DNA of 64,000 nt, from contig NZ_CP041244.1 in assembly GCF_006547145.1 (NCBI RefSeq), forward strand, positions 992,001 through 1,056,000, written 5' to 3'. This document shows, one piece after another, positions 1 to 64,000 of this stretch; the stretch's first letter is position 1; the number at the start of each line of letters is the position of its first letter. A model generated the notes under the pieces. It did not search any database, had not been told where the DNA came from, and worked only from the letters and a program-made list of their open reading frames with translations. This DNA comes from Actinomadura sp. WMMA1423. GTDB taxonomy: Bacteria > Actinomycetota > Actinomycetes > Streptosporangiales > Streptosporangiaceae. The position numbers and the translations under genes are program-made.

Positions 1-2
1 AC

Positions 3-947
3 GACGCCCCCGACCTGGGGCGCGCCTACCGGTGGCTGCTGCACAACCAGAACCCCGACGGCGGGTGGGGCTCGCTGCGCGGCTGCCCGTCCCGGGTGTG
101 GCTGACGTGCCTCGCGCTCCGCGCCCTCAGCCAGCTCAACCCCTACGACCCGGCCGTCGACCGCGGCGTCGAGTGGCTGACGGCGGACCGCACCGCGCAC
201 CGTCCCGCCTGGGGGCCGACGCAGACGTCCCTGCCCACGGTCACGCACACCGCCTTCGCGCTGGTGACGCTGTCCGAGGCGCGCCCGGACCTGCGGACCG
301 AGCGGCTCCTGGACGCCTACGACTGGCTGGTGGAGCACCTCGACCCGGACGACGACCACACGTGGATCGAGACCTACGGCGTCTCGCCGTGCGCCGGGCC
401 CGACCGCGGGCCGGAGCCGGTGTGGCGGCTCGCCCTCTGGCACTACGGGCTGCCGATCGCGCTCGCCGCGCTGCTGCGCGACCCGCGCGGCCCGCACGGC
501 GCGACCGTCGCGCGCGCGTTCCGGACGCTGGTGCGCGGGGAGGTCGCCGACCCGCGCTGGAACGGCTACCCGGGCAGCGGGCGCACGTCGCTGTGGACGC
601 TGTGGTGGCGGCTGGAGACGCTGGTCGCGCTCTCGCGGACCCCGCTCGCCGGGAGCGCTGACGTCCTGCACTGGCTGCCGGACGCGATGGTCGTGCAGCG
701 CGCCCACGCCCGGGAGCGCGCGCTGGCCGACCTGCTCCCGCACCGCCGCCTGGTCGACCCGGTCGCGCTGGCCCAGCGGCACTGGGCGGCGTTCCTGCTG
801 AGCCTGGTGTGCTCCGGCAGCGCGCTCGGCGTCGCCGCGGGCCTGTGGGGGTGGAAGGACTTCTGGCTGAGCGTCATCCTGCCGATCGTCCTCACCAGCG
901 TCGACGAGTCGGTGAAGCGGCGCCGCGCGCAGCGCGCCCCGCCGTAG
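3..947 (+). CDS. Prenyltransferase/squalene-oxidase-repeat protein with C-terminal membrane segments (5' end outside window)
   Basis: The reading frame is open from the left edge, so the N-terminus is missing and 314 residues are visible. The first visible residues include QNPDGGWG, the QW-type repeat of terpene cyclases and prenyltransferase beta subunits, and more W/G-rich alpha-alpha repeats follow (WGPTQTSLPTVTHTAFAL). The last 60 residues contain two hydrophobic stretches (AAFLLSLVCSGSALGVAAGL and FWLSVILPIVLTS) and then a basic tail, so the repeat domain is probably tethered to the membrane. The DxDD or DxDTxD catalytic motif of class II cyclases is not seen in the visible part. Function is unknown; it converges on aroE 6 bp away. 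Confidence 0.7.
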   Translation, partial: DAPDLGRAYRWLLHNQNPDGGWGSLRGCPSRVWLTCLALRALSQLNPYDPAVDRGVEWLTADRTAHRPAWGPTQTSLPTVTHTAFALVTLSEARPDLRTERLLDAYDWLVEHLDPDDDHTWIETYGVSPCAGPDRGPEPVWRLALWHYGLPIALAALLRDPRGPHGATVARAFRTLVRGEVADPRWNGYPGSGRTSLWTLWWRLETLVALSRTPLAGSADVLHWLPDAMVVQRAHARERALADLLPHRRLVDPVALAQRHWAAFLLSLVCSGSALGVAAGLWGWKDFWLSVILPIVLTSVDESVKRRRAQRAPP

Positions 948-953
948 GGCGGG

Positions 954-1787
954 TCAGGCGCGGCGGGCGAGCTCCTCCTCGCCCGCGGCGCGCATCGCCT
1001 CCACCGGCACGTCGTCGCGGCCGGTCATCAGGGCCACCTGCCTGGCGGCCTGGTGCAGGAGCATCCCGAAACCGCCGACGACCGTGCCGCCGGCCCTCTC
1101 GACGGCCGCCGCGAGCGCCGTGGGCCACGGCGCGTAGACGACGTCGAACAGCGCCGCGCCGGACTCGGCGACCGGCCCGGCGAACATGTCGGCGGCCCGT
1201 CCGGGGAGCGTCGACACCACGAGGTCCGACGGAAGATGCGCCGGCGCCGCGTCGAGTGTCACGACCCGGACGGCGACCCCGAACCGCTCCCCCACCTCGG
1301 CCGCGCCGGCGGCGCGCTCCGGGGTGCGCACCGCGAGGACGGCCTCGCTCGTGCCGAGCCCGGCGAGCGCGGCCAGCGCGGACGCGGCCGTCGCGCCGCC
1401 GCCCAGGACCAGCGCCGTGGAAGGGGCCTTCAGCCCCGCCTCGGCGAGCGCGGTCTCGATGCCGTACACGTCGGTGTTGTCGCCGTGCCGCCGCCCGTCC
1501 CGCAGGACGATCGTGTTCGCGCCGCCGACCTTCACCGCGAGGTCCGACACCGTGTCCACGAGGCCGAGCGCGACGCGCTTGAGCGGCATGGTCAGCGACA
1601 GGCCCGCCCATTCGGGCCCGAGCCCGTCCAGCAGCGGGGCCAGGGCGTCCTCGCCGCACTCGACCGCCTCGTAGGACCAGTCGTCCAGCCCCATCGCCGC
1701 GTACGCCGCCCGGTGCAGCACCGGCGACAGCGAATGCGCGATCGGCGACCCCAGCACCGCGGCGCGGTGCCCCGTCGTGCCCGTCAT
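954..1787 (-). CDS. aroE: Shikimate 5-dehydrogenase AroE
   Basis: It reduces 3-dehydroshikimate to shikimate with NADPH in aromatic amino acid biosynthesis (cytosol). The protein has 277 aa, normal for the family. Visible motifs are the shikimate-binding SHSLSP-type segment (H18-P22), catalytic Lys70 in SLTMPLK, N91-T92 in GGANT, catalytic Asp106 in GDNTDVYG, the NADP loop LGGGATAAS (about 128-135) and the C-terminal GMLLHQAARQ. The ATG overlaps the TGA of mltG (ATGA, 1784-1787), so it is the last gene of an alaS-side operon and is probably translationally coupled. Confidence 0.95.
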   Translation of the reverse strand: MTGTTGHRAAVLGSPIAHSLSPVLHRAAYAAMGLDDWSYEAVECGEDALAPLLDGLGPEWAGLSLTMPLKRVALGLVDTVSDLAVKVGGANTIVLRDGRRHGDNTDVYGIETALAEAGLKAPSTALVLGGGATAASALAALAGLGTSEAVLAVRTPERAAGAAEVGERFGVAVRVVTLDAAPAHLPSDLVVSTLPGRAADMFAGPVAESGAALFDVVYAPWPTALAAAVERAGGTVVGGFGMLLHQAARQVALMTGRDDVPVEAMRAAGEEELARRA

Positions 1788-2944
1788 TGGCCCGGGTGCG
1801 CCTTCTGCCAGGCCCGGAACTCCTTCTCGATCGCCTGCCGCTCCGGCTCCGTCGTGGCGAACTTGGTGACCTTGCTCGTCGGGTCGGTGGCGATGAAGTA
1901 CAGCCACGTCCCGTCCTCCGGCGAGACCGCCGCCTCGATCGCGTCCGGCCCCGGATTGGCGATCGGACCGGGCGGCAGGCCCCTGTGCAGGTAGGTGTTG
2001 TAGGGCGAGTCGACCTTGAGGTCGTCGTTGGTCACCGTCAGGGTGCGCCTGTTGAGCGCGTAGAGGACGGTCGTGTCGAACTGGAGCGGCATCCCGCGCG
2101 CCACCCGGTTGTAGATCACCCGGGAGATCTTCGGCAGGTCGCTGGGCTTGCCGCCCTCCGCCTGCACCAGGCTGGCCAGCGTGATGACGGTCGCCGGGTT
2201 CATCTTCGCCTCGCGGGCCTTGCCGACGAGGTCGACGGACTCGGCCTCCCGGTTGAACCGCGCCACCATCTCCTTGAGGATCTGCTCCGCGGAGCCGTTC
2301 GGGTCGAGGTCGTATCGGCCCGGGTACAGGTACCCCTCGACCTTGCCCCGCGCGTAGGAGGGCAGCCCGAGCTTCTTCGGCCGCCTCGCGACCGCCTGGA
2401 ACTCCTTGACGGAGATGCCGGTCTTCTTCGCGAGCAGCTCGAAGACCTCGATGGCCCGCCGGCCCTCGGGGATCGTGATCTGGTTCCCGGCCCGCGACTT
2501 CGGGTCCAGCAGCAGCGCCATCGCCGCCGCGGACGACATCCGCAGCCGCATCTGGTAGAAGCCCGGCTGGATGCTGGAGGCGCGGGTCTCCTTGTTGTAG
2601 ACCTTCACGAACGCCCGGGAGCTCTTGACGACCCTGTGCCGCTCCAGCGTCGCGCCGATCACCGAGCCCGTCGCGCCGTCGCTGATCTGGACGGTGACCT
2701 TGCCCGAGCCGGCGCCCCCGTAGTCCGGCGGATGCTGCTTGTCGTCGAGCCACGCGTACCCGAGGACGCCGCCGGTGCCGAACACCGCCACGAGGAACGC
2801 CATCGCGAACAGCGCCGCGGCGCGCCCGCTGCGTCTGCGGCGCTTCTGGCGCTTGCGCCGGCGCCGCTGGTCGCGCCTGCCCCGCGGCTCCTCGGCCCGG
2901 GGGCCGTCGCCGTACGGGTCGGAGAAGAGGTCCAAGTCGTTCAT
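1784..2944 (-). CDS. mltG: Endolytic transglycosylase MltG (YceG family)
   Basis: MltG is a membrane-anchored lytic transglycosylase that cuts nascent peptidoglycan glycan strands. The 386-aa product has an acidic N-terminus, an unusually Arg/Lys-rich stretch (about 20-40), one transmembrane helix (about 45-68) and an extracellular YceG domain. The catalytic Glu of the family corresponds to Glu263 in ASLVQAEGG. Further YceG signatures are the YLYPGRYDL segment and the LPPGPIANPG loop. The start ATG overlaps the ruvX stop (ATGA 2941-2944), and the stop overlaps the aroE start. Confidence 0.93.
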   Translation of the reverse strand: MNDLDLFSDPYGDGPRAEEPRGRRDQRRRRKRQKRRRRSGRAAALFAMAFLVAVFGTGGVLGYAWLDDKQHPPDYGGAGSGKVTVQISDGATGSVIGATLERHRVVKSSRAFVKVYNKETRASSIQPGFYQMRLRMSSAAAMALLLDPKSRAGNQITIPEGRRAIEVFELLAKKTGISVKEFQAVARRPKKLGLPSYARGKVEGYLYPGRYDLDPNGSAEQILKEMVARFNREAESVDLVGKAREAKMNPATVITLASLVQAEGGKPSDLPKISRVIYNRVARGMPLQFDTTVLYALNRRTLTVTNDDLKVDSPYNTYLHRGLPPGPIANPGPDAIEAAVSPEDGTWLYFIATDPTSKVTKFATTEPERQAIEKEFRAWQKAHPGQ

Positions 2945-3399
2945 GAGCTCTCCCCGACGATCTCCCCTGGGGGGCGCCCGGTCAACCGTTCCGCGTCGAG
3001 CGCCGCCTGGAGCAGCACCGCCGCGGCGGCCTGGTCGACCACCTTGCGGCGGGCCTGGCCGTGCACTCCCCCGGCCCGCAGGCCGCTCTCGGCGGTGACG
3101 GTGGTGAGCCGCTCGTCGTGCAGCCGGACCGTCCGCGGGGGCAGGCGGTCGGCGAGCCGCGCCGCGAACCTGCGCGCCGACTGGGCCGCCGGCCCCTCCC
3201 GCCCCGACAGCGAGGTGGGCAGCCCCACGACCACCTCGATCGCCTCGTGCTCGGCGACCAGGTCGACGAGCCGGTCGACGTCTCCCTTGCCGCTCTTCAC
3301 CGTCTCCAGAGGAGACGCGAGGATCCCGCCGGGATCGCAACGGGCGACGCCCACCCGCACGCTCCCGACATCGACCCCGAGCCGAACGCCCTGCCTCAT
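2941..3399 (-). CDS. ruvX: Holliday junction resolvase-like RuvX/YqgF
   Basis: This is an RNase H-fold nuclease of the YqgF family, linked in other bacteria to Holliday junction resolution and 16S rRNA 5'-end maturation. At 152 aa it has the family length. Catalytic-type acidic residues occur in GVDVGSVRVGVA, in HDERLTT and in the C-terminal VDQAAAAVLLQ. The ribosome binding site is GGAGGCGAGGCC just before the ATG. The same 20-bp RBS/start block recurs 62 bp upstream (see repeat). The gene lies between alaS and mltG in the usual actinobacterial order. Confidence 0.92.
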   Translation of the reverse strand: MRQGVRLGVDVGSVRVGVARCDPGGILASPLETVKSGKGDVDRLVDLVAEHEAIEVVVGLPTSLSGREGPAAQSARRFAARLADRLPPRTVRLHDERLTTVTAESGLRAGGVHGQARRKVVDQAAAAVLLQAALDAERLTGRPPGEIVGESS

Positions 3400-3474
3400 G
3401 GCCTCGCCTCCGTCAGGCGGCTCGGGGCCCGACCTGGCACCGGCTCCCTCACGGGCCTCATGGCCTCGCCTCCG
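3393..3474. repeat. Duplicated 20-bp RBS/start block upstream of ruvX
   Basis: The 20-bp word GCCTCATGGCCTCGCCTCCG occurs at 3393-3412, covering the ruvX RBS and ATG, and again identically at 3455-3474, a 62-bp period. Sequence after each copy is partly similar (GGCGG). The arrangement suggests a local tandem duplication or a short dispersed repeat. Confidence 0.7.
3396..3461 (-). CDS. Possible 21-codon upstream ORF coupled to ruvX
   Basis: An ATG with a good Shine-Dalgarno (GGAGG, 7-nt spacer) opens a 21-codon frame beginning MRPVREPVPGR. Its TGA overlaps the ruvX ATG as ATGA. An in-frame ATG also lies 11 codons upstream (3494). The start region duplicates the ruvX RBS and start, so the frame could be a duplication by-product. 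It may instead act to couple ruvX translation. No homology is recognised, and existence as a peptide is uncertain. Confidence 0.25.
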   Translation of the reverse strand: MRPVREPVPGRAPSRLTEARP

Positions 3475-3488
3475 CTGGGCGGCGAGGC
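3463..3488 (-). terminator. Hairpin downstream of alaS
   Basis: GCCTCGCC (3463-3470) pairs with GGCGAGGC (3481-3488) around a 10-nt loop, 30 bp after the alaS stop. No U-tract follows. It could be a weak terminator or processing hairpin between alaS and ruvX. Confidence 0.35.
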
Positions 3489-3517
3489 TCGCATCTCCTG
3501 CCCCGTCGTCCCCGGGC

Positions 3518-6187
<2,670 letters not shown>

Positions 6188-6188
6188 A

Positions 6189-6509
6189 TCAGTGGCCATC
6201 CTTGTCGTTCTCGATGATCGTGTATCTCGCCTTGAGCACGCGGCGGGACGGCGGTCCCCCGCCGTCCGGCGGAGCCTGGTCCATGCGGACGGCCTCGCGC
6301 AGCTCCTCCTCGCGGGCCCGCATCTCGGTACGGACGTCGGAGGCGAAAAGCCTCAACCGCTCGCCGGCGCCCTGCCCGGTCGACACCGCGCGCGCCGCGA
6401 CGCTCTCGGGCGACAGGGCGCGCGCGAACCGCTCCACGCGCCGCTTGACGCGGTGCGTGGCGTAGACGCCGGCCCCCGCGCCGACCGAGAGCCAGAACAG
6501 CCGCCTCAT
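6189..6509 (-). CDS. Small membrane protein (DUF6167-like)
   Basis: A 106-aa protein with one N-terminal hydrophobic segment ([16 protein letters not shown]), then a basic amphipathic helix and a charged C-terminus. A small gene of this type regularly lies between the DUF948 gene and alaS in actinobacteria. Function is unknown; the DUF name is from memory of the family. It overlaps the DUF948 gene by ATGA (6506-6509) and is followed at once by alaS, so it is co-transcribed with the synthetase. Confidence 0.75.
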
Positions 6510-6922
6510 CTGCGTCCCCTGCCCGAGGAGCGGGCCTGCAGTTCCGGGCGGCCGGACTCGGCGCGCCCCTCGCCGTCGCGGCCGCCGAGGGCCTTGCGGA
6601 CGCCGTAGGAGAAGGCGGCCGCCTTCACCAGCGGGCCGCCGACCACCGAGGTCATCACGGTGGTGACGGCCGAGACGTTCTGGGTGACGCCGGCGACCTG
6701 CCGGGTGATGACGTCGGTGCGGCCGAGCTGCTCGTTCGCGCGCTTCACCGTCCGGGCCATGTCGTCCATCAGCGGGCCGGCCTGGTCGCCGATGTCGTGG
6801 ACGAGCTCGCTGGCCTCGCCGAGCAGCCGGGAGAGCTTCAGCAGGGTGAGCGCGATGAACGAGACCAGCACCGCCCAGAACACGGCCACGATGAGGGCTG
6901 CTAGCTGTCCACCAGTGAGCAT
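6506..6922 (-). CDS. DUF948 domain membrane protein
   Basis: The 138-aa product starts MLTGGQLAALIVAVFWAVL, a single N-terminal membrane helix, followed by a heptad-rich helical region (LSRLLGEASELVHDIGDQ and onward) typical of DUF948. The start at 6922 is chosen because GGAAAG lies 5 nt upstream; an upstream in-frame start at 6964 lacks this. DUF948 proteins are membrane-anchored coiled-coil proteins of unknown role. This is the first gene of the run DUF948 - small membrane protein - alaS. Confidence 0.85.
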   Translation of the reverse strand: MLTGGQLAALIVAVFWAVLVSFIALTLLKLSRLLGEASELVHDIGDQAGPLMDDMARTVKRANEQLGRTDVITRQVAGVTQNVSAVTTVMTSVVGGPLVKAAAFSYGVRKALGGRDGEGRAESGRPELQARSSGRGRR

Positions 6923-7027
6923 CAGGGCTTTCCGTTCGCGTGGGGTCGGCACGGGGCCGGGCATGGCCTGACAGACCTTACCGGTCCACCAGGCCGCATG
7001 GCGGGAGCACCGGCCGGGGAGGACCGG

Positions 7028-8431
7028 TCATCGCCGGTCGGCGGTACCGCGCAGCACGGAGCGGATCCGTGCGAGCACCTCGGTGAACCTCGCCTCCGCG
7101 CCGTGCCTGGTCGGGCGATAGTACTCCCGCCCGTCCACGGCGTCGGGCGCGTACTGCTGCCGGACCACGCCGCCGGGGTGGTCGTGGGCGTACTTGTAGC
7201 CCTGCCCGTGCCCGATCTTCGCGGCTCCCTTGTAGTGCGCGTCGCGCAGGTGCCCGGGGACGGGTCCGGCGAGCCCCTTGCGCACGTCGCCGAGCGCCCC
7301 GTCCACCGCCGTGATCACCGCGTTGGACTTCGGCGCCAGGGAGAGGTGGATCACCGCCTGGGCCAGGTTGATGCGGGCCTCGGGCAGGCCGACGAACTCC
7401 ACCGCCTGCGCGGCGGCGACCGCGGTCTGCAGCGCGGTCGGGTCGGCCATGCCGACGTCCTCGCTGGCGTGCACGATCAGCCGCCGGGCGATGAACCGGG
7501 CGTCCTCGCCCGCCTCGATCATGCGGGCCAGGTAGTGCAGCGCCGCGTCGACGTCGCTGCCGCGGATGCTCTTGATGAACGCGCTGATGACGTCGTAGTG
7601 CTGGTCGCCCTCGCGGTCGTAGCGGACGGCGGCCCGGTCGACGGCCTTCTCCAGCACGTCGACGTCGATCACGGCGCCGTCCTCGGCGACGAGGGCGGCG
7701 GCCTCCAGGTAGGTGAGGGTGCGGCGGGCGTCGCCGCCGGCCAGCCGGACGAGGTGGTCCTCGGCGGCGGGATCGAGGGCGACCGCGCCGTTCAGGCCCC
7801 GCTCGTCGGCGAGGGCGCGGTGGATCACCTCGCGCAGGTCGTCCTCACCGAGCGGCTCCAGGGTGAGCAGCAGGGAGCGCGACAGCAGCGGGCTGATGAC
7901 GGAGAAGAACGGGTTCTCGGTGGTGGCGCCGATGAAGGACACCCAGCGGTTCTCCACCGCGGGGAGCAGGGCGTCCTGCTGGGCCTTGTTGAAGCGGTGC
8001 ACCTCGTCGACGAACAGGACCGTCTGCCGCCCCGTCATGCCGAGCTCCCGGCGCGCCAGGTCGATCTCGGCGCGGACGCGCTTGACGCCGTCGCTCACCG
8101 CGGAGATCTCCACGAAGCGGCGGGAGGTGACGTGGCTGACGACGGTGGCGAGGGTGGTCTTGCCCGTGCCGGGCGGGCCCCACAGCACGAGCGACATCGG
8201 GACGTCCCGGTCGACGAGCTGCCGGATCGGCGTGCCGGGGCCGAGCAGGTGGCCCTGCCCGACGACCTCGTCGAGGGCGCGGGGGCGCATGCGGACGGCG
8301 AGCGGCTGCTCCGCGCCGCCCCCGGCGGGCGGCGCCGGGTCCGGCGGACGCGCGGCCGCCGGGGCCGCCCCGCCCCGCTCCGGAGCGTCGAAAAGGCCCT
8401 CCGGCTCGCCCGATTCCGCCCTGGTGGTCAC
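7028..8431 (-). CDS. rarA: Replication-associated recombination protein A (RarA/MgsA AAA+ ATPase)
   Basis: RarA is a clamp-loader-like AAA+ ATPase acting at stalled replication forks. The 467-aa protein has a Pro/Ala-rich N-terminus (1-45), Walker [12 protein letters not shown], Walker [13 protein letters not shown], sensor-1 FIGATTENP, and the conserved C-terminal tetramerisation region with [19 protein letters not shown]. The GTG start has a TANNNT box 6 nt upstream and only a poor SD, so the transcript is probably leaderless. It reads away from the DUF6153-like gene. Confidence 0.94.
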
Positions 8432-8437
8432 GCTCCG

Positions 8438-8443
8438 ACACTA
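8438..8443 (-). promoter_or_regulatory. Predicted -10 box for leaderless rarA mRNA
   Basis: On the minus strand TAGTGT is followed by six bases (CGGAGC) and then the rarA GTG, which places the expected transcription start at the start codon. No convincing -35 element was seen. Confidence 0.45.
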
Positions 8444-8577
8444 TCTCGCGGCGCGGACAGTCCCGGACGCCCGCCGCGGGCGGTCCCGCCGGCCTCCCGC
8501 GCGTTCGCGGCGGGCGGGAACCCGGAACGCCGCCGCGGCGTTGGAACAGCCCGAAAGGCGCGATCAGGAGCGTGACG

Positions 8578-9027
8578 GTGTCCGGTACGGCCCCTCGACG
8601 ACGCCACGGGCCGGCAGGTCTGCTCGTGGCGCTCTTCGTCGTGGGCGGCCTGGTGTTCAGCTACGGGCTGGGCCACGTACCGCCGCAGCGGATCTGCACC
8701 CAGCACGCCGTGAGCGTTCCCGTCGGCGCCGCCTCGACCTCCTCGGGCCACGGACAGCCGGGCGCCGCTGCTTTCGCTCTCCAGGGCTCTCACGGCCCCG
8801 CAGAGGCCGCGTCGGCGGCCTCTCCGATCAAGGCGCCCGACCCTGTTCCCATGCACGCGTGCCTGTGCCTGGCCGTCCTGTTCATCCTCGTTCTGCTGGG
8901 CTTGGCCGCCGGCTTGCGCCGCCCCCTCTCGCGCACGCCCGCCCGCCTCGGCTGGGCGCTCTCCCCGCCACCCGGCGCTCGGCTCCTCCCCGCGTCCCAG
9001 CCCTCACTCCAGGTTCTCCGGCTGTAG
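8578..9027 (+). CDS. Small membrane protein, DUF6153-like
   Basis: The 149-aa product has an N-terminal hydrophobic helix (GPAGLLVALFVVGGLVFSYGLGHVP), an extracytoplasmic Ser/Gly/Ala/His-containing linker, and a second hydrophobic segment opening with the Cys/His motif MHACLCLAVLFILVLL. This layout resembles DUF6153 proteins, which occur beside copper genes in actinobacteria (family call from memory). GTG at 8578 is preferred over 8572 because AGGAG then has a 7-nt spacer. It heads a same-strand set with the DUF3105 and DUF305 genes. Confidence 0.6.
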   Translation: MSGTAPRRRHGPAGLLVALFVVGGLVFSYGLGHVPPQRICTQHAVSVPVGAASTSSGHGQPGAAAFALQGSHGPAEAASAASPIKAPDPVPMHACLCLAVLFILVLLGLAAGLRRPLSRTPARLGWALSPPPGARLLPASQPSLQVLRL

Positions 9028-9131
9028 AAGGACCGGCCCTCCGGCCGCTCGCACCGCCCGCATCCCTCTCCGCCTGATGCGGCGCTGCCCCCTGTCCGTA
9101 CTCATCTACAGCACCCTGAGAGGACGCCCGC

Positions 9132-9758
9132 ATGTCCAAGAGCGCCCGCAACAAGAACGCGCGCGGCACCGCCGCCGGGAAGAACGCCAAGAAGAACGCG
9201 CTGACCCGGCGCGAGGTCCCGTGGGGAGGCATCGCGTTCTTCACCGTGATCGGCCTGGTGGCGGTCCTCGCCATCGGTTTCGCGCTCATGCAGACCAGGT
9301 CGTCGGCCGACGAGGAGTCCTTCCCCGGCCTCGTGACGAAGGACGGCCTCGGCCGCGGCCACGTCGGCGGCACGGTCGACTACGAGACCGACCCGCCGAT
9401 GGGCGGCGACCACGACCCCGTCTGGCAGAACTGCGACGCCCGCGTGTACGACGCGCCGGTGCGCAACGAGCACGCGGTCCACTCGCTGGAGCACGGCGCC
9501 GTGTGGATCACCTACCGCCCCGGCGTGGCCCCGGACCAGCTCGACGTCCTCAAGGGCAAGGTCGCCGCCGCCGACTACACGATGCTCAGCCCCTACCCGG
9601 CCCAGGACTCGCCGGTCGTCCTCACCGCCTGGGGCCGGCAGGTCAGGCTCCAGGAGGCGAGCGATCCGCGCGTGGACCGGTTCCTGCGGGCCTTCGTGAA
9701 GGGCCCGCAGACCCCCGAGCCCGGCGCGCCGTGCTCCGGCGGCAAGGACACCCCGTGA
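9132..9758 (+). CDS. DUF3105 membrane-anchored protein
   Basis: The 208-aa product has a Lys/Arg/Asn-rich cytoplasmic start, one membrane helix (about 33-52) and an extracytoplasmic DUF3105 domain. Family signatures are PPMGGDHDPVWQNC, followed by the His/Glu-rich HAVHSLEHGAVWITY. The clustered His, Cys and Met residues suggest metal binding, but no function is established. The ATG has GAGAGGA upstream. The stop overlaps the GTG of the DUF305 gene (GTGA, 9755-9758), so the two are translationally coupled. Confidence 0.85.
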   Translation: MSKSARNKNARGTAAGKNAKKNALTRREVPWGGIAFFTVIGLVAVLAIGFALMQTRSSADEESFPGLVTKDGLGRGHVGGTVDYETDPPMGGDHDPVWQNCDARVYDAPVRNEHAVHSLEHGAVWITYRPGVAPDQLDVLKGKVAAADYTMLSPYPAQDSPVVLTAWGRQVRLQEASDPRVDRFLRAFVKGPQTPEPGAPCSGGKDTP

Positions 9759-10384
9759 GCGCGGCCTCCGCGGCACCGCGGGGGCGGCGGGTCACCGTCG
9801 CCCTCGCGGTCCTGGTGCTGCTCGCCGGCGCCGCCCTGGTCGCGCTCGCCGTCTCCCGCTCGGAGCGGCCCGGCGCGGACGGCCCCGAAGCCGGGTTCGC
9901 CCGCGACATGAGCGAGCACCACGCCCAGGCGGTCCGCATGTCGTTCGTCGTCAGGGACCGCACCGGCGACCCCGAGACCCGGCTGCTGGCCTACGACATC
10001 ATCAACACCCAGTCCGCCCAGATCGGCATGATGACGGCCTGGCTGGACGAGTGGGGCCTGCCGAAGACCGACCCGTCCGGCCGCATGCGCTGGATGTCCG
10101 GGCACGGCGGCGGCCACGGCGGCCCAGCCGCCGCCATGCCCGGCATGGCGACGCGCGCTCAGCTCGACGACCTGGAGAAGGCGTCGGGCCGGGCGGCCGA
10201 GGTGATGTTCCTGAAGCTGATGATCGCCCACCACCGCGGCGGCGCCGGCATGGCGCGGGCCGCGCTGGAGCGCACCGGGCACGACCGGGTCCGGCGCCTC
10301 GCCCGCACCATGGTGGAGGGGCAGCAGGCGGAGATCACGCAGATGAACGCGATGCTCCGGCGGCGCGGCTCGCCCGCCGTGTGA
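9755..10384 (+). CDS. DUF305 (CopM-like) secreted or membrane-anchored protein
   Basis: The 209-aa product has an N-terminal hydrophobic anchor (VALAVLVLLAGAALVALAV) and two DUF305 helical motifs, FARDMSEHHAQAVRMS and FLKLMIAHHRGGAGMA. Between them is a Met/His/Gly-rich loop (MRWMSGHGGGHGG, then MPGM) suited to copper binding. DUF305 includes the cyanobacterial periplasmic copper protein CopM (established); a copper role here is inference. The GTG start overlaps the preceding stop, which supports coupled expression with the DUF3105 gene. Confidence 0.85.
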   Translation: MSAASAAPRGRRVTVALAVLVLLAGAALVALAVSRSERPGADGPEAGFARDMSEHHAQAVRMSFVVRDRTGDPETRLLAYDIINTQSAQIGMMTAWLDEWGLPKTDPSGRMRWMSGHGGGHGGPAAAMPGMATRAQLDDLEKASGRAAEVMFLKLMIAHHRGGAGMARAALERTGHDRVRRLARTMVEGQQAEITQMNAMLRRRGSPAV

Positions 10385-10449
10385 TCCGGCGCCGGTCGGC
10401 TTCGCGATAGCGCTTGACAGCGCCGTCGGATCGCGGGTCACTGACCACC

Positions 10450-11013
10450 ATGGCTCACAACCTCAGCGGCTACCACCGGGCCCTCGACCTCTTCGAGGGC
10501 CTGGTGGCCGGCGTCCCCCGCGACGGGTGGGACGCGCCGTCGCCCTGCGCGGGGTGGACCGCCCGGGACGTCGCCGGCCACGTGGCCGGCGGCCAGTTCC
10601 TGGTCCGGGCGCTGGCCACGGGAGAGCCCGAGCCGGACATCGGCTCCGACCCGGCGCGGTTCGTCCCGGGCGATGTCCTGATGAGCTGGCGAGCGGCCCG
10701 CAAGGAGTGCGCGGCGGCCCTCACTCCCGACGCCCTGGACCGCCCCATCCCGTTCGAGGGGCTGGGCGAGTTGCCTCTGGGCGACTACCTGGAGGGATAC
10801 ATCATGGAGCCGCTGGTGCACGCCTGGGACCTGGCCCGTGCGACGGGCCAGCCCTCCCGGCTGGACCCCGACCTCGTCCACCACGCGTTCGCCACGGCGC
10901 AGGTGGTCGCCGCCTCACTGCGGGCGGAGGGCCGGCTGGCCCCGCCCCGGCCCGCCCCACGCGGCGCCGACGAGCAGACGCGCATGCTCGCCTTCCTGGG
11001 CCGCACGGCTTAG
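10450..11013 (+). CDS. TIGR03086-type metal-binding protein (DinB/mycothiol-dependent fold)
   Basis: The 187-aa product belongs to the DinB-like superfamily that includes mycothiol-dependent maleylpyruvate isomerase. Diagnostic features are the N-terminal CAGWTARDVAGHVAGGQ segment with a metal-ligand His, and EPLVHAWDLARATGQP with the second His. The ATG at 10450 is used; a TTG 36 bp upstream is less likely. No clear SD precedes the start. Substrate is unknown. It converges with the DUF349 gene. Confidence 0.8.
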   Translation: MAHNLSGYHRALDLFEGLVAGVPRDGWDAPSPCAGWTARDVAGHVAGGQFLVRALATGEPEPDIGSDPARFVPGDVLMSWRAARKECAAALTPDALDRPIPFEGLGELPLGDYLEGYIMEPLVHAWDLARATGQPSRLDPDLVHHAFATAQVVAASLRAEGRLAPPRPAPRGADEQTRMLAFLGRTA

Positions 11014-11056
11014 GGACCAGGAGAGCGGCCCGGGAGCCGGGAGGATGGTCAAGGGC

Positions 11057-12292
11057 TCAGGAGAACTCGGCGAGGGTGCGCTCGGCCTCTTCCAGCCAGG
11101 CACGGCGGGCGCTGAGGGCCTCCTCGGCCTCCTTGACGTCCTTGGCGCGGCCGGCCTCGCGGGCCTTGCCGAGCCGCTTCTCCAGCTGCTCGATGGAGCT
11201 GCGGAGCTGCCCCACCGTGGCCTCGGCGCGGGCGCGGGCCTCGGGGTTGGTGCGGCGCCACTCGTTCTCCTCGGCGGAGCGGACGGCCTCCTCGATCTTG
11301 CGGAGCCGTCCCTCGAGGCGGTCGCGCTGGTCGCGCGGGACCATCCCGGCGGCCTCCCAGCGCTCCTGGATCGCACGCAGGGACTGGCGGGCCTGCCGGA
11401 TGTCCCGCACGGGCAGCAGCCGCTCGGCCTCGGCGAGGATCTTCTCCTTCTCCTCGGCGTTCCCGCGGAACTCGGCGTCGCGCTCGGCGAACGCGGCGCT
11501 GCGGGCCTGGAAGAAGGTGTCCTGGGCGCCCTTGAAGCGGACCCACAGGTCCTCCTCGGCGTCCCGGGAGGCGCGCCCGGCCACCTTCCAGCGGCGCATC
11601 AGGTCGCGGTAGGCGGCGGCCGTGTCGCCCCAGTCGGTGGAGCCGGACATCGCCTCGGCCTCGGCGACCAGGCGCTCCTTCTCCCGCCGGGCCTCCTCGC
11701 GCTGGTCGTCGAGGGTGGCGAAGTAGGCCTTGCGGCGCTTGGTGAAGGCGTTGCGGGCGGCCGACAGCCGCTTCCACAGCGCGGTCTCGGTGGGGCGGTC
11801 GATGCGGTCGGCGGCCTTCCACTCCTCGACCAGCTGGCGCAGGCGCTCGCCGCCGTTCTTCCAGTGCGTCTCCTCGACCGCGATCCGCTCGGCCTCGGCG
11901 ACGATCCGCTCCTTGGTCTCGCGGGCCTCGTGCCGGTGCTGCTCGCGCTGGGCCTTGACCTCCTCGCGGCGCCGCCCGACCTGCTCGGACAGGCCTTCCA
12001 GACGGCGCAGGAGGGCGCCGAGGTCGCCGACGGCGTGCGCCTCGGCGACGGCCTCGCGGAGCCGGTCGATGCTCTGCTGGGCCTGGGCCGGCTGCAGGTC
12101 GGTGGTGCGGACCCGCTGCTCGAGCAGGCCGATCTCGGTGGCGAGCGCGTCGTACTTGCGCTTGAAGTAGGCCAGGGCCTCTTCGGGCGCGCCGGCCTGC
12201 CAGGAACCGACGACCCGCTCGCCGTCGGCCGTCCTGACATAGACGGTGCCGTCCTCGTCCACCCGGCCCCAGGGATCGGTCGCGCTGGACAC
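11057..12292 (-). CDS. DUF349 repeat protein
   Basis: A 411-aa, highly charged, almost all-helical protein made of several DUF349 repeats. Recurring elements are W-containing helices such as RWKVAGRASRDAEEDLWVRFKGAQDTFF and RWEAAGMVPRDQRDRLEGRL (quoted in part). The N-terminal DPWGRVDEDGTVYVRT is the usual actinobacterial opening. GTG at 12292 is chosen because AGGAGG lies 5 nt upstream. The molecular role is unknown; the composition fits a coiled-coil RNA- or DNA-associated cytosolic protein. Confidence 0.9.
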   Translation of the reverse strand: MSSATDPWGRVDEDGTVYVRTADGERVVGSWQAGAPEEALAYFKRKYDALATEIGLLEQRVRTTDLQPAQAQQSIDRLREAVAEAHAVGDLGALLRRLEGLSEQVGRRREEVKAQREQHRHEARETKERIVAEAERIAVEETHWKNGGERLRQLVEEWKAADRIDRPTETALWKRLSAARNAFTKRRKAYFATLDDQREEARREKERLVAEAEAMSGSTDWGDTAAAYRDLMRRWKVAGRASRDAEEDLWVRFKGAQDTFFQARSAAFAERDAEFRGNAEEKEKILAEAERLLPVRDIRQARQSLRAIQERWEAAGMVPRDQRDRLEGRLRKIEEAVRSAEENEWRRTNPEARARAEATVGQLRSSIEQLEKRLGKAREAGRAKDVKEAEEALSARRAWLEEAERTLAEFS

Positions 12293-12365
12293 CCTTGCCT
12301 CCTGAATCGCGGGTCCGGACGCGCTCACGGCGACCGGACCCTCCACACCTTAGTATCCCGTTCGC

Positions 12366-13115
12366 CTATTTCCCGGCGATCGCGACGTCCTGGATCTCTA
12401 CCTTCTTCTTGGGCGCGCCGTCGCCCTTCGGCTCCGAGCCCGCGTCGGCGATCTTCTTCAGCACGTCCAGGCCCTTGGTGATCTTCCCGAACACCGTGTA
12501 CTCCGGCGGGAGCTGCGAGTCCTTGTAGACCATGAAGAACTGGCTGCCGTTGGAGTCCGGCAGGCTGCTGTGCGCCATGGCGAGCGTGCCCTCGGTGTAG
12601 GTGGCGCCGCCGGTGTTCTCGTTGGCGAACTGGTAGCCCGGCCCGCCGGTGCCCTTCGCCGTCGGATCGCCGCACTGCAGGACGTTCAGCCCGCCGCTCG
12701 TCAGCCGGTGGCACGAGGTCTTGTCGAAGAAGTTCTTCTGCGCCAGGTAGGTGAACGAGTTGACCGTGCACGGCGCCTTGTCGCCGTACAGCTGCATCTC
12801 CACGTCGCCCTGGTTGGTCTTCATCGTCGTCTGGACGATGTTCGGGTAGGCGGGCTTGCCCGAAGGGGTGCCGATGCCCTTGGGCGCGCCGTCCTGCTCG
12901 GCCGCCTTGTAGGTGCACTGGGGCCCGGCGGCGGTGGACTTGTCGTCCTTGCTGAGCACCATGAACGCGCCGCCGCCGACCACGACGACCGCCACCACCG
13001 CCGCAACGGTGATGATCTTGAGTCTGCGCGCCCGCGCCGCCTCCTGCGCCTGCCGCTGCCGCTGGCGCTCGTAGCGCTGCCGCGCGAGCTGCTTCTTGCG
13101 GTCCTTCGACGCCAC
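12366..13115 (-). CDS. Membrane-anchored cyclophilin-type peptidyl-prolyl isomerase
   Basis: This 249-aa protein has a basic N-terminus (1-31), one membrane helix (about 33-54) and an extracytoplasmic cyclophilin domain. Cyclophilin signatures are CHRLTSGGLNVLQCGDPTAKGTGGPG, GTLAMAHSS and NGSQFFMVY (quoted in parts), and the active-site Arg lies in CHRL. It catalyses proline isomerisation during folding of exported proteins. It corresponds in position to the ppiB gene near relA in mycobacteria. Confidence 0.9.
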   Translation of the reverse strand: MASKDRKKQLARQRYERQRQRQAQEAARARRLKIITVAAVVAVVVVGGGAFMVLSKDDKSTAAGPQCTYKAAEQDGAPKGIGTPSGKPAYPNIVQTTMKTNQGDVEMQLYGDKAPCTVNSFTYLAQKNFFDKTSCHRLTSGGLNVLQCGDPTAKGTGGPGYQFANENTGGATYTEGTLAMAHSSLPDSNGSQFFMVYKDSQLPPEYTVFGKITKGLDVLKKIADAGSEPKGDGAPKKKVEIQDVAIAGK

Positions 13116-13156
13116 GTGCCTCGCCTCTCCGGTGTGATCAGGTGAACGTGCAGCGC

Positions 13157-13162
13157 ATAGTA
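13157..13162 (-). promoter_or_regulatory. Predicted -10 box upstream of the cyclophilin gene
   Basis: TACTAT on the minus strand, 41 nt before the cyclophilin ATG. The region upstream (GCGCTTTTACTCG) has no good -35 match, so this is only a candidate. Confidence 0.35.
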
Positions 13163-13334
13163 GCGGTACCCGCGAGTAAAAGCGCCTCGGCGTTCAGGGA
13201 GCGCCTCCCCGCCCGGCGGCGCCCCCGGCGCGCCGGCCCGCGACACGTCGGCCGCACTATCCCGTTCGCGGTGGCCGCGGCCGCGCCGGTACCCTCGAAC
13301 ACGCCCACCGAGATGGTTCTAAGGAAGGACGACC

Positions 13335-14075
13335 GTGCTCGTCGCCGGGTTCCCCGCTGGATCGTTCGCCGCGAACTGCTACGTCGTGGCGCCCGCCGCG
13401 GGCGAGGAGTGCGTGATCATCGATCCCGGCCAGGACGCCGAGGCCGGGATCGAGGAGATCCTGCGCGAGCACCGGCTGAAGCCGGTCGCGGTGCTGCTGA
13501 CGCACGGCCACCTCGACCACGTCTGGTCGGTGGCCCCGGTCTGCGGCGCCAAGGACGTCCCCGCCTACGTCCATCCGGACGACCGCGACCTGCTGACCGA
13601 CCCGGCCAAGGGCCTGTCGCTCGGCGCCGGGCAGCAGCTGTTCGGCGGCCTGGAGCTCTCCGAGCCCGACGACGTGCGCGAACTGGCCGACGGGGCGGTG
13701 CTGGAGCTGGCCGGGCTGAGCCTCACCGTCGACCACGCACCGGGCCATACGCCCGGGTCGGTGACGTTCCGGACGCCCAGCACGCCGCAGATCCCCGACG
13801 TGATGTTCACCGGGGACCTGCTGTTCGCCGGCTCCATCGGGCGCACCGACCTGCCGGGCGGATCGTACGAGCAGATCCTCGCCAGCCTGTCCCGGGTGTG
13901 CCTCACGATGCCCGACGAGACGGCCGTCCTGCCCGGCCACGGCGACCAGACCACAATCGGCCGTGAGCGCGCGGCCAATCCGTTCCTGACCGGCGTTTTG
14001 CCGGGGGGTCCAGGGGGGTCGTCCCCCCTGGGGAATCGGTTGGCCCCCGCTGACGGACCTGACAAGGGATTCTGA
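13335..14075 (+). CDS. MBL-fold metallo-hydrolase (glyoxalase II-like)
   Basis: The 246-aa enzyme has the metallo-beta-lactamase zinc motif [13 protein letters not shown], downstream ligands in [10 protein letters not shown] and [19 protein letters not shown], and a terminal [13 protein letters not shown]. It probably hydrolyses a thioester such as an acyl-thiol. In an actinobacterium the thiol is likely mycothiol, which is inference. The GTG start has GGAAGG upstream. The last 25 residues are a Gly/Pro-rich extension past the usual NPFL end. hisS starts 10 bp downstream, as in mycobacteria. Confidence 0.9.
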
Positions 14076-14085
14076 ACCTAAGACC

Positions 14086-15366
14086 ATGAGTTCGAGCTTC
14101 CGGGCCCCCAAGGGGGTCAGCGAATACGTGCCGCCGCGGGCGGACCTCTTCTACGCCATCCGGGAGGCGTTCGCCGAGCAGGCGAGGCTGGCCGGCTACG
14201 GCTACCTGGAACTGCCCGTGTTCGAGGACACGAACCTGTTCCGGCGCGGCGTCGGCGAGTCCACCGACGTGGTCTCCAAGGAGATGTACACCTTCGAGGA
14301 CAGGGGCGGCCGTTCGCTGACGCTGCGCCCCGAGTTCACCGCGTCGGTGCTGCGCTCCGTCCTGGAGAACAACCTGCACAAGGGCCCGCTGCCGGTGAAG
14401 GTGTGGACGACCGGGGCCGCGTTCCGCGCCGAGCGCCCCCAGCAGGGCCGCTACCGGCAGTTCTACCAGCTCGACCTGGAGGCGATCGGCAGCGAGGACC
14501 CGCAGGTCGACGCCGAGACCATCGCGATCGCGTGGGACTGGTACCGCTCCCTGGGCCTGACCCGGGTGCGGCTGCTGCTGAACTCGCTCGGCTGCAAGGA
14601 GTGCCGCCCCGCCTACCGGGCCCTCCTGCAGGACTTCCTGCGCGGCCTGGACCTGGACGAGGACACCCGCGCCCGCGTCGAGATCAACCCGCTGCGGGTG
14701 CTGGACGACAAGCGCCCCAAGGTCCGCGAGCAGCTCACGGGCGCCCCGCTCATGGCCGACCACCTGTGCCCTGCGTGCAAGGCGCACCACGACCGCGTCC
14801 GGGAACTGCTCGCCGACCTCGGCATCGCGTGGGAGGACACCCCCACCCTCGTCCGCGGCCTCGACTACTACACCCGCACCACCTACGAGTTCGACCACCC
14901 GCTGCTCGGCGCCCAGTCCGGCATCGGCGGCGGCGGCCGCTACGACGGGCTGTCGGAGGACATCGGCGGCCCGCCCCTGCCCGGCATCGGGTTCGGCCTC
15001 GGCCTGGACCGCACGATCCTCGCGCTGGAGGCCGAGTCGTCGGACGGGCAGGGCCCCGCGTTCGCCGCGAAGCCCCGCTGCGAGGCGTTCGGGGTGGCGC
15101 TCGGCGACACCGCCGAGCGGCGCATGTTCGCCCTCGTCGCCGAACTGCGCCGCGCCGGGATCGCCGCCGACATGGCGTTCGGCGGCAAGAGGCTGAAGGG
15201 CGCCATGAAGGACGCGGACCGCTCGGGCGCCCGGTACGCCGTGATCCTCGGGGAGCGAGATATCGCGGACGGCGTCGCCCAGGTCAAGGACATGGCCGAG
15301 GGCGAGCAGACCGCCGTCCCGCTGACCGACCTCACCACGACGTTGAAGGAAAGGCTCTCCAGATGA
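14086..15366 (+). CDS. hisS: Histidyl-tRNA synthetase
   Basis: A class II synthetase that charges tRNA-His. The 426-aa product carries motif 2 ([18 protein letters not shown]), the His-specific loops [15 protein letters not shown] and [11 protein letters not shown], motif 3 ([11 protein letters not shown]) and a C-terminal anticodon-binding domain. The N-terminal [11 protein letters not shown] is typical. The stop overlaps the aspS start as ATGA (15363-15366), so hisS and aspS form one translationally coupled operon, possibly with the MBL gene. Confidence 0.96.
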
Positions 15367-17123
15367 TCCGCACCCACGAGGCGGGCACGCTCCGCAAGGA
15401 GCACGCCGGGCAGCAGGTAACGCTGGCCGGCTGGGTCGGCCGCCGCCGCGACCACGGCGGCGTCACGTTCATCGACCTGCGCGACGCCTCCGGCACCGCG
15501 CAGGTCGTCTTCCGCGAGGAGGACACCGCGCACGACCTCCGCGCCGAGTACTGCGTCAAGGTCGTCGGCGAGGTCCGCGTGCGGCCGGAGGGCAACGAGA
15601 ACCCCGAGCTGCCCACCGGCGAGGTCGAGGTCGCCGCCGCCGACATCGAGGTGCTGTCGGACGCGGCGCCGCTGCCGTTCCCCATCGAGGGCGACGTCAA
15701 CGTCAACGAGGAGATCCGCCTCAAGTACCGCTACCTCGACCTGCGGCGCGAGGCCGTCGCGCGGGCGATGAGGATCCGGTCGGAGGCCTCGTTCCTGACG
15801 CACGAGGTGATGCGCGAGCACGGCTTCGTGAACGTCGAGACGCCCACCCTCACCCGGTCCACGCCGGAGGGCGCGCGCGACTTCCTCGTCCCCGTCCGGC
15901 TCCAGCCGGGCCACTGGTACGCGCTCCCGCAGTCGCCGCAGCTGTTCAAGCAGCTCCTCATGGTCGGCGGCCTCGAGCGCTACTACCAGATCGCCCGCTG
16001 CTACCGCGACGAGGACTTCCGCGCCGACCGGCAGCCCGAGTTCACCCAGATCGACATCGAGATGTCCTTCGCCGAGCAGGACGACGTCCTCAGGGTCGGC
16101 GAGGACCTCGTGGCCCGCCTGTGGAAGGAGATCGCCGGGTACGAGATCCCCCGCCCGATCCCCCACATCACCTACGCCGACGCGATGGCCCGCTACGGCT
16201 CCGACAAGCCGGACCTGCGGTTCGGCAACGAGCTGACCGACATGACCGAGTACTTCGCCGGCACGTCGTTCCGCGTGTTCCAGGCCCCGTACGTCGGCGC
16301 CGTCGTCATGCCGGGCGGCGCGTCCCAGACCCGCAAGGAGCTGGACGGCTGGCAGGACTGGGCGAAGGCGCGCGGAGCGCGCGGCCTCGCCTACGTGCTC
16401 GTCCAGGAGGACGGCACCCTCGGCGGCCCGGTCGCCAAGAACCTCTCCGACGCCGAGAAGGAGGGCCTCGCCGCCAGGACCGGCGCCTCCCCCGGCGACG
16501 CGGTCTTCTTCGGGGCCGGCAAGCGGCACTCCACCCAGGAGCTCCTCGGCGCCGCGCGCCTGGAGATCGGCCGCCGCCGCGGCCTGATCGACGAGTCCGC
16601 CTGGGAGTTCGTCTGGGTCGTGGACGCGCCGATCTTCGAACCGGTCGAGGACGACAAGGGCGAGCAGATCGGCTGGACGTCGGTGCACCACCCGTTCACC
16701 GCACCCAAGCCCGAGTTCGCCGACACCTTCCACGAGGACCCGGGCCCCGCCCTGGCCGACGCCTACGACCTCGTCCTCAACGGCAACGAGATCGGCGGCG
16801 GCTCCATCCGTATCCACCGCGCCGAGATGCAGCAGCGCGTCTTCGACGTGCTGGGCCTGTCCAAGCAGGAGGCGGAGTCCAAGTTCGGCTTCCTGCTGGA
16901 GGCGTTCAAGTTCGGGCCTCCCCCGCACGGCGGCATCGCGTTCGGCTGGGACCGGGTGGTCATGCTCCTCGCCCGCCAGGACTCCATCCGCGACGTGATC
17001 GCCTTCCCGAAGGCCGCGTCCGGCTACGACCCCCTGACCGCCGCGCCGACCCCCATCACCCCGGAGCAGCGCGCGGAGGCCGGCGTCGACTTCGTCCCCG
17101 AGGACGAGCCCTCCGACGACTGA
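15363..17123 (+). CDS. aspS: Aspartyl-tRNA synthetase, bacterial type, probably non-discriminating
   Basis: The 586-aa class II synthetase has an N-terminal OB anticodon domain, motif 2 ([19 protein letters not shown]), a GAD insertion and motif 3 ([15 protein letters not shown]). In the OB domain the sequence is RRRDHGG with His31, where the discriminating E. coli enzyme has Leu, and PEGNEN has Gly77 where E. coli has Lys. Those residues mark enzymes that also charge tRNA-Asn for later GatCAB amidation (family knowledge). Its 3' end is followed by a perfect palindrome terminator. Confidence 0.96.
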
Positions 17124-17126
17124 CCC

Positions 17127-17170
17127 GCACGCGAAAGGGCGGCCGCGCGCGCGGCCGCCCTTTCGCGTGC
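17127..17170. terminator. 44-bp perfect palindrome, bidirectional terminator between aspS and relA
   Basis: Two 22-bp arms beginning GCACGCGAAAGGGCGG meet with no spacer and are exact reverse complements. The palindrome starts 3 bp after the aspS stop and ends 6 bp before the relA stop on the other strand, so it can terminate both converging transcripts. Confidence 0.85.
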
Positions 17171-17176
17171 GTGCTC

Positions 17177-19657
17177 CTACTTGGTGGCGCCGCTGGTCAC
17201 CCGGTAGACGTCGTAGACGCCGTCGATGGAGCGGACGGCCTTCAGGACGTGCCCGAGGTGCTTCGGGTCGCCCATCTCGAAGGTGAAGCGGCTGACGGCG
17301 ACGCGGTCGCGGGTCGTGGTGACCGACGCCGACAGGATGTTGACGTGCTGGTCGGACAGGACGCGCGTCACGTCCGACAGCAGGCGCGGACGGTCGAGCG
17401 CCTCCACCTGGATCGCGACGAGGAACACCGAGTCCTCGCCCGGGGACCACTTGACGTCGATCAGGCGGTCCGGCTGCGACTTCAGGCTCTCGACGTTGGC
17501 GCAGTCGGCGCGGTGGACCGAGACGCCGTGGCCGCGGGTCACGAAGCCGACGATGTCGTCGCCGGGCACCGGGGTGCAGCAGCGCGACAGCCGGACCCAC
17601 ACGTCCGGGTCGTCGGCGACGACGACGCCCGGGTCGCCGGCGGGGCGGGTGCGCTTGCGCCGGGTCGGCAGCGCGATCTCGGCGAGGTCCTCCTCGGCGC
17701 TCTCGACGCCGCCGAGCGCGTCGACCAGGCGCTGGACGACGTGCTGCGCGGAGACCTGGCTCTCGCCGACGGCCGCGTACAGCGACGACACGTCCGGGTA
17801 GCGCATGTCGCGGGCGAGGGCGAGCAGGGCCTCGCCCGACATCATCCGCTGGAGCGGCATGTTCTGCTTGCGCATCGCGCGGGCGATGGCGTCCTTGCCG
17901 GACTCGATCGCGGTGTCGCGCCGCTCCTTGGAGAACCAGTGCTTGATCTTGTTGCGGGCGCGGGCGCTCTTGACGAAGCCGAGCCAGTCGCGGCTCGGGC
18001 CCGCGTCGGGCGACTTGGAGGTGAAGACCTCGACGGTGTCGCCGTTGTCGAGGGTCGATTCGAGGGGGACGAGGCGGCCGTTGACGCGGGCGCCGATACA
18101 TCGGTGCCCGACCTCGGTGTGGATCGCGTACGCGAAGTCGACGGGGGTCGCGCCCTGCGGCAGCGCGATCACGTCGCCCTTCGGGGTGAACACGAAGACC
18201 TCGGAGACCGACAGGTCGAAGCGGAGCGACTCCAGGAACTCGGCCGGGTCGGCGGTCTCCTTCTGCCAGTCGAGGAGCTGGCGGAGCCACTGCATGTCAC
18301 CGGCCTTGCGGCCGCCGACCGTCTCCTCCTTGTACTTCCAGTGCGCGGCGACGCCGTACTCGGCGCGGCGGTGCATGCCCCAGGTGCGGATCTGCAGCTC
18401 GACGGGCTTGCCCTCCGGGCCGATCACCGTCGTGTGCAGCGACTGGTACATGTTGAACTTCGGCATCGCGATGTAGTCCTTGAACCGGCCGGGGACCGGG
18501 TTCCACCGCGCGTGGATCGAGCCGAGTGCGGCGTAGCAGTCGCGGACGCTGTCGACGAGGACCCGGATGCCGACCAGGTCGTAGATGTCGTCGAAGCTGA
18601 CGTCCCGCGCGATCATCTTCTGGTAGATCGAGTAGTAGTGCTTCGGCCGGCCCGTCACGGTGGCCTTGATCCGGGCCTCGCGCAGGTCGGTGGAGACGTT
18701 CTCGATCACTTCCTGCAGGTAGACGTCGCGGCGCGGGGCGCGCTCGGACACCAGGCGGGCGATCTCGTCGAACCGCTTGGGGTACAGCGTGGCGAACGCG
18801 AGGTCCTCCAGCTCCCACTTCAGCGTGTTCATCCCGAGGCGGTGCGCGAGCGGCGCGAACACCTCCAGGGTCTCGCGGGCCTTCTTCTCCTGCTTGTGCC
18901 GCGGCATGTAGCGCAGGGTGCGCATGTTGTGCAGCCGGTCGCCGAGCTTGATCACCAGGACGCGGATGTCGCGGGACATCGCCACGACCATCTTGCGCAC
19001 GGTCTCGGCCTCCGCGGCCTCCCCGTACTTGACCTTGTCGAGCTTGGTGACGCCGTCGACCAGGGCGGCGATCTCCTCGCCGAACTCGGCGCTCAGCTGG
19101 TCGAGGGTGTAGGGGGTGTCCTCGACGGTGTCGTGCAGCAGCGCCGCGCAGAGCGTCTCGGTGTTCATGCCGAGCTCGGCGAGGATCGTGGCGACCGCGA
19201 GCGGATGCGTGATGTACGGGTCGCCGCTCTTGCGCTTCTGGTGCCGGTGGTAGTGCGCGGCCACGTCGTAGGCGCGCTCGATGAGCCGGAGGTCCGCCTT
19301 CGGGTGCGTGTTGCGGACCGTCTTGATCAGAGGTTCGAGTACCGGGTTCATAGCGGGGCCGCGCTGGGCGCCCAACCTGGCGAGCCTGCGGCGCACCCGG
19401 GCGGCGGACGGCGGGATCGTGGCCGGCGTGGGCCTGGACGGGACGGCGGACCCGGACTCGTCATCGGCGTCCGGGGCGGCGGCGGGGCCTGTGGCTGGGG
19501 GGGCATCGGGTCTCGATGGCTGGGCGGGCGGGGCGGACGCGGGGGTCCGGGCGGCGGGGTCGTCGGGCTCGGGCGGCCGGACGTCGGGCGGTGGCGGCGC
19601 GCGCCGTTCCTCGGCGGCGGCGTTCACCGCGTCGGTCGATACCACCTCACCTGGCAC
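17177..19657 (-). CDS. relA: Bifunctional (p)ppGpp synthetase/hydrolase RelA/SpoT
   Basis: This Rsh enzyme makes and degrades the stringent-response alarmone. The 826-aa protein has a long Pro/Ala-rich N-terminal extension (about 1-95), an HD hydrolase domain with intact [14 protein letters not shown], a synthetase domain with [12 protein letters not shown] and [11 protein letters not shown], a TGS domain ([14 protein letters not shown]) and a C-terminal ACT domain. Both catalytic motifs look intact. GTG at 19657 is supported by AGGGAGG 4-5 nt upstream. apt lies just upstream on the same strand, the usual actinobacterial order. Confidence 0.95.
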
Positions 19658-19734
19658 CCAGCCTCCCTAGTCCATCCGGGCGCCGCGCCCTTGCCGCGGG
19701 GTCGCGCCCGTCCCCATCGGACCCTGATTGGCCC

Positions 19735-19740
19735 AGTGTA
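19735..19740 (-). promoter_or_regulatory. Candidate -10 box between apt and relA
   Basis: TACACT on the minus strand, about 80 nt upstream of the relA GTG and just after the apt stop, could give relA its own promoter. No clear -35 was seen. Confidence 0.3.
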
Positions 19741-19758
19741 TCCGGCGCCTATTTCGTA

Positions 19759-20283
19759 CTAGACCGTAACCAGGGAATGAACGTCCAGATTCCCCAGCTT
19801 GTCGCGTCCGTGTAGGAACGACAGCTCGAGGAGGACCGACAGCCCGACGACCTCGCCGCCGCCGCGCCGGACGAGTTCGGTCGCGGCCCTGGCCGTCCCG
19901 CCGGTCGCCAGCACGTCGTCGACGATCAGCACCCGGTCGCCGGGCTCGAAGGCGTCGAGATGGATCTCGATCGTCTCGCTCCCGTACTCGAGATCATAGG
20001 TCTCCGCGTCCGTCGCCGAGGGCAGTTTCCCCTTCTTGCGCACCGGGACGAAGCCCGCGCCGAAGTGGTAGGCGACGGGCGCGGCGAGGATGAACCCGCG
20101 GGCCTCGATACCGACGATCTTGTCGACCGTGCCGCGGCCGTGGTGGTTGACCACGGCGTCCACCACGCCGGCGAACGCCACATGGTCGGCCAGCAGCGGG
20201 GTGATGTCCTTGAACATCACCCCCTGCTTGGGATAGTCGGGAATGTCGCGGATCCGCTCCCGGATCAGCTTGTCGAGGTCCAC
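19759..20283 (-). CDS. apt: Adenine phosphoribosyltransferase
   Basis: Apt converts adenine and PRPP to AMP in purine salvage. The 174-aa product has the PRPP-binding motif VLIVDDVLATGGTARA, the purine-site segment GIEARGFILAAPVAY and the N-terminal DIPDYPKQGVMFKDITPLL. A GTG start is used. The gene lies 17 bp after secF and before relA, consistent with co-transcription in the secD-secF-apt-relA block. Confidence 0.95.
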   Translation of the reverse strand: MDLDKLIRERIRDIPDYPKQGVMFKDITPLLADHVAFAGVVDAVVNHHGRGTVDKIVGIEARGFILAAPVAYHFGAGFVPVRKKGKLPSATDAETYDLEYGSETIEIHLDAFEPGDRVLIVDDVLATGGTARAATELVRRGGGEVVGLSVLLELSFLHGRDKLGNLDVHSLVTV

Positions 20284-20300
20284 TCCGACGATCCCCCGCC

Positions 20301-21476
20301 CTACTTGCCGCCGCGGCGCTGCTGCCGCGACCCGCGCTTCGGCTGCTGCCGCGACCCCGTCTGCACGACCTTCCGCACGGTGACCGTGCTGCGAACGTCA
20401 CTGGCGGGACGGTCGGCGCCCTCGCCCTCGGGATCGTCTTCCGGGTCGTCGTCCTGCGCCGCCGCGCTCCGGGAGGCCCCGGCGCCCGCCTTGACCTTGG
20501 CCTTGGACGCCCGCTTGGCGCTCTGCTCGCGCCGGGCGATGTTCTCCCGGAGCTGCCGGTACTTCGGCTCGCGCTCCTTGAACTGGACCAGCAGCGGCGT
20601 CGCCACGCAGATCGAGGAGTAGGTGCCGACGATCATCCCGACGAACAGGGCGAGCGACAGGTCCTTCAGCGTGCCGGCGCCGAACAGCGTCGTCCCGATG
20701 AACAGGATCGCGCCGACGGGCAGGATCGCCACCAGGGAGGTGTTCAGCGAGCGCACCAGGGTGTTGCTGAGCGCCTGGTTCGCGGCCTCGCTGTAGGTCG
20801 TCTTGGAGGTCGGCCCGAGCGGCTTGGTGACCTCCTTGATCATGTCGAACACGACGACGGCGTCGTACAGCGAGTAGCCGAGGATCGTCAGGAAGCCCAG
20901 CAGCGTCGCCGGGGTCACCTCGAACCCGGACCAGGCGTAGATGCCGGCCGTGATCACGAGGTCGTGGACGAGCGCGACCACCGCGGCCACGGCCATCCGC
21001 CACTCGAACGCCACCGACAGGTAGCCGATGATCAAGATCATGAAGACGAGCAGCGCCTGCCAGGCCTTCTTCTGGATCTCACCGCCCCACGAGGCGCCGA
21101 CGACCTGGGTGCTGACCTTGTCGGCGGGGACGGTCAGCTCCTTGGCGACGCTCGTCTTGACCTCGGTGACCTCGTTCGAGGACAGGCTCTCGGTCGTGAC
21201 CCGCCAGTCGCCGCCCGCCTTCTGCACGATCACCTGGTGGGCGCCGCCGTCGGTGACGGCGCCGCGCACCTGCTCGATCGAGGCACCCGGCGCCTTGAAG
21301 GTGAAGACGGAACCGCCCTTGAACTCGACGCCGAAGTTGAGCCCCTGCACCAGCAGGCCCGCGATCGACAGCGCCAGCAGCAGCCCGGAGATCGTGTACC
21401 AGATCTTCGGCCGGCCGACGATGTCGGCGCTGATCTCGCCCCGGTAGATCCGGGAGAATGCCGCACGCGTTCCCAT
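20301..21476 (-). CDS. secF: Protein translocase subunit SecF
   Basis: SecF forms with SecD the proton-driven membrane complex that helps SecYEG release exported proteins. The 391-aa protein has six predicted membrane helices, the N-terminal GVEFKGGSVF motif and the conserved helix GYSLYDAVVVFDMIKE. A hydrophilic C-terminal tail rich in Lys, Asp and Glu and ending RRGGK extends beyond the last helix. It starts 2 bp after the secD stop. Confidence 0.95.
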   Translation of the reverse strand: MGTRAAFSRIYRGEISADIVGRPKIWYTISGLLLALSIAGLLVQGLNFGVEFKGGSVFTFKAPGASIEQVRGAVTDGGAHQVIVQKAGGDWRVTTESLSSNEVTEVKTSVAKELTVPADKVSTQVVGASWGGEIQKKAWQALLVFMILIIGYLSVAFEWRMAVAAVVALVHDLVITAGIYAWSGFEVTPATLLGFLTILGYSLYDAVVVFDMIKEVTKPLGPTSKTTYSEAANQALSNTLVRSLNTSLVAILPVGAILFIGTTLFGAGTLKDLSLALFVGMIVGTYSSICVATPLLVQFKEREPKYRQLRENIARREQSAKRASKAKVKAGAGASRSAAAQDDDPEDDPEGEGADRPASDVRSTVTVRKVVQTGSRQQPKRGSRQQRRGGK

Positions 21477-21478
21477 GC

Positions 21479-23275
21479 TCAGGCCTCCTGGCTCGTCGTG
21501 CGGGCGGCTGCGGCGGAGGCGTCCTGCGGCTGCTTGTGCAGGCGCCTCGGGTCGAGGCCGGACATCGGATGCCCGCGGCCGAAGAAGTCGGTGCGCGCCA
21601 GCAGCGCGACCATCGGCTTGGTGAAGAAGAACACCACGACGACGTCGATGAGCGTCGTGAGGCCCATCGCGAACGCGAACCCGGCGACCCCGCCGACCGC
21701 GAGGAAGTAGAGCACCAGCGCCGCGAGGAAGGTGACCGCGTCGGCGACCAGGATGGTGCGCCGCGCACGCTTCCAGGCGTTCTCCACCGACGAGCGCAGC
21801 CGGCGCCCGGCCCGCAGCTCGTCCCTCAACCGCTCGAAGTAGACGATGAACGAGTCGGCGGTGATGCCGATGGACACGATCAGGCCGATGATGTGCGGCA
21901 GGGAGAGCCGGAAGCCCATCCCCTCACCGAGGATCACCACCGCCTCGTAGGTGATGGCCGACGCCACGACCAGGCTGGACACCGCCACCAGGCCGAGGCC
22001 CCGGTAGTAGAACAGGCAGTACAGGACCACCAGGCCGAGCCCGATCGCGCCGGCGATCAGCCCTCCGGTCAGCTGGTCGGAGCCGAGCGTGGACGACACC
22101 TCGTCGATGGAGCTCTGCTTGAACTCCAGCGGCAGCGCCCCGTACTTCAGCACGTTGGACAGGTCGGTGGCGTACCGCTGGTTGAAGCTGTCGGGCGGGC
22201 CGTCGATGCTCGCCGTTCCGCCGGTGATGGGGCCCTCGCGGATGCTGGGCGCGGACACGACCTGGCCGTCCAGGACGATCGCGACCTGCGCCTGCGGGGA
22301 GGACGGGTTCTGCTGGTAGGCCTGCGACGCCGCGGTGGTGACCGCGCCGAACTCGCGGGCGCCCTTGCCGTCGAACTTCAGCGAGACCGACCAGCTGGCC
22401 TGGCCCTGCTGGGCGTTCGGCGGCATCGGGTTCGCCGACGAGACGTTCTCGCCGAGGACCTGGACGGGGCCGAGGATGTACTTGGCGACCTGGCCCTTCT
22501 CCGCGTCCTGGTCGCAGGCGGCGACGAACTTGCGGTTCGGGTCGTTGGACCCCGGGGCCCGCCGGTTGTCGCCGTAGCAGTCGAGCGCCTCGAACTGGCT
22601 GATCACGGCCTTGTCGGTGACGCCCGGGTAGTCCTGCGCGGGCGCGCCCGGCTGCCCGGACGGCTGGCCCAGCGGCGACGACGGCGCCGGAGACGCCGAG
22701 GCGGACCCCGACGGCTTCGGCGTCGGGGCGGCCAGCGCTCCCGACACGGCCCGGCCGCGCGGGGTCGACGACGTCGACGGCGACGCGCTCCCGGACGGGG
22801 AGGCCGACGCGGACGGCGACGGGCTCCCGTTCTTGCCGCTCGTCCCCTTCGACGGGCTCGTGGACGGGGCGGGCGCCGCCCCGCTGGTCGGCCGCCCGTC
22901 GGCCGTGGCGAACACCTGGCGGAACTGCAGCTTCGCCGTCGTACCGATCAGGTTGACGACGCGGCCCTGCCCCTCACCGGGGACGTTCACCACGATGTTG
23001 TTGCTGCCCTGTTTGGCGACCTCCGCGTCGGAGACCCCGAGACCGTTGACGCGCTTCGTCATGATCTTGACGGCCTGGTTCATCTGGTCGGCCGGGGGAT
23101 TCTTGCCGTTCGCGGTCTTGGCCGTGAGCGTCACGGTCGTCCCGCCGGCGAGGTCCAGGCCCAGCTTGGGCTTCGTCTGCCCCTGCCAGACCGCCAGACC
23201 GGCCATGACCACCATGATCGCGAAGAGCGCGAGGAGCGTGCGCCCGGGCTTGGGAGCATTCTTGGGCGGAGCCAC
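21479..23275 (-). CDS. secD: Protein translocase subunit SecD
   Basis: The 598-aa partner of SecF. The N-terminal helix is followed by GLDLAGGTTVTLTA (SecD signature), a large extracytoplasmic domain and a C-terminal five-helix bundle with IGITADSFIVYFERLRDE. Residues about 120-215 form a low-complexity insertion of Ser, Pro, Gly, Thr and Ala (for example SASPSGSASPSTSS) inside the extracytoplasmic domain, longer than in typical SecD. It lies 41 bp downstream of yajC. Confidence 0.95.
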   Translation of the reverse strand: MAPPKNAPKPGRTLLALFAIMVVMAGLAVWQGQTKPKLGLDLAGGTTVTLTAKTANGKNPPADQMNQAVKIMTKRVNGLGVSDAEVAKQGSNNIVVNVPGEGQGRVVNLIGTTAKLQFRQVFATADGRPTSGAAPAPSTSPSKGTSGKNGSPSPSASASPSGSASPSTSSTPRGRAVSGALAAPTPKPSGSASASPAPSSPLGQPSGQPGAPAQDYPGVTDKAVISQFEALDCYGDNRRAPGSNDPNRKFVAACDQDAEKGQVAKYILGPVQVLGENVSSANPMPPNAQQGQASWSVSLKFDGKGAREFGAVTTAASQAYQQNPSSPQAQVAIVLDGQVVSAPSIREGPITGGTASIDGPPDSFNQRYATDLSNVLKYGALPLEFKQSSIDEVSSTLGSDQLTGGLIAGAIGLGLVVLYCLFYYRGLGLVAVSSLVVASAITYEAVVILGEGMGFRLSLPHIIGLIVSIGITADSFIVYFERLRDELRAGRRLRSSVENAWKRARRTILVADAVTFLAALVLYFLAVGGVAGFAFAMGLTTLIDVVVVFFFTKPMVALLARTDFFGRGHPMSGLDPRRLHKQPQDASAAAARTTSQEA

Positions 23276-23316
23276 TTGTCGTCGTACTTCCCGTCGTATC
23301 GTCGCCGTGAGAGGGG

Positions 23317-23817
23317 TCAGGCGGGCTTGTCGCCCGCCTCGACCTTCGCCTTCCCCTTCGGCTTGGACTCGGGCTCGCCGTCCTCTGTCGCGGCCTCGGC
23401 CTCGCCGTCCTTGGACAGGTCGACCTCGGAGCCGTCCTTGGACAGGTCGACGCGGTCGCCGTCCTCGTCCTCGGCGTCCTCGACGTCCTCGTCATGCTCG
23501 TCGTCGAGCTCCTCGGGCTCGTCGTCCTTGAGGACCTGCATGATCGCCTGCTTGACGAACCGCACCTCGACGCCGTCGGCGATCTCCAGCACGACACCGT
23601 CGTCGTCCACCGACACGACGGTCGCGCGGATACCGCTGGTCGTCAGGACGCGGGCGCCCGGTTCCATGGCGTTCTGCATCTGCGTCTGCTCTTTGCGGCG
23701 CCTGCTCTGGGGCCGGATGAGCAGGAAGTAGAAGACCAGTGGCACGGCGAGGAGCAGGAGCAGGTTGAAGGCACCGCTACCGCCGTTGTTCGCCGCGAGA
23801 ATCATGTCGCTGCCCAT
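23317..23817 (-). CDS. yajC: Preprotein translocase subunit YajC
   Basis: YajC is a small membrane protein that associates with SecDF. The 166-aa product has one helix (LLLLLAVPLVFYFLLIRP), the conserved RRRKEQTQMQNAMEPGARVLTTSGI segment (quoted in part) and an acidic, low-complexity C-terminus containing an exact VDLSKDG repeat. The tail roughly doubles the usual length. GGAAGGA precedes the ATG. It is the first gene of the yajC-secD-secF set. Confidence 0.92.
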   Translation of the reverse strand: MGSDMILAANNGGSGAFNLLLLLAVPLVFYFLLIRPQSRRRKEQTQMQNAMEPGARVLTTSGIRATVVSVDDDGVVLEIADGVEVRFVKQAIMQVLKDDEPEELDDEHDEDVEDAEDEDGDRVDLSKDGSEVDLSKDGEAEAATEDGEPESKPKGKAKVEAGDKPA

Positions 23818-23853
23818 TACTGGGGCATCCTTCCGATGTCGATTGCCCAGCCT

Positions 23854-23870
23854 GTGACCAGACCGGTCAC
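23854..23870. promoter_or_regulatory. Inverted repeat GTGACC-N5-GGTCAC upstream of yajC
   Basis: Six-base arms 23854-23859 and 23865-23870 lie about 40 bp upstream of the yajC ATG, in the 178-bp gap between ruvB and yajC. It could be a regulator site or a small hairpin in the leader. Otherwise the gap holds only a candidate TACTCT box further upstream. Confidence 0.3.
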
Positions 23871-23995
23871 GTGCAAAGGGACCGCCGGCTGGAGACGGTG
23901 AACCAAGTCCCGGAGTCTAGAGAGTACGCCAGACCCCGGCAACGAGGCGACGATCGGCGTCGCCTGGAAGTTCCCAACCCGTTATCAGATGATCA

Positions 23996-25108
23996 CTATT
24001 CCGCTCCGCCGGCGTCCCTGTCCAGGTCGAACAGGGTGCCCGCCATCGGCGCGGTCGGCGGCTGGGCGAGCCCCAGGTGCGCCCACGCGGCGGCCGTGGC
24101 CACCCTTCCGCGGGGCGTCCTGGCGAGCAGGCCCTGCCGGACGAGGAACGGCTCCGCGACGACCTCGACGGTCTCGGGCTCCTCCCCCACCGACACGGCC
24201 AGCGTCGACAGGCCCACCGGTCCGCCGCCGAACTTGCGCATCAGCGACTCCAGGACGGCACGGTCCAGCCGGTCGAGGCCCCGTTCGTCCACCTCGTACA
24301 ACGCGAGGGCGGCGCGGGCCGATTCCCGGGTGACCACGCCGTCGGCGCGGACCTCGGCGTAGTCGCGTACGCGGCGCAGCAGCCGGTTGGCGATGCGGGG
24401 CGTGCCGCGCGAGCGGCCGGCGACCTCGGCGGCCGCGTCGTCGGAGATCTCCACGTCCAGCAGGCGGGCCGACCGGCGGACGATGACCTCCAGCTCGGCG
24501 GGCTCGTAGAAGTCCATGTGCGCGACGAAGCCGAACCGGTCGCGCAGCGGGCCGGGCAGCATGCCCGCCCGCGTGGTGGCGCCCACGAGCGTGAAGGGGG
24601 CGATGTCCAGGGGGATCGCCGTCGCGCCCGGGCCCTTGCCCACGACCACGTCGACGCGGAAGTCCTCCATCGCCATGTAGAGCATCTCCTCGGCCGGCCG
24701 CGCCAGCCGGTGGATCTCGTCGAGGAACAGCACCTCGCCCTCGGCGAGCGTGGACAGCACGGCCGCGAGGTCGCCCGCCCGCTCGATCGCGGGCCCCGAG
24801 GAGATCCGCAGCGGCTGCCCGAGCTCCGCCGCGATGATCATGGCGAGGGTGGTCTTGCCGAGGCCGGGCCCGCCGGACAGCAGCACGTGGTCGGGGGTCC
24901 GGCCGCGCCCCAGCGCTCCGTGCAGCACCAGCGAGAGCTGCTCCCGGACCCGCTCCTGCCCGACGAAGTCGGCCAGCTTCTTCGGCCGCAGCGCGGCCTC
25001 GATCTGCTGCTCGTCGACCCCGCCCGCCTCCGCGGACACCAGCCGCTCACCCTCGTCGGCCCCGCTCATCCCGGTTCCCCGCACCTCCCTCGATCCACTG
25101 CCGCTCAT
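23996..25108 (-). CDS. ruvB: Holliday junction branch migration helicase RuvB
   Basis: An AAA+ motor that drives branch migration with RuvA. The 370-aa protein has Walker [12 protein letters not shown], Walker [11 protein letters not shown], the sensor segment [21 protein letters not shown] with the arginine finger (quoted in part) and a C-terminal winged helix. ATG at 25108 has GAGGAA 5 nt upstream; the in-frame ATG at 25069 is a plausible alternative. It lies 49 bp after ruvA in the ruvC-ruvA-ruvB operon. Confidence 0.95.
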
Positions 25109-25157
25109 GCCCGTTCCTCGCGGGGGCGACCCGCCACAAGCCCCGCCTCGCCGCCGC

Positions 25158-25769
25158 TCATTGCTGGTTGCTGAGCTTCTTGAGAGCCGACCTCAGCAGC
25201 GCCGCGACCGGGGGCGTCTCGCCGCCGTCGAGGTCTGCGGCCACGGCGTCGACGGCGGCGTCGGCGTCCCTGGCCGACCAGCCGAGGTTGACCAGGCCCA
25301 TCTGGACCTGCTCGCGCCACGGCTCGGCCCGGGCGGGCGACCGCAGGTCGCCGCCGTCGTCGCCCACCGGGCCGCCGAGGCGGTCCCGCAGCTCCAGGAC
25401 GATGCGCTGGGCGCCCTTCTTGCCGATTCCGGGCACCTTGGTGAGCGCGGTCACGTCCTCGGTGGACACGGCGCGGCGCAGCGCGTTCGGCGAGTGGACC
25501 GCCAGCATCGCCAGGGCGAGGCGCGGCCCGACGCCGCTGGCGGTCTGGAGCAGCTCGAAGACGGCGCGCTCGTCCTCGTCGGCGAAGCCGAACAGGGTGA
25601 GCGAGTCCTCGCGGACGACGAGGGAGGTCGGCACGTGCGCCTGCTCCCCGACCCGCAGGCCGGCCAGCGTGGCCGGGGTGCACTGCACCGAGAGGCCGAC
25701 ACCGTGCACGTCGACCACCGCCCCGTCGGGGCCCGCGGCGGCCACCCGGCCGCTGACGAAGGCGATCAC
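25158..25769 (-). CDS. ruvA: Holliday junction branch migration protein RuvA
   Basis: The DNA-binding tetramer that holds four-way junctions for RuvB. The 203-aa protein has the N-terminal OB fold ([11 protein letters not shown]), two helix-hairpin-helix motifs ([13 protein letters not shown] and [16 protein letters not shown]) and the flexible linker plus C-terminal RuvB-binding helices. The GTG start overlaps the ruvC stop (GTGA 25766-25769) and has AGGAGG 9 nt upstream, inside ruvC. Confidence 0.95.
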
Positions 25770-26341
25770 TGGACGCTTCCTCCTCTGCTCCGGGCCGCGA
25801 GACGCTCCCGCTCGGCCCTGGCCGCCTCCTCGATCCGCGACCGCTGCGCGTGCGCGAGCCGCCGGTGCGCTCCCCCTCGCCACACGTGGCAGATGGCAAG
25901 GGCGAGCGCGTCCGCGGCGTCCGCGGGCCTGGGCGCCGTCTCCAGGGACAGCAGCCGGGTCACCATCCTCGTCACCTGCGCCTTGTCGGCCCGGCCGTTG
26001 CCGGTGACGGCGGCCTTGGCCTCGCTGGGAGTGTGCAGGGCGACGGGCAGGCCGCGCCGGGCGGCCAGCAGCATGGCGATGCCCGCGGCCTGTGCCGTCC
26101 CCATGACGGTCCGGACGTTGTGCTGGGAGAACACGCGCTCGACGGCGACGGCCTCGGGGCGCAGCTCGTCCATGAGGGCCGCGATGCCCGTCTCGATGCC
26201 CAGCAGGCGGCGGGCGTGGTCCTCGTCGGGGGCGGTCCGCACGACCGACACGTGCACCAGGTGCAGCCGCTTGCCGGGGGCGCCCTCGACGACCCCGACC
26301 CCGCACCGGGTGAGCCCGGGGTCCACCCCCATCACCCGCAC
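25766..26341 (-). CDS. ruvC: Holliday junction endonuclease RuvC
   Basis: An RNase H-fold resolvase that cuts Holliday junctions. Catalytic acidic residues are in [17 protein letters not shown] and the C-terminal [15 protein letters not shown] at 26341 is chosen because GAAGGAG lies 5 nt upstream and [14 protein letters not shown] is the usual N-terminus; upstream in-frame TTG/GTG codons lack this support. The 191-aa product has a basic C-terminal tail. It heads the ruvC-ruvA-ruvB operon. Confidence 0.94.
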
Positions 26342-26396
26342 GGCCGCTCCTTCGATCACCTGTTCGGCCGCCAACGCTACCAATCCGCGTCGCCGG

Positions 26397-27548
26397 TCAG
26401 AAGTAGTCCAGCGAGAACGGCGTGGCCGCGAACGCGGCGCCGAGCGCCTCCGCGTCCCCGCCGTGGAGCATGCCGGCGCGGCGGAGCGTGGGCACCGGGA
26501 TCCCGGCGTAGAGGGCCGAAAGGCCGCGCGGGCCGAGGCGCACGGCGCCCTCCCCGGCGGCGGAGCGCTCCAGCCGCCCCTCCCCGTCCTTGATCTCCAG
26601 CCGCCAGTGCCCGGAGTTCGCCGGCCGCTGCGGGTCGTCGATCTCCAGCGGGACGGCGGCGGCGACCCCGGCCGGGAAGCCGCGCGCCGCGACCGCCGCG
26701 GGCGCGTCGACGACCCGCAGCATCCACTGGGAGCGGTCGACGGCCTCGTGCTCGCGCTCGCGCGGCAGCCACAGCACCGGGTCCATCGGCGACACGCAGG
26801 CCCGCACCGACTCGGCCGTGGACGAGCCGGAGCCGACGATGGCCCACAGCGCCCTCAGCGTCCGCTCGGAGGCCGCGACGAGCCGGAGGACCTCCAGCCC
26901 GGCGTTGCCGTCCGCCCAGCGGTAGGAGAGGAACCCGTCCTCGGCCAGGTAGTGGTAGACGTCCGGGGCGTCCAGGTGCTCGCGCCATCGCGCCTCGGGC
27001 CAGCCCACCGGGCCGCAGTCTCGCGCGGCCCGGTGCGCGCGGCCGATCACGGCGGCCACCTCGGCGGCGTCGCCGGGCCCCGCCCTGCGGACCGGCACCC
27101 GCTCGGCCGCGATCGTGCGCAGGGCCTCGGTGGACAGGTCGACGTGGTGCCAGCCGCCCGCGTGCTCCCAGCCGAGCGACCGGTAGAGCCGCGTCGTGGC
27201 GGGGTAGAGCATGGCGAGCGGATGGCCGAGCTCGGCGCACCGCTCCAGCAGGTCGGTCATCAGGCGACGGCCGAGCCCGCGCCCGCGCTCCTCGGGCGCC
27301 ACCGTGACCGCGCTGACGCCCGCCGCGGGAACCGCCCGCCCGTGCCACCACTGCACCAGGTCGAGCAGGGCCCCCGTGGCGACGACCTCGCGGCCGTCGA
27401 AGGCCGCGAACTGGCGCCCGGCCTCGGCCGCCTGCCGGACGAGCCGGGACCGCCGCGCCCACACCGCGTCGGGAAGGGGACCGAACGCGCGGGCGCGGAT
27501 GTCGCGGACGGCGTCCACCTCGTCGGGTGCGAGAGCGCGTATCTCCAT
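26397..27548 (-). CDS. Eis-like GNAT acetyltransferase with SCP2-type C-terminal domain
   Basis: The 383-aa length, two tandem GNAT folds, sterol-carrier-like C-terminus and terminal aromatic residue (SLDYF) match the Eis family, whose C-terminal carboxylate takes part in catalysis. The acetyl-CoA loop is [15 protein letters not shown]. Eis homologues acetylate amines, including aminoglycosides; the substrate here is unknown. TACGGT lies 7 nt upstream of the ATG, so the mRNA may be leaderless. Confidence 0.85.
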
Positions 27549-27555
27549 GATCCAG

Positions 27556-27561
27556 ACCGTA
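27556..27561 (-). promoter_or_regulatory. Predicted -10 box for the eis-like gene
   Basis: TACGGT on the minus strand followed by 7 nt and the ATG, consistent with a leaderless or nearly leaderless transcript. Confidence 0.35.
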
Positions 27562-27630
27562 TGCGAAGGCTCGGACGGCGACGCCGCCGCACCCGGGCGG
27601 GCGGCGGCGGCGTTCGCGGGGGGCGGCGGG

Positions 27631-28386
27631 TCAGGCGTCGATGGAGGCCATGACCTCGTCGCTGACGTCGAAGTTGGCGTAGACGTCCTGGACGTCGTCG
27701 GAGTCCTCCAGAGCGTCGAGGAGCCGGAACACCTTCTTGGCGTTGTCCTCGTCGAGCGGGACGGTGACGCTCGGCAGGAACTTGCTCTCCGCCGACTCGT
27801 AGTCGATGCCGGCCTCCACCAGGGCGGTGCGCACCGCGACCAGGTCGCCGGCCTCGCTCACGACCTCGAAGTTCTCCTCGTCGAGGTCGTTGACCTCCTC
27901 GGCCCCGGCGTCCAGGACGGCCATCATCACGTCGTCCTCGCTGGTGCCCGCCTTGGGGACGATCACGACGCCCTTGCGGTTGAACATGTAGGAGACCGAG
28001 CCCGGGTCGGCGAGGGAGCCCCCGTTGCGGGTCAGGGCGACGCGGACCTCCGAGGCGGCCCGGTTGCGGTTGTCGGTCAGGCACTCGATGAGCACGGCGA
28101 CACCGCCGGGGGCGTAGCCCTCATAGGTGATGTTCTGCCAGTCGGCGCCCCCGGCCTCCTCACCGGCGCCCCGCTTGCGGGCGCGCTCGATGTTGTCGTT
28201 CGGGACCGAGTTCTTCTTCGCCTTGTAGATGGCGTCGTAGAGGGTGGGGTTGGCGTCGGGGTCGCCGCCGCCGGTGCGGGCCGCCACCTCGATGTTCTTG
28301 ATCAGCTTGGCGAAGAGCTTGCCGCGCTTGGCGTCGAGGGCCGCCTTCTTGTGCTTGGTCGTCGCCCACTTGGAATGGCCGGACAT
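27631..28386 (-). CDS. YebC/TACO1-family protein
   Basis: The 251-aa product starts [20 protein letters not shown] and has the three-domain YebC fold with [21 protein letters not shown] (quoted in part). Members were annotated as transcription regulators; several are now known to help ribosomes through polyproline stretches (family knowledge). It lies 3 bp after pdxT on the same strand, the common actinobacterial arrangement. Confidence 0.93.
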
Positions 28387-28389
28387 CTG

Positions 28390-29007
28390 TCAATCCTCCT
28401 CTGTCGTCCGGCGCACCAGATCGGCGAAGTAGTGGTGCACGCGGAAATCGCCCGTCAACTCCGGATGGAACGCGGTCGCCATGAGGCGCCCCTGGCGGAC
28501 GGCGACGATCCTACCGGCGTTCGGGCCGCTCTCCGCGCGTCCGAGGACCTCGACGGCGTCGCCGACGGACTCCACCCAGGGCGCGCGGATGAAAACGGCG
28601 TGGTACGGCGTGTCACCCATACCGGTCAGCGGGACGGCGGACTCGAACGAGTCGACCTGCCGGCCGAACGCGTTGCGCCGCACGGTCATGTCGATCCCGC
28701 CCACGGTCTCCTGGCCCGCGACGCCGCCGCGGATCCGGTCGGCCAGCATGATCATGCCGGCGCAGGAGCCGTAGGCGGGCATGCCCGCCTCGATCCGCTT
28801 GCGCAGCGGTTCGAGCAGTTCGAACGAGCGCGCCAGCCGCCACATGGTGGTGGACTCCCCGCCGGGCAGGACGAGCCCGTCGACCCGTTCCAGCTCGTCG
28901 GGGCGGCGCACCGTCAGGGCGCGCGCCCCGGCCGCCTCCAGGGCGCGCGCGTGCTCGCGCACGTCGCCCTGCAGGGCGAGGACACCGATCGTGGGCACAG
29001 CAGTCAC
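28390..29007 (-). CDS. pdxT: Pyridoxal 5'-phosphate synthase glutaminase subunit PdxT
   Basis: The class I glutamine amidotransferase half of PLP synthase, which hands ammonia to PdxS. The 205-aa protein has the nucleophile Cys82 in GSCAGMI, the oxyanion segment [12 protein letters not shown] and the catalytic His/Glu in [12 protein letters not shown] start with GGAAGG upstream is used. Its partner pdxS lies about 1 kb upstream on the same strand, separated by the 204-aa gene of unknown function. Confidence 0.95.
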
Positions 29008-29131
29008 GTGGAAACCTTCCGGGGCACAGGAGTCGTCTCAACCCTAGACGTTCCTTACAACGCCGCACGACCTGGCTGATCTTCCCGCGCCCCAGGGTTC
29101 CTCCCCCGCACCGGGCGCCGGTCAGTCCCCA

Positions 29132-29288
29132 CCGGGGAGAACCCCCGCACCCCCGAAAAGCAGGCCTGACCGACGCCCTCCGCTCCGCAGGCTCCGCTCC
29201 AGGCGTCGGACCTCGCCACTCCGGGGAGAACCCCCGCACCCCCAAAAGCAGGCCTGACCGACGCCCTCCGCTCCGCAGGCTCCGCTCC
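29132..29288. repeat. Two-copy direct repeat (about 69 bp, 89-bp period) upstream of pdxT
   Basis: Copy 1 (29132-29200) and copy 2 (29221-29288) differ by one deleted base. Both begin CCGGGGAGAACCCCCGCA and end in CTCCGCAGGCTCCGCTCC. Each copy with the bases after it forms a hairpin, CGACGCC pairing with GGCGTCG (8 bp in copy 2). Copy 2 ends just before the stop of the 204-aa gene. The rest of the 290-bp gap 29008-29297 shows nothing else clear. Confidence 0.75.
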
Positions 29289-29297
29289 GGGCGTCGC

Positions 29298-29912
29298 TCA
29301 GGCGTGCCGGAAGCGGCGGACCGGGAGTTCCAGCGGCAGGAAGCCGTCCTTGCCCCGGTCGGCGATGCCGCGGCCGAACATGTACTCCTCGGCGAGGGCC
29401 AGGCCGAACTCCTCGGGGTCGAACGGGAGCGGCACGTCCGGGGCGCCCGCGTCGACGGCGCGCCAGAACGGCCGCTCGGCGGGCAGGCGCTCGCCCTGGT
29501 CGACGACCACCCCGTCCTCCGCGGTGACGAACACGTCGCGGAGCAGCTCGCCCGACTCGTACCAGCGGAACCAGCAGCCGCGGATGACGTTGTGCAGGAC
29601 GAGGACGCCGCAGTGCGAGCCGGGAAGGGCCGCGGCGGCGGTGTCGGCGATGCGGCGGGCGTCGTCGTCGAGGCAGAACAGCCGCCGGTCGCACAGCAGC
29701 AGCGCCCGCTCGAAGGCGCCCACGAACAGCTCGTCGTCGTAGGGCCAGAGCGCGAAGTCCAGGACCGTGTCACCGGTCTCGGTGAGGGCGTCCGCCGGGT
29801 ACAGGCGGCGCGCGATCTTCGCGGCGGCGTCCGGGTCGGGCACCATGCCGGGCCGGAACACCTCGGTGGGCTCACCCGCGCTCGCGCACGCCAGCGCGAC
29901 CGACCAAGCCAT
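29298..29912 (-). CDS. Conserved hypothetical protein, 204 aa
   Basis: I do not recognise this family with confidence. The product begins MAWSVALACASAGEPTEVF; it is acidic, has Trp/Phe-rich strands and no membrane helix. A repeated theme is short beta-strand-like segments (VLVLHNVIRGCWFRWYESGE, in part) with a C-terminal PLELPVRRFRHA. ATG at 29912 is chosen for the GGGAGGGGAGAG just upstream. It lies between pdxS and pdxT, but nothing in the sequence ties it to vitamin B6. Confidence 0.65.
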   Translation of the reverse strand: MAWSVALACASAGEPTEVFRPGMVPDPDAAAKIARRLYPADALTETGDTVLDFALWPYDDELFVGAFERALLLCDRRLFCLDDDARRIADTAAAALPGSHCGVLVLHNVIRGCWFRWYESGELLRDVFVTAEDGVVVDQGERLPAERPFWRAVDAGAPDVPLPFDPEEFGLALAEEYMFGRGIADRGKDGFLPLELPVRRFRHA

Positions 29913-30050
29913 GCTCTCCCCTCCCGCGGCCGGACCGCCCCAAGATCGCCTCACCGGCCGCGTCGCCAGCGTAACCCCGTCGGCGGTCGCTGTGCAGGGG
30001 GGTGACCGGGTATCCGCCCGGCCACAGGGGGCCGGGCGGACGGGCTGCCG

Positions 30051-30974
30051 CTACCAGCCGCGACCGGCGAACTTCTGGTCCTCGCCGAGGGAGGCGGCGT
30101 TGATGCCGACCATGGCCTCGCCGAGGCCGCGCGACACCTTGGCGATCACGTCGGGGTCGTCGTGGAAGGTGGTGGCCTTCACGATCGCCTCGGCGCGCTG
30201 GGCCGGGTTGCCGGACTTGAAGATCCCGGAGCCGACGAAGACGCCCTCGGCGCCGAGCTGCATCATCATCGCGGCGTCGGCCGGGGTGGCGATGCCGCCC
30301 GCGGTGAACAGCACGACGGGCAGCTTGCCCGCCCGCGCGACCTCCTTGACCAGCTCGTACGGGGCCTGAAGCTCCTTGGCCGCCACGAACAGCTCGTCCT
30401 CCGGCAGGGACTGCAGCCGGCGGATCTCCTGGCGGATCCTGCGCATGTGCGTCGTGGCGTTGGAGACGTCCCCGGTGCCGGCCTCGCCCTTGGAGCGGAT
30501 CATCGCCGCGCCCTCGGTGATCCGGCGCAGCGCCTCGCCCAGGCTGGTGGCGCCGCAGACGAACGGGACGGTGAACGCCCACTTGTCGATGTGGTTGTCG
30601 TAGTCGGCGGGCGTCAGCACCTCGGACTCGTCGATGTAGTCGACGCCGAGGGCCTGCAGCACCTGCGCCTCGACGAAGTGGCCGATGCGGGCCTTGGCCA
30701 TGACCGGGATGGAGACCGCGCCGATGATCCCGTCGATCATGTCGGGGTCGCTCATCCGGGAGATGCCGCCCTCGGCGCGGATGTCGGCGGGGACCCGCTC
30801 CAGGGCCATGACGGCGACGGCGCCGGCGTCTTCGGCGATCTTCGCCTGCTCGGGCGTGACGACGTCCATGATCACGCCGCCCTTGAGCATCTCCGCCATG
30901 CCGCGCTTGACGCGGGCGGTCCCGGTCTCGGGCGCGGCGTTGTCAGGGGCGGGAGTGGAAGTGGACACGGGCAT
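30051..30974 (-). CDS. pdxS: Pyridoxal 5'-phosphate synthase lyase subunit PdxS
   Basis: PdxS builds PLP from ribose 5-phosphate, glyceraldehyde 3-phosphate and ammonia supplied by PdxT. The 307-aa TIM-barrel protein is highly conserved: [44 protein letters not shown] and [14 protein letters not shown] contain the active-site lysines and phosphate loops. GAGGA precedes the ATG by 6 nt. An insertion sequence ends 154 bp upstream of its start. Confidence 0.97.
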
Positions 30975-31006
30975 TCCTCACGTGGACGGACGACAAGTCT
31001 TTTCCC

Positions 31007-31012
31007 ATGATA
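31007..31012 (-). promoter_or_regulatory. Predicted -10 box of pdxS
   Basis: TATCAT on the minus strand about 33 nt upstream of the pdxS ATG. No strong -35 precedes it. The promoter lies between the gene and the insertion element, so the element has not removed it. Confidence 0.4.
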
Positions 31013-31128
31013 TTGGGTGCTCGTGCGCCCTCTCGACCCGGCAGAGTGTCAGCGGCCGGGGCCGGGGGCTTACGAAGTGACGGGCGGCACGGGCGCCGGC
31101 CGCTCCCGCCCGCCCGGTGTGCGCCCGC

Positions 31129-31151
31129 CTAGAAGACTGCTGAAGATCTTG
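31129..31151 (+). repeat. Left terminal inverted repeat of the IS
   Basis: Exact reverse complement of 32826-32848 over all 23 bases; matching stops at the next base inward. Confidence 0.93.
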
Positions 31152-31161
31152 GGGTTTTGGT

Positions 31162-31181
31162 CCCGCCGCGGATGCGGCGGG
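31162..31181. terminator. Hairpin just inside the left end of the IS
   Basis: CCCGCCGC (31162-31169) pairs with GCGGCGGG (31174-31181) around GGAT. Its place ahead of the transposase start suggests it blocks read-through transcription or translation from outside, a common feature of insertion sequences. Confidence 0.5.
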
Positions 31182-31203
31182 GCCAGTGTGTTGTGGTGTG
31201 GTG

Positions 31204-32784
31204 ATGGGTGAGTGGGCCGGGGAGACGGTCGGTCCGGATGTGTGGGAGACGTGCCGGGAGCTGATCCCAGCGGGGAGCGTGTTCGCGTTCCTGGCCGAGC
31301 ACCGTGGCGCGTTGTTCCCGGCGGTGATGTTCGCGGACATGTATCCGTCGGCGAACGGGCGGCCGTCGATGCCGCCGCAGATCCTGGCCGCGGCGATCAC
31401 TTTGCAGGCCCTGCACGGGCTGTCGGATTCTGAGACGGTGCAGGAGTTGCGGTGTGACCTGCGCTGGAAGGCCGCGTGCGGGCTGGGCCTGCACGACACC
31501 GCGTTCGATGCGTCGCTGCTGGCCTACTTCCGCCGTCGGCTGGCACGCTCGGCCCGGCCCGACCGGATCTTCGAGGCCGTGCGGGAGGTGGTGCGGGCGA
31601 CCGGGGTGCTCACCGGCAGGCATCGCCGTGCGCTGGACTCCACGGTGCTGGACGATGCGGTCGCCACCCAGGACACCGTCACCCAGTTGATCGCCGCCGT
31701 CCGCTCAGTGATCCGCCATGTCCCCGGGGCGGCCGAGGTGGCCGCGGCGGCGTGCACCGCCCACGACTACACCGACCCGGGCAAACCGCGCATCGCCTGG
31801 AACGACGAGCAGGCCCGCGCCGAGCTGGTGGACGCCCTGGTCACCGACGCGCTCAGGTTGCTGGGGCACCTGCCCGAGCAGGAACTGGGCGAGCGGGCCG
31901 CGAACGCGGTGGGCCTGCTGGCCCTGGTCGCCGGGCAGGACGTCGAACCGGCCGAAGGGTCCGACGGCCGCGACGGGCGCTGGCGCATCACCGACGGCAC
32001 CGCCCCGGACCGGGTGATCTCGACCGTCGACCCCCAAGCCCGGCACGTCCACAAGACCCGCAGCCACCGCCAGGACGGCTTCAAAGCCCACCTGGCCGTC
32101 GAGCCCGAAACCGGCCTGTTCACCGCGGTGGCCCTGCGGCCCGGCGCCGGGGCCGCCCACCACGAGGCCCTCGTCGGCCTGGACCTGCTCGCCGGCGAGG
32201 ACACCCCGGTGCAGGTGTTCGGCGACACCGCCTACTCCACCGGCCAGGCCCGCCACGCCCTCACCGCCGCCGGGCACCGGCTGTTCATCAAGCCCGCCCC
32301 GCTGCGGCCCGCCGTCCCCGGCGGCTTCACCCTCGACGACTTCGCCATCGACACCACCAACGGCACCGTGACCTGCCCCGCCGGGCACACCGCCCCCTTA
32401 TCGGACCCCGGCGGACGCCACCACCAGCGCAAAGCCGTGTTCGGGAACCGGTGCACCGGATGCCCCCTGCGCGAGCGGTGCACCAACGCCAAGGCAGGCC
32501 GGATCCTGACCATCCGCCCCCACCACGACCTCCAAGCCGCCGCCCGCCGCCAATCGGCCCACGACCCGGCCTGGCAAGCCGACTACCGCCGCTGGAGACC
32601 ACCGGTCGAACGCGCCGTCGCCTGGCTCGTCCACCACGGCAACCGCCGCCTCCGCCACCGCGGCACCATCAAAGCCGACGCCTGGCTCCACACCCGAGCC
32701 GCCGTCCTCAACCTCCGCCGACTCATCAACCTCGGACTCACCCGAACCAACGGCACCTGGCACCTGTCCACGGCCGAAGCATGA
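31204..32784 (+). CDS. IS1182-family DDE transposase
   Basis: A 526-aa transposase with an N-terminal DUF772-type domain (SMPPQILAAAITLQALHGLSDSETV, in part) and a DDE catalytic domain. Candidate triad residues are Asp145 in LDSTVLDD, Asp341 in FGDTAYS and Glu469 in RPPVERAVAWLVHHGNRR. A Cys cluster (TCPAGH, RCTGCPLRERC) separates the last two. The start is uncertain: in-frame GTG at 31186, 31198 and 31201 precede the ATG used, and no clear SD is present. Codon use is slightly different from neighbours but also very GC-rich. Confidence 0.92.
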   Translation: MGEWAGETVGPDVWETCRELIPAGSVFAFLAEHRGALFPAVMFADMYPSANGRPSMPPQILAAAITLQALHGLSDSETVQELRCDLRWKAACGLGLHDTAFDASLLAYFRRRLARSARPDRIFEAVREVVRATGVLTGRHRRALDSTVLDDAVATQDTVTQLIAAVRSVIRHVPGAAEVAAAACTAHDYTDPGKPRIAWNDEQARAELVDALVTDALRLLGHLPEQELGERAANAVGLLALVAGQDVEPAEGSDGRDGRWRITDGTAPDRVISTVDPQARHVHKTRSHRQDGFKAHLAVEPETGLFTAVALRPGAGAAHHEALVGLDLLAGEDTPVQVFGDTAYSTGQARHALTAAGHRLFIKPAPLRPAVPGGFTLDDFAIDTTNGTVTCPAGHTAPLSDPGGRHHQRKAVFGNRCTGCPLRERCTNAKAGRILTIRPHHDLQAAARRQSAHDPAWQADYRRWRPPVERAVAWLVHHGNRRLRHRGTIKADAWLHTRAAVLNLRRLINLGLTRTNGTWHLSTAEA

Positions 32785-32790
32785 CCACAC

Positions 32791-32823
32791 AGGGGCTGTC
32801 CGGCCCACGGCCGGACAGCCCCT
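32791..32823 (+). terminator. Transposase terminator hairpin
   Basis: A 15-bp perfect stem (AGGGGCTGTCCGGCC with its complement) and a 3-nt loop begin 6 bp after the transposase stop and end 2 bp before the right inverted repeat. Confidence 0.8.
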
Positions 32824-32825
32824 CA

Positions 32826-32848
32826 CAAGATCTTCAGCAGTCTTCTAG
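32826..32848 (-). repeat. Right terminal inverted repeat of the IS
   Basis: Exact reverse complement of 31129-31151. Its outer CTAG (32845-32848) contains the stop codon of the DUF3048 gene on the minus strand. Confidence 0.93.
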
Positions 32849-33879
32849 GGCGTGTAGGGCTTGCCGTCGTTGACGAGCACGACCCAGACCTGGCCGGGGG
32901 CGAAGTTCATCGGCTTGCCGTCGGCGGTGGCGTAGGTGGTGCCCTTGCTCTCGGACGGGCGCGACCACTTGGCGTCGTAGGCCTTGCCGTCGCGCAGGAC
33001 GACCGCGCGCCCGGTGCCGGTGGTGTGGATCAGCGGCGTGTAGCTGCCGAGGAAGTCGTGGAACTTCGAGCGGGTCGTCTTGGCGTACTGGACCACGACG
33101 GTCCTGCCGCCGAGGCGCCCGCCCTCCGCGGCGCGGTCGGGGCTGCCGCCCCAGCTGGCGAGCCACCGCTTCTGCTTGGGCGACCAGGTGAACCCCATGG
33201 TGGCGGCGGGCCACCGGGCGGTGAACGCCTTGGTGGGCTTGCCGCCGTCCGGGGCGTCCCCGAAGCGGAAGCCGATGTCGCGCGGCTTGGCGGCCTTCGG
33301 CGCCCGCTTGAGGAGGTTCTTGGGGTCGGCGTAGAGGTTGTAGGGGATGCGCCTGTCGCTGGCACGGAAGTACGCGCCGCCCGCGCTCTCCTGGGAGATG
33401 TCGTACACCGGAGCCTTGCGGATGTACTTCTTCATCTTGCTCTGGACGCCGGAGAACGCGAAGGCGGGGCGGCCGAACTGCGGCAGGATGTGCAGGTCGG
33501 AGATGCGGGCGCTGCGCACGGGCCCGACCTTCTTCGGCAGCTTGGAGGAGTAGACCGCCATCAGACGGGTCTCGCCGCCCTCCACCTGCTCGACGTAGAC
33601 GATGTCGGCGGCCGAGACGCCGCTCTGCGGCAGCGCGGGCCGCGTGTTCTCGATCTTGACCGCGAGGACGGGGTTGCCGAGGCCCTTGGCGCCTCCGGTG
33701 AACGGGTGCGTCGCCGGAGCGGGGGTCCCGCTCTCCTGGGGCGCGCCCGTGCTCTTCGGCGGCGGCGCCGCCTCCGGGCCGTCCGAGCCCGAGCAGGCGG
33801 GCAGCGCGGCGCCGAGGACGAGGACACCGGCCCCCGCGGCCGCGCGCCTCCGGGCGGTGCTGTCCCAGACAGATCGCAC
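32845..33879 (-). CDS. DUF3048 (YerB-like) lipoprotein
   Basis: The 344-aa product has a signal peptide with lipobox LPAC (Cys about 29), so it is a lipoprotein on the outer face of the membrane. A Pro/Ser/Thr-rich linker is followed by the DUF3048 domain (PVLAVKIENTRPALPQSGVS, GPVRSARISDL, GFTWSPKQKRWLAS). Function is unknown. The GTG start has GGAGGGG 6 nt upstream. The stop codon is the TAG within the CTAG shared with the insertion sequence; because that tetranucleotide is restored, the protein end (KPYTP) appears native. Confidence 0.85.
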   Translation of the reverse strand: MRSVWDSTARRRAAAGAGVLVLGAALPACSGSDGPEAAPPPKSTGAPQESGTPAPATHPFTGGAKGLGNPVLAVKIENTRPALPQSGVSAADIVYVEQVEGGETRLMAVYSSKLPKKVGPVRSARISDLHILPQFGRPAFAFSGVQSKMKKYIRKAPVYDISQESAGGAYFRASDRRIPYNLYADPKNLLKRAPKAAKPRDIGFRFGDAPDGGKPTKAFTARWPAATMGFTWSPKQKRWLASWGGSPDRAAEGGRLGGRTVVVQYAKTTRSKFHDFLGSYTPLIHTTGTGRAVVLRDGKAYDAKWSRPSESKGTTYATADGKPMNFAPGQVWVVLVNDGKPYTP

Positions 33880-34016
33880 GATCTACCCCTCCTTTGGACG
33901 ATCTGCCAGAGATTAGCGAACGCGGTCCCGTGCGCTCGCCCGCCAGGTGGTACGGACGCGCGGTGCCTCCCCGATCAAATCGGATCCGGCGGCGTCCGCG
34001 GGCGGATTGGCAGCGG

Positions 34017-34556
34017 TCAGATCCCGGGCGGGTCGTCGTCGATCTCGAAGAAGTCCGGGAGCGGGGCGCGCCCGGCGAGCGGCAGGACCCGAATGAGCAG
34101 CTTGCGGCGCGCGATCCGGGCCTGGGACACGGCGTCGTTGTAGAAGCGGCGGGCGTAGGCGACCTTCGCGGCGGCGGACGACAGCTCCTCCAGGACCGCC
34201 CGGCCGTCGCCGCCCCGGGCGGCGAGGGCGTCGACGAAACCGGGCTGGTCGACGGCCGCGCGCAGCGCCCGCGACAGGTCGCTCTCGGCGAACTCGCGCC
34301 CGTCGGCGTCGGCGGTGCGGGCCTCGTGGGCGGCCGTGGCCAGCACGAGGCTGGTGGCGGGGTCCAGAAGCCGCGACGCGGCCAGTTCGAGCGTGGCCGC
34401 GGCCCGCCTGACGAGCGCGGCGTCGAGCGCGGCGCGGGCCGTCTCGACCCGCACGTGCAGCCGGTCGAGGCGGGTGGCGCGCCACGACACGTACACGCCG
34501 ACGAGGAAGACGAGGGCGATCCAGAACAGGACGTCGATGACCCAGTCGTAGGACAC
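34017..34556 (-). CDS. LemA-like membrane protein
   Basis: The 179-aa product has one N-terminal membrane helix (WVIDVLFWIALVFLVGVYVSW) followed by a long helical region with LemA-type features (TRLDRLHVRVETARAALDAAL, in part, and ARRFYNDAVSQARIARRK) and an acidic C-terminus. Role unknown. It starts 8 bp after the pimA stop, so it is part of the pgsA-patA-pimA transcription unit. Confidence 0.7.
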   Translation of the reverse strand: MSYDWVIDVLFWIALVFLVGVYVSWRATRLDRLHVRVETARAALDAALVRRAAATLELAASRLLDPATSLVLATAAHEARTADADGREFAESDLSRALRAAVDQPGFVDALAARGGDGRAVLEELSSAAAKVAYARRFYNDAVSQARIARRKLLIRVLPLAGRAPLPDFFEIDDDPPGI

Positions 34557-34564
34557 GCCGCCCC

Positions 34565-35725
34565 CTACGCGCCGAGGCCGGACTCGACGACCCGGACGCG
34601 GCCGCCGGTGACGGTCTCGTAGACCCGCACCACGTCGCGGGCCACGGACGACCAGTCGTAGGCGCGGACGGCCGCGCGGGCCTCCGCCGACAGCTGCTTG
34701 CGGCGGGCCGCGTCGTCGAGCAGGGCTCCGGCCGCCGCCGCGAGGGCCTCGTGGTCGCCGACCGGGAACAGCGCCCCGGCCCGGCCGCCGCGCAGGACGC
34801 GGTCGAACGCCTCGATGTCGCTGGCGAGGATGGGCGCGCCCGCCGCCATGGCCTCGGCGAGGACGATGCCGAAGCTCTCGCCGCCGAGGTTCGGCGCGAC
34901 GAACACGTCCACCGAGTGGTAGGCGCGGACCTTGTCCTCCTCGCTCACCAGGCCGAGCACGACGACGCGGTCGCGCAGGTCGGAGGGGACCCGGGCCAGC
35001 ACCTCGGCGGCGTCGCCGGGGCCGGCGAGCAGCAGCCGCAACCCGGGCCGCAGCCGCCCGATGATCTCGAAGGCGCGCAGCAGCACCGGCAGGCCCTTGC
35101 GCGGCTCGTCCATCCGGCCGAGGAAGCCGAGCGCCCCTCCGTCGCCCCCGGGCGGCGGGCCCGCGCGGCCGCGCCAGCCGGGCAGCGGCTCCGCCATCGC
35201 GTAGCGCTCGGTCGCTACGCCGTTCGGGATCAGCACGGCGTCGCCGCCGAGGTGCTCGACGAGGGTCGTGCGGGCGGCCTCGGACACCGCGATCCGGCCG
35301 GTGATCTTCTCCAGGGCGCTCTGCAGGATCGGGGCGGTGACCGACAGCGCCCGCGACCTCTCGTAGGAGGCGTGGAACGTGCCCACGATGGGCCCGTCGG
35401 CGGCCCAGCAGGCCAGCAGCCCGAGCGAGGGCGCGGCCGGCTCGTGGACGTGCAGGACGTCGAACCCGCCGTCGCGGATCCAGCGCCGGACCCGCCCCGC
35501 CGAGAGGAAGCCGAAGGCCAGCCGCGCGACCGAGCCGTTGTAGGGGACGGGAACGGCGCGCCCGGCCGACACCACGTAGGGCGGCAGGTCGGCGTCGTCG
35601 TCGGCGGGCGTGATGACCGACACCTCGTGGCCGAGCGCGAGCAGCGCCTCGGCGAGGTCGCCGATGTGCTGCTGGACGCCGCCCGGCACGTCCCAGGTGT
35701 ACGGGCAGACGAGCCCCACCTTCAC
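34565..35725 (-). CDS. pimA: Phosphatidyl-myo-inositol mannosyltransferase PimA
   Basis: A GT4 enzyme that transfers the first mannose from GDP-mannose to phosphatidylinositol at the cytoplasmic membrane face. The 386-aa protein begins VCPYTWDVPGGVQQHIGDLA, as in mycobacterial PimA, and contains HVHEP, IPNGV, FLGRMDEPRKGLPVLL and the EX7E-type donor motif GGESFGIVLAEAMAAG. The order pgsA-patA-pimA is that of the mycobacterial PIM operon, which supports the specific call. Confidence 0.9.
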   Translation of the reverse strand: MKVGLVCPYTWDVPGGVQQHIGDLAEALLALGHEVSVITPADDDADLPPYVVSAGRAVPVPYNGSVARLAFGFLSAGRVRRWIRDGGFDVLHVHEPAAPSLGLLACWAADGPIVGTFHASYERSRALSVTAPILQSALEKITGRIAVSEAARTTLVEHLGGDAVLIPNGVATERYAMAEPLPGWRGRAGPPPGGDGGALGFLGRMDEPRKGLPVLLRAFEIIGRLRPGLRLLLAGPGDAAEVLARVPSDLRDRVVVLGLVSEEDKVRAYHSVDVFVAPNLGGESFGIVLAEAMAAGAPILASDIEAFDRVLRGGRAGALFPVGDHEALAAAAGALLDDAARRKQLSAEARAAVRAYDWSSVARDVVRVYETVTGGRVRVVESGLGA

Positions 35726-35735
35726 CGGGCGGCCC

Positions 35736-36665
35736 TCATCCCCGGCCGTCCGCGAGGTCGTCCACCCAGACCTTCTGCAGCATGTGCCAGTCCTCCGGGT
35801 GGGCGGCGATGCCCTCCTCGAAGGCGCGCGCGAGCTCCTGGGTCATGGCCTGGATCTTCTCCTGTCTGCCGCCCTCGTCCGGCACGGGGATCTCATCGTG
35901 GACCCTCGCCGCCCAGTACTCGCCCTCATACCAGAGTGTCACGGGGATGAGGGCGGCGCCCGTCTGGACGGCCAGCGCGGCCGACACCGCGGGCATCCGG
36001 GCGGTGGCGCCGAAGAACCGGACGTCGATCCCGCTTTCGGTCAGGTCGCGGTCGACGACGAGGCACACCGGCCGCCCGGCGCGCAGCCGCTGCGCCAGCC
36101 TCCCGTAGGCGGAGGCGCCCTTGTGCGCGAGGACCTCCATGCCGAGGCTCTCGCGGAACTCGACGAACCGGTCGAACAGCGACGCGGGCTCGAGCCGCTC
36201 GGCGACGGTGGTGAAGGGGTGGCCGGAGTGCACCAGCCACGCGCCGGCGTGCTCGTAGTTGCCCATGTGGGGCAGCGCCAGGATGACGCCGCGGCCGGAG
36301 TCGAGGTTGGTGAAGATCTTCTTCTCGCCGGTGACCCTCATCCGGCCGAGGATCCGCGCCCGGTCGTACTCGGGCAGCCGGAAGACCTCCAGCCAGTAGC
36401 GGAAGTAGGAGCGCAGCACCTTCTTGCTGAGGATGCGGACCTCGTCGTCGACGGCGTCCTTGCCGAGGACGCGGCAGAGGTTCTTCTCCAGTTGCCGCAC
36501 CCCGCCGCCGTGGCGGTGCCAGGTGCGGTCGGCGAGCGCGGCGAACACCAGGCGCGCCGCGCTCTCGGGCATCTTGCGGACGACCGTCCAGCCCAGGGCG
36601 TAGACGGCGTCGGTCACCTCGTCGCGAAGCGACGGCGCCGCCTCCTCGCGGCGGGACGTGGTCAT
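35736..36665 (-). CDS. Phosphatidylinositol mannoside acyltransferase (PatA-like, LpxL family)
   Basis: The 309-aa protein is of the HtrB/LpxL acyltransferase family, which in mycobacteria acylates the PimA-added mannose. The catalytic HX4E motif is in LPHMGNYEHAG, and the VVDRDLTESGIDVRFFG region is typical of the family. The ATG overlaps the pgsA stop (ATGA 36662-36665). pimA starts 10 bp after its stop. The symbol patA is likely by context. Confidence 0.88.
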   Translation of the reverse strand: MTTSRREEAAPSLRDEVTDAVYALGWTVVRKMPESAARLVFAALADRTWHRHGGGVRQLEKNLCRVLGKDAVDDEVRILSKKVLRSYFRYWLEVFRLPEYDRARILGRMRVTGEKKIFTNLDSGRGVILALPHMGNYEHAGAWLVHSGHPFTTVAERLEPASLFDRFVEFRESLGMEVLAHKGASAYGRLAQRLRAGRPVCLVVDRDLTESGIDVRFFGATARMPAVSAALAVQTGAALIPVTLWYEGEYWAARVHDEIPVPDEGGRQEKIQAMTQELARAFEEGIAAHPEDWHMLQKVWVDDLADGRG

Positions 36666-37324
36666 GGACGCGGCTCCGGCGTCTTCTCGGCCCCGTTCTG
36701 CGCGCCGTTCCCGGCCCGGGGGGCCGCCCCGGGCTTCGCCTGGGCGTAGACGGTGGCGAACCGCTGCCCCACCGTGACGGTGCTGAGCACGGCGAGGGCC
36801 CACAGCGCGACGGCCAGGATGTAGGGGACGCCGAGCCCGTCGAACCCGGCGGCGACCAGGACGACGATGAGCCGCTCGGCGCGCTCGGCGATGCCGACGT
36901 TGCAGGTGTAGCCGAGCCCTTCGGCGCGCGCCTTGGCGTAGGACACCACGACCCCGGCGACCAGGCAGTACAGGGCGACCCCGGCGAGCTGCTCCTGACC
37001 TCCCCGGTAGAGCCCGATCATGAGCCCCGCGAAGATCGCGGCATCGGCGACGCGGTCCATGGTGGAGTCCAGGAACGCGCCGAACGAGGAGATCTTCCCC
37101 GTGACCCGGGCGACCGCGCCGTCGAGCATGTCGAACAGGACGAACGCGGTGATGACCATCGTCCCCCAGAAGAACTCCCCGCGCGGGAACAGCACGAGCG
37201 CTCCGGCGGCGACGCCGACCGTCCCGATGACGGTGATGGCGTTGGGCGAGACCCCGGTCCGCGCGACCGCCTGTCCGACGGGGGTGAGGACGCGCCCCAG
37301 CGCGGGCCTGATCTTGTTGAGCAT
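36662..37324 (-). CDS. pgsA: Phosphatidylinositol phosphate synthase (CDP-alcohol phosphatidyltransferase)
   Basis: An integral membrane enzyme that joins CDP-diacylglycerol to inositol phosphate, giving the lipid mannosylated by PimA. The 220-aa product carries the family signature D-x2-D-G-x2-A-R-x8-G-x3-D-x3-D in FDMLDGAVARVTGK...GAFLDSTMDR, with five to six membrane helices. ATG at 37324 (MLNKIRPALGRVLTPVG) is the usual start; an upstream in-frame extension is Pro/Arg-rich and unlikely. It is the first gene of the pgsA-patA-pimA operon. Confidence 0.92.
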   Translation of the reverse strand: MLNKIRPALGRVLTPVGQAVARTGVSPNAITVIGTVGVAAGALVLFPRGEFFWGTMVITAFVLFDMLDGAVARVTGKISSFGAFLDSTMDRVADAAIFAGLMIGLYRGGQEQLAGVALYCLVAGVVVSYAKARAEGLGYTCNVGIAERAERLIVVLVAAGFDGLGVPYILAVALWALAVLSTVTVGQRFATVYAQAKPGAAPRAGNGAQNGAEKTPEPRP

Positions 37325-37678
37325 CGCCGTCCGTTCTCGTGGTCGCGTGGAGTCGTCGCCGCCGGGAGTCGTCGTCACCGGGAGCGGCGCCGCCGCGGGC
37401 GACCGGCGCCCGCGCGGCGCGCCCATCGTAGTGCGGACGCCGCGGGCGCGCGGCCGGGCGCGGGCGCGCAGGCGGCGCGGCCCGGACGGATCGCGGTTGT
37501 TTGCCGTTCACCCCTTGTGATCCCGGCCCTCACGGGAAAGGCTGTTGGCACGGGTGTGACGTCGGTCACGCGCGATGGACGAGGTCGGACGCCGCACTCG
37601 GACGTCAGGGCCGGGCCCGCCGGGCCGGGCCCCAGCCGCACGCGGGCCTCCGCGAGAGGCCCGTCCGAGGAGGTAGTC
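37325..37678. other. 354-bp intergenic region between divergent pgsA and EF-G2 genes
   Basis: No convincing gene is present. It holds the promoters of both divergent genes, a CRP-like palindrome (37555-37570) and, at its right end, the GAGGAGG ribosome binding site of the EF-G2 gene. The left half is a C/G-rich stretch with no recognisable signal. Confidence 0.6.
37555..37570. promoter_or_regulatory. Candidate CRP-family site TGTGA-N6-TCACG
   Basis: TGTGACGTCGGTCACG matches the CRP consensus TGTGA-N6-TCACA at 9 of 10 defined bases and is symmetric over GTGAC/GTCAC. It lies about 110 bp upstream of the EF-G2 start. Binding is not shown. Confidence 0.35.
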
Positions 37679-39844
37679 ATGGCGGACAAGGGAGGCCACC
37701 CGGGAGCCCCCGGCAGGGCACCGGAGGCCGACGGGTGCGAGAAGGTGCGCAATGTCGCGCTGGTCGGCCATTCAGGAGCGGGGAAGACCACGCTCGTCGA
37801 GGCGCTGCTCGCCGCCACGGGCACGCTGCAGCGGGCGGGGAAGGTCGAGGACGGCACCACCGTCAGCGACTTCGACGAGATCGAGATGCGCCAGCAGCGC
37901 TCGGTCAACCTCGCGCTCGCGCCGCTGAAGCACGGCGACGTCAAGGTCAATCTCATCGACACGCCCGGCTACGCCGACTTCGTCGGCGACCTGCGGGCCG
38001 GGCTGCGCGCCGCCGACGCGGCACTCTTCGTGATCTCCGCGGTGGACGGCATCGACGGGCTGACCCGGATGATCTGGGACGAGTGCGCGGCGGTGCGGAT
38101 GCCCCGCGCGGTCGTCATCACCAAGGTCGACCAGCAGCGCGGCGACTACGACGACGTGGTCATGACCTGCCAGGACGCCTTCGGCGAGGGCGTCGCGCCG
38201 CTGTACTTCCCCGCCCAGGGCGACGACGGCCTGAAGGGCCTGATCGGGCTGCTGTCGCAGCGCTGCCTCGACTACTCCACCGGGCGGCGCACCGAGTGCG
38301 ACCCCGACCCCCGGTACCTGGACCAGATCTCCGAGCAGCGCGCCTCGCTCATCGAGGGGATCATCCAGGAGAGCGAGGACGAGACCCTCATGGACCGCTA
38401 CCTGTCCGGTGAGGAGATCGACGTCAAGGCGCTCATCGAGGACCTGGAGACCGCGGTGGCGCGCGGGAGCTTCTACCCCGTCCTCGCGACGTCGGTCCCG
38501 CACGGCGACCACCCCGGCCCGGTCGTCGGCATGCTGGAGCTGCTGGAGGTCATCACCCAGGCGTTCCCGTCCCCCCTCGAGCACGGCATCCCGCCCGTGG
38601 CGCCCGTGGCGGGCGGCCCCCCGAAGGAGATCTCCTGCGACCCGGAGGGGCCGCTGGTCGCCGAGGTCGTCAAGACCACGTCCGACCCCTATGTCGGGCG
38701 GATCTCGCTGGTCCGCGTCTTCTCCGGGACGCTGCGCCCCGACACCACCGTGCACGTCTCCGGGCACGGCATGGAGGACCGCGGCCACGAGGACCACGAC
38801 GTCGACGAGCGGGTCGGCGCGCTCACCTCGCCCCTGGGCAAGACCCAGCGCACCATGTCCTCGTGCGGCGCCGGCGACATCTGCGCGGTGGCCAAGCTCA
38901 GCCGCGCCGAGACGGGCGACACGCTGTCCGATCCGGGGGCGCCCATGGTGATGGCGCCCTGGTCCATGCCCGACCCCCTGCTGCCGGTCGCCATCCGCGC
39001 CAAGTCCAAGGCCGACGAGGACAAGCTGAGCCAGGCGCTCGGCCGGCTCGTCGCCGAGGACCCGACGCTGCGGCTGGAGAACAACGCCGAGACCCGGCAG
39101 CTGGTGCTGTGGTGCATGGGCGAGGCCCACGCCGACGTGCTGATCGACCGGCTGAGCGCCCGCTACGGCGTCGAGGTCGAGCGGGTGGAGCTGCGCGTCC
39201 CGCTGCGCGAGACGTTCGGCGGGGCGGCGAAGGGCCTCGGCCGGCACGTCAAGCAGAGCGGCGGGCACGGGCAGTACGGCATCTGCCACATCGACGTCGA
39301 GCCGCTGCCCTCCGGCGAGGGCTTCGAGTTCGTGGACAAGATCGTCGGCGGTGTCGTGCCGCGCCAGTTCATCCCCTCGGTCGAGAAGGGCGTGCGGCAG
39401 CAGATGGAGCGCGGCGTCTCCGCCGGGTACCCGATGGTCGACATCAAGGTCACCCTGCACGACGGGAAGGCGCACTCGGTCGACTCCTCCGACATGGCGT
39501 TCCAGGCCGCCGGCGCGCTCGCGCTGAAGGACGCGGCGGGCCGGGTGCCGGTCCTGCTGCTGGAGCCGGTCGACGAGGTGGACGTCCTGGTCGCCGACGA
39601 GTACGTCGGGCAGATCATGTCCGACCTCACCTCCCGGCGCGGGCGGGTGCTCGGCTCCCAGGCGGTCCCCGGCGGGCGCACGATGATCAAGGCGGAGGTG
39701 CCGCAGCTGGAGATCATCCGGTACGCGATCGACCTGCGCTCGATGTCGCAGGGGACGGGCACGTTCAGCCGCGGCTTCCTGCGCTACGAACCGCTCCCCT
39801 CCCACCTCGCCGACAAGGTGGCCGCCGAGTCCAGGGACGGCTGA
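37679..39844 (+). CDS. Elongation factor G-like protein EF-G2
   Basis: The 721-aa GTPase has G1 GHSGAGKTTLVE, G3 DTPGYADF and a G4 of TKVD rather than NKxD, then EF-G domains II-V (GGHGQYGICHIDVEPL, GGVVPRQFIPSVEKG). This is the second, divergent EF-G paralogue of actinobacteria, not the main fusA; the mycobacterial EF-G2 binds GTP but lacks ribosome-dependent GTPase (family knowledge). ATG at 37679 has GAGGAGG 5 nt upstream. Its physiological role is unclear. Confidence 0.9.
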   Translation: MADKGGHPGAPGRAPEADGCEKVRNVALVGHSGAGKTTLVEALLAATGTLQRAGKVEDGTTVSDFDEIEMRQQRSVNLALAPLKHGDVKVNLIDTPGYADFVGDLRAGLRAADAALFVISAVDGIDGLTRMIWDECAAVRMPRAVVITKVDQQRGDYDDVVMTCQDAFGEGVAPLYFPAQGDDGLKGLIGLLSQRCLDYSTGRRTECDPDPRYLDQISEQRASLIEGIIQESEDETLMDRYLSGEEIDVKALIEDLETAVARGSFYPVLATSVPHGDHPGPVVGMLELLEVITQAFPSPLEHGIPPVAPVAGGPPKEISCDPEGPLVAEVVKTTSDPYVGRISLVRVFSGTLRPDTTVHVSGHGMEDRGHEDHDVDERVGALTSPLGKTQRTMSSCGAGDICAVAKLSRAETGDTLSDPGAPMVMAPWSMPDPLLPVAIRAKSKADEDKLSQALGRLVAEDPTLRLENNAETRQLVLWCMGEAHADVLIDRLSARYGVEVERVELRVPLRETFGGAAKGLGRHVKQSGGHGQYGICHIDVEPLPSGEGFEFVDKIVGGVVPRQFIPSVEKGVRQQMERGVSAGYPMVDIKVTLHDGKAHSVDSSDMAFQAAGALALKDAAGRVPVLLLEPVDEVDVLVADEYVGQIMSDLTSRRGRVLGSQAVPGGRTMIKAEVPQLEIIRYAIDLRSMSQGTGTFSRGFLRYEPLPSHLADKVAAESRDG

Positions 39845-39856
39845 CCGCACCGCTCG

Positions 39857-39888
39857 GGGACGGGGCCCGGCGCGCCGGGCCCCGTCCC
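39857..39888 (+). terminator. 32-bp perfect palindrome terminator after EF-G2
   Basis: Two 16-bp arms beginning GGGACGGGGCCCGGCG are exact complements with no loop, 12 bp after the stop codon. Confidence 0.75.
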
Positions 39889-40020
39889 GCCTTCGGCGGC
39901 GACCCGCGGCGCCGCCGACTCGCCCTGCGGGGGGAGCCCGACTCATCCCGCAGGGTGACCCGCGATTCGGCCGGACGGCCGATGATCAGGCAGGGTCGCC
40001 GGTGCCATCGTTGAGTCACA

Positions 40021-40884
40021 ATGAAAAACGTGGACGCCCCCCGGGAACCGGCCGCCCCCGGACGCCGGTCGTTCATCAAGGGGTTCGGGCTGGCGGCCGC
40101 CGGAGCGGTCACGCTGGGCGCCGGGGCGGAGGCGGCCCGCGCCGTCGCCGGTTCCGGACCGCCGTCGTCGTCGATGGCGGTCCCCATCGCCGGTCCGTGG
40201 CGACCCGGCAACGCGCACGTGGACGTGGTCTGGGGCGTCGACACCGCCCAGAAGCTCGTCGCCCTCACCTTCGACGACGGGCCGATGCCCGACTGGACGC
40301 CCATGGTGCACGACATCCTGGACGCCGAGCGGGTCAAGGCCACGTTCTTCCTCGTCGGGGAGCGGCTCGTCCGCCACGCGCGGCTCGTGCACGGGCGCAT
40401 GGACCGGCACGAGGCGGGCAACCACACCTGGCAGCACAAGGACCTGTCGCGCCTGTCCGACGAGCGGGCCCTGGAGCAGCTGCGGCACGGCCACAACGCC
40501 ATCACCCGGATCGTCGGCAGGGAGCCCCGGTTCCTGCGGCCGCCGTTCGGCCGTCTGGGCGGCACCACGCTGAGCGCCGCGTGCCGGTTCGACTACGACA
40601 TCGCACTGTGGTCGATCAAGATGCTGGAGAAGACCTACGAGGACGATCCGCCCGCGCTGGTGGACTACATCGTCGGCAACACCGGCCCCGGCGCGATCCT
40701 GCTCGCCCACGACACCGGCCAGCAGGACCGCCTCGTCGCCCTCCGCAACCTCGTCCCGATGATCCGGGGCCTGCGCGCCAAGGGCTACGAGTTCGTCACG
40801 GTCTCGGAGCTGATGAGCGTCTCGCAGCCGCCGCCCCGCCCGGGAGACGACAAGGGCCTGCGGCGGGCCGCGCCGCCCGCCTAG
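40021..40884 (+). CDS. Tat-exported polysaccharide deacetylase (CE4/NodB)
   Basis: The 287-aa protein has a Tat signal (GRRSFIKGFGLAAAGAVTLG) and a NodB domain: TFDDGP (catalytic base and metal Asp), metal His pair in GNHTWQH, RPPFGRLGGT and LLAHDTG with the catalytic His. It probably removes N-acetyl groups from peptidoglycan or another extracellular glycan. Export already folded fits a metal enzyme. The substrate is not evident. No clear SD is seen before the ATG. Confidence 0.88.
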   Translation: MKNVDAPREPAAPGRRSFIKGFGLAAAGAVTLGAGAEAARAVAGSGPPSSSMAVPIAGPWRPGNAHVDVVWGVDTAQKLVALTFDDGPMPDWTPMVHDILDAERVKATFFLVGERLVRHARLVHGRMDRHEAGNHTWQHKDLSRLSDERALEQLRHGHNAITRIVGREPRFLRPPFGRLGGTTLSAACRFDYDIALWSIKMLEKTYEDDPPALVDYIVGNTGPGAILLAHDTGQQDRLVALRNLVPMIRGLRAKGYEFVTVSELMSVSQPPPRPGDDKGLRRAAPPA

Positions 40885-40917
40885 GCCGGCACCGCCCGGC
40901 GCCGGGACGCCGGCCGT

Positions 40918-41520
40918 TCAGGCGTCGTGCGGCCAGGCGTCGGCGAGCATCTGGCGGGTGTCGCGCAGCAGCTGCGGCAGCACCTTCGTGTGCCCGACGA
41001 CCGGCATGAAGTTGGTGTCGCCTCCCCACCGCGGGACGACGTGCTGGTGCAGGTGGGCGGCGATTCCGGCGCCCGCGACCAGACCCAGGTTCATGCCGAC
41101 GTTGAACCCCTGCGCGCCGCTCGCCTTGCGCAGCGCCGTCAGGGAGCGCTGGGTGAACGCGGCCAGCTCCAGGTACTCCGGCTCCTCCAGGTCGGCGTAG
41201 TCGGCGACGTGCCGGTACGGGACGACCATCAGGTGCCCGGAGTTGTAGGGGTAGAGGTTCAGCACCGCGAACACCGACTCCCCGCGGGCCACGACGAGCC
41301 CCTCCTCGTCGGTCATCTTCGGGATCTCGCAGAACGGGCAGCCGTCGCCCGCCCCGCCGCCCGTGGGCTTGTTCTCGCCCTTGATGTAGGCCATCCGGTG
41401 CGGGGTCCAGAGCCGCTGGAAGTTGTCGGGCGTGCCCGCGCCGCCCCTCTGCTCCTCGAAGCGGGGCGTGCGCTCGTTCCCGGCGCCGGCCCCGGGCGCG
41501 TCCTCGCGCCCCTGCTGCAC
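40918..41520 (-). CDS. HIT-domain nucleotide phosphorylase/hydrolase (Ap4A phosphorylase-like)
   Basis: The 200-aa protein has the histidine triad HLHQHVVPRWGGD and LNLYPYNSGHLMVVPYRH, matching M. tuberculosis Rv2613c, an Ap4A phosphorylase. A GCPFCEIP pair of cysteines precedes the HIT core. GTG at 41520 is chosen because GGAGGAG lies 6 nt upstream; TTG at 41547 is an alternative. It lies near thrS as in mycobacteria, but the Asp23-type gene and others intervene. Confidence 0.88.
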   Translation of the reverse strand: MQQGREDAPGAGAGNERTPRFEEQRGGAGTPDNFQRLWTPHRMAYIKGENKPTGGGAGDGCPFCEIPKMTDEEGLVVARGESVFAVLNLYPYNSGHLMVVPYRHVADYADLEEPEYLELAAFTQRSLTALRKASGAQGFNVGMNLGLVAGAGIAAHLHQHVVPRWGGDTNFMPVVGHTKVLPQLLRDTRQMLADAWPHDA

Positions 41521-41736
41521 CACGGACTCCTCCGGCTCTGCGCTCAAGGCGGCGGTCTCCTTTTGTTCACGGCCTGACCAGCAGCATAGAGAGAGCGGAC
41601 CCGGGGGCCGCAGCCGGGATCCCCTAGCATGGCCCGTCGGCGCGCCTTCGCACGCGCCCGCGATCCGGTGCCAGCGTGACGTCCCGCGCGTCGCTCCGAC
41701 ACCATGGTCACCCGACCGGACCCCCAGGGAGCGATC

Positions 41737-42393
41737 ATGACCGGGCTCGACAAGCGCCACACCGGGAACGCCGAGCAGGGGCAGGAGGGCGCCGGGCCGC
41801 GGTTCCCGGGGGCGCCCGGCGGCCGCCCGGAGACCGACCCGTCCTCCGCACCGCCGCCGCCCGGAGCGCCCGCCCACAGCATGCCGTCGCAGACCATGCC
41901 CTCCCAGACCATGCCCTCCCAGAACATGCCGTCCCAGGGGCTCTCCGCGCAGGGGACGCCGCTTTCCGCTCCTCCGCCGGCCGCCGCGCGGCAGACGGTC
42001 CCTCCCCCGCGGGACGTGCGGTCCTCGGGTCCGAACGCGGTGCCGATGACGCTGCACGGCTCGCCCGGCGACCTCAGCGCGCCGGTGGAGGGCCGCATCA
42101 CGATCGGGAACGCGGTGATCGGGAAGATCGCCGCGTTCGCGGCGCTGGAGGTGGACGGCGTCGCCGGCCTCACCCTCCGGGACGAGCCCGCCGCGACGGG
42201 GGTGCGCGTCGTCCAGAACGACGACGAGGTCACTCTCGACGTCGCCATCGCCGTCGAGTACGGCACCGTGATCCGGGACGTGGCGACCATGGTGAAGGCG
42301 AACGTGGCGCGGGTGGCGGCCATGATGCTGGGCACGCGGGTCGCCGCCGTGAACGTGTCGGTCGAGGACGTCCGTCAGGCGGCGCGGGCGTAG
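41737..42393 (+). CDS. Asp23/Gls24-family envelope stress protein with MPSQ repeats
   Basis: The 218-aa protein has a disordered N-terminal half (Pro/Ala/Gly/Gln) and a C-terminal Asp23/Gls24 domain (GRITIGNAVIGKIAAFAALE ... VAIAVEYGTVIRDVATMV). At 41881-41940 a 15-bp unit is repeated four times, encoding MPSQT/MPSQT/MPSQN/MPSQG. AGGGAG with a 5-nt spacer selects the ATG at 41737. Asp23 proteins are linked to the cell envelope and alkaline or cell-wall stress. The 3' end overlaps the convergent gene by 19 bp. Confidence 0.85.
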   Translation: MTGLDKRHTGNAEQGQEGAGPRFPGAPGGRPETDPSSAPPPPGAPAHSMPSQTMPSQTMPSQNMPSQGLSAQGTPLSAPPPAAARQTVPPPRDVRSSGPNAVPMTLHGSPGDLSAPVEGRITIGNAVIGKIAAFAALEVDGVAGLTLRDEPAATGVRVVQNDDEVTLDVAIAVEYGTVIRDVATMVKANVARVAAMMLGTRVAAVNVSVEDVRQAARA

Positions 42394-42986
42394 CACGTCT
42401 GCATGCCGCCGCCCACCGAGATCGTGGTCATCTTGACGCGCTCAACCAGTTGCGGCGCGACGCCCTTGAAGTGGAACGTCTGCGACCCGCCGCCGCGCGT
42501 GGTGGTCTGCTGGGTCTTCGGCTCCTGCCCCCGCAGCGACACCTCCGCCCGGATGGCGCCGCCGGAGGAGACCGCGATGACGACGTCCACCCCCGTGGGG
42601 GTGGCCCGGTAGTACGCGGTCCCCTTGGGGCAGTTGCCGACGCCGCCGCCGGAGCCGTTCTGGGGCGGGATCTGCGGCCCGCCGCCCTGCCCGCCGCCTT
42701 GGCCCCCGGACCCGCCGCTCGGGTACGGCTGGCCGCTCCCGTTCTGCTGCGGCACGGGATTGGTCGGCGTCGCGGGGACGCCGCCGTCCCCGGGAGCGCC
42801 CGTCCATCCGCCGGGCGCGGACGGCCCCGCCGTCCCTCCGGCGCCGGCGGCGCCCTTCCCGCGGTCGCCTGTCAGCGGGATCAGGAGCACGACGACGGCG
42901 GCCGCGACGAGCGCCAGGGTGCCGGTGTAGCCGGCGATCCGGAGCCACAGCGAGCGTCCCCGCCGCGCCGGCCTCCTGGACTTCAT
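42375..42986 (-). CDS. Secreted or membrane-anchored Gly/Pro-rich protein
   Basis: A 203-aa product with a basic N-terminus, one hydrophobic helix (TGTLALVAAAVVVLLIPL), a long Gly/Pro/Gln/Ser-rich linker and a C-terminal domain of about 85 residues containing two Cys (NCPKGTAYYRATPTG and MQTCYARAA) that could form a disulfide. No family is recognised. It converges with the Asp23 gene and overlaps its end by 19 bp. Confidence 0.7.
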   Translation of the reverse strand: MKSRRPARRGRSLWLRIAGYTGTLALVAAAVVVLLIPLTGDRGKGAAGAGGTAGPSAPGGWTGAPGDGGVPATPTNPVPQQNGSGQPYPSGGSGGQGGGQGGGPQIPPQNGSGGGVGNCPKGTAYYRATPTGVDVVIAVSSGGAIRAEVSLRGQEPKTQQTTTRGGGSQTFHFKGVAPQLVERVKMTTISVGGGMQTCYARAA

Positions 42987-43052
42987 CCGCGCTGTCCCCC
43001 CGGTCGTCGAACGTGATCGATGAGGCTACCAACTCCGGGCGCCGGCCACCCG

Positions 43053-43085
43053 CGGGTCGCGCTCGCGGGCGGCGGGCGCGACCCG
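43053..43085 (-). terminator. Candidate thrS terminator
   Basis: A 10-bp stem (CGGGTCGCGC with its complement) and 13-nt loop lie 8 bp after the thrS stop on the minus strand. No U-tract follows. Confidence 0.5.
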
Positions 43086-43092
43086 GGGCGGC

Positions 43093-45078
43093 TCAGACCT
43101 GCGCGCGGGACCGCACGGCCTCGACGATCTCCTCGACCGCCTCGTCGATCGGGACCCCGTTCTTCTGCTCGCCGCCGCGGTAGCGGAACGACACCGCGTC
43201 CTTGGCCACGTCGTCGTCGCCCGCGAGGAGCATGTACGGGACCTTCTGCTTCTGCGCGTTGCGGATCTTCTTCTGCATCCGGTCGGAGGAGGCGTCCACC
43301 TCCACGCGGATGCCGTGCTCGCGCAGCCGCGCCGCGACCTTCTCCAGGTGCGGGACGTGGGCGTCGCCGATCGGGATGCCGACCGCCTGGACCGGCGCCA
43401 GCCACGGCGGCATCGCGCCCGCGTAGTGCTCGAGCAGCACGCCGAAGAACCGCTCGATCGACCCGAACAGCGCCCGGTGCAGCATCATGGGCCGCCGGCG
43501 GGTGCCGTCGGCGGCCTGGTACTCCAGGCCGAACCGCTCGGGCTGGTTGGGGTCGACCTGGATGGTGGACAGCTGCCAGGTGCGCCCGATCGCGTCCTTG
43601 GCCTGCACGGAGATCTTGGGGCCGTAGAACGCCGCGCCGCCCGGGTCGGGGACGAGGTCGAGCCCGGTGGACTCGGCGGCGTCGCGGAGCGCGGCGGTGG
43701 CCTTCTCCCACATCTCGTCCGAGCCGATGAACTTGTCGGACTCGTCGCGGGTCGACAGCTCCAGGTAGAACTCGTCCAGGCCGTAGTCGCGCAGCAGGCC
43801 GAGGACGAAGTCGAGGAGCCGCTTGATCTCCTCGCCCATCTGGTCCTCGGTGCAGTAGATGTGGGCGTCGTCCTGGGTCATGCCGCGCACGCGGGTGAGG
43901 CCGTGCACGACGCCCGACTTCTCGTACCGGTACACCGACCCGAACTCGAACAGCCGGAGCGGCAGCTCGCGGTAGGACCGGCCGCGCGCCCGGTAGATCA
44001 GGTTGTGCATCGGGCAGTTCATCGGCTTGAGGTAGTAGTCGCCGCCGTCGACCTCCATGGCCGGGAACATGTCGTCCTTGTACCAGCCGAGGTGCCCGGA
44101 GGTCTCGAACAGGTGGCCCTTGGTGATGTGGGGGGTGTTGACGAACTCGTACCCCTCCTCCTCGTGCCTGCGGCGGGAGTAGTCCTCCATCACCTTGCGG
44201 ACGGCGCCGCCCTTCGGGTGGAAGACGGCGAGGCCGCTGCCGATCTCGTTCGGGAACGAGAACAGGTCGAGCTCGGCGCCGAGCCTGCGGTGGTCGCGCT
44301 TCTCGGCCTCCTCCAGGAACCTGAGGTACTCGTCCTGCTTCTCGCGGGACTCCCAGGCGGTGCCGTAGATCCGCTGGAGCTGCGGGTTCTTCTCGCTGCC
44401 GCGCCAGTAGGCGCCGCCCGAGCGCATCAGCTTGAACGCGGGGATGACCCGGGTGGACGGCAGGTGCGGGCCGCGGCACAGGTCCTTCCAGCGGAGCTCG
44501 CCGGACTTGGCGTCGAGGTTGTCGTAGATGGTCAGCTCGCCGCCGCCCACCTCGACCTCGGCGCCGTCGGCGGCCTCGTCCACCGGGCCGGAGCCCTTCA
44601 GGCCGATCAGCTCCAGCTTGTAGGGCTCCCCGGCCAGCTCGGCGCGCGCGTCCTCGTCCGAGACGGGCCGGCGGGAGAACCGCTGCCCCTGCTTGACGAT
44701 CTCGCGCATCCGCTTCTCAATGCGCTTGAGGTCGTCGGGGGTGAACGGCTCGGGGACGTCGAAGTCGTAGTAGAAGCCGTTCTCCACCGGCGGCCCGATG
44801 CCGAGCCTGGCCTCCGGGAACAGCTCCTGGACGGCCTGCGCCATCACGTGCGCGGCCGAGTGCCGCATGATCGCCCGGCCGTCGTCGGAACCGATCTCGA
44901 CCGGCTCCACGGCGTCGCCGTCGCGCAGCTCGCCGGCGAGGTCGCGCAGCTCGCCGTTGACGCGGGCCGCGACCACGGTCCGGCCGTCGGCCTCCAGTGC
45001 CTGCCCCGCGGTGGTGCCCGCCGGCACCGCCCGCTCGCTCCCGTCGAGGGTGATGCGCAGCTCAGACACGGTGGACAC
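43093..45078 (-). CDS. thrS: Threonyl-tRNA synthetase
   Basis: Class II synthetase charging tRNA-Thr, with TGS and editing domains ([21 protein letters not shown]) in front of the catalytic core ([11 protein letters not shown] with zinc Cys, [20 protein letters not shown] in part) and a C-terminal anticodon domain. The product is 661 aa from the GTG at 45078, chosen because GAGGAG lies 5 nt upstream; an ATG at 45162 would read through part of the leader. Expression is predicted to be controlled by the threonine attenuator upstream. Confidence 0.95.
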
Positions 45079-45208
45079 GGGTACTCCTCGCGATGGTGGT
45101 TCGGGATCAGCGGGCTTCGATGCTATCGACTCGGGGTGTGCCCCGGACGCGTCCGGCTCCATCGGCCGCTCCTCTCGGTCGGCGGAGGGCCCGCGGCGTC
45201 CCCGGACG

Positions 45209-45247
45209 GCGGAAGGGCCCCGGGGATCGCTCCCGGGGCCCTTCCGC
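45209..45247 (-). terminator. Attenuator terminator hairpin of the thrS leader
   Basis: On the minus strand GCGGAAGGGCCCCGGG pairs perfectly over 16 bp with its complement around the loop AGCGATC. It begins 9 bp after the leader-peptide stop and ends about 130 bp before the thrS start. The end of the 5' arm plus loop (CCGGGAG) can instead pair with CTCCCGG inside the leader ORF, giving an antiterminator. Confidence 0.85.
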
Positions 45248-45255
45248 GTGCAATG

Positions 45256-45321
45256 TCAGGACATGCCGCCGTCGCGCCGGGAGTGACCCGGCGTCGTCGT
45301 CTGTACGAGCGCGTGCGGCAT
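45256..45321 (-). CDS. Threonine-rich leader peptide of thrS (attenuation)
   Basis: A 21-codon frame starts MPHALVQTTTPGHSRRD and contains three consecutive ACG threonine codons at 8-10. A hairpin (CGCCGGG-TCACT-CCCGGCG) overlaps the third Thr codon and the codons after it. A ribosome stalled for lack of Thr-tRNA would cover its first arm and free CTCCCGG to pair with the terminator's CCGGGAG. This is the classic ribosome-mediated attenuator layout. The ATG is 6 nt after a TACAGT box, so the mRNA is probably leaderless. Confidence 0.8.
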   Translation of the reverse strand: MPHALVQTTTPGHSRRDGGMS

Positions 45322-45327
45322 GTGTCC

Positions 45328-45333
45328 ACTGTA
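45328..45333 (-). promoter_or_regulatory. -10 box of the thrS leader transcript
   Basis: TACAGT (minus strand) is followed by GGACAC and then the leader-peptide ATG, placing transcription start at or next to the start codon. Confidence 0.6.
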
Positions 45334-45362
45334 ACCGACGGGCGGGCGCCGGGCCCGGCCTT

Positions 45363-46823
45363 TCACGCCCGGGCCCTCGGGGCGCCGAGATCGTCCATGT
45401 CCTCGAGCTCGCGGCCCTTGGTCTCCGGGACGGCCCGGAAGACGAACAGGAACGCCAGGACCGAGAACAGCGTGTAGAGGCCGTAGGCCAGGCCGAGGGA
45501 GAACCCCGAGATGCCGGGGAACGTCGTGGTGATCACCCAGTTGGCGATCCACTGCGCGGCGGCGGCGACGGCCAGGGCGGACGCGCGGATGAAGTTGTTG
45601 AACATCTCGCCGAGCATGACCCACACCACCGGCCCCCACGTCGCGGCGAAGGAGGCGACGAACACGTTGGCCGCCACGAGCGCCACGGGACCGGCGACGG
45701 CGCCGAGGCTCGGCTCGCCGTCCACCACGGGGGCGGTCGCGAAGCAGGCCGTCAGGGTGCCGAGGGAGACCGCCATGCCGGCGGCGCCGGCCAGCAGCAG
45801 CGGGCGCCGCCCGACCCGGTCGACCAGGGCGATGGCGACCAGCGTGAACACCACGTTGACGATCGAGTTGATCACCGAGGTGAGCATCGCGTCGCTCTCG
45901 GAGAACCCGACCGCCTGCCACAGGGAGGAGGAGTAGTAGAAGATCACGTTGATGCCGACGAACTGCTGGAACACCGACAGCAGGATCCCGGCCCACACGA
46001 TCGGCAGCAGCCCGAACCGGTTCCCGCGCAGGTCCTTCAGCCGCACCGGCCGGTCCTCGGCGATGGACCGCGCGATCCCGTCGATCTTCACGTCCACGTC
46101 CGCGTCGGCGCCCCCCATCACGCGCCGCAGCACCTGCCGCGCGCGGGCCGTCTCGCGCTTCTTGACCAGGTAGCGGGGCGACTCGGGGATCATGGTGGCG
46201 ATCACGCCGTACAGCACGGCCGGGACGACGGCGCTGGCGAACATCCACCGCCACGCCGCCCCGCCCCACGGGAACGCGCCGGTCGCGCCGCCGTCCGACA
46301 CCTGCGCGATGACGAAGTCGACGACGAGGGCGGCGAAGATGCCGAGGACGATGGCCATCTGCTGCAGCGAGCCGAGCCGCCCGCGCAGTTCGGCCGGGGC
46401 GATCTCGGCGATGTAGGCGGGCGCGATCACCGAGGCGGCGCCGATGGCGAGGCCGCCGACCAGCCGCCAGGCGGTGAGGTCGACGGCGCTGAAGGCCAGC
46501 GCGGAGCCGAGCGAGCTGACCACGAACAGCGCGGCGGCGATGAGCATCACCCGCACCCGGCCGATCCGGTCGCTCAGCGGCCCCGCGAACCAGGCGCCGG
46601 CCGCGCAGCCGAGCAGCGCGGCGGACACGACGAAGCCGACCGCGAAGCCGCCGAGGCCGAACTGCTCCTTGAGCGCGTCGACCGTCCCGTTGATCACCGA
46701 GGAGTCGTAGCCGAAGAGGAATCCGCCGAGGGCCGCGGCCCCCGCCAGCAGCGCCGCCACCGCCGCGGAGTGGGACGGCCCCTCCTCCCGCCGCTCTTCC
46801 ACCTGCCCGCTGCCCGCTGTCAT
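45363..46823 (-). CDS. Sugar-porter MFS transporter
   Basis: The 486-aa, 12-helix major facilitator has the sugar-porter signatures FGYDSSVINGT (helix 1), DRIGR in loop 2-3, PESPRYLVKK after helix 6, DRVGRRPLL in loop 8-9 and the C-terminal PETKGRELED. It probably imports a hexose or pentose with protons; the sugar cannot be told from sequence. ATG at 46823 gives a normal N-terminus. A GC-rich palindrome lies just after its stop, ahead of the thrS leader promoter. Confidence 0.9.
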   Translation of the reverse strand: MTAGSGQVEERREEGPSHSAAVAALLAGAAALGGFLFGYDSSVINGTVDALKEQFGLGGFAVGFVVSAALLGCAAGAWFAGPLSDRIGRVRVMLIAAALFVVSSLGSALAFSAVDLTAWRLVGGLAIGAASVIAPAYIAEIAPAELRGRLGSLQQMAIVLGIFAALVVDFVIAQVSDGGATGAFPWGGAAWRWMFASAVVPAVLYGVIATMIPESPRYLVKKRETARARQVLRRVMGGADADVDVKIDGIARSIAEDRPVRLKDLRGNRFGLLPIVWAGILLSVFQQFVGINVIFYYSSSLWQAVGFSESDAMLTSVINSIVNVVFTLVAIALVDRVGRRPLLLAGAAGMAVSLGTLTACFATAPVVDGEPSLGAVAGPVALVAANVFVASFAATWGPVVWVMLGEMFNNFIRASALAVAAAAQWIANWVITTTFPGISGFSLGLAYGLYTLFSVLAFLFVFRAVPETKGRELEDMDDLGAPRARA

Positions 46824-46870
46824 GGAGCCCGATCTTCCCGGGAGCCGGACCTTATGCGGGTGATGTCCGG

Positions 46871-47503
46871 TCAGTCCCGAACGGCGACCCCGAGCACGTG
46901 CGGTGCGGCCGGGTTGGCCCTGCCCTGCTCCGGGAACTCGAACCGGCGCTCCTCCCGCACGGTGAACCCGCTGCGGGCGATCCACTCTCCCGTCGGGCGG
47001 GAGACGTGGCATCCGGCGGCGAAGAACGGCCACAGCACGTCGGCGTAGCGCTGGAAGCGCACCATCCCGGGGGTGGCGCCCCGCACGTGCTCGTAGTAGC
47101 GCAGCTCGCCGCCCGGTCTGAGGACGCGCCGCAGCTCGGCCAGCGCGCGGACGGGGTCACGGACCGAGCACAGCACGAGCGAGGCCACCGCGACGTCGAA
47201 CGACGCGTCGTCGAGGTCGAGGTCCTCGGCGACGCCGGGGCGCACCGTGACCCGGACCGGCGCGCGGTCCGCGGCGTGGGCGGCCTTCGCGCGCAGCCGC
47301 GGCTCGGGCTCGATGGCCACGACCTCGGTGACCTCGGGCGGGTAGTGGGGGAAGTTGGCCCCGTACCCGGCGCCCACCTCCACCACGCGGCCGGACGCCC
47401 CGGCGAGGAGCTCGGCGCGGAGCGCGTCGCCGCCCGCCTTGGCGCAGCCGGCGTCCAGCCGCGGGTAGAGGCGGGCGAAAATGGGATGACTCAGGTCGGT
47501 CAT
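46871..47503 (-). CDS. Class I SAM-dependent methyltransferase
   Basis: The 210-aa enzyme has the SAM motif VVEVGAGYGANFPHYP, the acidic motif VAIEPEP and the FDVAVASLVLCSVRDP / LRRVLRPGGELRYYEHVR blocks typical of UbiE/METTL7-like methyltransferases. Substrate unknown. It lies between the sugar transporter and the cysteine dioxygenase on the same strand, with about 50-60 bp gaps. Confidence 0.85.
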   Translation of the reverse strand: MTDLSHPIFARLYPRLDAGCAKAGGDALRAELLAGASGRVVEVGAGYGANFPHYPPEVTEVVAIEPEPRLRAKAAHAADRAPVRVTVRPGVAEDLDLDDASFDVAVASLVLCSVRDPVRALAELRRVLRPGGELRYYEHVRGATPGMVRFQRYADVLWPFFAAGCHVSRPTGEWIARSGFTVREERRFEFPEQGRANPAAPHVLGVAVRD

Positions 47504-47564
47504 TCCCGCAGTCTCCGCCGCCCCGGCGATCACCGCAAGATCGTGGCGGTGGGCCGGGCGGGCC

Positions 47565-48071
47565 TCACCAGTCGCCGGCGGACTCGTCGGCCAGCCGGAC
47601 GAGGGCGCCGCCCGCGTCCACGTCGTACCGGCGCATGGTGCTGAGCGGCGGCGAGTAGACGTGGACGCTCACGGCGGGGGCGTCCGAGGCGTTGCGCACG
47701 TCGTGGACGTAGCCGGGGCCGAAGGATCGGGCCTGCCCGACTCCGACGCCGCGGGCCGCCCCCACCGGGCGCGCGGCGCTGACGCGCTGCTCCTCCAGGG
47801 TCCCGAGGGCGACGGCGAACGCTCCCGCCGAGTCGCCGTGGTCGTGGAACCCGGTGGACTGGCCGGGCAGCCAGCTGATCAGCCATATCTCGTGGTCGGC
47901 GTCCTGGTGGACGCGCTCGTACCAGCGCCCCCGGGGATCGAGCCGCACCCGGTGCAGCCACTCGGACGGGTCGGTCGCGAGCCCGCGCGCCCGCTCGGCG
48001 AGGCGGGGCGGCGTGAAGGAGGCGGCTCCGGACGCCGCGGGCACGGTGAGGCCGGTCGTGGTGACGGTCAT
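47565..48071 (-). CDS. Cysteine dioxygenase family cupin
   Basis: The 168-aa protein is a cupin iron oxygenase of the bacterial cysteine dioxygenase family, converting L-cysteine to cysteine sulfinate. Iron-binding His residues lie in STGFHDHGDSAGAF and in GYVHDVRN. The ATG has AGGAGAA 9 nt upstream. The gene is preceded by a cysteine-type leader peptide, which fits sulfur-responsive control. The specific substrate (cysteine or another thiol) is inferred from family and leader. Confidence 0.85.
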   Translation of the reverse strand: MTVTTTGLTVPAASGAASFTPPRLAERARGLATDPSEWLHRVRLDPRGRWYERVHQDADHEIWLISWLPGQSTGFHDHGDSAGAFAVALGTLEEQRVSAARPVGAARGVGVGQARSFGPGYVHDVRNASDAPAVSVHVYSPPLSTMRRYDVDAGGALVRLADESAGDW

Positions 48072-48115
48072 GTGGGTCGTTTCTCCTAGCGGTGTGCTGC
48101 CGTTCTTCGTCGCGT

Positions 48116-48202
48116 TCAGCGGGACGGGCGGCGACACAGTGCGCTGGCCTGGCGGCGCAGGTCGACGTGCAGGCGTTCGTAGCGGAGTCCGGAGATCGAC
48201 AC
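48116..48202 (-). CDS. Cysteine-type putative leader peptide upstream of cysteine dioxygenase
   Basis: A 28-codon frame from GTG encodes a peptide whose core is RYERLHVDLRRQASALC, ending in CRRPSR. This RxHVDLxR...C pattern is the conserved actinobacterial leader peptide found before sulfur-metabolism and cysteine dioxygenase genes (established as a recurrent annotation). It has a single Cys codon near the end. The stop lies 44 bp upstream of the dioxygenase ATG, so stalling at the Cys codon could affect the downstream RBS or a terminator. Confidence 0.8.
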   Translation of the reverse strand: MSISGLRYERLHVDLRRQASALCRRPSR

Positions 48203-48225
48203 GGGGACCAGCGTGGCGCAGAATC

Positions 48226-48231
48226 CCTATA
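48226..48231 (-). promoter_or_regulatory. Predicted -10 box for the leader/cysteine dioxygenase transcript
   Basis: TATAGG on the minus strand, 23 nt upstream of the leader GTG, inside the only AT-rich patch (48225-48255) of the region. A -35 is not clear. The rest of the gap to 48369 must also hold the promoter of the divergent kinase gene. Confidence 0.4.
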
Positions 48232-48369
48232 AAGTCAATCGGAAATAGCTGTTTGACTCGCTCCCGAACCGCGCGAGAGCACTGCCAGGGCTGATACCCA
48301 GGGGCCGGATCGCATCTCCCTCCCCGGGGGCAGGCCACCGGGGGCGCGCGCGTTCTAGGCTCGCACCAA

Positions 48370-49620
48370 ATGAACGATGCAGACCGCCCCGCCCCCGGCC
48401 GCACCCGGCTCGCCGCCGGCGTCCGCGCCGCCCTGGTGCCCGGCCAGGACGAGCCGGCCGTCGTCCTGCTGCCGGCGCACCCGGCGCTGCGCATCCCGAT
48501 CCTGCTCATCCTGCTCGCGCTGACCATCGGCTTCACCGCCGGTTCCATCGCCATCGCCATCACGCAGTACCACGTCAACGCGGAGCTCGCCTGGCCCCTC
48601 GGCGTGCTCCAGGCGGCGCCCCTGGTGTTCGCGGCCCGATGGCCGCTCGCCGCCTGGCGGGCGGCGACGGGCGGCATGCTGCTGACGGTCTTCGTCCGCC
48701 ACGGCGAGGGGTTCATGCCGTGGCCGGTGACGGCGATCCTCGCCCTCGTCGTCATCCTGTTCTTCGTCGGCGTCGGCGCCGCGCGGCAGACCACCGTCGG
48801 GGTGGGCGCGGTGACCATCGTCGGCGTGCTGGCGCCCGCCGTGCTGTTCGGGACGCCCGGCTGGTTCGGCATGATCCTCGCCGGGATCGTCGCGGTCACG
48901 CTGACGTTCGGCGACGCGGTCGGCGGGCGGCACTCGGCCGTGGAGGAGCTGCGCCTGCGCGAGGAGCAGCACCGGCGCGACCTCGCCCGGCAGGCGGTGC
49001 TGGAGGAGCGGGCCCGCATCGCCCGCGAGCTGCACGACGTCGTCGCCCACCACATGTCGGTCATCGCGATGCAGGCGGAGGCCGCGCCCTTCAAGATCCC
49101 CGAACTGCCGGACGCGGCGCGGCAGACGTTCGGGGTCGTCCGGGACGCGGCGCGCGAGGCCCTCACCGAGACGCGCCGGGTCGTCGGGCTGCTGCGCGCC
49201 GACGACGAGGGCGCCGAGCGCGCCCCGCAGCCAGGCCTGGAGCGGCTGGACGACCTGGTCGGCGCGGCCCGCCGCTCCGGGCTGGCGGTCGCGAGCACCG
49301 TCGTGGGGATGCCGCGCCCCCTGGACGCCGGGGTCGACCTATCGGCGTACCGGATCGTGCAGGAGTCGCTGAGCAACGCCTGCCGGTACGCGCCGGGCTC
49401 CCGGGTCCACGTCGAGGTGCGTTACGGGACGGACACGCTGGTGGTGTCGATCAGCGATGACGGCGCCCGCACCGCGCCGGAGGAGTCGCAGGGGGGCGGC
49501 CACGGCCTGGTCGGCATGCGCGAGCGCGTCGCGATGCTCGGCGGCCGCATCGACGCCGGCCCGCGCGAGGACCGCGGCTGGGCCGTCGTCGCCGAACTGC
49601 CCTACGGCGATCCGGACTAG
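48370..49620 (+). CDS. Sensor histidine kinase (HPK7/NarL-type)
   Basis: A 416-aa membrane kinase. Several N-terminal hydrophobic helices (about 43-185) form the sensor, followed by a HisKA_3 dimerisation domain with phospho-acceptor His222 in ARELHDVVAHHMSVIAMQ and a HATPase_c domain (QESLSNACRYAPGS, DDGA, GGGHGLVGMRERV). It pairs with the LuxR-type regulator 39 bp downstream. The signal is unknown; there is no extracytoplasmic sensor domain, so it may sense the membrane. TAGGCT lies 8 nt before the ATG. Confidence 0.9.
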   Translation: MNDADRPAPGRTRLAAGVRAALVPGQDEPAVVLLPAHPALRIPILLILLALTIGFTAGSIAIAITQYHVNAELAWPLGVLQAAPLVFAARWPLAAWRAATGGMLLTVFVRHGEGFMPWPVTAILALVVILFFVGVGAARQTTVGVGAVTIVGVLAPAVLFGTPGWFGMILAGIVAVTLTFGDAVGGRHSAVEELRLREEQHRRDLARQAVLEERARIARELHDVVAHHMSVIAMQAEAAPFKIPELPDAARQTFGVVRDAAREALTETRRVVGLLRADDEGAERAPQPGLERLDDLVGAARRSGLAVASTVVGMPRPLDAGVDLSAYRIVQESLSNACRYAPGSRVHVEVRYGTDTLVVSISDDGARTAPEESQGGGHGLVGMRERVAMLGGRIDAGPREDRGWAVVAELPYGDPD

Positions 49621-49647
49621 TCCGGGGCGGGCCGATCACCGGGCCCG

Positions 49648-49653
49648 TAGGGT
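49648..49653 (+). promoter_or_regulatory. Predicted -10 box for a leaderless response-regulator mRNA
   Basis: TAGGGT followed by exactly six bases (TGTGCC) and the GTG start. This would allow expression of the regulator independently of the kinase. Confidence 0.4.
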
Positions 49654-49659
49654 TGTGCC

Positions 49660-50334
49660 GTGACGATTCGGGTGCTGATCGCCGACGACCAGGTGATGAT
49701 CCGCGACGGGCTCGCGGCGCTGCTGTCCTCCGATCCGGGGATCGAGGTGATCGGCCAGGCCGGCAACGGCCGCGAGGCGGTGGAGATGGCCCGCCGCCTG
49801 GACCCGGACGTCGTCGTCATGGACATCCGGATGCCGGAGATGGACGGCCTGGCCGCCACCGCGGAGCTGGCCGGCGCCCCCGACCCGGACGCCGACCCGG
49901 CCGGCGCGCGGCCCAAGGTCCTCATGCTCACCACGTTCGACCTGGACGAGTACGTCTACGAGGCGCTCGGCGCGGGGGCGAGCGGGTTCCTGCTGAAGGA
50001 CGCCTCGGCGGCGGACCTGGTGAACGGCGTGCGGGTCGTGGCGGCGGGCGACGCGCTGCTCGCCCCGTCCATCACCCGCCGGCTGATCGGCGACTTCGCC
50101 CGCCGGCGCCGGCACCAGCGGCCGAGCCCGAAGGCCACCGCCGGGCTGACGCCGCGCGAGCTGGACGTGCTGCGGCTCATGGCGCGCGGCCTGTCCAACG
50201 CCGAGATCGCCGCCGAGCTGGTGCTCGCCGAGCAGACGGTCAAGACGCACGTCGGGCACGTGCTGACCAAGCTCGGGCTGCGCGACCGCACCCAGGCCGT
50301 CGTCTACGCCTACGAGAACGGGCTCGTCGGCTAG
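49660..50334 (+). CDS. NarL/LuxR-family response regulator
   Basis: The 224-aa protein has a receiver domain (acidic pocket D9-D10, phospho-acceptor Asp55 in VVVMDIRMPEMDG, Lys in FLLKDAS) and a LuxR-type helix-turn-helix (LTPRELDVLRLMARGLSNAE and VKTHVGHVLTKLGLRDR). It is the partner of the upstream kinase. An insertion of about ten residues (AGAPDPDADPAGARP) lies between beta-3 and beta-4 of the receiver. Target genes are not known. Confidence 0.92.
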   Translation: MTIRVLIADDQVMIRDGLAALLSSDPGIEVIGQAGNGREAVEMARRLDPDVVVMDIRMPEMDGLAATAELAGAPDPDADPAGARPKVLMLTTFDLDEYVYEALGAGASGFLLKDASAADLVNGVRVVAAGDALLAPSITRRLIGDFARRRRHQRPSPKATAGLTPRELDVLRLMARGLSNAEIAAELVLAEQTVKTHVGHVLTKLGLRDRTQAVVYAYENGLVG

Positions 50335-50339
50335 CGGGC

Positions 50340-51296
50340 TCAGCGCGACGGGTCGAGGACGAGCTTGCCGGTGGTGCGGCGGGCGCGCATGTCCTCGTGG
50401 GCCCGCCGCGCCTCGGTGAGCGCGTACTCGCCGCCGGCGACGACGCGGAGCCCGCCCTCGGCGGCGAGGCCGAACAGCTCGTCCAGCGCCCGGCGCATCA
50501 CGTTGCCCGGGAGCTGGAAGACGTGCGCCAGCCACATGCCGGAGATCGTGGTGGAGTGCGACATGAGCGTGGCGGGCCGGACGGGCGAGGGCTCCGTGCG
50601 CGAGGCCATGCCGTAGAAGGCGAGGCGGCCGAACGGGGCCAGGGCGCGCAGGCTCTGGTCGGTCACCGTCCCGCCGGTCATCTCCAGGACGGTGTCGACG
50701 CGCCTGCCCTCGTTGGCGTCGATCAGCGCCCGGGTGAGGTCGGGCACGTTCGGGTCGATCGCGACGTCGGCCCCGAGGTCGAGGGCGAGGTCGCGCTTCT
50801 CCTTGGAGGAGGCGGTGGCGATGACCCGCCCGGCGCCCCAGGCCTTGGCGAGCTGCACGGCGATCGTGCCGACCCCGCCGGCGGCGGCGTGCACGACGAC
50901 GGACTCGCCGGGCTCCAGATGGACGCTGCGGCGCAGCAGCACCCACGCCGAGGCGCCCTGGATGATCATGCCGAGGGCGGTGACGTCGTCGATCGCGTCC
51001 GGGACGTCCCAGGCCAGCGCTTCCGGCGCGACGGCCTTCTCGGCGTAGCCCCCGGTGCCGACGAGCGCGACGACGCGGCGGCCGTCCGGGGTCGTCCCGA
51101 CGACCTCGCCGCCCGGCACCATCGGCAGCGTGGACTCCGACAGGTAGCTGTTCTCCGCCTGGTGGGTGTCGGCGTAGTTGACGCCGGCCCGGGACACGTC
51201 GATGAGCAGGTGCCCCGGCCCGGCGGACGGCTCGGGGAGGTCGGTGACGGTCAGGACCTCGGGTCCGCCGAACTCGGTGATCTGTATAGCGCGCAT
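50340..51296 (-). CDS. NADPH:quinone oxidoreductase-type MDR enzyme
   Basis: The 318-aa zinc-independent medium-chain dehydrogenase/reductase has the quinone oxidoreductase N-terminus (AIQITEFGGPEVLTVTDLP), VNYADTHQ, and the Rossmann motif HAAAGGVGTIAVQLAKAWGA. It probably reduces quinones or enones with NADPH. It lies 28 bp after the SDR gene on the same strand, so both are likely expressed from the promoter next to the TetR-type operator at 52089. Confidence 0.88.
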   Translation of the reverse strand: MRAIQITEFGGPEVLTVTDLPEPSAGPGHLLIDVSRAGVNYADTHQAENSYLSESTLPMVPGGEVVGTTPDGRRVVALVGTGGYAEKAVAPEALAWDVPDAIDDVTALGMIIQGASAWVLLRRSVHLEPGESVVVHAAAGGVGTIAVQLAKAWGAGRVIATASSKEKRDLALDLGADVAIDPNVPDLTRALIDANEGRRVDTVLEMTGGTVTDQSLRALAPFGRLAFYGMASRTEPSPVRPATLMSHSTTISGMWLAHVFQLPGNVMRRALDELFGLAAEGGLRVVAGGEYALTEARRAHEDMRARRTTGKLVLDPSR

Positions 51297-51324
51297 GACT
51301 GTCCTCTCGGAAGCTCTCGGATGC

Positions 51325-52071
51325 TCAGCGGGGGCCGGGGACGCCGCGGAACCGGAACGGCTCGGACGGGCGGCCCGGCACCACGTACCAGGCCTCGCCG
51401 GCGCCGCCCGCCTCCAGGATCCGCATGAACGCCTCGACGACGTCCTCCACGTCCAGGATCGGGAAGCCGGTCTCCTGGAGCCGCCCCTTCATCGGGGCCA
51501 GAATGTCGGTGTCGGCGAAGGACGGGCACAGCGCGTTCACACGGATGCCCTCTTCGGCGAACGTCGGGCCGAGCGCGCGGACGAGCCCGACCACGGCCGC
51601 CTTGTTCGCGCCGTAGACCGGGTCGAACGGCGTCGCGGTGAGCGCCGCCATGCTCGCGGTGGCGACGATGTCGCCGCCGCCCCGGGCGCGCAGCGCGGGC
51701 AGCGCGGCGTGCGCGCCGAACACCACGCCGTCGAGGTTGATGCCCATGGCCCGCCGGTACGCGGCGAGGTCGAAGTCGTCGCCGACGCCCCCGCCGCCCG
51801 CGACCCCGGCGTTGAGGAACGCCACGTCCAGGCCCCCGAAGCGGTCGACGGCGGCCGCGACGGCGGCCTCGCTGTCGGCCGGCTCGCGCACGTCGCAGCG
51901 GACGAACGCGCCGTCCAGATCCTTCGCGAGGGCGTCGCCGGACTCCGCGTCGACGTCGGCGAGCACCACGCGCGCGCCCTCGCGGGCGAGGCGGCGCGCC
52001 ACCGCGGCGCCGATGCCGTTGGACCCGCCCGTGATCAGCGCGACCTTGCCGGTGCCGTCGAAGGGTGCCAT
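51325..52071 (-). CDS. Short-chain dehydrogenase/reductase
   Basis: The 248-aa classical SDR has the cofactor motif TGGSNGIG, NAG in FLNAGVAGGG, a Ser in VATASMAAL and catalytic YGANK. Asp in VVLADVD after beta-2 suggests NAD preference. Clustering with an MDR reductase and, divergently, an acyl-CoA dehydrogenase points to fatty acid or terpenoid acid catabolism. GGGAGGAG lies 6 nt before the ATG. Confidence 0.9.
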   Translation of the reverse strand: MAPFDGTGKVALITGGSNGIGAAVARRLAREGARVVLADVDAESGDALAKDLDGAFVRCDVREPADSEAAVAAAVDRFGGLDVAFLNAGVAGGGGVGDDFDLAAYRRAMGINLDGVVFGAHAALPALRARGGGDIVATASMAALTATPFDPVYGANKAAVVGLVRALGPTFAEEGIRVNALCPSFADTDILAPMKGRLQETGFPILDVEDVVEAFMRILEAGGAGEAWYVVPGRPSEPFRFRGVPGPR

Positions 52072-52088
52072 GGGGGACTCCTCCCGAA

Positions 52089-52108
52089 GTAACTGACTCG
52101 TCAGTTAC
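52089..52108. promoter_or_regulatory. TetR-type operator between SDR and acyl-CoA dehydrogenase genes
   Basis: GTAACTGACTCGTCAGTTAC has 9-bp perfect arms around TC. It sits between the two divergent genes and overlaps the acyl-CoA dehydrogenase -10 box (52106-52111), a layout suited to repression. The tetR-like gene two ORFs away is the natural candidate regulator. Confidence 0.75.
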
Positions 52109-52111
52109 TCT
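52106..52111 (+). promoter_or_regulatory. -10 box of the acyl-CoA dehydrogenase gene
   Basis: TACTCT followed by six bases (AGCGGA) and the ATG, so the mRNA is probably leaderless. It overlaps the operator. Confidence 0.5.
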
Positions 52112-52117
52112 AGCGGA

Positions 52118-53341
52118 ATGGACTTCGGTTTGAGCGAGCGGGCCCGGGACCACCTCGGCCGCCTCCAGGACTTCATGGACTCCCACGTCTACCCGGCCGA
52201 GCCGGTCTACGCCGCCCAGAGGGCCGAGCTGCGCGCGGCGGGCCGCGAGCACCACGTTCCCCAGGTGGTCGAGGACCTCAAGGTGCAGGCGCGCGAGCGC
52301 GGGCTCTGGAACCTCTTCCTGCCCGGCAGCGAGGACCCCGCGCACGGCCTGACGGTCACCGACTACGCCTCGCTCGCCGAGGTGACGGGCCGCTCCCCCG
52401 CCCTCGCGCCCGAGGCCACCAACTGCGCCGCCCCCGACACCGGCAACATGGAGGTCCTGCACCTGTTCGGGACGCCCGAGCAGAAGGAGCGCTGGCTCGC
52501 TCCGCTGCTGAACGGCGAGATCCGCAGCGCGTTCGCGATGACCGAGCCGGACGTGGCGAGCTCGGACGCCACCAACATCTCCACCCGCATCGAGCGGGAC
52601 GGCGACCACTACGTCCTCAACGGCCGCAAGTGGTGGATCAGCGGTTCCGCCGACCCGCGCTGCAAGATCATGATCGTGATGGGCAAGACGGACCCGGAGG
52701 GGCACCCCTACCGGCAGCAGTCGATGGTGCTCGTGCCGCTCGACACCCCCGGCGTGGAGGTCGTCCGGCCGCTGCCGGTGTTCGGCTACCAGGACCAGCA
52801 CGGCCACTGCGAGATCACCTTCACCGACGTCCGCGTCCCGGTGGAGAACCTGGTCGGCGAGGAGGGCGGCGGCTTCGCCATCGCGCAGGCCCGCCTCGGC
52901 CCCGGCCGCATCCACCACTGCATGCGCGCGATCGGGATGGCCGAGCGGGCGCTGGAGCTGATGTGCGAGCGCGCGGTGTCGCGCGTGGCCTTCGGCGGGC
53001 CGCTGGCCAAGCAGGGCGTGGTGCGCCAGCAGATCGCCGAGTCGCGGATGGCGATCGAGCAGGCCCGGCTGCTGACGCTCAAGGCCGCCTGGCTGATCGA
53101 CGAGCGCGGCGTGCAGGCCGCCCGGTCCGAGGTCGCGGCGATCAAGGTGATCGCCCCGCGCGTCGCCCTGGAGGTGGTCGACAGGGCGATCCAGGTGCAC
53201 GGCGGCGCCGGCGTCAGCGACGACACCCCGCTCGCGGCCATGTGGGCAGGGCTGCGCACGCTGCGGCTAGCGGACGGCCCGGACGAGGTCCACGTGCGGT
53301 CCGTGGCCCGCGCCGAACTCGGCAGGTACCTCGGCGGATGA
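52118..53341 (+). CDS. Acyl-CoA dehydrogenase (ACAD10/11-like)
   Basis: The 407-aa flavoenzyme has the family blocks [37 protein letters not shown] (in part), and the C-terminal [20 protein letters not shown]. It oxidises an acyl-CoA to the enoyl-CoA using FAD. The N-terminal [20 protein letters not shown] is typical of the ACAD10/11 subgroup. Its stop overlaps the tetR start (ATGA 53338-53341), so enzyme and regulator are coupled, and the shared operator implies autoregulation. Confidence 0.92.
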
Positions 53342-54003
53342 CGAACGGCACGGGGGAGGCGGCGCCGGGCGCGCGGCGGCGCATGCCGCACGCCCGGCGC
53401 CGCGAGCAGCTGCTGCGGGCCGCGCTCGCGGAGTTCGGCCGGCGCGGCTACCACCTGACCCAGATGGAGCACGTGGCCGCCGCGGCGCAGGTGTCCAAGG
53501 CGCTGCTGTACCAGCACTTCGCCTCCAAGGAGGAGCTGTTCGCCGAGATCACCGAGGCGATCGTGGCCGAGCTCACCGGCCGGCTGAACCGGGCCGTGCG
53601 CGCGGCGCACGGCTCGGCGGACGGCATCCGGGCGATGATCCGGGTGCTGTTCGACTACGCCACCGAGGAGCCCGACGCGTGGGTCCTCGTGGTCCGGCAC
53701 CTCGACAAGCCCGAGGTCGGGCTGGAGCTGCGGGAGCTGCGCGACCGGCTCGGCACCGCGTTCGCCGACCTGCTGCTGCGCCGGCGCCGCGCCGACCCGG
53801 CGCTGTCGCCGGCCGCGCTGGCGGTGAACGAGCGGCGGGCGCGGCTGCTCGTGCCGCTGATGTACGGATCGATGCTGTCGATGGTGTCGTGGTGGCTGGA
53901 GCACCCCGACACCCCGCGCGAGCGCGCCGAGCAGATGGCCGTGGAGTTCATCTGGCTCGGCCTCGACCGGCTCCGGACGGGCGAGCGCCTGCCGAAGGCC
54001 TGA
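53338..54003 (+). CDS. TetR-family transcriptional regulator
   Basis: The 221-aa protein has an N-terminal TetR helix-turn-helix ([20 protein letters not shown] and [17 protein letters not shown]) and a helical ligand domain. It most likely binds the GTAACTGAC palindrome between the divergent SDR and acyl-CoA dehydrogenase genes and is relieved by an acyl-CoA or related ligand (inference). The start overlaps the acyl-CoA dehydrogenase stop. Confidence 0.9.
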
Positions 54004-54010
54004 GGCGCTC

Positions 54011-55048
54011 TCACCCGGGCATGCGGTGCCGGCCGAAGACGTCGTCGCGGACCAGGTCGAGAGCGGTCAGCACCGCGCCCCGCAGCACGGCGTCGCCCTC
54101 GACGCGGCTCGCCCGCACCTCGGTGGAGGCCGGGCTGAGGACGCCCAGGTGGCCGGCGACCAGCCCCGCGAGCCGGTCACCGCCCGCGCGGCCGACCCCC
54201 CCGCCGAGCACGACGAGCCCCGGGTCGAGGACGGCGACGAGCACGAACACCGCCTCGGCGATGAGCGCGGCGACCGCCTCCTCGCCGAGGCCCGCCACGG
54301 CCGCCGGGTCGAGCAGGCTGCAGAAGTCCGTGCCGCCGATCCTCAGCCAGCCCACCTCGCCGGCGCCGCCGGACGCGCCCCGCCGCAGCCGGCCGTCCAG
54401 GACCAGTGCCCCGCCGATACCGTCGTCCAGCCACAGGAGCGCGAAGTCGTCGCGGTCCGCCGCGGCGCCCTCCCGGTGCTCGGCGATGGCGCCCAGGTTG
54501 ACCTCGTTCTCCACCCGCACCGGGGCGCCGAGCCGGTCGCCGAGCGCCTCCCCGAGGTCGGGCCTGGCGCCCGGGACGTCGCTGGCGGCGGCGCGCCCGG
54601 TGCGGGGGTGGATCAGCCCGGGGGTGCCGAGCACCACCGTGTGCAGGGCGCGGCCGCCCGCCGCCTCGGCCACCGCCCCGGCGACGACGGCCGTGAGGTC
54701 GGGGGACGGGGGCAGCGGCCGGGACGCCTCCCCCACCGGGTTCCCCGCGATGTCGGCGACGCTCACGTGCACCGCGCCGCGGCGCAGGTCGACCCCGGCG
54801 ATGTGCGCGCGGTCGGCGACCAGCCCGTAGAGGCGGGCGTTCGGGCCCCGCCGGTCGGCCCCGGTCTCCCCCGCCGCCTCGATCAGGCCTCCGGCCCGCA
54901 GCCGCTCGATCAGATCGGAGACCGTGGGTCGCGACAGGCCGGTCAGCGTCCGCAGCTGCGGCGCGGTCAGCGGCCCGCGCTCCAGCAGCAGGTCGAGCGC
55001 CAGCCGGTCGTTGATCGCGCGGGCCATCGTCGGGTCGGCGGTCTTCAC
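54011..55048 (-). CDS. ROK-family transcriptional regulator
   Basis: The 345-aa protein has an N-terminal winged helix (LTAPQLRTLTGLSRPTVSDL) and a ROK sugar-kinase-like domain. The usual ROK zinc motif CxCGxxGCxE is absent: after GEVGWLRIGG only one Cys (DFCSLL) remains. ATP-site segments are partly kept (DDGIGGALV, VLGGGVG). It probably controls the divergent MFS gene. The GTG has TACCAT exactly 6 nt upstream, so the mRNA may be leaderless. Confidence 0.88.
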   Translation of the reverse strand: MKTADPTMARAINDRLALDLLLERGPLTAPQLRTLTGLSRPTVSDLIERLRAGGLIEAAGETGADRRGPNARLYGLVADRAHIAGVDLRRGAVHVSVADIAGNPVGEASRPLPPSPDLTAVVAGAVAEAAGGRALHTVVLGTPGLIHPRTGRAAASDVPGARPDLGEALGDRLGAPVRVENEVNLGAIAEHREGAAADRDDFALLWLDDGIGGALVLDGRLRRGASGGAGEVGWLRIGGTDFCSLLDPAAVAGLGEEAVAALIAEAVFVLVAVLDPGLVVLGGGVGRAGGDRLAGLVAGHLGVLSPASTEVRASRVEGDAVLRGAVLTALDLVRDDVFGRHRMPG

Positions 55049-55054
55049 GCCCCC

Positions 55055-55060
55055 ATGGTA
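55055..55060 (-). promoter_or_regulatory. Predicted -10 box of the ROK gene
   Basis: TACCAT (minus strand), then GGGGGC, then the GTG start. Confidence 0.4.
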
Positions 55061-55063
55061 GTA

Positions 55064-55078
55064 GGCAGGGATCCTGCC
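55064..55078. promoter_or_regulatory. Inverted repeat GGCAGG-GAT-CCTGCC between ROK and MFS genes
   Basis: A 15-bp palindrome abuts the ROK -10 box. A further half-site (GCCTGCC) lies at 55101-55107 next to the MFS promoter region. Together they are a plausible ROK-regulator operator. Confidence 0.45.
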
Positions 55079-55124
55079 GGTTCCCCCTTTTCATCAGGAA
55101 GCCTGCCTGTTAGTTTTGGGGAGC

Positions 55125-56318
55125 ATGAGGTCTCCCCACCGCGCCATCGCGGCCGTCTTCGTCCTGCACGGGGCCGTCGCCGGCACCCTCGCCACCCGCA
55201 TCCCCTGGATCCAGGACCGGCTCCACCTGTCCCCCGCCGTCCTCGGCCTCGCGCTGCTGTGCCCGTCCATCGGCGCGTTCCTCGGCATGCCCACCGCGAG
55301 CCGCGTCGCGCACCGGCTCGGCGAGCGGCGGGCCACCCGCCTGCTGATCGCCGCCTGGTGCGCCGCCGTGGCGCTGCCCGCGCTCGCCCCCGCCCCCGCC
55401 TGGCTTTTCGCGGCGCTGCTGCTGTTCGGCGCCGCCGCGGGCATGTCCGACGTGGTGATGAACGCGCACGCGGTGTCGGTGGAGCGGCACCTCGGGCGGC
55501 CGATCATGTCCGGGCTGCACGGCCTGTGGTGCGTGGGCAGCCTCGTCGCGGGCGGCGCGGGCATCCTGGCCGCGCACGCGGGGGTCGACGCCCGGCTGCA
55601 CCTCGGGCTGGTCGCCGCCGTGCTGGTGGCGGCGGGCGTGCCCGCGGGGCGCGGGCTGATGGAGGTCCGCCCCGACCCCGGAGCCCCGGCGCCGCGGCGG
55701 TTCGCGCTGCCGACCCGGGCCGTCCTCGCCGTCGGCCTCGTCGGCTTCTGCGCCATGTTCGCCGAGGGCGCGAGCACCGACTGGACGGCGGTCTACCTGA
55801 CCGAGGTGGCGGGCGCGGGCCCCGGGCTGGCCGCCGCCGGCTACACGGTCTTCGTCTCGTGCATGGCGGGGACCCGGCTCCTCGGCGACCGGCTGGTGCG
55901 GCGGTTCGGCCCCGTCCGGGTGGTCCGCTGCTGCGGGGCGGTGGCGGTCCTCGGCGGCGCGGTGATCGCGGTGTCCCGCGCGCCGTGGCCCGCCGTCGGG
56001 GGGTTCGCGCTGCTCGGCATCGGTGTGGCGACGGTCGTGCCACTGGTCTTCACGGCGGCGGGCGGCATGGGCGCCACCCCGGGCGAGGGCGTGGCGGGCG
56101 TCGCGACGATCACCTACCTGGCCGGGCTGACCGCACCCGCCGTCACCGGCTGGACGGCCGGGGCGCTGTCCTACCCGGCCGCGTTCGCGCTGATCACGTG
56201 CATGGTCGCGGTGATGACCGCGGCGGCCGGCGCGCTCGGCCCGCGCCGCGGCGCCGCCGCGCGCCCCTCTGCCGAGCCCGCCGAGCACGCCGAGCACGCC
56301 GGGTCGGCGCTGCCCTAG
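55125..56318 (+). CDS. MFS transporter (YbjJ/FucP-like)
   Basis: The 397-aa, 12-helix transporter has HRAIAAVFVLHGAVAGTLATR in the first helix, the GMSDVVMNAHAVSVE segment in helix 4 and FAEGASTDWTAVYL in helix 7, features of the YbjJ-type MFS group. Substrate is unknown; control by a ROK regulator suggests a sugar or sugar derivative. ATG at 55125 is used although the GGGGAG lies too close to be a good SD; TTG at 55116 is the alternative. Confidence 0.85.
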   Translation: MRSPHRAIAAVFVLHGAVAGTLATRIPWIQDRLHLSPAVLGLALLCPSIGAFLGMPTASRVAHRLGERRATRLLIAAWCAAVALPALAPAPAWLFAALLLFGAAAGMSDVVMNAHAVSVERHLGRPIMSGLHGLWCVGSLVAGGAGILAAHAGVDARLHLGLVAAVLVAAGVPAGRGLMEVRPDPGAPAPRRFALPTRAVLAVGLVGFCAMFAEGASTDWTAVYLTEVAGAGPGLAAAGYTVFVSCMAGTRLLGDRLVRRFGPVRVVRCCGAVAVLGGAVIAVSRAPWPAVGGFALLGIGVATVVPLVFTAAGGMGATPGEGVAGVATITYLAGLTAPAVTGWTAGALSYPAAFALITCMVAVMTAAAGALGPRRGAAARPSAEPAEHAEHAGSALP

Positions 56319-56356
56319 GGCGGAGACCGGCGGCGCGCGGCCCGCGGGCATGCGAA

Positions 56357-56386
56357 AGGCCGGGGACACGGATGCGTCCCCGGCCT
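56357..56386. terminator. Bidirectional terminator between MFS and cold-shock genes
   Basis: AGGCCGGGGAC pairs with GTCCCCGGCCT (11 bp) around an 8-nt loop between two converging genes. Confidence 0.7.
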
Positions 56387-56407
56387 CAACTGAGATCCGG
56401 CAGGACC

Positions 56408-56611
56408 TTAGAGCGGGTAGACGCCCTCGGCCTGCGGGCCCTTCTGGCCCTGGGTGATCTCGAACCCGACGCGCTGGTTCTCGTCGAGGCTGCGGTAGCC
56501 GTTGGTGGTGATCGCCGAGTAGTGGACGAACACGTCGGGGCCGCCGCCGTCAGGCGCGATGAACCCGAAGCCCTTCTCAGCGTTGAACCACTTCACGGTG
56601 CCTTCGGCCAT
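56408..56611 (-). CDS. Cold-shock protein (CspA family)
   Basis: A 67-aa single cold-shock domain with RNP1 KGFGFIAP and RNP2 DVFVHYSAI, starting [14 protein letters not shown]. It binds single-stranded RNA/DNA as a chaperone. ATG at 56611 is chosen by family alignment and an upstream GGAAGGGAAAG; an in-frame ATG 72 bp upstream would add a non-conserved arm. The 5' region to 56804 shows no further gene. Confidence 0.95.
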
Positions 56612-56804
56612 GGTCTTTCCCTTCCGGGTGGAACGTCTCCGGTCCGCCGGTCGGCGGTCCGGGCTGCAAGCGGACTCACTCACGCCCGCCGGTCACCCGG
56701 AGAAAACGCTTCGAGACTGCTTGGCGCCGGCCGGCCGGGCCGGGCGCCATCGTGCAACGCAGACGAACTTACCCGATGCCGGGCGGCCCCATGCACCGAC
56801 ACAC

Positions 56805-58055
56805 CTAAAGAAGATCGGCGAGTGCCTCGGCGGCGCGGTGGCAGTCGTGGAAGGTGCAGTACAGCGGGGCCGGCGCGAATCGGACGACATCGGGTTCCCG
56901 GGCGTCGGCGACCACGCCGTGCGCCGCGGCGAGCCGCCGCACGAGCCCGCCCGCGTCCGCCACCCGCAGCGACAGCTGGGCGCCGCGGGCCGCCGGGTCG
57001 GACGGGGTGAGGACGTCGGCGCCGATCTCGGCGAGCCGGGCCGCCAGGTAGCCGGTGAGCCGCCCGCTCCTGGCGCGCAGCGCCTCCATGCCGACCCGGT
57101 CGAAGATCTCCAGGGCGGCCAGCACCGGCGCGAGCGCCATGATCGGCGGGTTGGACAGCTGCCAGGCGTCGGCGGAGGCGGGCGGCGCGATGTCGGGGTC
57201 CATCCGGAAGCGTACGGCCGGGTCGGTGCCCCACCAGCCCGACAGCTTCGGCACGGAGGCGTCCCGGACGTGCCGCTCGTGGACGAAGCAGCCCGCGACC
57301 GCGCCCGGGCCGCTGTTGAGGTACTTGTAGGTGCACCAGGCGGCGAAGTCCACGTCCCAGTCGTGCAGGCGCAGGGGAACGTTCCCGGCGGCGTGGGCGA
57401 GGTCCCACCCGACGACGGCGCCTGCCGCCCGGCCCGCCTTGGTGATCGTCGCCATGTCCATGAGCTGGCCGGTCAGGTAGTTGACCCCGCCGAGCAGGAC
57501 GAGCGCGACCGTGCCGCCCTCGCGTTCGAGGAACCCGAGGACGTCCTCGGTGCGCAGGTGGTGCTCGCCGTCGCGGGGCCTGAGCCGCACGACCGCCTCG
57601 GCCGGATCGAGCCCGTGGTGGACGGCCTGGCTCGCCACCGCGTAGGAGTCGGACGGGAACGCCGAGTCCTCGATGACGATGCGGGTGCGGGCCCCGGCGG
57701 GCCGGTAGAAGCTCGCCATCATCAGGTGCAGGTTGACCGTCAGCGAGTTCATCGCGACGACCTCGTGCGGCCGCGCCCCCACCAGGCGGGCGGCGGGGCC
57801 GCGCGCCAGCTCGTGGTAGTCGACCCAGGGGCGGCGGCCCCGCGTGTGGGCCTCCACGGCGAGCCGCGCCCAGTCGTCCAGCTCCTCGCCGACCAGCGCC
57901 GCCGTGCGCCTCGGCTGGAGCCCGAGCGAGTTGCCGGCGAAGTAGGCGGCCTCCTCGTAGCGGCCGCCGGGCGCGGGCGGGACGAGGAACTCCCCCCGCA
58001 GCGCGGGCAGCGGGTCGGTCGCGTCGAGGCGGCGGGCCTCGTCCTCCAGGCTCAC
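56805..58055 (-). CDS. kynU: Kynureninase
   Basis: A PLP enzyme that cleaves 3-hydroxykynurenine (or kynurenine) to 3-hydroxyanthranilate (or anthranilate) and alanine. The 416-aa protein has the PLP lysine Lys244 in WCTYKYLNSGPG, the Asp in VVGWDLAHAAGNVPL, and the N-terminal FAGNSLGLQPR. The GTG start overlaps the stop of the ACMS decarboxylase gene (GTGA 58052-58055). It is the last gene of the catabolic operon and feeds the dioxygenase encoded upstream. Confidence 0.94.
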   Translation of the reverse strand: MSLEDEARRLDATDPLPALRGEFLVPPAPGGRYEEAAYFAGNSLGLQPRRTAALVGEELDDWARLAVEAHTRGRRPWVDYHELARGPAARLVGARPHEVVAMNSLTVNLHLMMASFYRPAGARTRIVIEDSAFPSDSYAVASQAVHHGLDPAEAVVRLRPRDGEHHLRTEDVLGFLEREGGTVALVLLGGVNYLTGQLMDMATITKAGRAAGAVVGWDLAHAAGNVPLRLHDWDVDFAAWCTYKYLNSGPGAVAGCFVHERHVRDASVPKLSGWWGTDPAVRFRMDPDIAPPASADAWQLSNPPIMALAPVLAALEIFDRVGMEALRARSGRLTGYLAARLAEIGADVLTPSDPAARGAQLSLRVADAGGLVRRLAAAHGVVADAREPDVVRFAPAPLYCTFHDCHRAAEALADLL

Positions 58056-59116
58056 TGCGTCATTCCTTCGGTGGTCACCAGGTCGTGGGCGGGCGCGAAG
58101 AACTCCTCCGCGTTGCCGCCGAGCAGCAGGGCGCGTTCGGCGTCGTCCAGGCCGGGGCACGCCCGGATCGTCTCGCCCGGGACCTTCTCGCCGAGCGGGA
58201 ACGGGTAGTCGGTGCCGAGCATGACCCGCTCGGGGCCCATCACGTCGACGAGCAGCCGGAGCGCGCGCGGGTCGAACACGGCCGAGTCGACGTGGAAGCG
58301 GCCGACGTACTCCGACGGCGGGCGCGGCGAGTCGGCGCGGACGATGTCGCGGCGGTGCCAGGCGTTGTCGGCCCGCCCCAGCAGGAACGCGAAGCTGCCG
58401 CCGCCGTGGCAGAAGCACAGCCGCAGGGACTCCGGGAGCCGCTCGAAGGCTCCCGACAGCATCAGCCCGAGGATGCTCAGCTGCGTCTCTGCGGGCATCC
58501 CCGACAGCCACGGCAGCATGTGGCCGCGCATCCGGTCGGCGCCGAGCATGTCCCACGGGTGCGCGAGGACGGGCAGGCCGAGCTCCGCGCAGTGCGCGAG
58601 GAACGCCGTGATGCCCTCGTCGTCGAGGTTGCGGTCGCCGACGTGGTTGCCGATGTGGACGCCGCGGTGCCCCGCGGCCGCCGCCCGCGCCGCGACCTCG
58701 CAGGCGAGCTCCGGGTCCTGGAGCGGCACCTGGCAGAGCGGCACGAGCCGGTCGGGGGCGTCCGCGCAGAACGCCAGGATGCGGTCGTTCACGAGGTCGC
58801 ACCAGTCGGCGGCGCGGGTCGGCTCGGCCGCGTACCCGAACATCAGCGGCGTGGACGAGACGGCCTGCCGGTCGACGCCCCCGGCGTCCATGTCGGCCAC
58901 GCGGCGGGCGGCGTCCCAGAGCGCCTCTCCGACGGGCCGGTACTCCTGGTCGCCGCACATCATCATCCCGGCGCCGCCGCCGTCCACGCGCAGCCACGGC
59001 TCGCCCTCGCCGGCGAGGATCCGGCCCTCGGCGCGGCCGATCCTCGGGAAGACGTGCGTGTGGACGTCGAAGACCGTCGCGAGGGCGCCGCCGGGCACCG
59101 GTCCCTCCCCGGACAT
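58052..59116 (-). CDS. nbaD: 2-amino-3-carboxymuconate-6-semialdehyde decarboxylase (ACMSD)
   Basis: A zinc amidohydrolase-fold decarboxylase acting after 3-hydroxyanthranilate dioxygenase. The 354-aa product shows the metal motif DVHTHVFPRIG, HPWDMLGADR, CHGGGSFAFLLGRADNAW (in part) and the terminal-strand Asp in LGTDYPFPLGE, all typical of ACMSD. ATG at 59116 is used; GTG codons at 59134 (8-bp overlap with the dioxygenase) and 59098 (with GGGGAG 6 nt upstream) are alternatives. Symbol by analogy with the Pseudomonas nba pathway. Confidence 0.92.
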   Translation of the reverse strand: MSGEGPVPGGALATVFDVHTHVFPRIGRAEGRILAGEGEPWLRVDGGGAGMMMCGDQEYRPVGEALWDAARRVADMDAGGVDRQAVSSTPLMFGYAAEPTRAADWCDLVNDRILAFCADAPDRLVPLCQVPLQDPELACEVAARAAAAGHRGVHIGNHVGDRNLDDEGITAFLAHCAELGLPVLAHPWDMLGADRMRGHMLPWLSGMPAETQLSILGLMLSGAFERLPESLRLCFCHGGGSFAFLLGRADNAWHRRDIVRADSPRPPSEYVGRFHVDSAVFDPRALRLLVDVMGPERVMLGTDYPFPLGEKVPGETIRACPGLDDAERALLLGGNAEEFFAPAHDLVTTEGMTQ

Positions 59117-59126
59117 GAGGCCCCCG

Positions 59127-60264
<1,138 letters not shown>

Positions 60265-60265
<1 letters not shown>

Positions 60266-61008
60266 CACGTCGTCACCTCCACGGCGCCCAGCCCCGCGCC
60301 GGTGACCCGGACGTGGGCGTCCTTCGGCAGCGGGACGGCCGCCGTCGCGGCGCCCGCGAGGACGATCCACCCCGGCTCCAGCGCCGTCCCGGCGGCGAGG
60401 GCGAGCCGTGCCGCAGCGCGCAGCGACCGCACCGGGTCGCCGAGGATCGCGGCGGACGAGCCCGTCTGCACCGGGCGGCCGTCGATCTCCAGCAGCAGCC
60501 CGGCGTTCGACAGGTCGCGGGGGGCGTGCCAGGCGCCGACGCCGAACCGGGCCGCCGAGGCGTTGTCGGCGATGACGTCCGGGAGGGTGAAGTCGAAGTT
60601 CTCGTAGCGGGAGTCGAGCACCTCGTACCCGACGGCGACACCGGCCACGGCGGACTCGACCTCGGCGGCGGAGCGGACCTCGCGCCCGATCAGGTACGCG
60701 ATCTCCGGCTCGATCCGGGGGTGGATGAGGCGGGACACGTCGACCGACGCCTCGGCGGCCATGCCGTCGGTCAGCAGGCCCCAGATGACGTCGTCGACGC
60801 CCATCTGGACCATCTTGGCGCGGCTGGTGAACCCCATCTTCACCCCGGCGAGCCGCTCGCCCCTGCGGCGCCGCCGCTCGATCCCGGCGCGCTGCACCGC
60901 GTACGCCGTCGCCACGTCCAGCGGCGTCCGGGCGGTCAGCCTCGGGACCGGCCGGACGTCGCGGGCCGCCTCGTCGAGCGCCGCCGCGAGCGCGTGCACG
61001 TCCGCCAT
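60265..61008 (-). CDS. nbaG: 4-Oxalocrotonate (2-oxo-3-hexenedioate) decarboxylase
   Basis: Decarboxylates 4-oxalocrotonate to 2-oxopent-4-enoate. The 247-aa protein is of the FAH/hydratase-decarboxylase superfamily: [21 protein letters not shown], acidic metal ligands in [12 protein letters not shown] and VADN-type [13 protein letters not shown]. Paralogous to the upstream hydratase, with which it usually forms a complex. The ATG shares its A with the hydratase TGA (TGATG). Distinguished from the hydratase by order and family features; the two could be confused by sequence alone. Confidence 0.88.
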
Positions 61009-61793
61009 CAGGACTCCTCCTTGCCGAAGGCGACGCGGACGTCGCCGAGGCCGTCGATGCGCGCCTCGAACACCTCGCCGGGCCCGGCGGGCACCACCGG
61101 GCCGAGCGCGCCGGTCAGCACGGTGTCGCCGGCGCGCAGCGGGCGGCCCACCCGGACGAGGGTGTCGGCGAGCCACAGCGCGGCGTTCAGCGGGTGCCCG
61201 AGGCAGGCGGCGCCGTTGCCGGTCGAGACCTGCTCGCCGCGCCGCTCCATCACCATCCCGCACAGGCGCAGGTCGACGTCCGCGAGCGGGACCGGGCGGT
61301 TGCCCAGCACGTACATGCCGGCGGAGGCGTTGTCGGCGACGGTGTCGGCGAGCGTGATGTCCCAGTCGCGGACGCGGCTGCCGACCACCTCGATCGCGGG
61401 CAGCGCGAACGCGGTCGCGCGGATCACGTCGGCGGCGGTGTGCCGCTCGTGGGTCAGGTCGTGCTCCAGCACGAGCGCCACCTCGGCCTCGGCGCGCGGC
61501 TGCAGGACGGCGCCGGCGGGGATCTCCTCCCCGTCCGGGACGGCCATGTCGGCGAACAGCATCCCGAAGTCGGGGCTGTCCACCCCGATCTGCGCCTGGA
61601 CGGCGCGCGACGTCAGCCCGATCTTGCGGCCGGCGAGGCGGCGCCCCTCGCCGAGCCAGCGCTCGGTCAGCCGGTCCTGGACGGCGTAGGCGTCGCCGGC
61701 GGTCGTGATCAGGTCGCGGACGGGCGCGCACGGCGCCCCGGCGGCGTGGGCGCCGAGGAGCCGCTCGGCGGCGGCCTCGATGTTCGTGGTCAC
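61008..61793 (-). CDS. nbaH: 2-Oxopent-4-enoate (2-keto-4-pentenoate) hydratase
   Basis: Adds water to 2-oxopent-4-enoate, giving 4-hydroxy-2-oxovalerate. The 261-aa protein carries [31 protein letters not shown], metal ligands in [13 protein letters not shown] and [17 protein letters not shown]. It starts with GTG 11 bp after the dehydrogenase stop. The next enzyme (aldolase) is not in the window. Confidence 0.88.
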
Positions 61794-61804
61794 TGGGCTC
61801 GCTC

Positions 61805-63241
61805 TCAGATCTGGATGCAGACGTTGACGGGTTCGGAGAAGAAGTCCAAGGAGTACTCTCCCCCCTCCCGCCCGATTCCGGACGCCTTCACACCGCCGAA
61901 CGGGGTGCGGAGGTCGCGCAGGTTCCAGCAGTTCACCCAGACGATCCCGGTCTCGACGCGCGGCGCCACCCGGTGCGCCCGCGACAGGTCCCGCGTCCAC
62001 ACCGCGGAGGCGAGCCCGTAGGGGCTGTCGTTGGCGAGGGCGAGGGCCTCGTCCTCGGTGTCGAACGGCGCGACGTGGCAGACCGGTCCGAAGATCTCCT
62101 CCCGCACGCTCCGGGCGGTCTCCGGCAGGCCGGTGAGGACGGTCGGCTCGACGTGGAAGCCGCCGTCCCGCGCGTCCCCGAACTCCGGGGCTCCGCCTCC
62201 CGCGACGACCGTGGCGCCCTCCTCGCGGGCGAGCCGGTAGTACGACAGGACCTTGTCGCGGTGCGCGGCCGAGATCATCGGCCCGTAGTCCTCCAGCGCC
62301 CTGGCCCGCTCACCGAGCCTCGTGACGAACTCGTCGAAGACGGGGCGCTCCACGTAGACGCGCTCGGTGCACAGGCAGATCTGCCCTGAGTGGGTGAAGC
62401 AGGAGCGGACCGTGCCGTCGAGGGCGGCGTCCAGATCGGCGTCGGCGAAGACGAGCGCGGGGTTCTTGCCGCCCAGCTCGAACGAGACGGGGGTGACGTG
62501 GTCGGCGGCGTTGCGCATGATCGCGGCGCCCGTGGCCGACTCCCCGGTGAACGCGATCGCGTCGACCCCCGGGTGACCGGTGAGGAACTCGCCTGCGGCG
62601 CCGGGGCCGTGCCCGTGCACCAGGTTGAACGCGCCGGCCGGAAGGCCCGCGTCGTCGATCACTTGGGCGAGCAGCGTCGCGGTGGAGGGCGTCTCCTCCG
62701 ACGGCTTGGCCACCACGGCGTTCCCGCAGGCGAGAGCGGGCGCGATCTTCCAGGTCGACAGCAGCAGCGGGAGGTTCCACGGCGAGACGATCGCCACCAC
62801 CCCGAGCGGGCGGCGGACCGTGTAGTTGAGCGCCTCGCCCGTCCCGGAGCTCCACCCCGGTATCCGCGTGGTGTAGGCCCGCTCCGGCCGCCCGTACAGC
62901 AGGTCGGCGTAGGCGCGGAAGTTGCCGACCGCGCGCGGCACGTCGACGGTCTCGGCGAACGCGCGGGGCCTGCCGGTGTCGGCGACCTCGGCTTCGACGA
63001 ACTCCTCGAACCGCGCCTCGACGCCGTCGGCGACGCGCCGCAGCGCGGCGGCCCGATCCTCGGCGGCCATCGCGCCCCAGGGGCCCTCCAGCGCGGAGCG
63101 GGCCGCCGCCACGGCGTCGTCGACGACCTCCCGCGTGGCCTCGGGGACGGCGCCGATCTCGGTACCGTCCACCGGCGCGACGAGGGGGAAGACCGGGCCG
63201 TCCGAACGGAACACCCCATCGACGTAGTGCTCAGCCTTCAT
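61805..63241 (-). CDS. nbaE: 2-Aminomuconate-6-semialdehyde dehydrogenase
   Basis: An NAD-dependent aldehyde dehydrogenase of the hydroxymuconate/aminomuconate semialdehyde group. The 478-aa protein has [19 protein letters not shown], the catalytic Glu in [18 protein letters not shown] and the catalytic Cys in [17 protein letters not shown] at 63241 has GGAGGAG upstream. It is the first gene of the operon that runs to kynU and is divergent from the LysR-type regulator. Confidence 0.92.
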
Positions 63242-63374
63242 CCGTCTCCTCCCGCATGCCTCGACACCCTCGATCATCTGCCAGCGAAGCTATGCCTGAC
63301 AAATACCAAACCCCCCGCCCGGTATGACTGAACGGGTATGTCAACGGCCACGGGGCGGGGCAGAGCTCACCTCG

Positions 63375-63420
63375 TCGGACATAGCTGAACGGTGACCCGC
63401 GGGCCACTAATTATGTCCGA
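63375..63420. promoter_or_regulatory. Long inverted repeat in the LysR / catabolic operon divergent region
   Basis: TCGGACATA (63375-63383) and TATGTCCGA (63412-63420) are perfect complements separated by 28 bp, about 20 bp upstream of the LysR start. This is the size and place of a LysR-type regulator binding region. A further pair (AAATACC / GGTATGACTG) lies nearer the dehydrogenase. The gap 63242-63439 holds no gene. Confidence 0.6.
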
Positions 63421-63439
63421 GCTGTGATACCAAAGCGGC

Positions 63440-64000
63440 ATGCGCGCGATCGACCTGCTCAACGGAAGGCTGAAACTGCGGCACCTGGTGCTCGTGGTCG
63501 CCGTCGCCGACCACGGCAGCGTCCTGCGGGCCGCCGAGCACCTGCGGCTCGCGCAGCCCGCGGTGACGCGCAGCCTGCGCGAGGTGGAGGGCGTCCTCGG
63601 CGTCGAGCTGTTCACCCGCGGCCCGCGCGGCATGACCCCGACGATGTTCGGCGAGGTGTTCGTCGAGCACGCCCGCGCCGTCCTGGCCGAGCTCCGCCGC
63701 GCGGGCGAGCGCATCAGCGGCCTGGCCGACGGGGCGGTCGGCACGGTCACGATCGGCACCCTGCTCGCCGGCTCCAACGTTCTGCTCCCCCGCGCGATCG
63801 CGGCGCTGAAGCGCGACCGTCCCGGAATCACCGTGATCGTCCAGGAGGCCACCTTCGACGCGCAGGTCCCCCGCCTGCTCGACGGTGAGATCGATCTGAT
63901 CCTCGGCCGCCTCAACCCGATCGTCGACCTGCGCGGCCTGCGCCAGATCACCCTCTACGGCGAACCCGTCCGGCTCGTCGCCCGCCGCGGCCATCCCGCG
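63440..64000 (+). CDS. LysR-family regulator (3' end outside window)
   Basis: The visible 187 residues have a LysR helix-turn-helix (LRHLVLVVAVADHGSVLRAAEHLRLAQPAVTRSL, in parts) and the start of the substrate-binding domain (GTVTIGTLLAGSNVLLPRAI). It is divergent from the aminomuconate pathway genes and probably activates them with a pathway intermediate as inducer (inference). The ATG has no good SD; TACCAA ends 6 nt upstream. The frame runs off the right edge. Confidence 0.9.
   Translation, partial: MRAIDLLNGRLKLRHLVLVVAVADHGSVLRAAEHLRLAQPAVTRSLREVEGVLGVELFTRGPRGMTPTMFGEVFVEHARAVLAELRRAGERISGLADGAVGTVTIGTLLAGSNVLLPRAIAALKRDRPGITVIVQEATFDAQVPRLLDGEIDLILGRLNPIVDLRGLRQITLYGEPVRLVARRGHPA

What the first reader, a model, noticed from the sequence alone, without database searches (positions are those of the whole stretch)
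45209..45333. Threonine attenuator with a leaderless leader peptide controlling thrS
Seen directly: a TACAGT box, 6 nt later an ATG opening a 21-codon frame with three consecutive ACG (Thr) codons, a 7-bp pause hairpin overlapping the last Thr codon, a 7-nt CTCCCGG that can pair with CCGGGAG at the terminator's upstream arm, and a 16-bp perfect terminator stem before thrS. All four parts of a ribosome-mediated attenuator fit together. Bacillus-type thrS control uses a T-box and E. coli uses ThrS autorepression, so this is a different solution. I do not know of it being described for this group.
Basis: partly seen in the sequence, partly recalled or inferred. Interest (0 to 1): 0.85.

Follow-up and report, generated by a model that had tools for sequence, protein, structure and literature searches.

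The report
Threonine-sensing RNA switch controlling thrS
In Actinomadura-type bacteria a tiny leader gene with a run of threonine codons, followed by a strong RNA hairpin, sits just before the gene for the enzyme that loads threonine onto its tRNA, and it is predicted to switch that gene on when charged threonine tRNA runs short.

Summary
In detail: box, 21-codon frame with ACG ACG ACG, small hairpin, CTCCCGG/CCGGGAG match and 16-bp stem all lie upstream of thrS. The leader stands in 36 of 36 same-genus thrS loci read directly; a covariance model hits all 65 same-genus genomes listed. Thr run (three in 35 of 36, two in one), frame and hairpins are kept; the terminator base shows compensatory changes. 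Ribosome-mediated attenuation is the best reading (about 0.8); no transcript data were available. Corrections: a leaderless thrL before thrS was published for Streptomyces lividans in 2021; its peptide matches a second leader class that I find before a shorter ThrRS paralogue, thrS2, in other actinobacteria. The window's hairpin has no U-tract, and the 7-bp antiterminator shrinks to 5 bp in 13 of 36 loci. A second promoter-like box lies between attenuator and thrS, and an upstream in-frame start could give a longer ThrRS from read-through RNA. As far as tested, the leader on full-length thrS and possession of thrS2 nearly exclude each other: a known kind of switch on another paralogue.

The parts
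45328..45333 (-). P1: -10-like box TACAGT, 6 nt before the leader ATG; no -35 consensus
   Evidence: TANNNT before the start was a search condition and was met in 36 of 36 same-genus loci, at 6-7 nt; TCGG conserved before the box, no -35 motif
45256..45321 (-). thrL: leader frame MPHALVQTTTPGHSRRDGGMS*, predicted leaderless
   Evidence: frame kept in 36 of 36 same-genus loci
45292..45300 (-). Three consecutive Thr codons ACG ACG ACG (proposed control codons)
   Evidence: three in 35 of 36, two in the other
45276..45292 (-). Hairpin 1:2 (pause / anti-antiterminator), GCCGGG-UCACU-CCCGGC
   Evidence: six of the consensus fold's seven pairs kept in 36 of 36, the seventh in 35
45259..45327 (-). 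Outer helix: leader start pairs with leader end around hairpin 1:2
   Evidence: in 57 leaders own start/end pairs bind better than mixed ones, 0 of 5000 permutations as good (relatedness inflates this)
45277..45283 (-). Region 2 CTCCCGG, proposed antiterminator 5' strand
45230..45236 (-). Region 3 CCGGGAG, proposed antiterminator 3' strand, top of terminator 5' arm
   Evidence: Invariant in 36 of 36
45209..45247 (-). Terminator-like hairpin, 16-bp perfect stem, 7-nt loop, no U-tract
   Evidence: compensatory changes at the stem base
45160..45162 (-). Upstream in-frame ATG with AGGAG (45173-45169): possible long ThrRS start, +28 aa
   Evidence: present in 27 of 36 same-genus loci, in frame in all 27
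45120..45125 (-). P2: internal -10-like box TAGCAT, inside the possible N-terminal extension
   Evidence: TA(G/C)(C/G)AT there in 49 of 56 loci with a thrS-class leader
43093..45078 (-). thrS (short start GTG 45078, GAGGAG 45089-45084), full-length threonyl-tRNA synthetase with SAD domain

Best explanation
The 45333-45209 element is a 21-codon leader frame with three Thr codons and a strong hairpin directly upstream of thrS, found in all 36 same-genus thrS loci read, and it likely works as a ribosome-mediated attenuator that would raise thrS transcription when charged tRNA-Thr is scarce. Proposed steps: RNA starts at or next to the leader ATG (inferred from box and spacing) and a ribosome translates the leader. 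With enough Thr-tRNA it would run to the stop codon and cover region 2, the hairpin 3:4 would form and transcription would stop before thrS. With too little Thr-tRNA it would stall on the ACG run and keep 1:2 open; region 2 could pair with region 3 as soon as that is made, and RNA polymerase would get past before the hairpin refolds. Shown: sequence, conservation, computed folds. Inferred: transcript start, stalling, termination, response to threonine. P2 would give a basal supply in most species; in L085, L086 and L094 no TANNNT box lies between hairpin and thrS, so there thrS would depend on read-through.
For: Leader frame, box and Thr run in 36 of 36 same-genus loci. Model R1 hits all 65 same-genus genomes listed (thrS context read for 36 of them); in the own 9.5-Mb genome the hit at thrS has 126.1 bits, the next 29.8, which is the same hairpin on the other strand. 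Of 40 hits read from 39 of the 137 outside-genus genomes with a hit, 38 lie before a ThrRS gene (20 full-length thrS, 18 thrS2), 1 before another gene, 1 is no leader. In the Thr run ACC replaces ACG in L097, L114-L116, L189, L190, L194, L195, while the block after it (CCGGCG) is read in one frame before thrS (mostly ..R-R) and in another before thrS2 (P-A-R), so RNA and not peptide is kept there. Terminator base: three pairs with changes on both sides in 15, 13 and 16 of 36 sequences, broken or gapped in 9, 5 and 1; CCGGGAG invariant. With a ribosome modelled on Thr codon 1 or 2, the second half of the leader pairs with region 3 before region 4 is made in 56 of 56 thrS-class and 23 of 23 thrS2-class leaders; at the stop codon in none, which follows from the masking. 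No Rfam family, hence no T-box, at gathering score. Precedent: S. lividans thrL, reported from RNA-seq as leaderless (PMC8079986, passages).
Against: No U-tract after the window's stem: 1 T in 9 nt, no terminator called; 19 of 36 loci, window not among them, have a T run of 3 or more at the stem end. Pairing 2:3 beats shuffles weakly: window p = 0.065, thrS class 17 of 56 with p <= 0.05, thrS2 class 18 of 23; only 5 bp in 13 of 36; no covariation, since region 3 never varies in the 36. Once region 4 is made the terminator wins at equilibrium even with a stalled ribosome, in 55 of 56 and 20-21 of 23, so read-through has to be kinetic. Pairing 2:3 also forms with no ribosome in 36 of 56 (4 of 23). 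P2 lies downstream and could bypass control. The upstream sugar-porter gene is kept in all 36 loci. No transcript, term-seq or threonine data were available.
Confidence: 0.8

Rival explanations
1. The leader is a real threonine sensor, but the output is not intrinsic termination: a translating ribosome would shield or expose a Rho site or an RNase site, or the hairpin would act on RNA stability.
For: No T run of 3 or more at the stem end in 17 of 36 loci, the window included; no terminator called; S. lividans thrL is likewise reported with one hairpin and no U-rich stretch (PMC8079986, passages).
Against: The stem base is kept by compensatory changes, and 19 of 36 loci have a T run of 3 or more at the stem end.
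Confidence: 0.12
2. The leader senses its nascent peptide or general translation stress (as the uORF reported before wblC) and not Thr-tRNA.
For: In the genus the peptide is conserved beyond the Thr run (TTTPG..RR).
Against: The conserved block after the Thr run is read in different frames in the two leader classes; the gene downstream is the cognate synthetase in 38 of 40 outside-genus hits read.
Confidence: 0.05
3. The hairpin is just the terminator of the upstream sugar-porter gene, and the frame is chance.
For: That gene lies upstream on the same strand (NCBIfam TIGR00879) in all 36 same-genus loci, so gene order does not separate the two ideas within the genus.
Against: Box, frame and Thr run between the two are kept in 36 of 36; the same layout stands before thrS2; control loci give no such frame.
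Confidence: 0.03

Closest known systems
Streptomyces lividans thrL / thrS (SLIV_19412 / SLIV_19410), PMC8079986
   Same: Leaderless short frame with adjacent Thr codons and a hairpin before a ThrRS gene; peptide MKRVRPFLETTPGFVPAR shares Thr-Thr-Pro-Gly
   Different: Two Thr codons, and the MKR...TTP...VPAR form that I find only before the short paralogue thrS2; the window leader has TTTPG..RR and stands before full-length thrS. That SLIV_19410 is thrS2 is inferred, not looked up.
trpS2 and leuS attenuators of Streptomyces (PMC1262725, passages)
   Same: Classical leader-peptide attenuators before synthetase genes in actinobacteria
   Different: Other amino acids; that 2005 survey reports no conserved RNA structure at threonine operons and does not name thrS
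pheST attenuator of gamma-proteobacteria (named in PMC1262725; details recalled)
   Same: Ribosome-mediated attenuation of a synthetase operon
   Different: Phe codons, U-tract terminator, leader with ribosome site (recalled)
T-box leader of Bacillus thrS (recalled)
   Same: Raises thrS when tRNA-Thr is uncharged
   Different: Direct tRNA binding, no leader peptide; no Rfam match in the window

Membership tests
Ribosome-mediated transcription attenuator | Short leader frame with a run of codons for the cognate amino acid | tested here: met
   ACG ACG ACG in window; three in 35 of 36, two in the other
Ribosome-mediated transcription attenuator | Cognate gene directly downstream | tested here: met
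   thrS, TIGR00418; 38 of 40 outside-genus model hits read lie before a ThrRS gene
Ribosome-mediated transcription attenuator | Mutually exclusive pause, antiterminator and terminator pairings | tested here: inconclusive
   All three can form; 2:3 is only a little better than shuffles and shows no covariation
Ribosome-mediated transcription attenuator | Intrinsic terminator with U-tract | tested here: not met
   16-bp stem, 1 T in 9 nt after it; so the claim is 'works like' until termination is shown
Ribosome-mediated transcription attenuator | Read-through depends on aminoacyl-tRNA level | not testable with these tools
   Needs expression data
S. lividans thrL type (MKR...TTP...VPAR, thrS2 class) | Peptide signature and thrS2 paralogue downstream | tested here: not met
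   Window peptide ends SRRDGGMS; gene is full-length thrS with SAD domain; no thrS2 in G000 at E <= 1e-115
T-box leader | Match to the Rfam T-box model | tested here: not met
   No Rfam family at gathering score in the window
E. coli type ThrRS autorepression | tRNA-like operator overlapping the ribosome site | not tested
   No operator search made

The most novel reading that the evidence does not exclude
A threonine attenuator changed owner: in much of the family it controls thrS2, a short ThrRS without the SAD domain, but in the Actinomadura clade thrS2 was lost and the switch now stands in front of the ancestral promoter of the full-length housekeeping thrS. There, read-through RNA carries an extra upstream start, so threonine starvation makes not only more ThrRS but an N-terminally longer form of it.
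Probability: 0.33. Interest if true: 0.7.

Novelty: new variant of a known kind. Interest (0 to 1): 0.55.

Why it matters
It gives a genus-wide, directly testable answer to how a clade of actinobacteria may adjust its full-length ThrRS, ties the single thrL report I found to a two-class family of leaders, and offers a natural case in which the same kind of switch stands on one paralogue or the other but hardly ever on both. The tandem promoter and in-frame second start suggest two protein forms whose ratio would report on threonine supply.

Tried and rejected
Streptomyces full-length thrS loci were scanned for the published ETTPG leader and none was found; the likely explanation is the paralogue thrS2. 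Codon-position test of the N-terminal extension: a first run showed no third-position excess, but it wrongly held L085 and L086, which have no extension; without them (13 sequences of 84 nt) third positions vary more (0.275 against 0.138 and 0.152 before P2; 0.204 against 0.138 and 0.108 overall), p = 0.018 by Wilcoxon and 0.012 by relabelling within codons. The sequences are related, so this is modest support for translation; the odds of the novel case were moved from 0.30 to 0.33 for it. A conserved mini-frame before Streptomyces thrS was looked for and not found. Pairing of the terminator loop with the stretch before the ribosome site is above single-base shuffles in thrS2-class (13 of 23 with p < 0.05) and other thrS-class loci (13 of 21) but not in the window's genus (3 of 36), so it is no part of the claim. 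Reciprocal model R2, from 21 of 23 thrS2-class leaders (L200 and L204 left out as over-long cuts), puts same-genus leaders in the first 23 places of 553 kb, but the 24th, a non-leader, has 22.2 bits against 22.7; common descent of the two classes is likely, not shown. Alignment A1 has 36 rows; WIN, L001 and L002 were dropped as duplicates of L081, L089, L094. L205 was left out of the folding counts but is among the 57. In some searches region 2 was taken wider than CTCCCGG: from the small hairpin's 3' arm to the stop codon (78), or from the ribosome edge to the start of region 3 (79). The stem finder failed on L089 (5 bp). Searches for a thrS attenuator in this group; of what they listed and I looked into, only PMC8079986 reports a thrS leader.

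Full report
WHAT IS THERE. On the minus strand, between a sugar-porter gene (TIGR00879; stop at 45363) and thrS (TIGR00418), lie: TACAGT 45333-45328; six bases; ATG 45321 opening MPHALVQTTTPGHSRRDGGMS*; three ACG codons 45300-45292; hairpin GCCGGG/CCCGGC 45292-45276; and a perfect 16-bp stem 45247-45209 with a 7-nt loop. CTCCCGG (45283-45277) matches CCGGGAG (45236-45230). The 134-nt region folds at -82.4 kcal/mol, z = -6.07 against shuffles. In a strict scan it is the only leaderless-like short frame in the window; 61 control loci give 13 such frames, none with two adjacent Thr codons.

CONSERVATION. I read thrS upstream regions of 36 same-genus genomes (G000-G035). The genus is Actinomadura, inferred because the leader regions of L089 and L094 are identical to those of the named loci L001 and L002. 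All 36 carry box, 6-7 nt, ATG or GTG, and a frame with TTTPG or, in L095, TTAPG. Three adjacent Thr codons stand in 35, two in L095. Among 80 genome-contig loci only L001 and L002 have it; L064, L075 and L076 held no upstream sequence, and a few others less than 350 nt (L019, L027, L043, L044, L059, L070). Of 14 loci fetched from other genera none has it; one (L121) was too short to judge. Model R1, built from the 36, hits 202 of 341 family genomes at E <= 0.001, among them all 65 same-genus genomes listed. The 139 genomes without a match are listed only in part (20); that part starts with other genera, and since such lists begin with the genus (compare) I take it that no same-genus genome lacks the hit. 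The thrS context was read for 36 of the 65. In the own genome the hit at thrS scores 126.1 bits, the next 29.8.

CODING AND RNA CONSTRAINT. Within the Thr run changes are mostly synonymous (ACC for ACG in L097, L114-L116, L189, L190, L194, L195; ACA in L179). Exceptions are L095 (Thr-Thr-Ala), L187 and L143 (Thr-Arg-Thr) and L188 (Thr-Ser-Thr). After the run, the block CCGGCG is conserved in both leader classes but read in different frames: mostly ..R-R before thrS, P-A-R before thrS2. That points to selection on RNA, not peptide. In the terminator base three pairs show changes on both sides in 15, 13 and 16 of 36 sequences and are broken or gapped in 9, 5 and 1. The leader start pairs with the leader end; in 57 thrS-class leaders each start fits its own end better than others' ends (mean -19.58 against -18.08 kcal/mol; 0 of 5000 permutations as good; relatedness inflates this). 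In 23 thrS2-class leaders there is no such effect (4730 of 5000 as good; these ends hardly vary).

MECHANISM. With a ribosome modelled with Thr codon 1 or 2 in the A site and 11 nt beyond that codon covered, the second half of the leader pairs with region 3 before region 4 exists in 56 of 56 thrS-class and 23 of 23 thrS2-class leaders; with the third Thr codon in 55 and 22; with the ribosome at the stop codon in none, which follows from masking. Weak points: this pairing is only a little better than shuffles (window p = 0.065; 17 of 56 and 18 of 23 with p <= 0.05); the CTCCCGG match is 7 bp in 19 of 36 plus 2 with a G-U pair, 6 in 2, 5 in 13; after region 4 is made the terminator wins at equilibrium in 55 of 56 and 20-21 of 23; with no ribosome 2:3 also forms in 36 of 56 and 4 of 23. 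The window's stem lacks a U-tract; 19 of 36 loci have a T run of 3 or more at the stem end. So ribosome-mediated attenuation is the best reading, but termination and its kinetics are inferred.

TWO LEADER CLASSES. Some genomes hold a second ThrRS, here called thrS2. The one examined (L145) is 405 aa, TIGR00418 433.5 bits, with class II core and anticodon domains but no SAD domain, unlike the window's thrS. thrS2 upstream regions carry box, 6-7 nt, a leader of the form M(K/Q/E)RA..TTTP(E/D)..PAR* (Thr-Arg-Thr in L143) and a hairpin. R1, trained on thrS-class leaders only, ranks 5 of 5 such leaders directly after the window in 409 kb (38.0-53.8 bits; best non-leader 35.3). Of 40 R1 hits read from 39 of 137 outside-genus genomes with a hit, 20 precede full-length thrS, 18 thrS2, one (L205) a ferric-reductase-like frame (named by eye), one (L214) is a plain hairpin. 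Outside the family R1 is sparse: 39 of 296 genomes of the class at E <= 1e-4, 15 of them in the family; of three of its new loci looked at, two have a thrS2-class peptide and one (L227) none by my filter. thrS2 is found in 125 of 341 family genomes at E <= 1e-115; within the genus only in G027, where it looks split and has its own leader. None of the nine other genera with a confirmed thrS-class leader (g24-g28, g35, g69, g84, g85) is among the thrS2 holders. The converse was tested little: the thrS of thrS2 holders G056 and G037 has no leader, that of G027 has one. Thus leader on thrS and possession of thrS2 nearly exclude each other as far as tested; copies below the cut-off could be missed, and many genomes have neither.

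SECOND PROMOTER AND SECOND START. Between hairpin and thrS lies TAGCAT (45125-45120), 47 nt before the GTG start. The 11 loci without leader printed show a TANNNT box near the start as well, so P2 is probably the ancestral thrS promoter (inference). In the window, and in 27 of 36 same-genus loci, an ATG with a ribosome site lies upstream of P2 in frame with thrS (here 45162, +28 aa). Over 56 thrS-class loci 44 have such a start, 41 in frame without stops, 3 (L185-L187) out of frame. In 13 extensions of equal length third codon positions vary more than first and second (p about 0.01-0.02; a first, flawed run had shown nothing). The idea that read-through RNA makes a longer ThrRS is open but has some support. 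L085, L086 and L094 have neither long start nor any TANNNT after the hairpin; L097 has no long start and only TACCCT.

PRIOR WORK. PMC8079986 (passages seen) reports for S. lividans TK24 a leaderless thrL, MKRVRPFLETTPGFVPAR, before thrS, with one hairpin and no U-rich stretch. Its form fits the thrS2 class (inference). PMC1262725 (passages) reports synthetase attenuators for trpS and leuS in Streptomyces and no conserved structures at threonine operons. PMC7157823 (passages) lists thrS2 in the S. coelicolor WblC regulon. PMC2965389 (passages) does not name thrS. Nine searches listed no report that I could recognise as one for Actinomadura or for the full-length thrS; the library lacks most subscription journals.

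VERDICT. Real, conserved, and best read as a threonine attenuator of a known kind in a new setting: another peptide class, on the housekeeping paralogue, with a second promoter and start behind it.

Noticed in passing
L177, L180, L181, L184, L186, L189, L191-L195, L196, L197, L200, L206-L210, L212, L213, L216 (downstream of the hairpin): The terminator loop and part of its 5' arm are complementary (8-10 bp) to a stretch just before the ribosome site, with different letters in the two leader classes; perhaps a pseudoknot or a read-through hairpin. Not seen above chance in the window's genus.
   Followed up: partly
L205:205-326: A thrS-class leader (MAYGHASTTTPGVPRRDAA*) with hairpin upstream of a ferric-reductase-like frame (named by eye) and not of a ThrRS gene, in a fragmented assembly of 790 contigs.
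   Followed up: partly
45162-45076: Upstream start with ribosome site, in frame with thrS, and promoter-like box inside the extension; kept in most of the genus.
   Followed up: yes
L144, L147 (G027): The one same-genus genome with thrS2 also has a thrS2-class leader there; the gene appears as two overlapping fragments, so it may be frameshifted.
   Followed up: no
L185-L187: Here the upstream start before thrS is out of frame with it.
   Followed up: no
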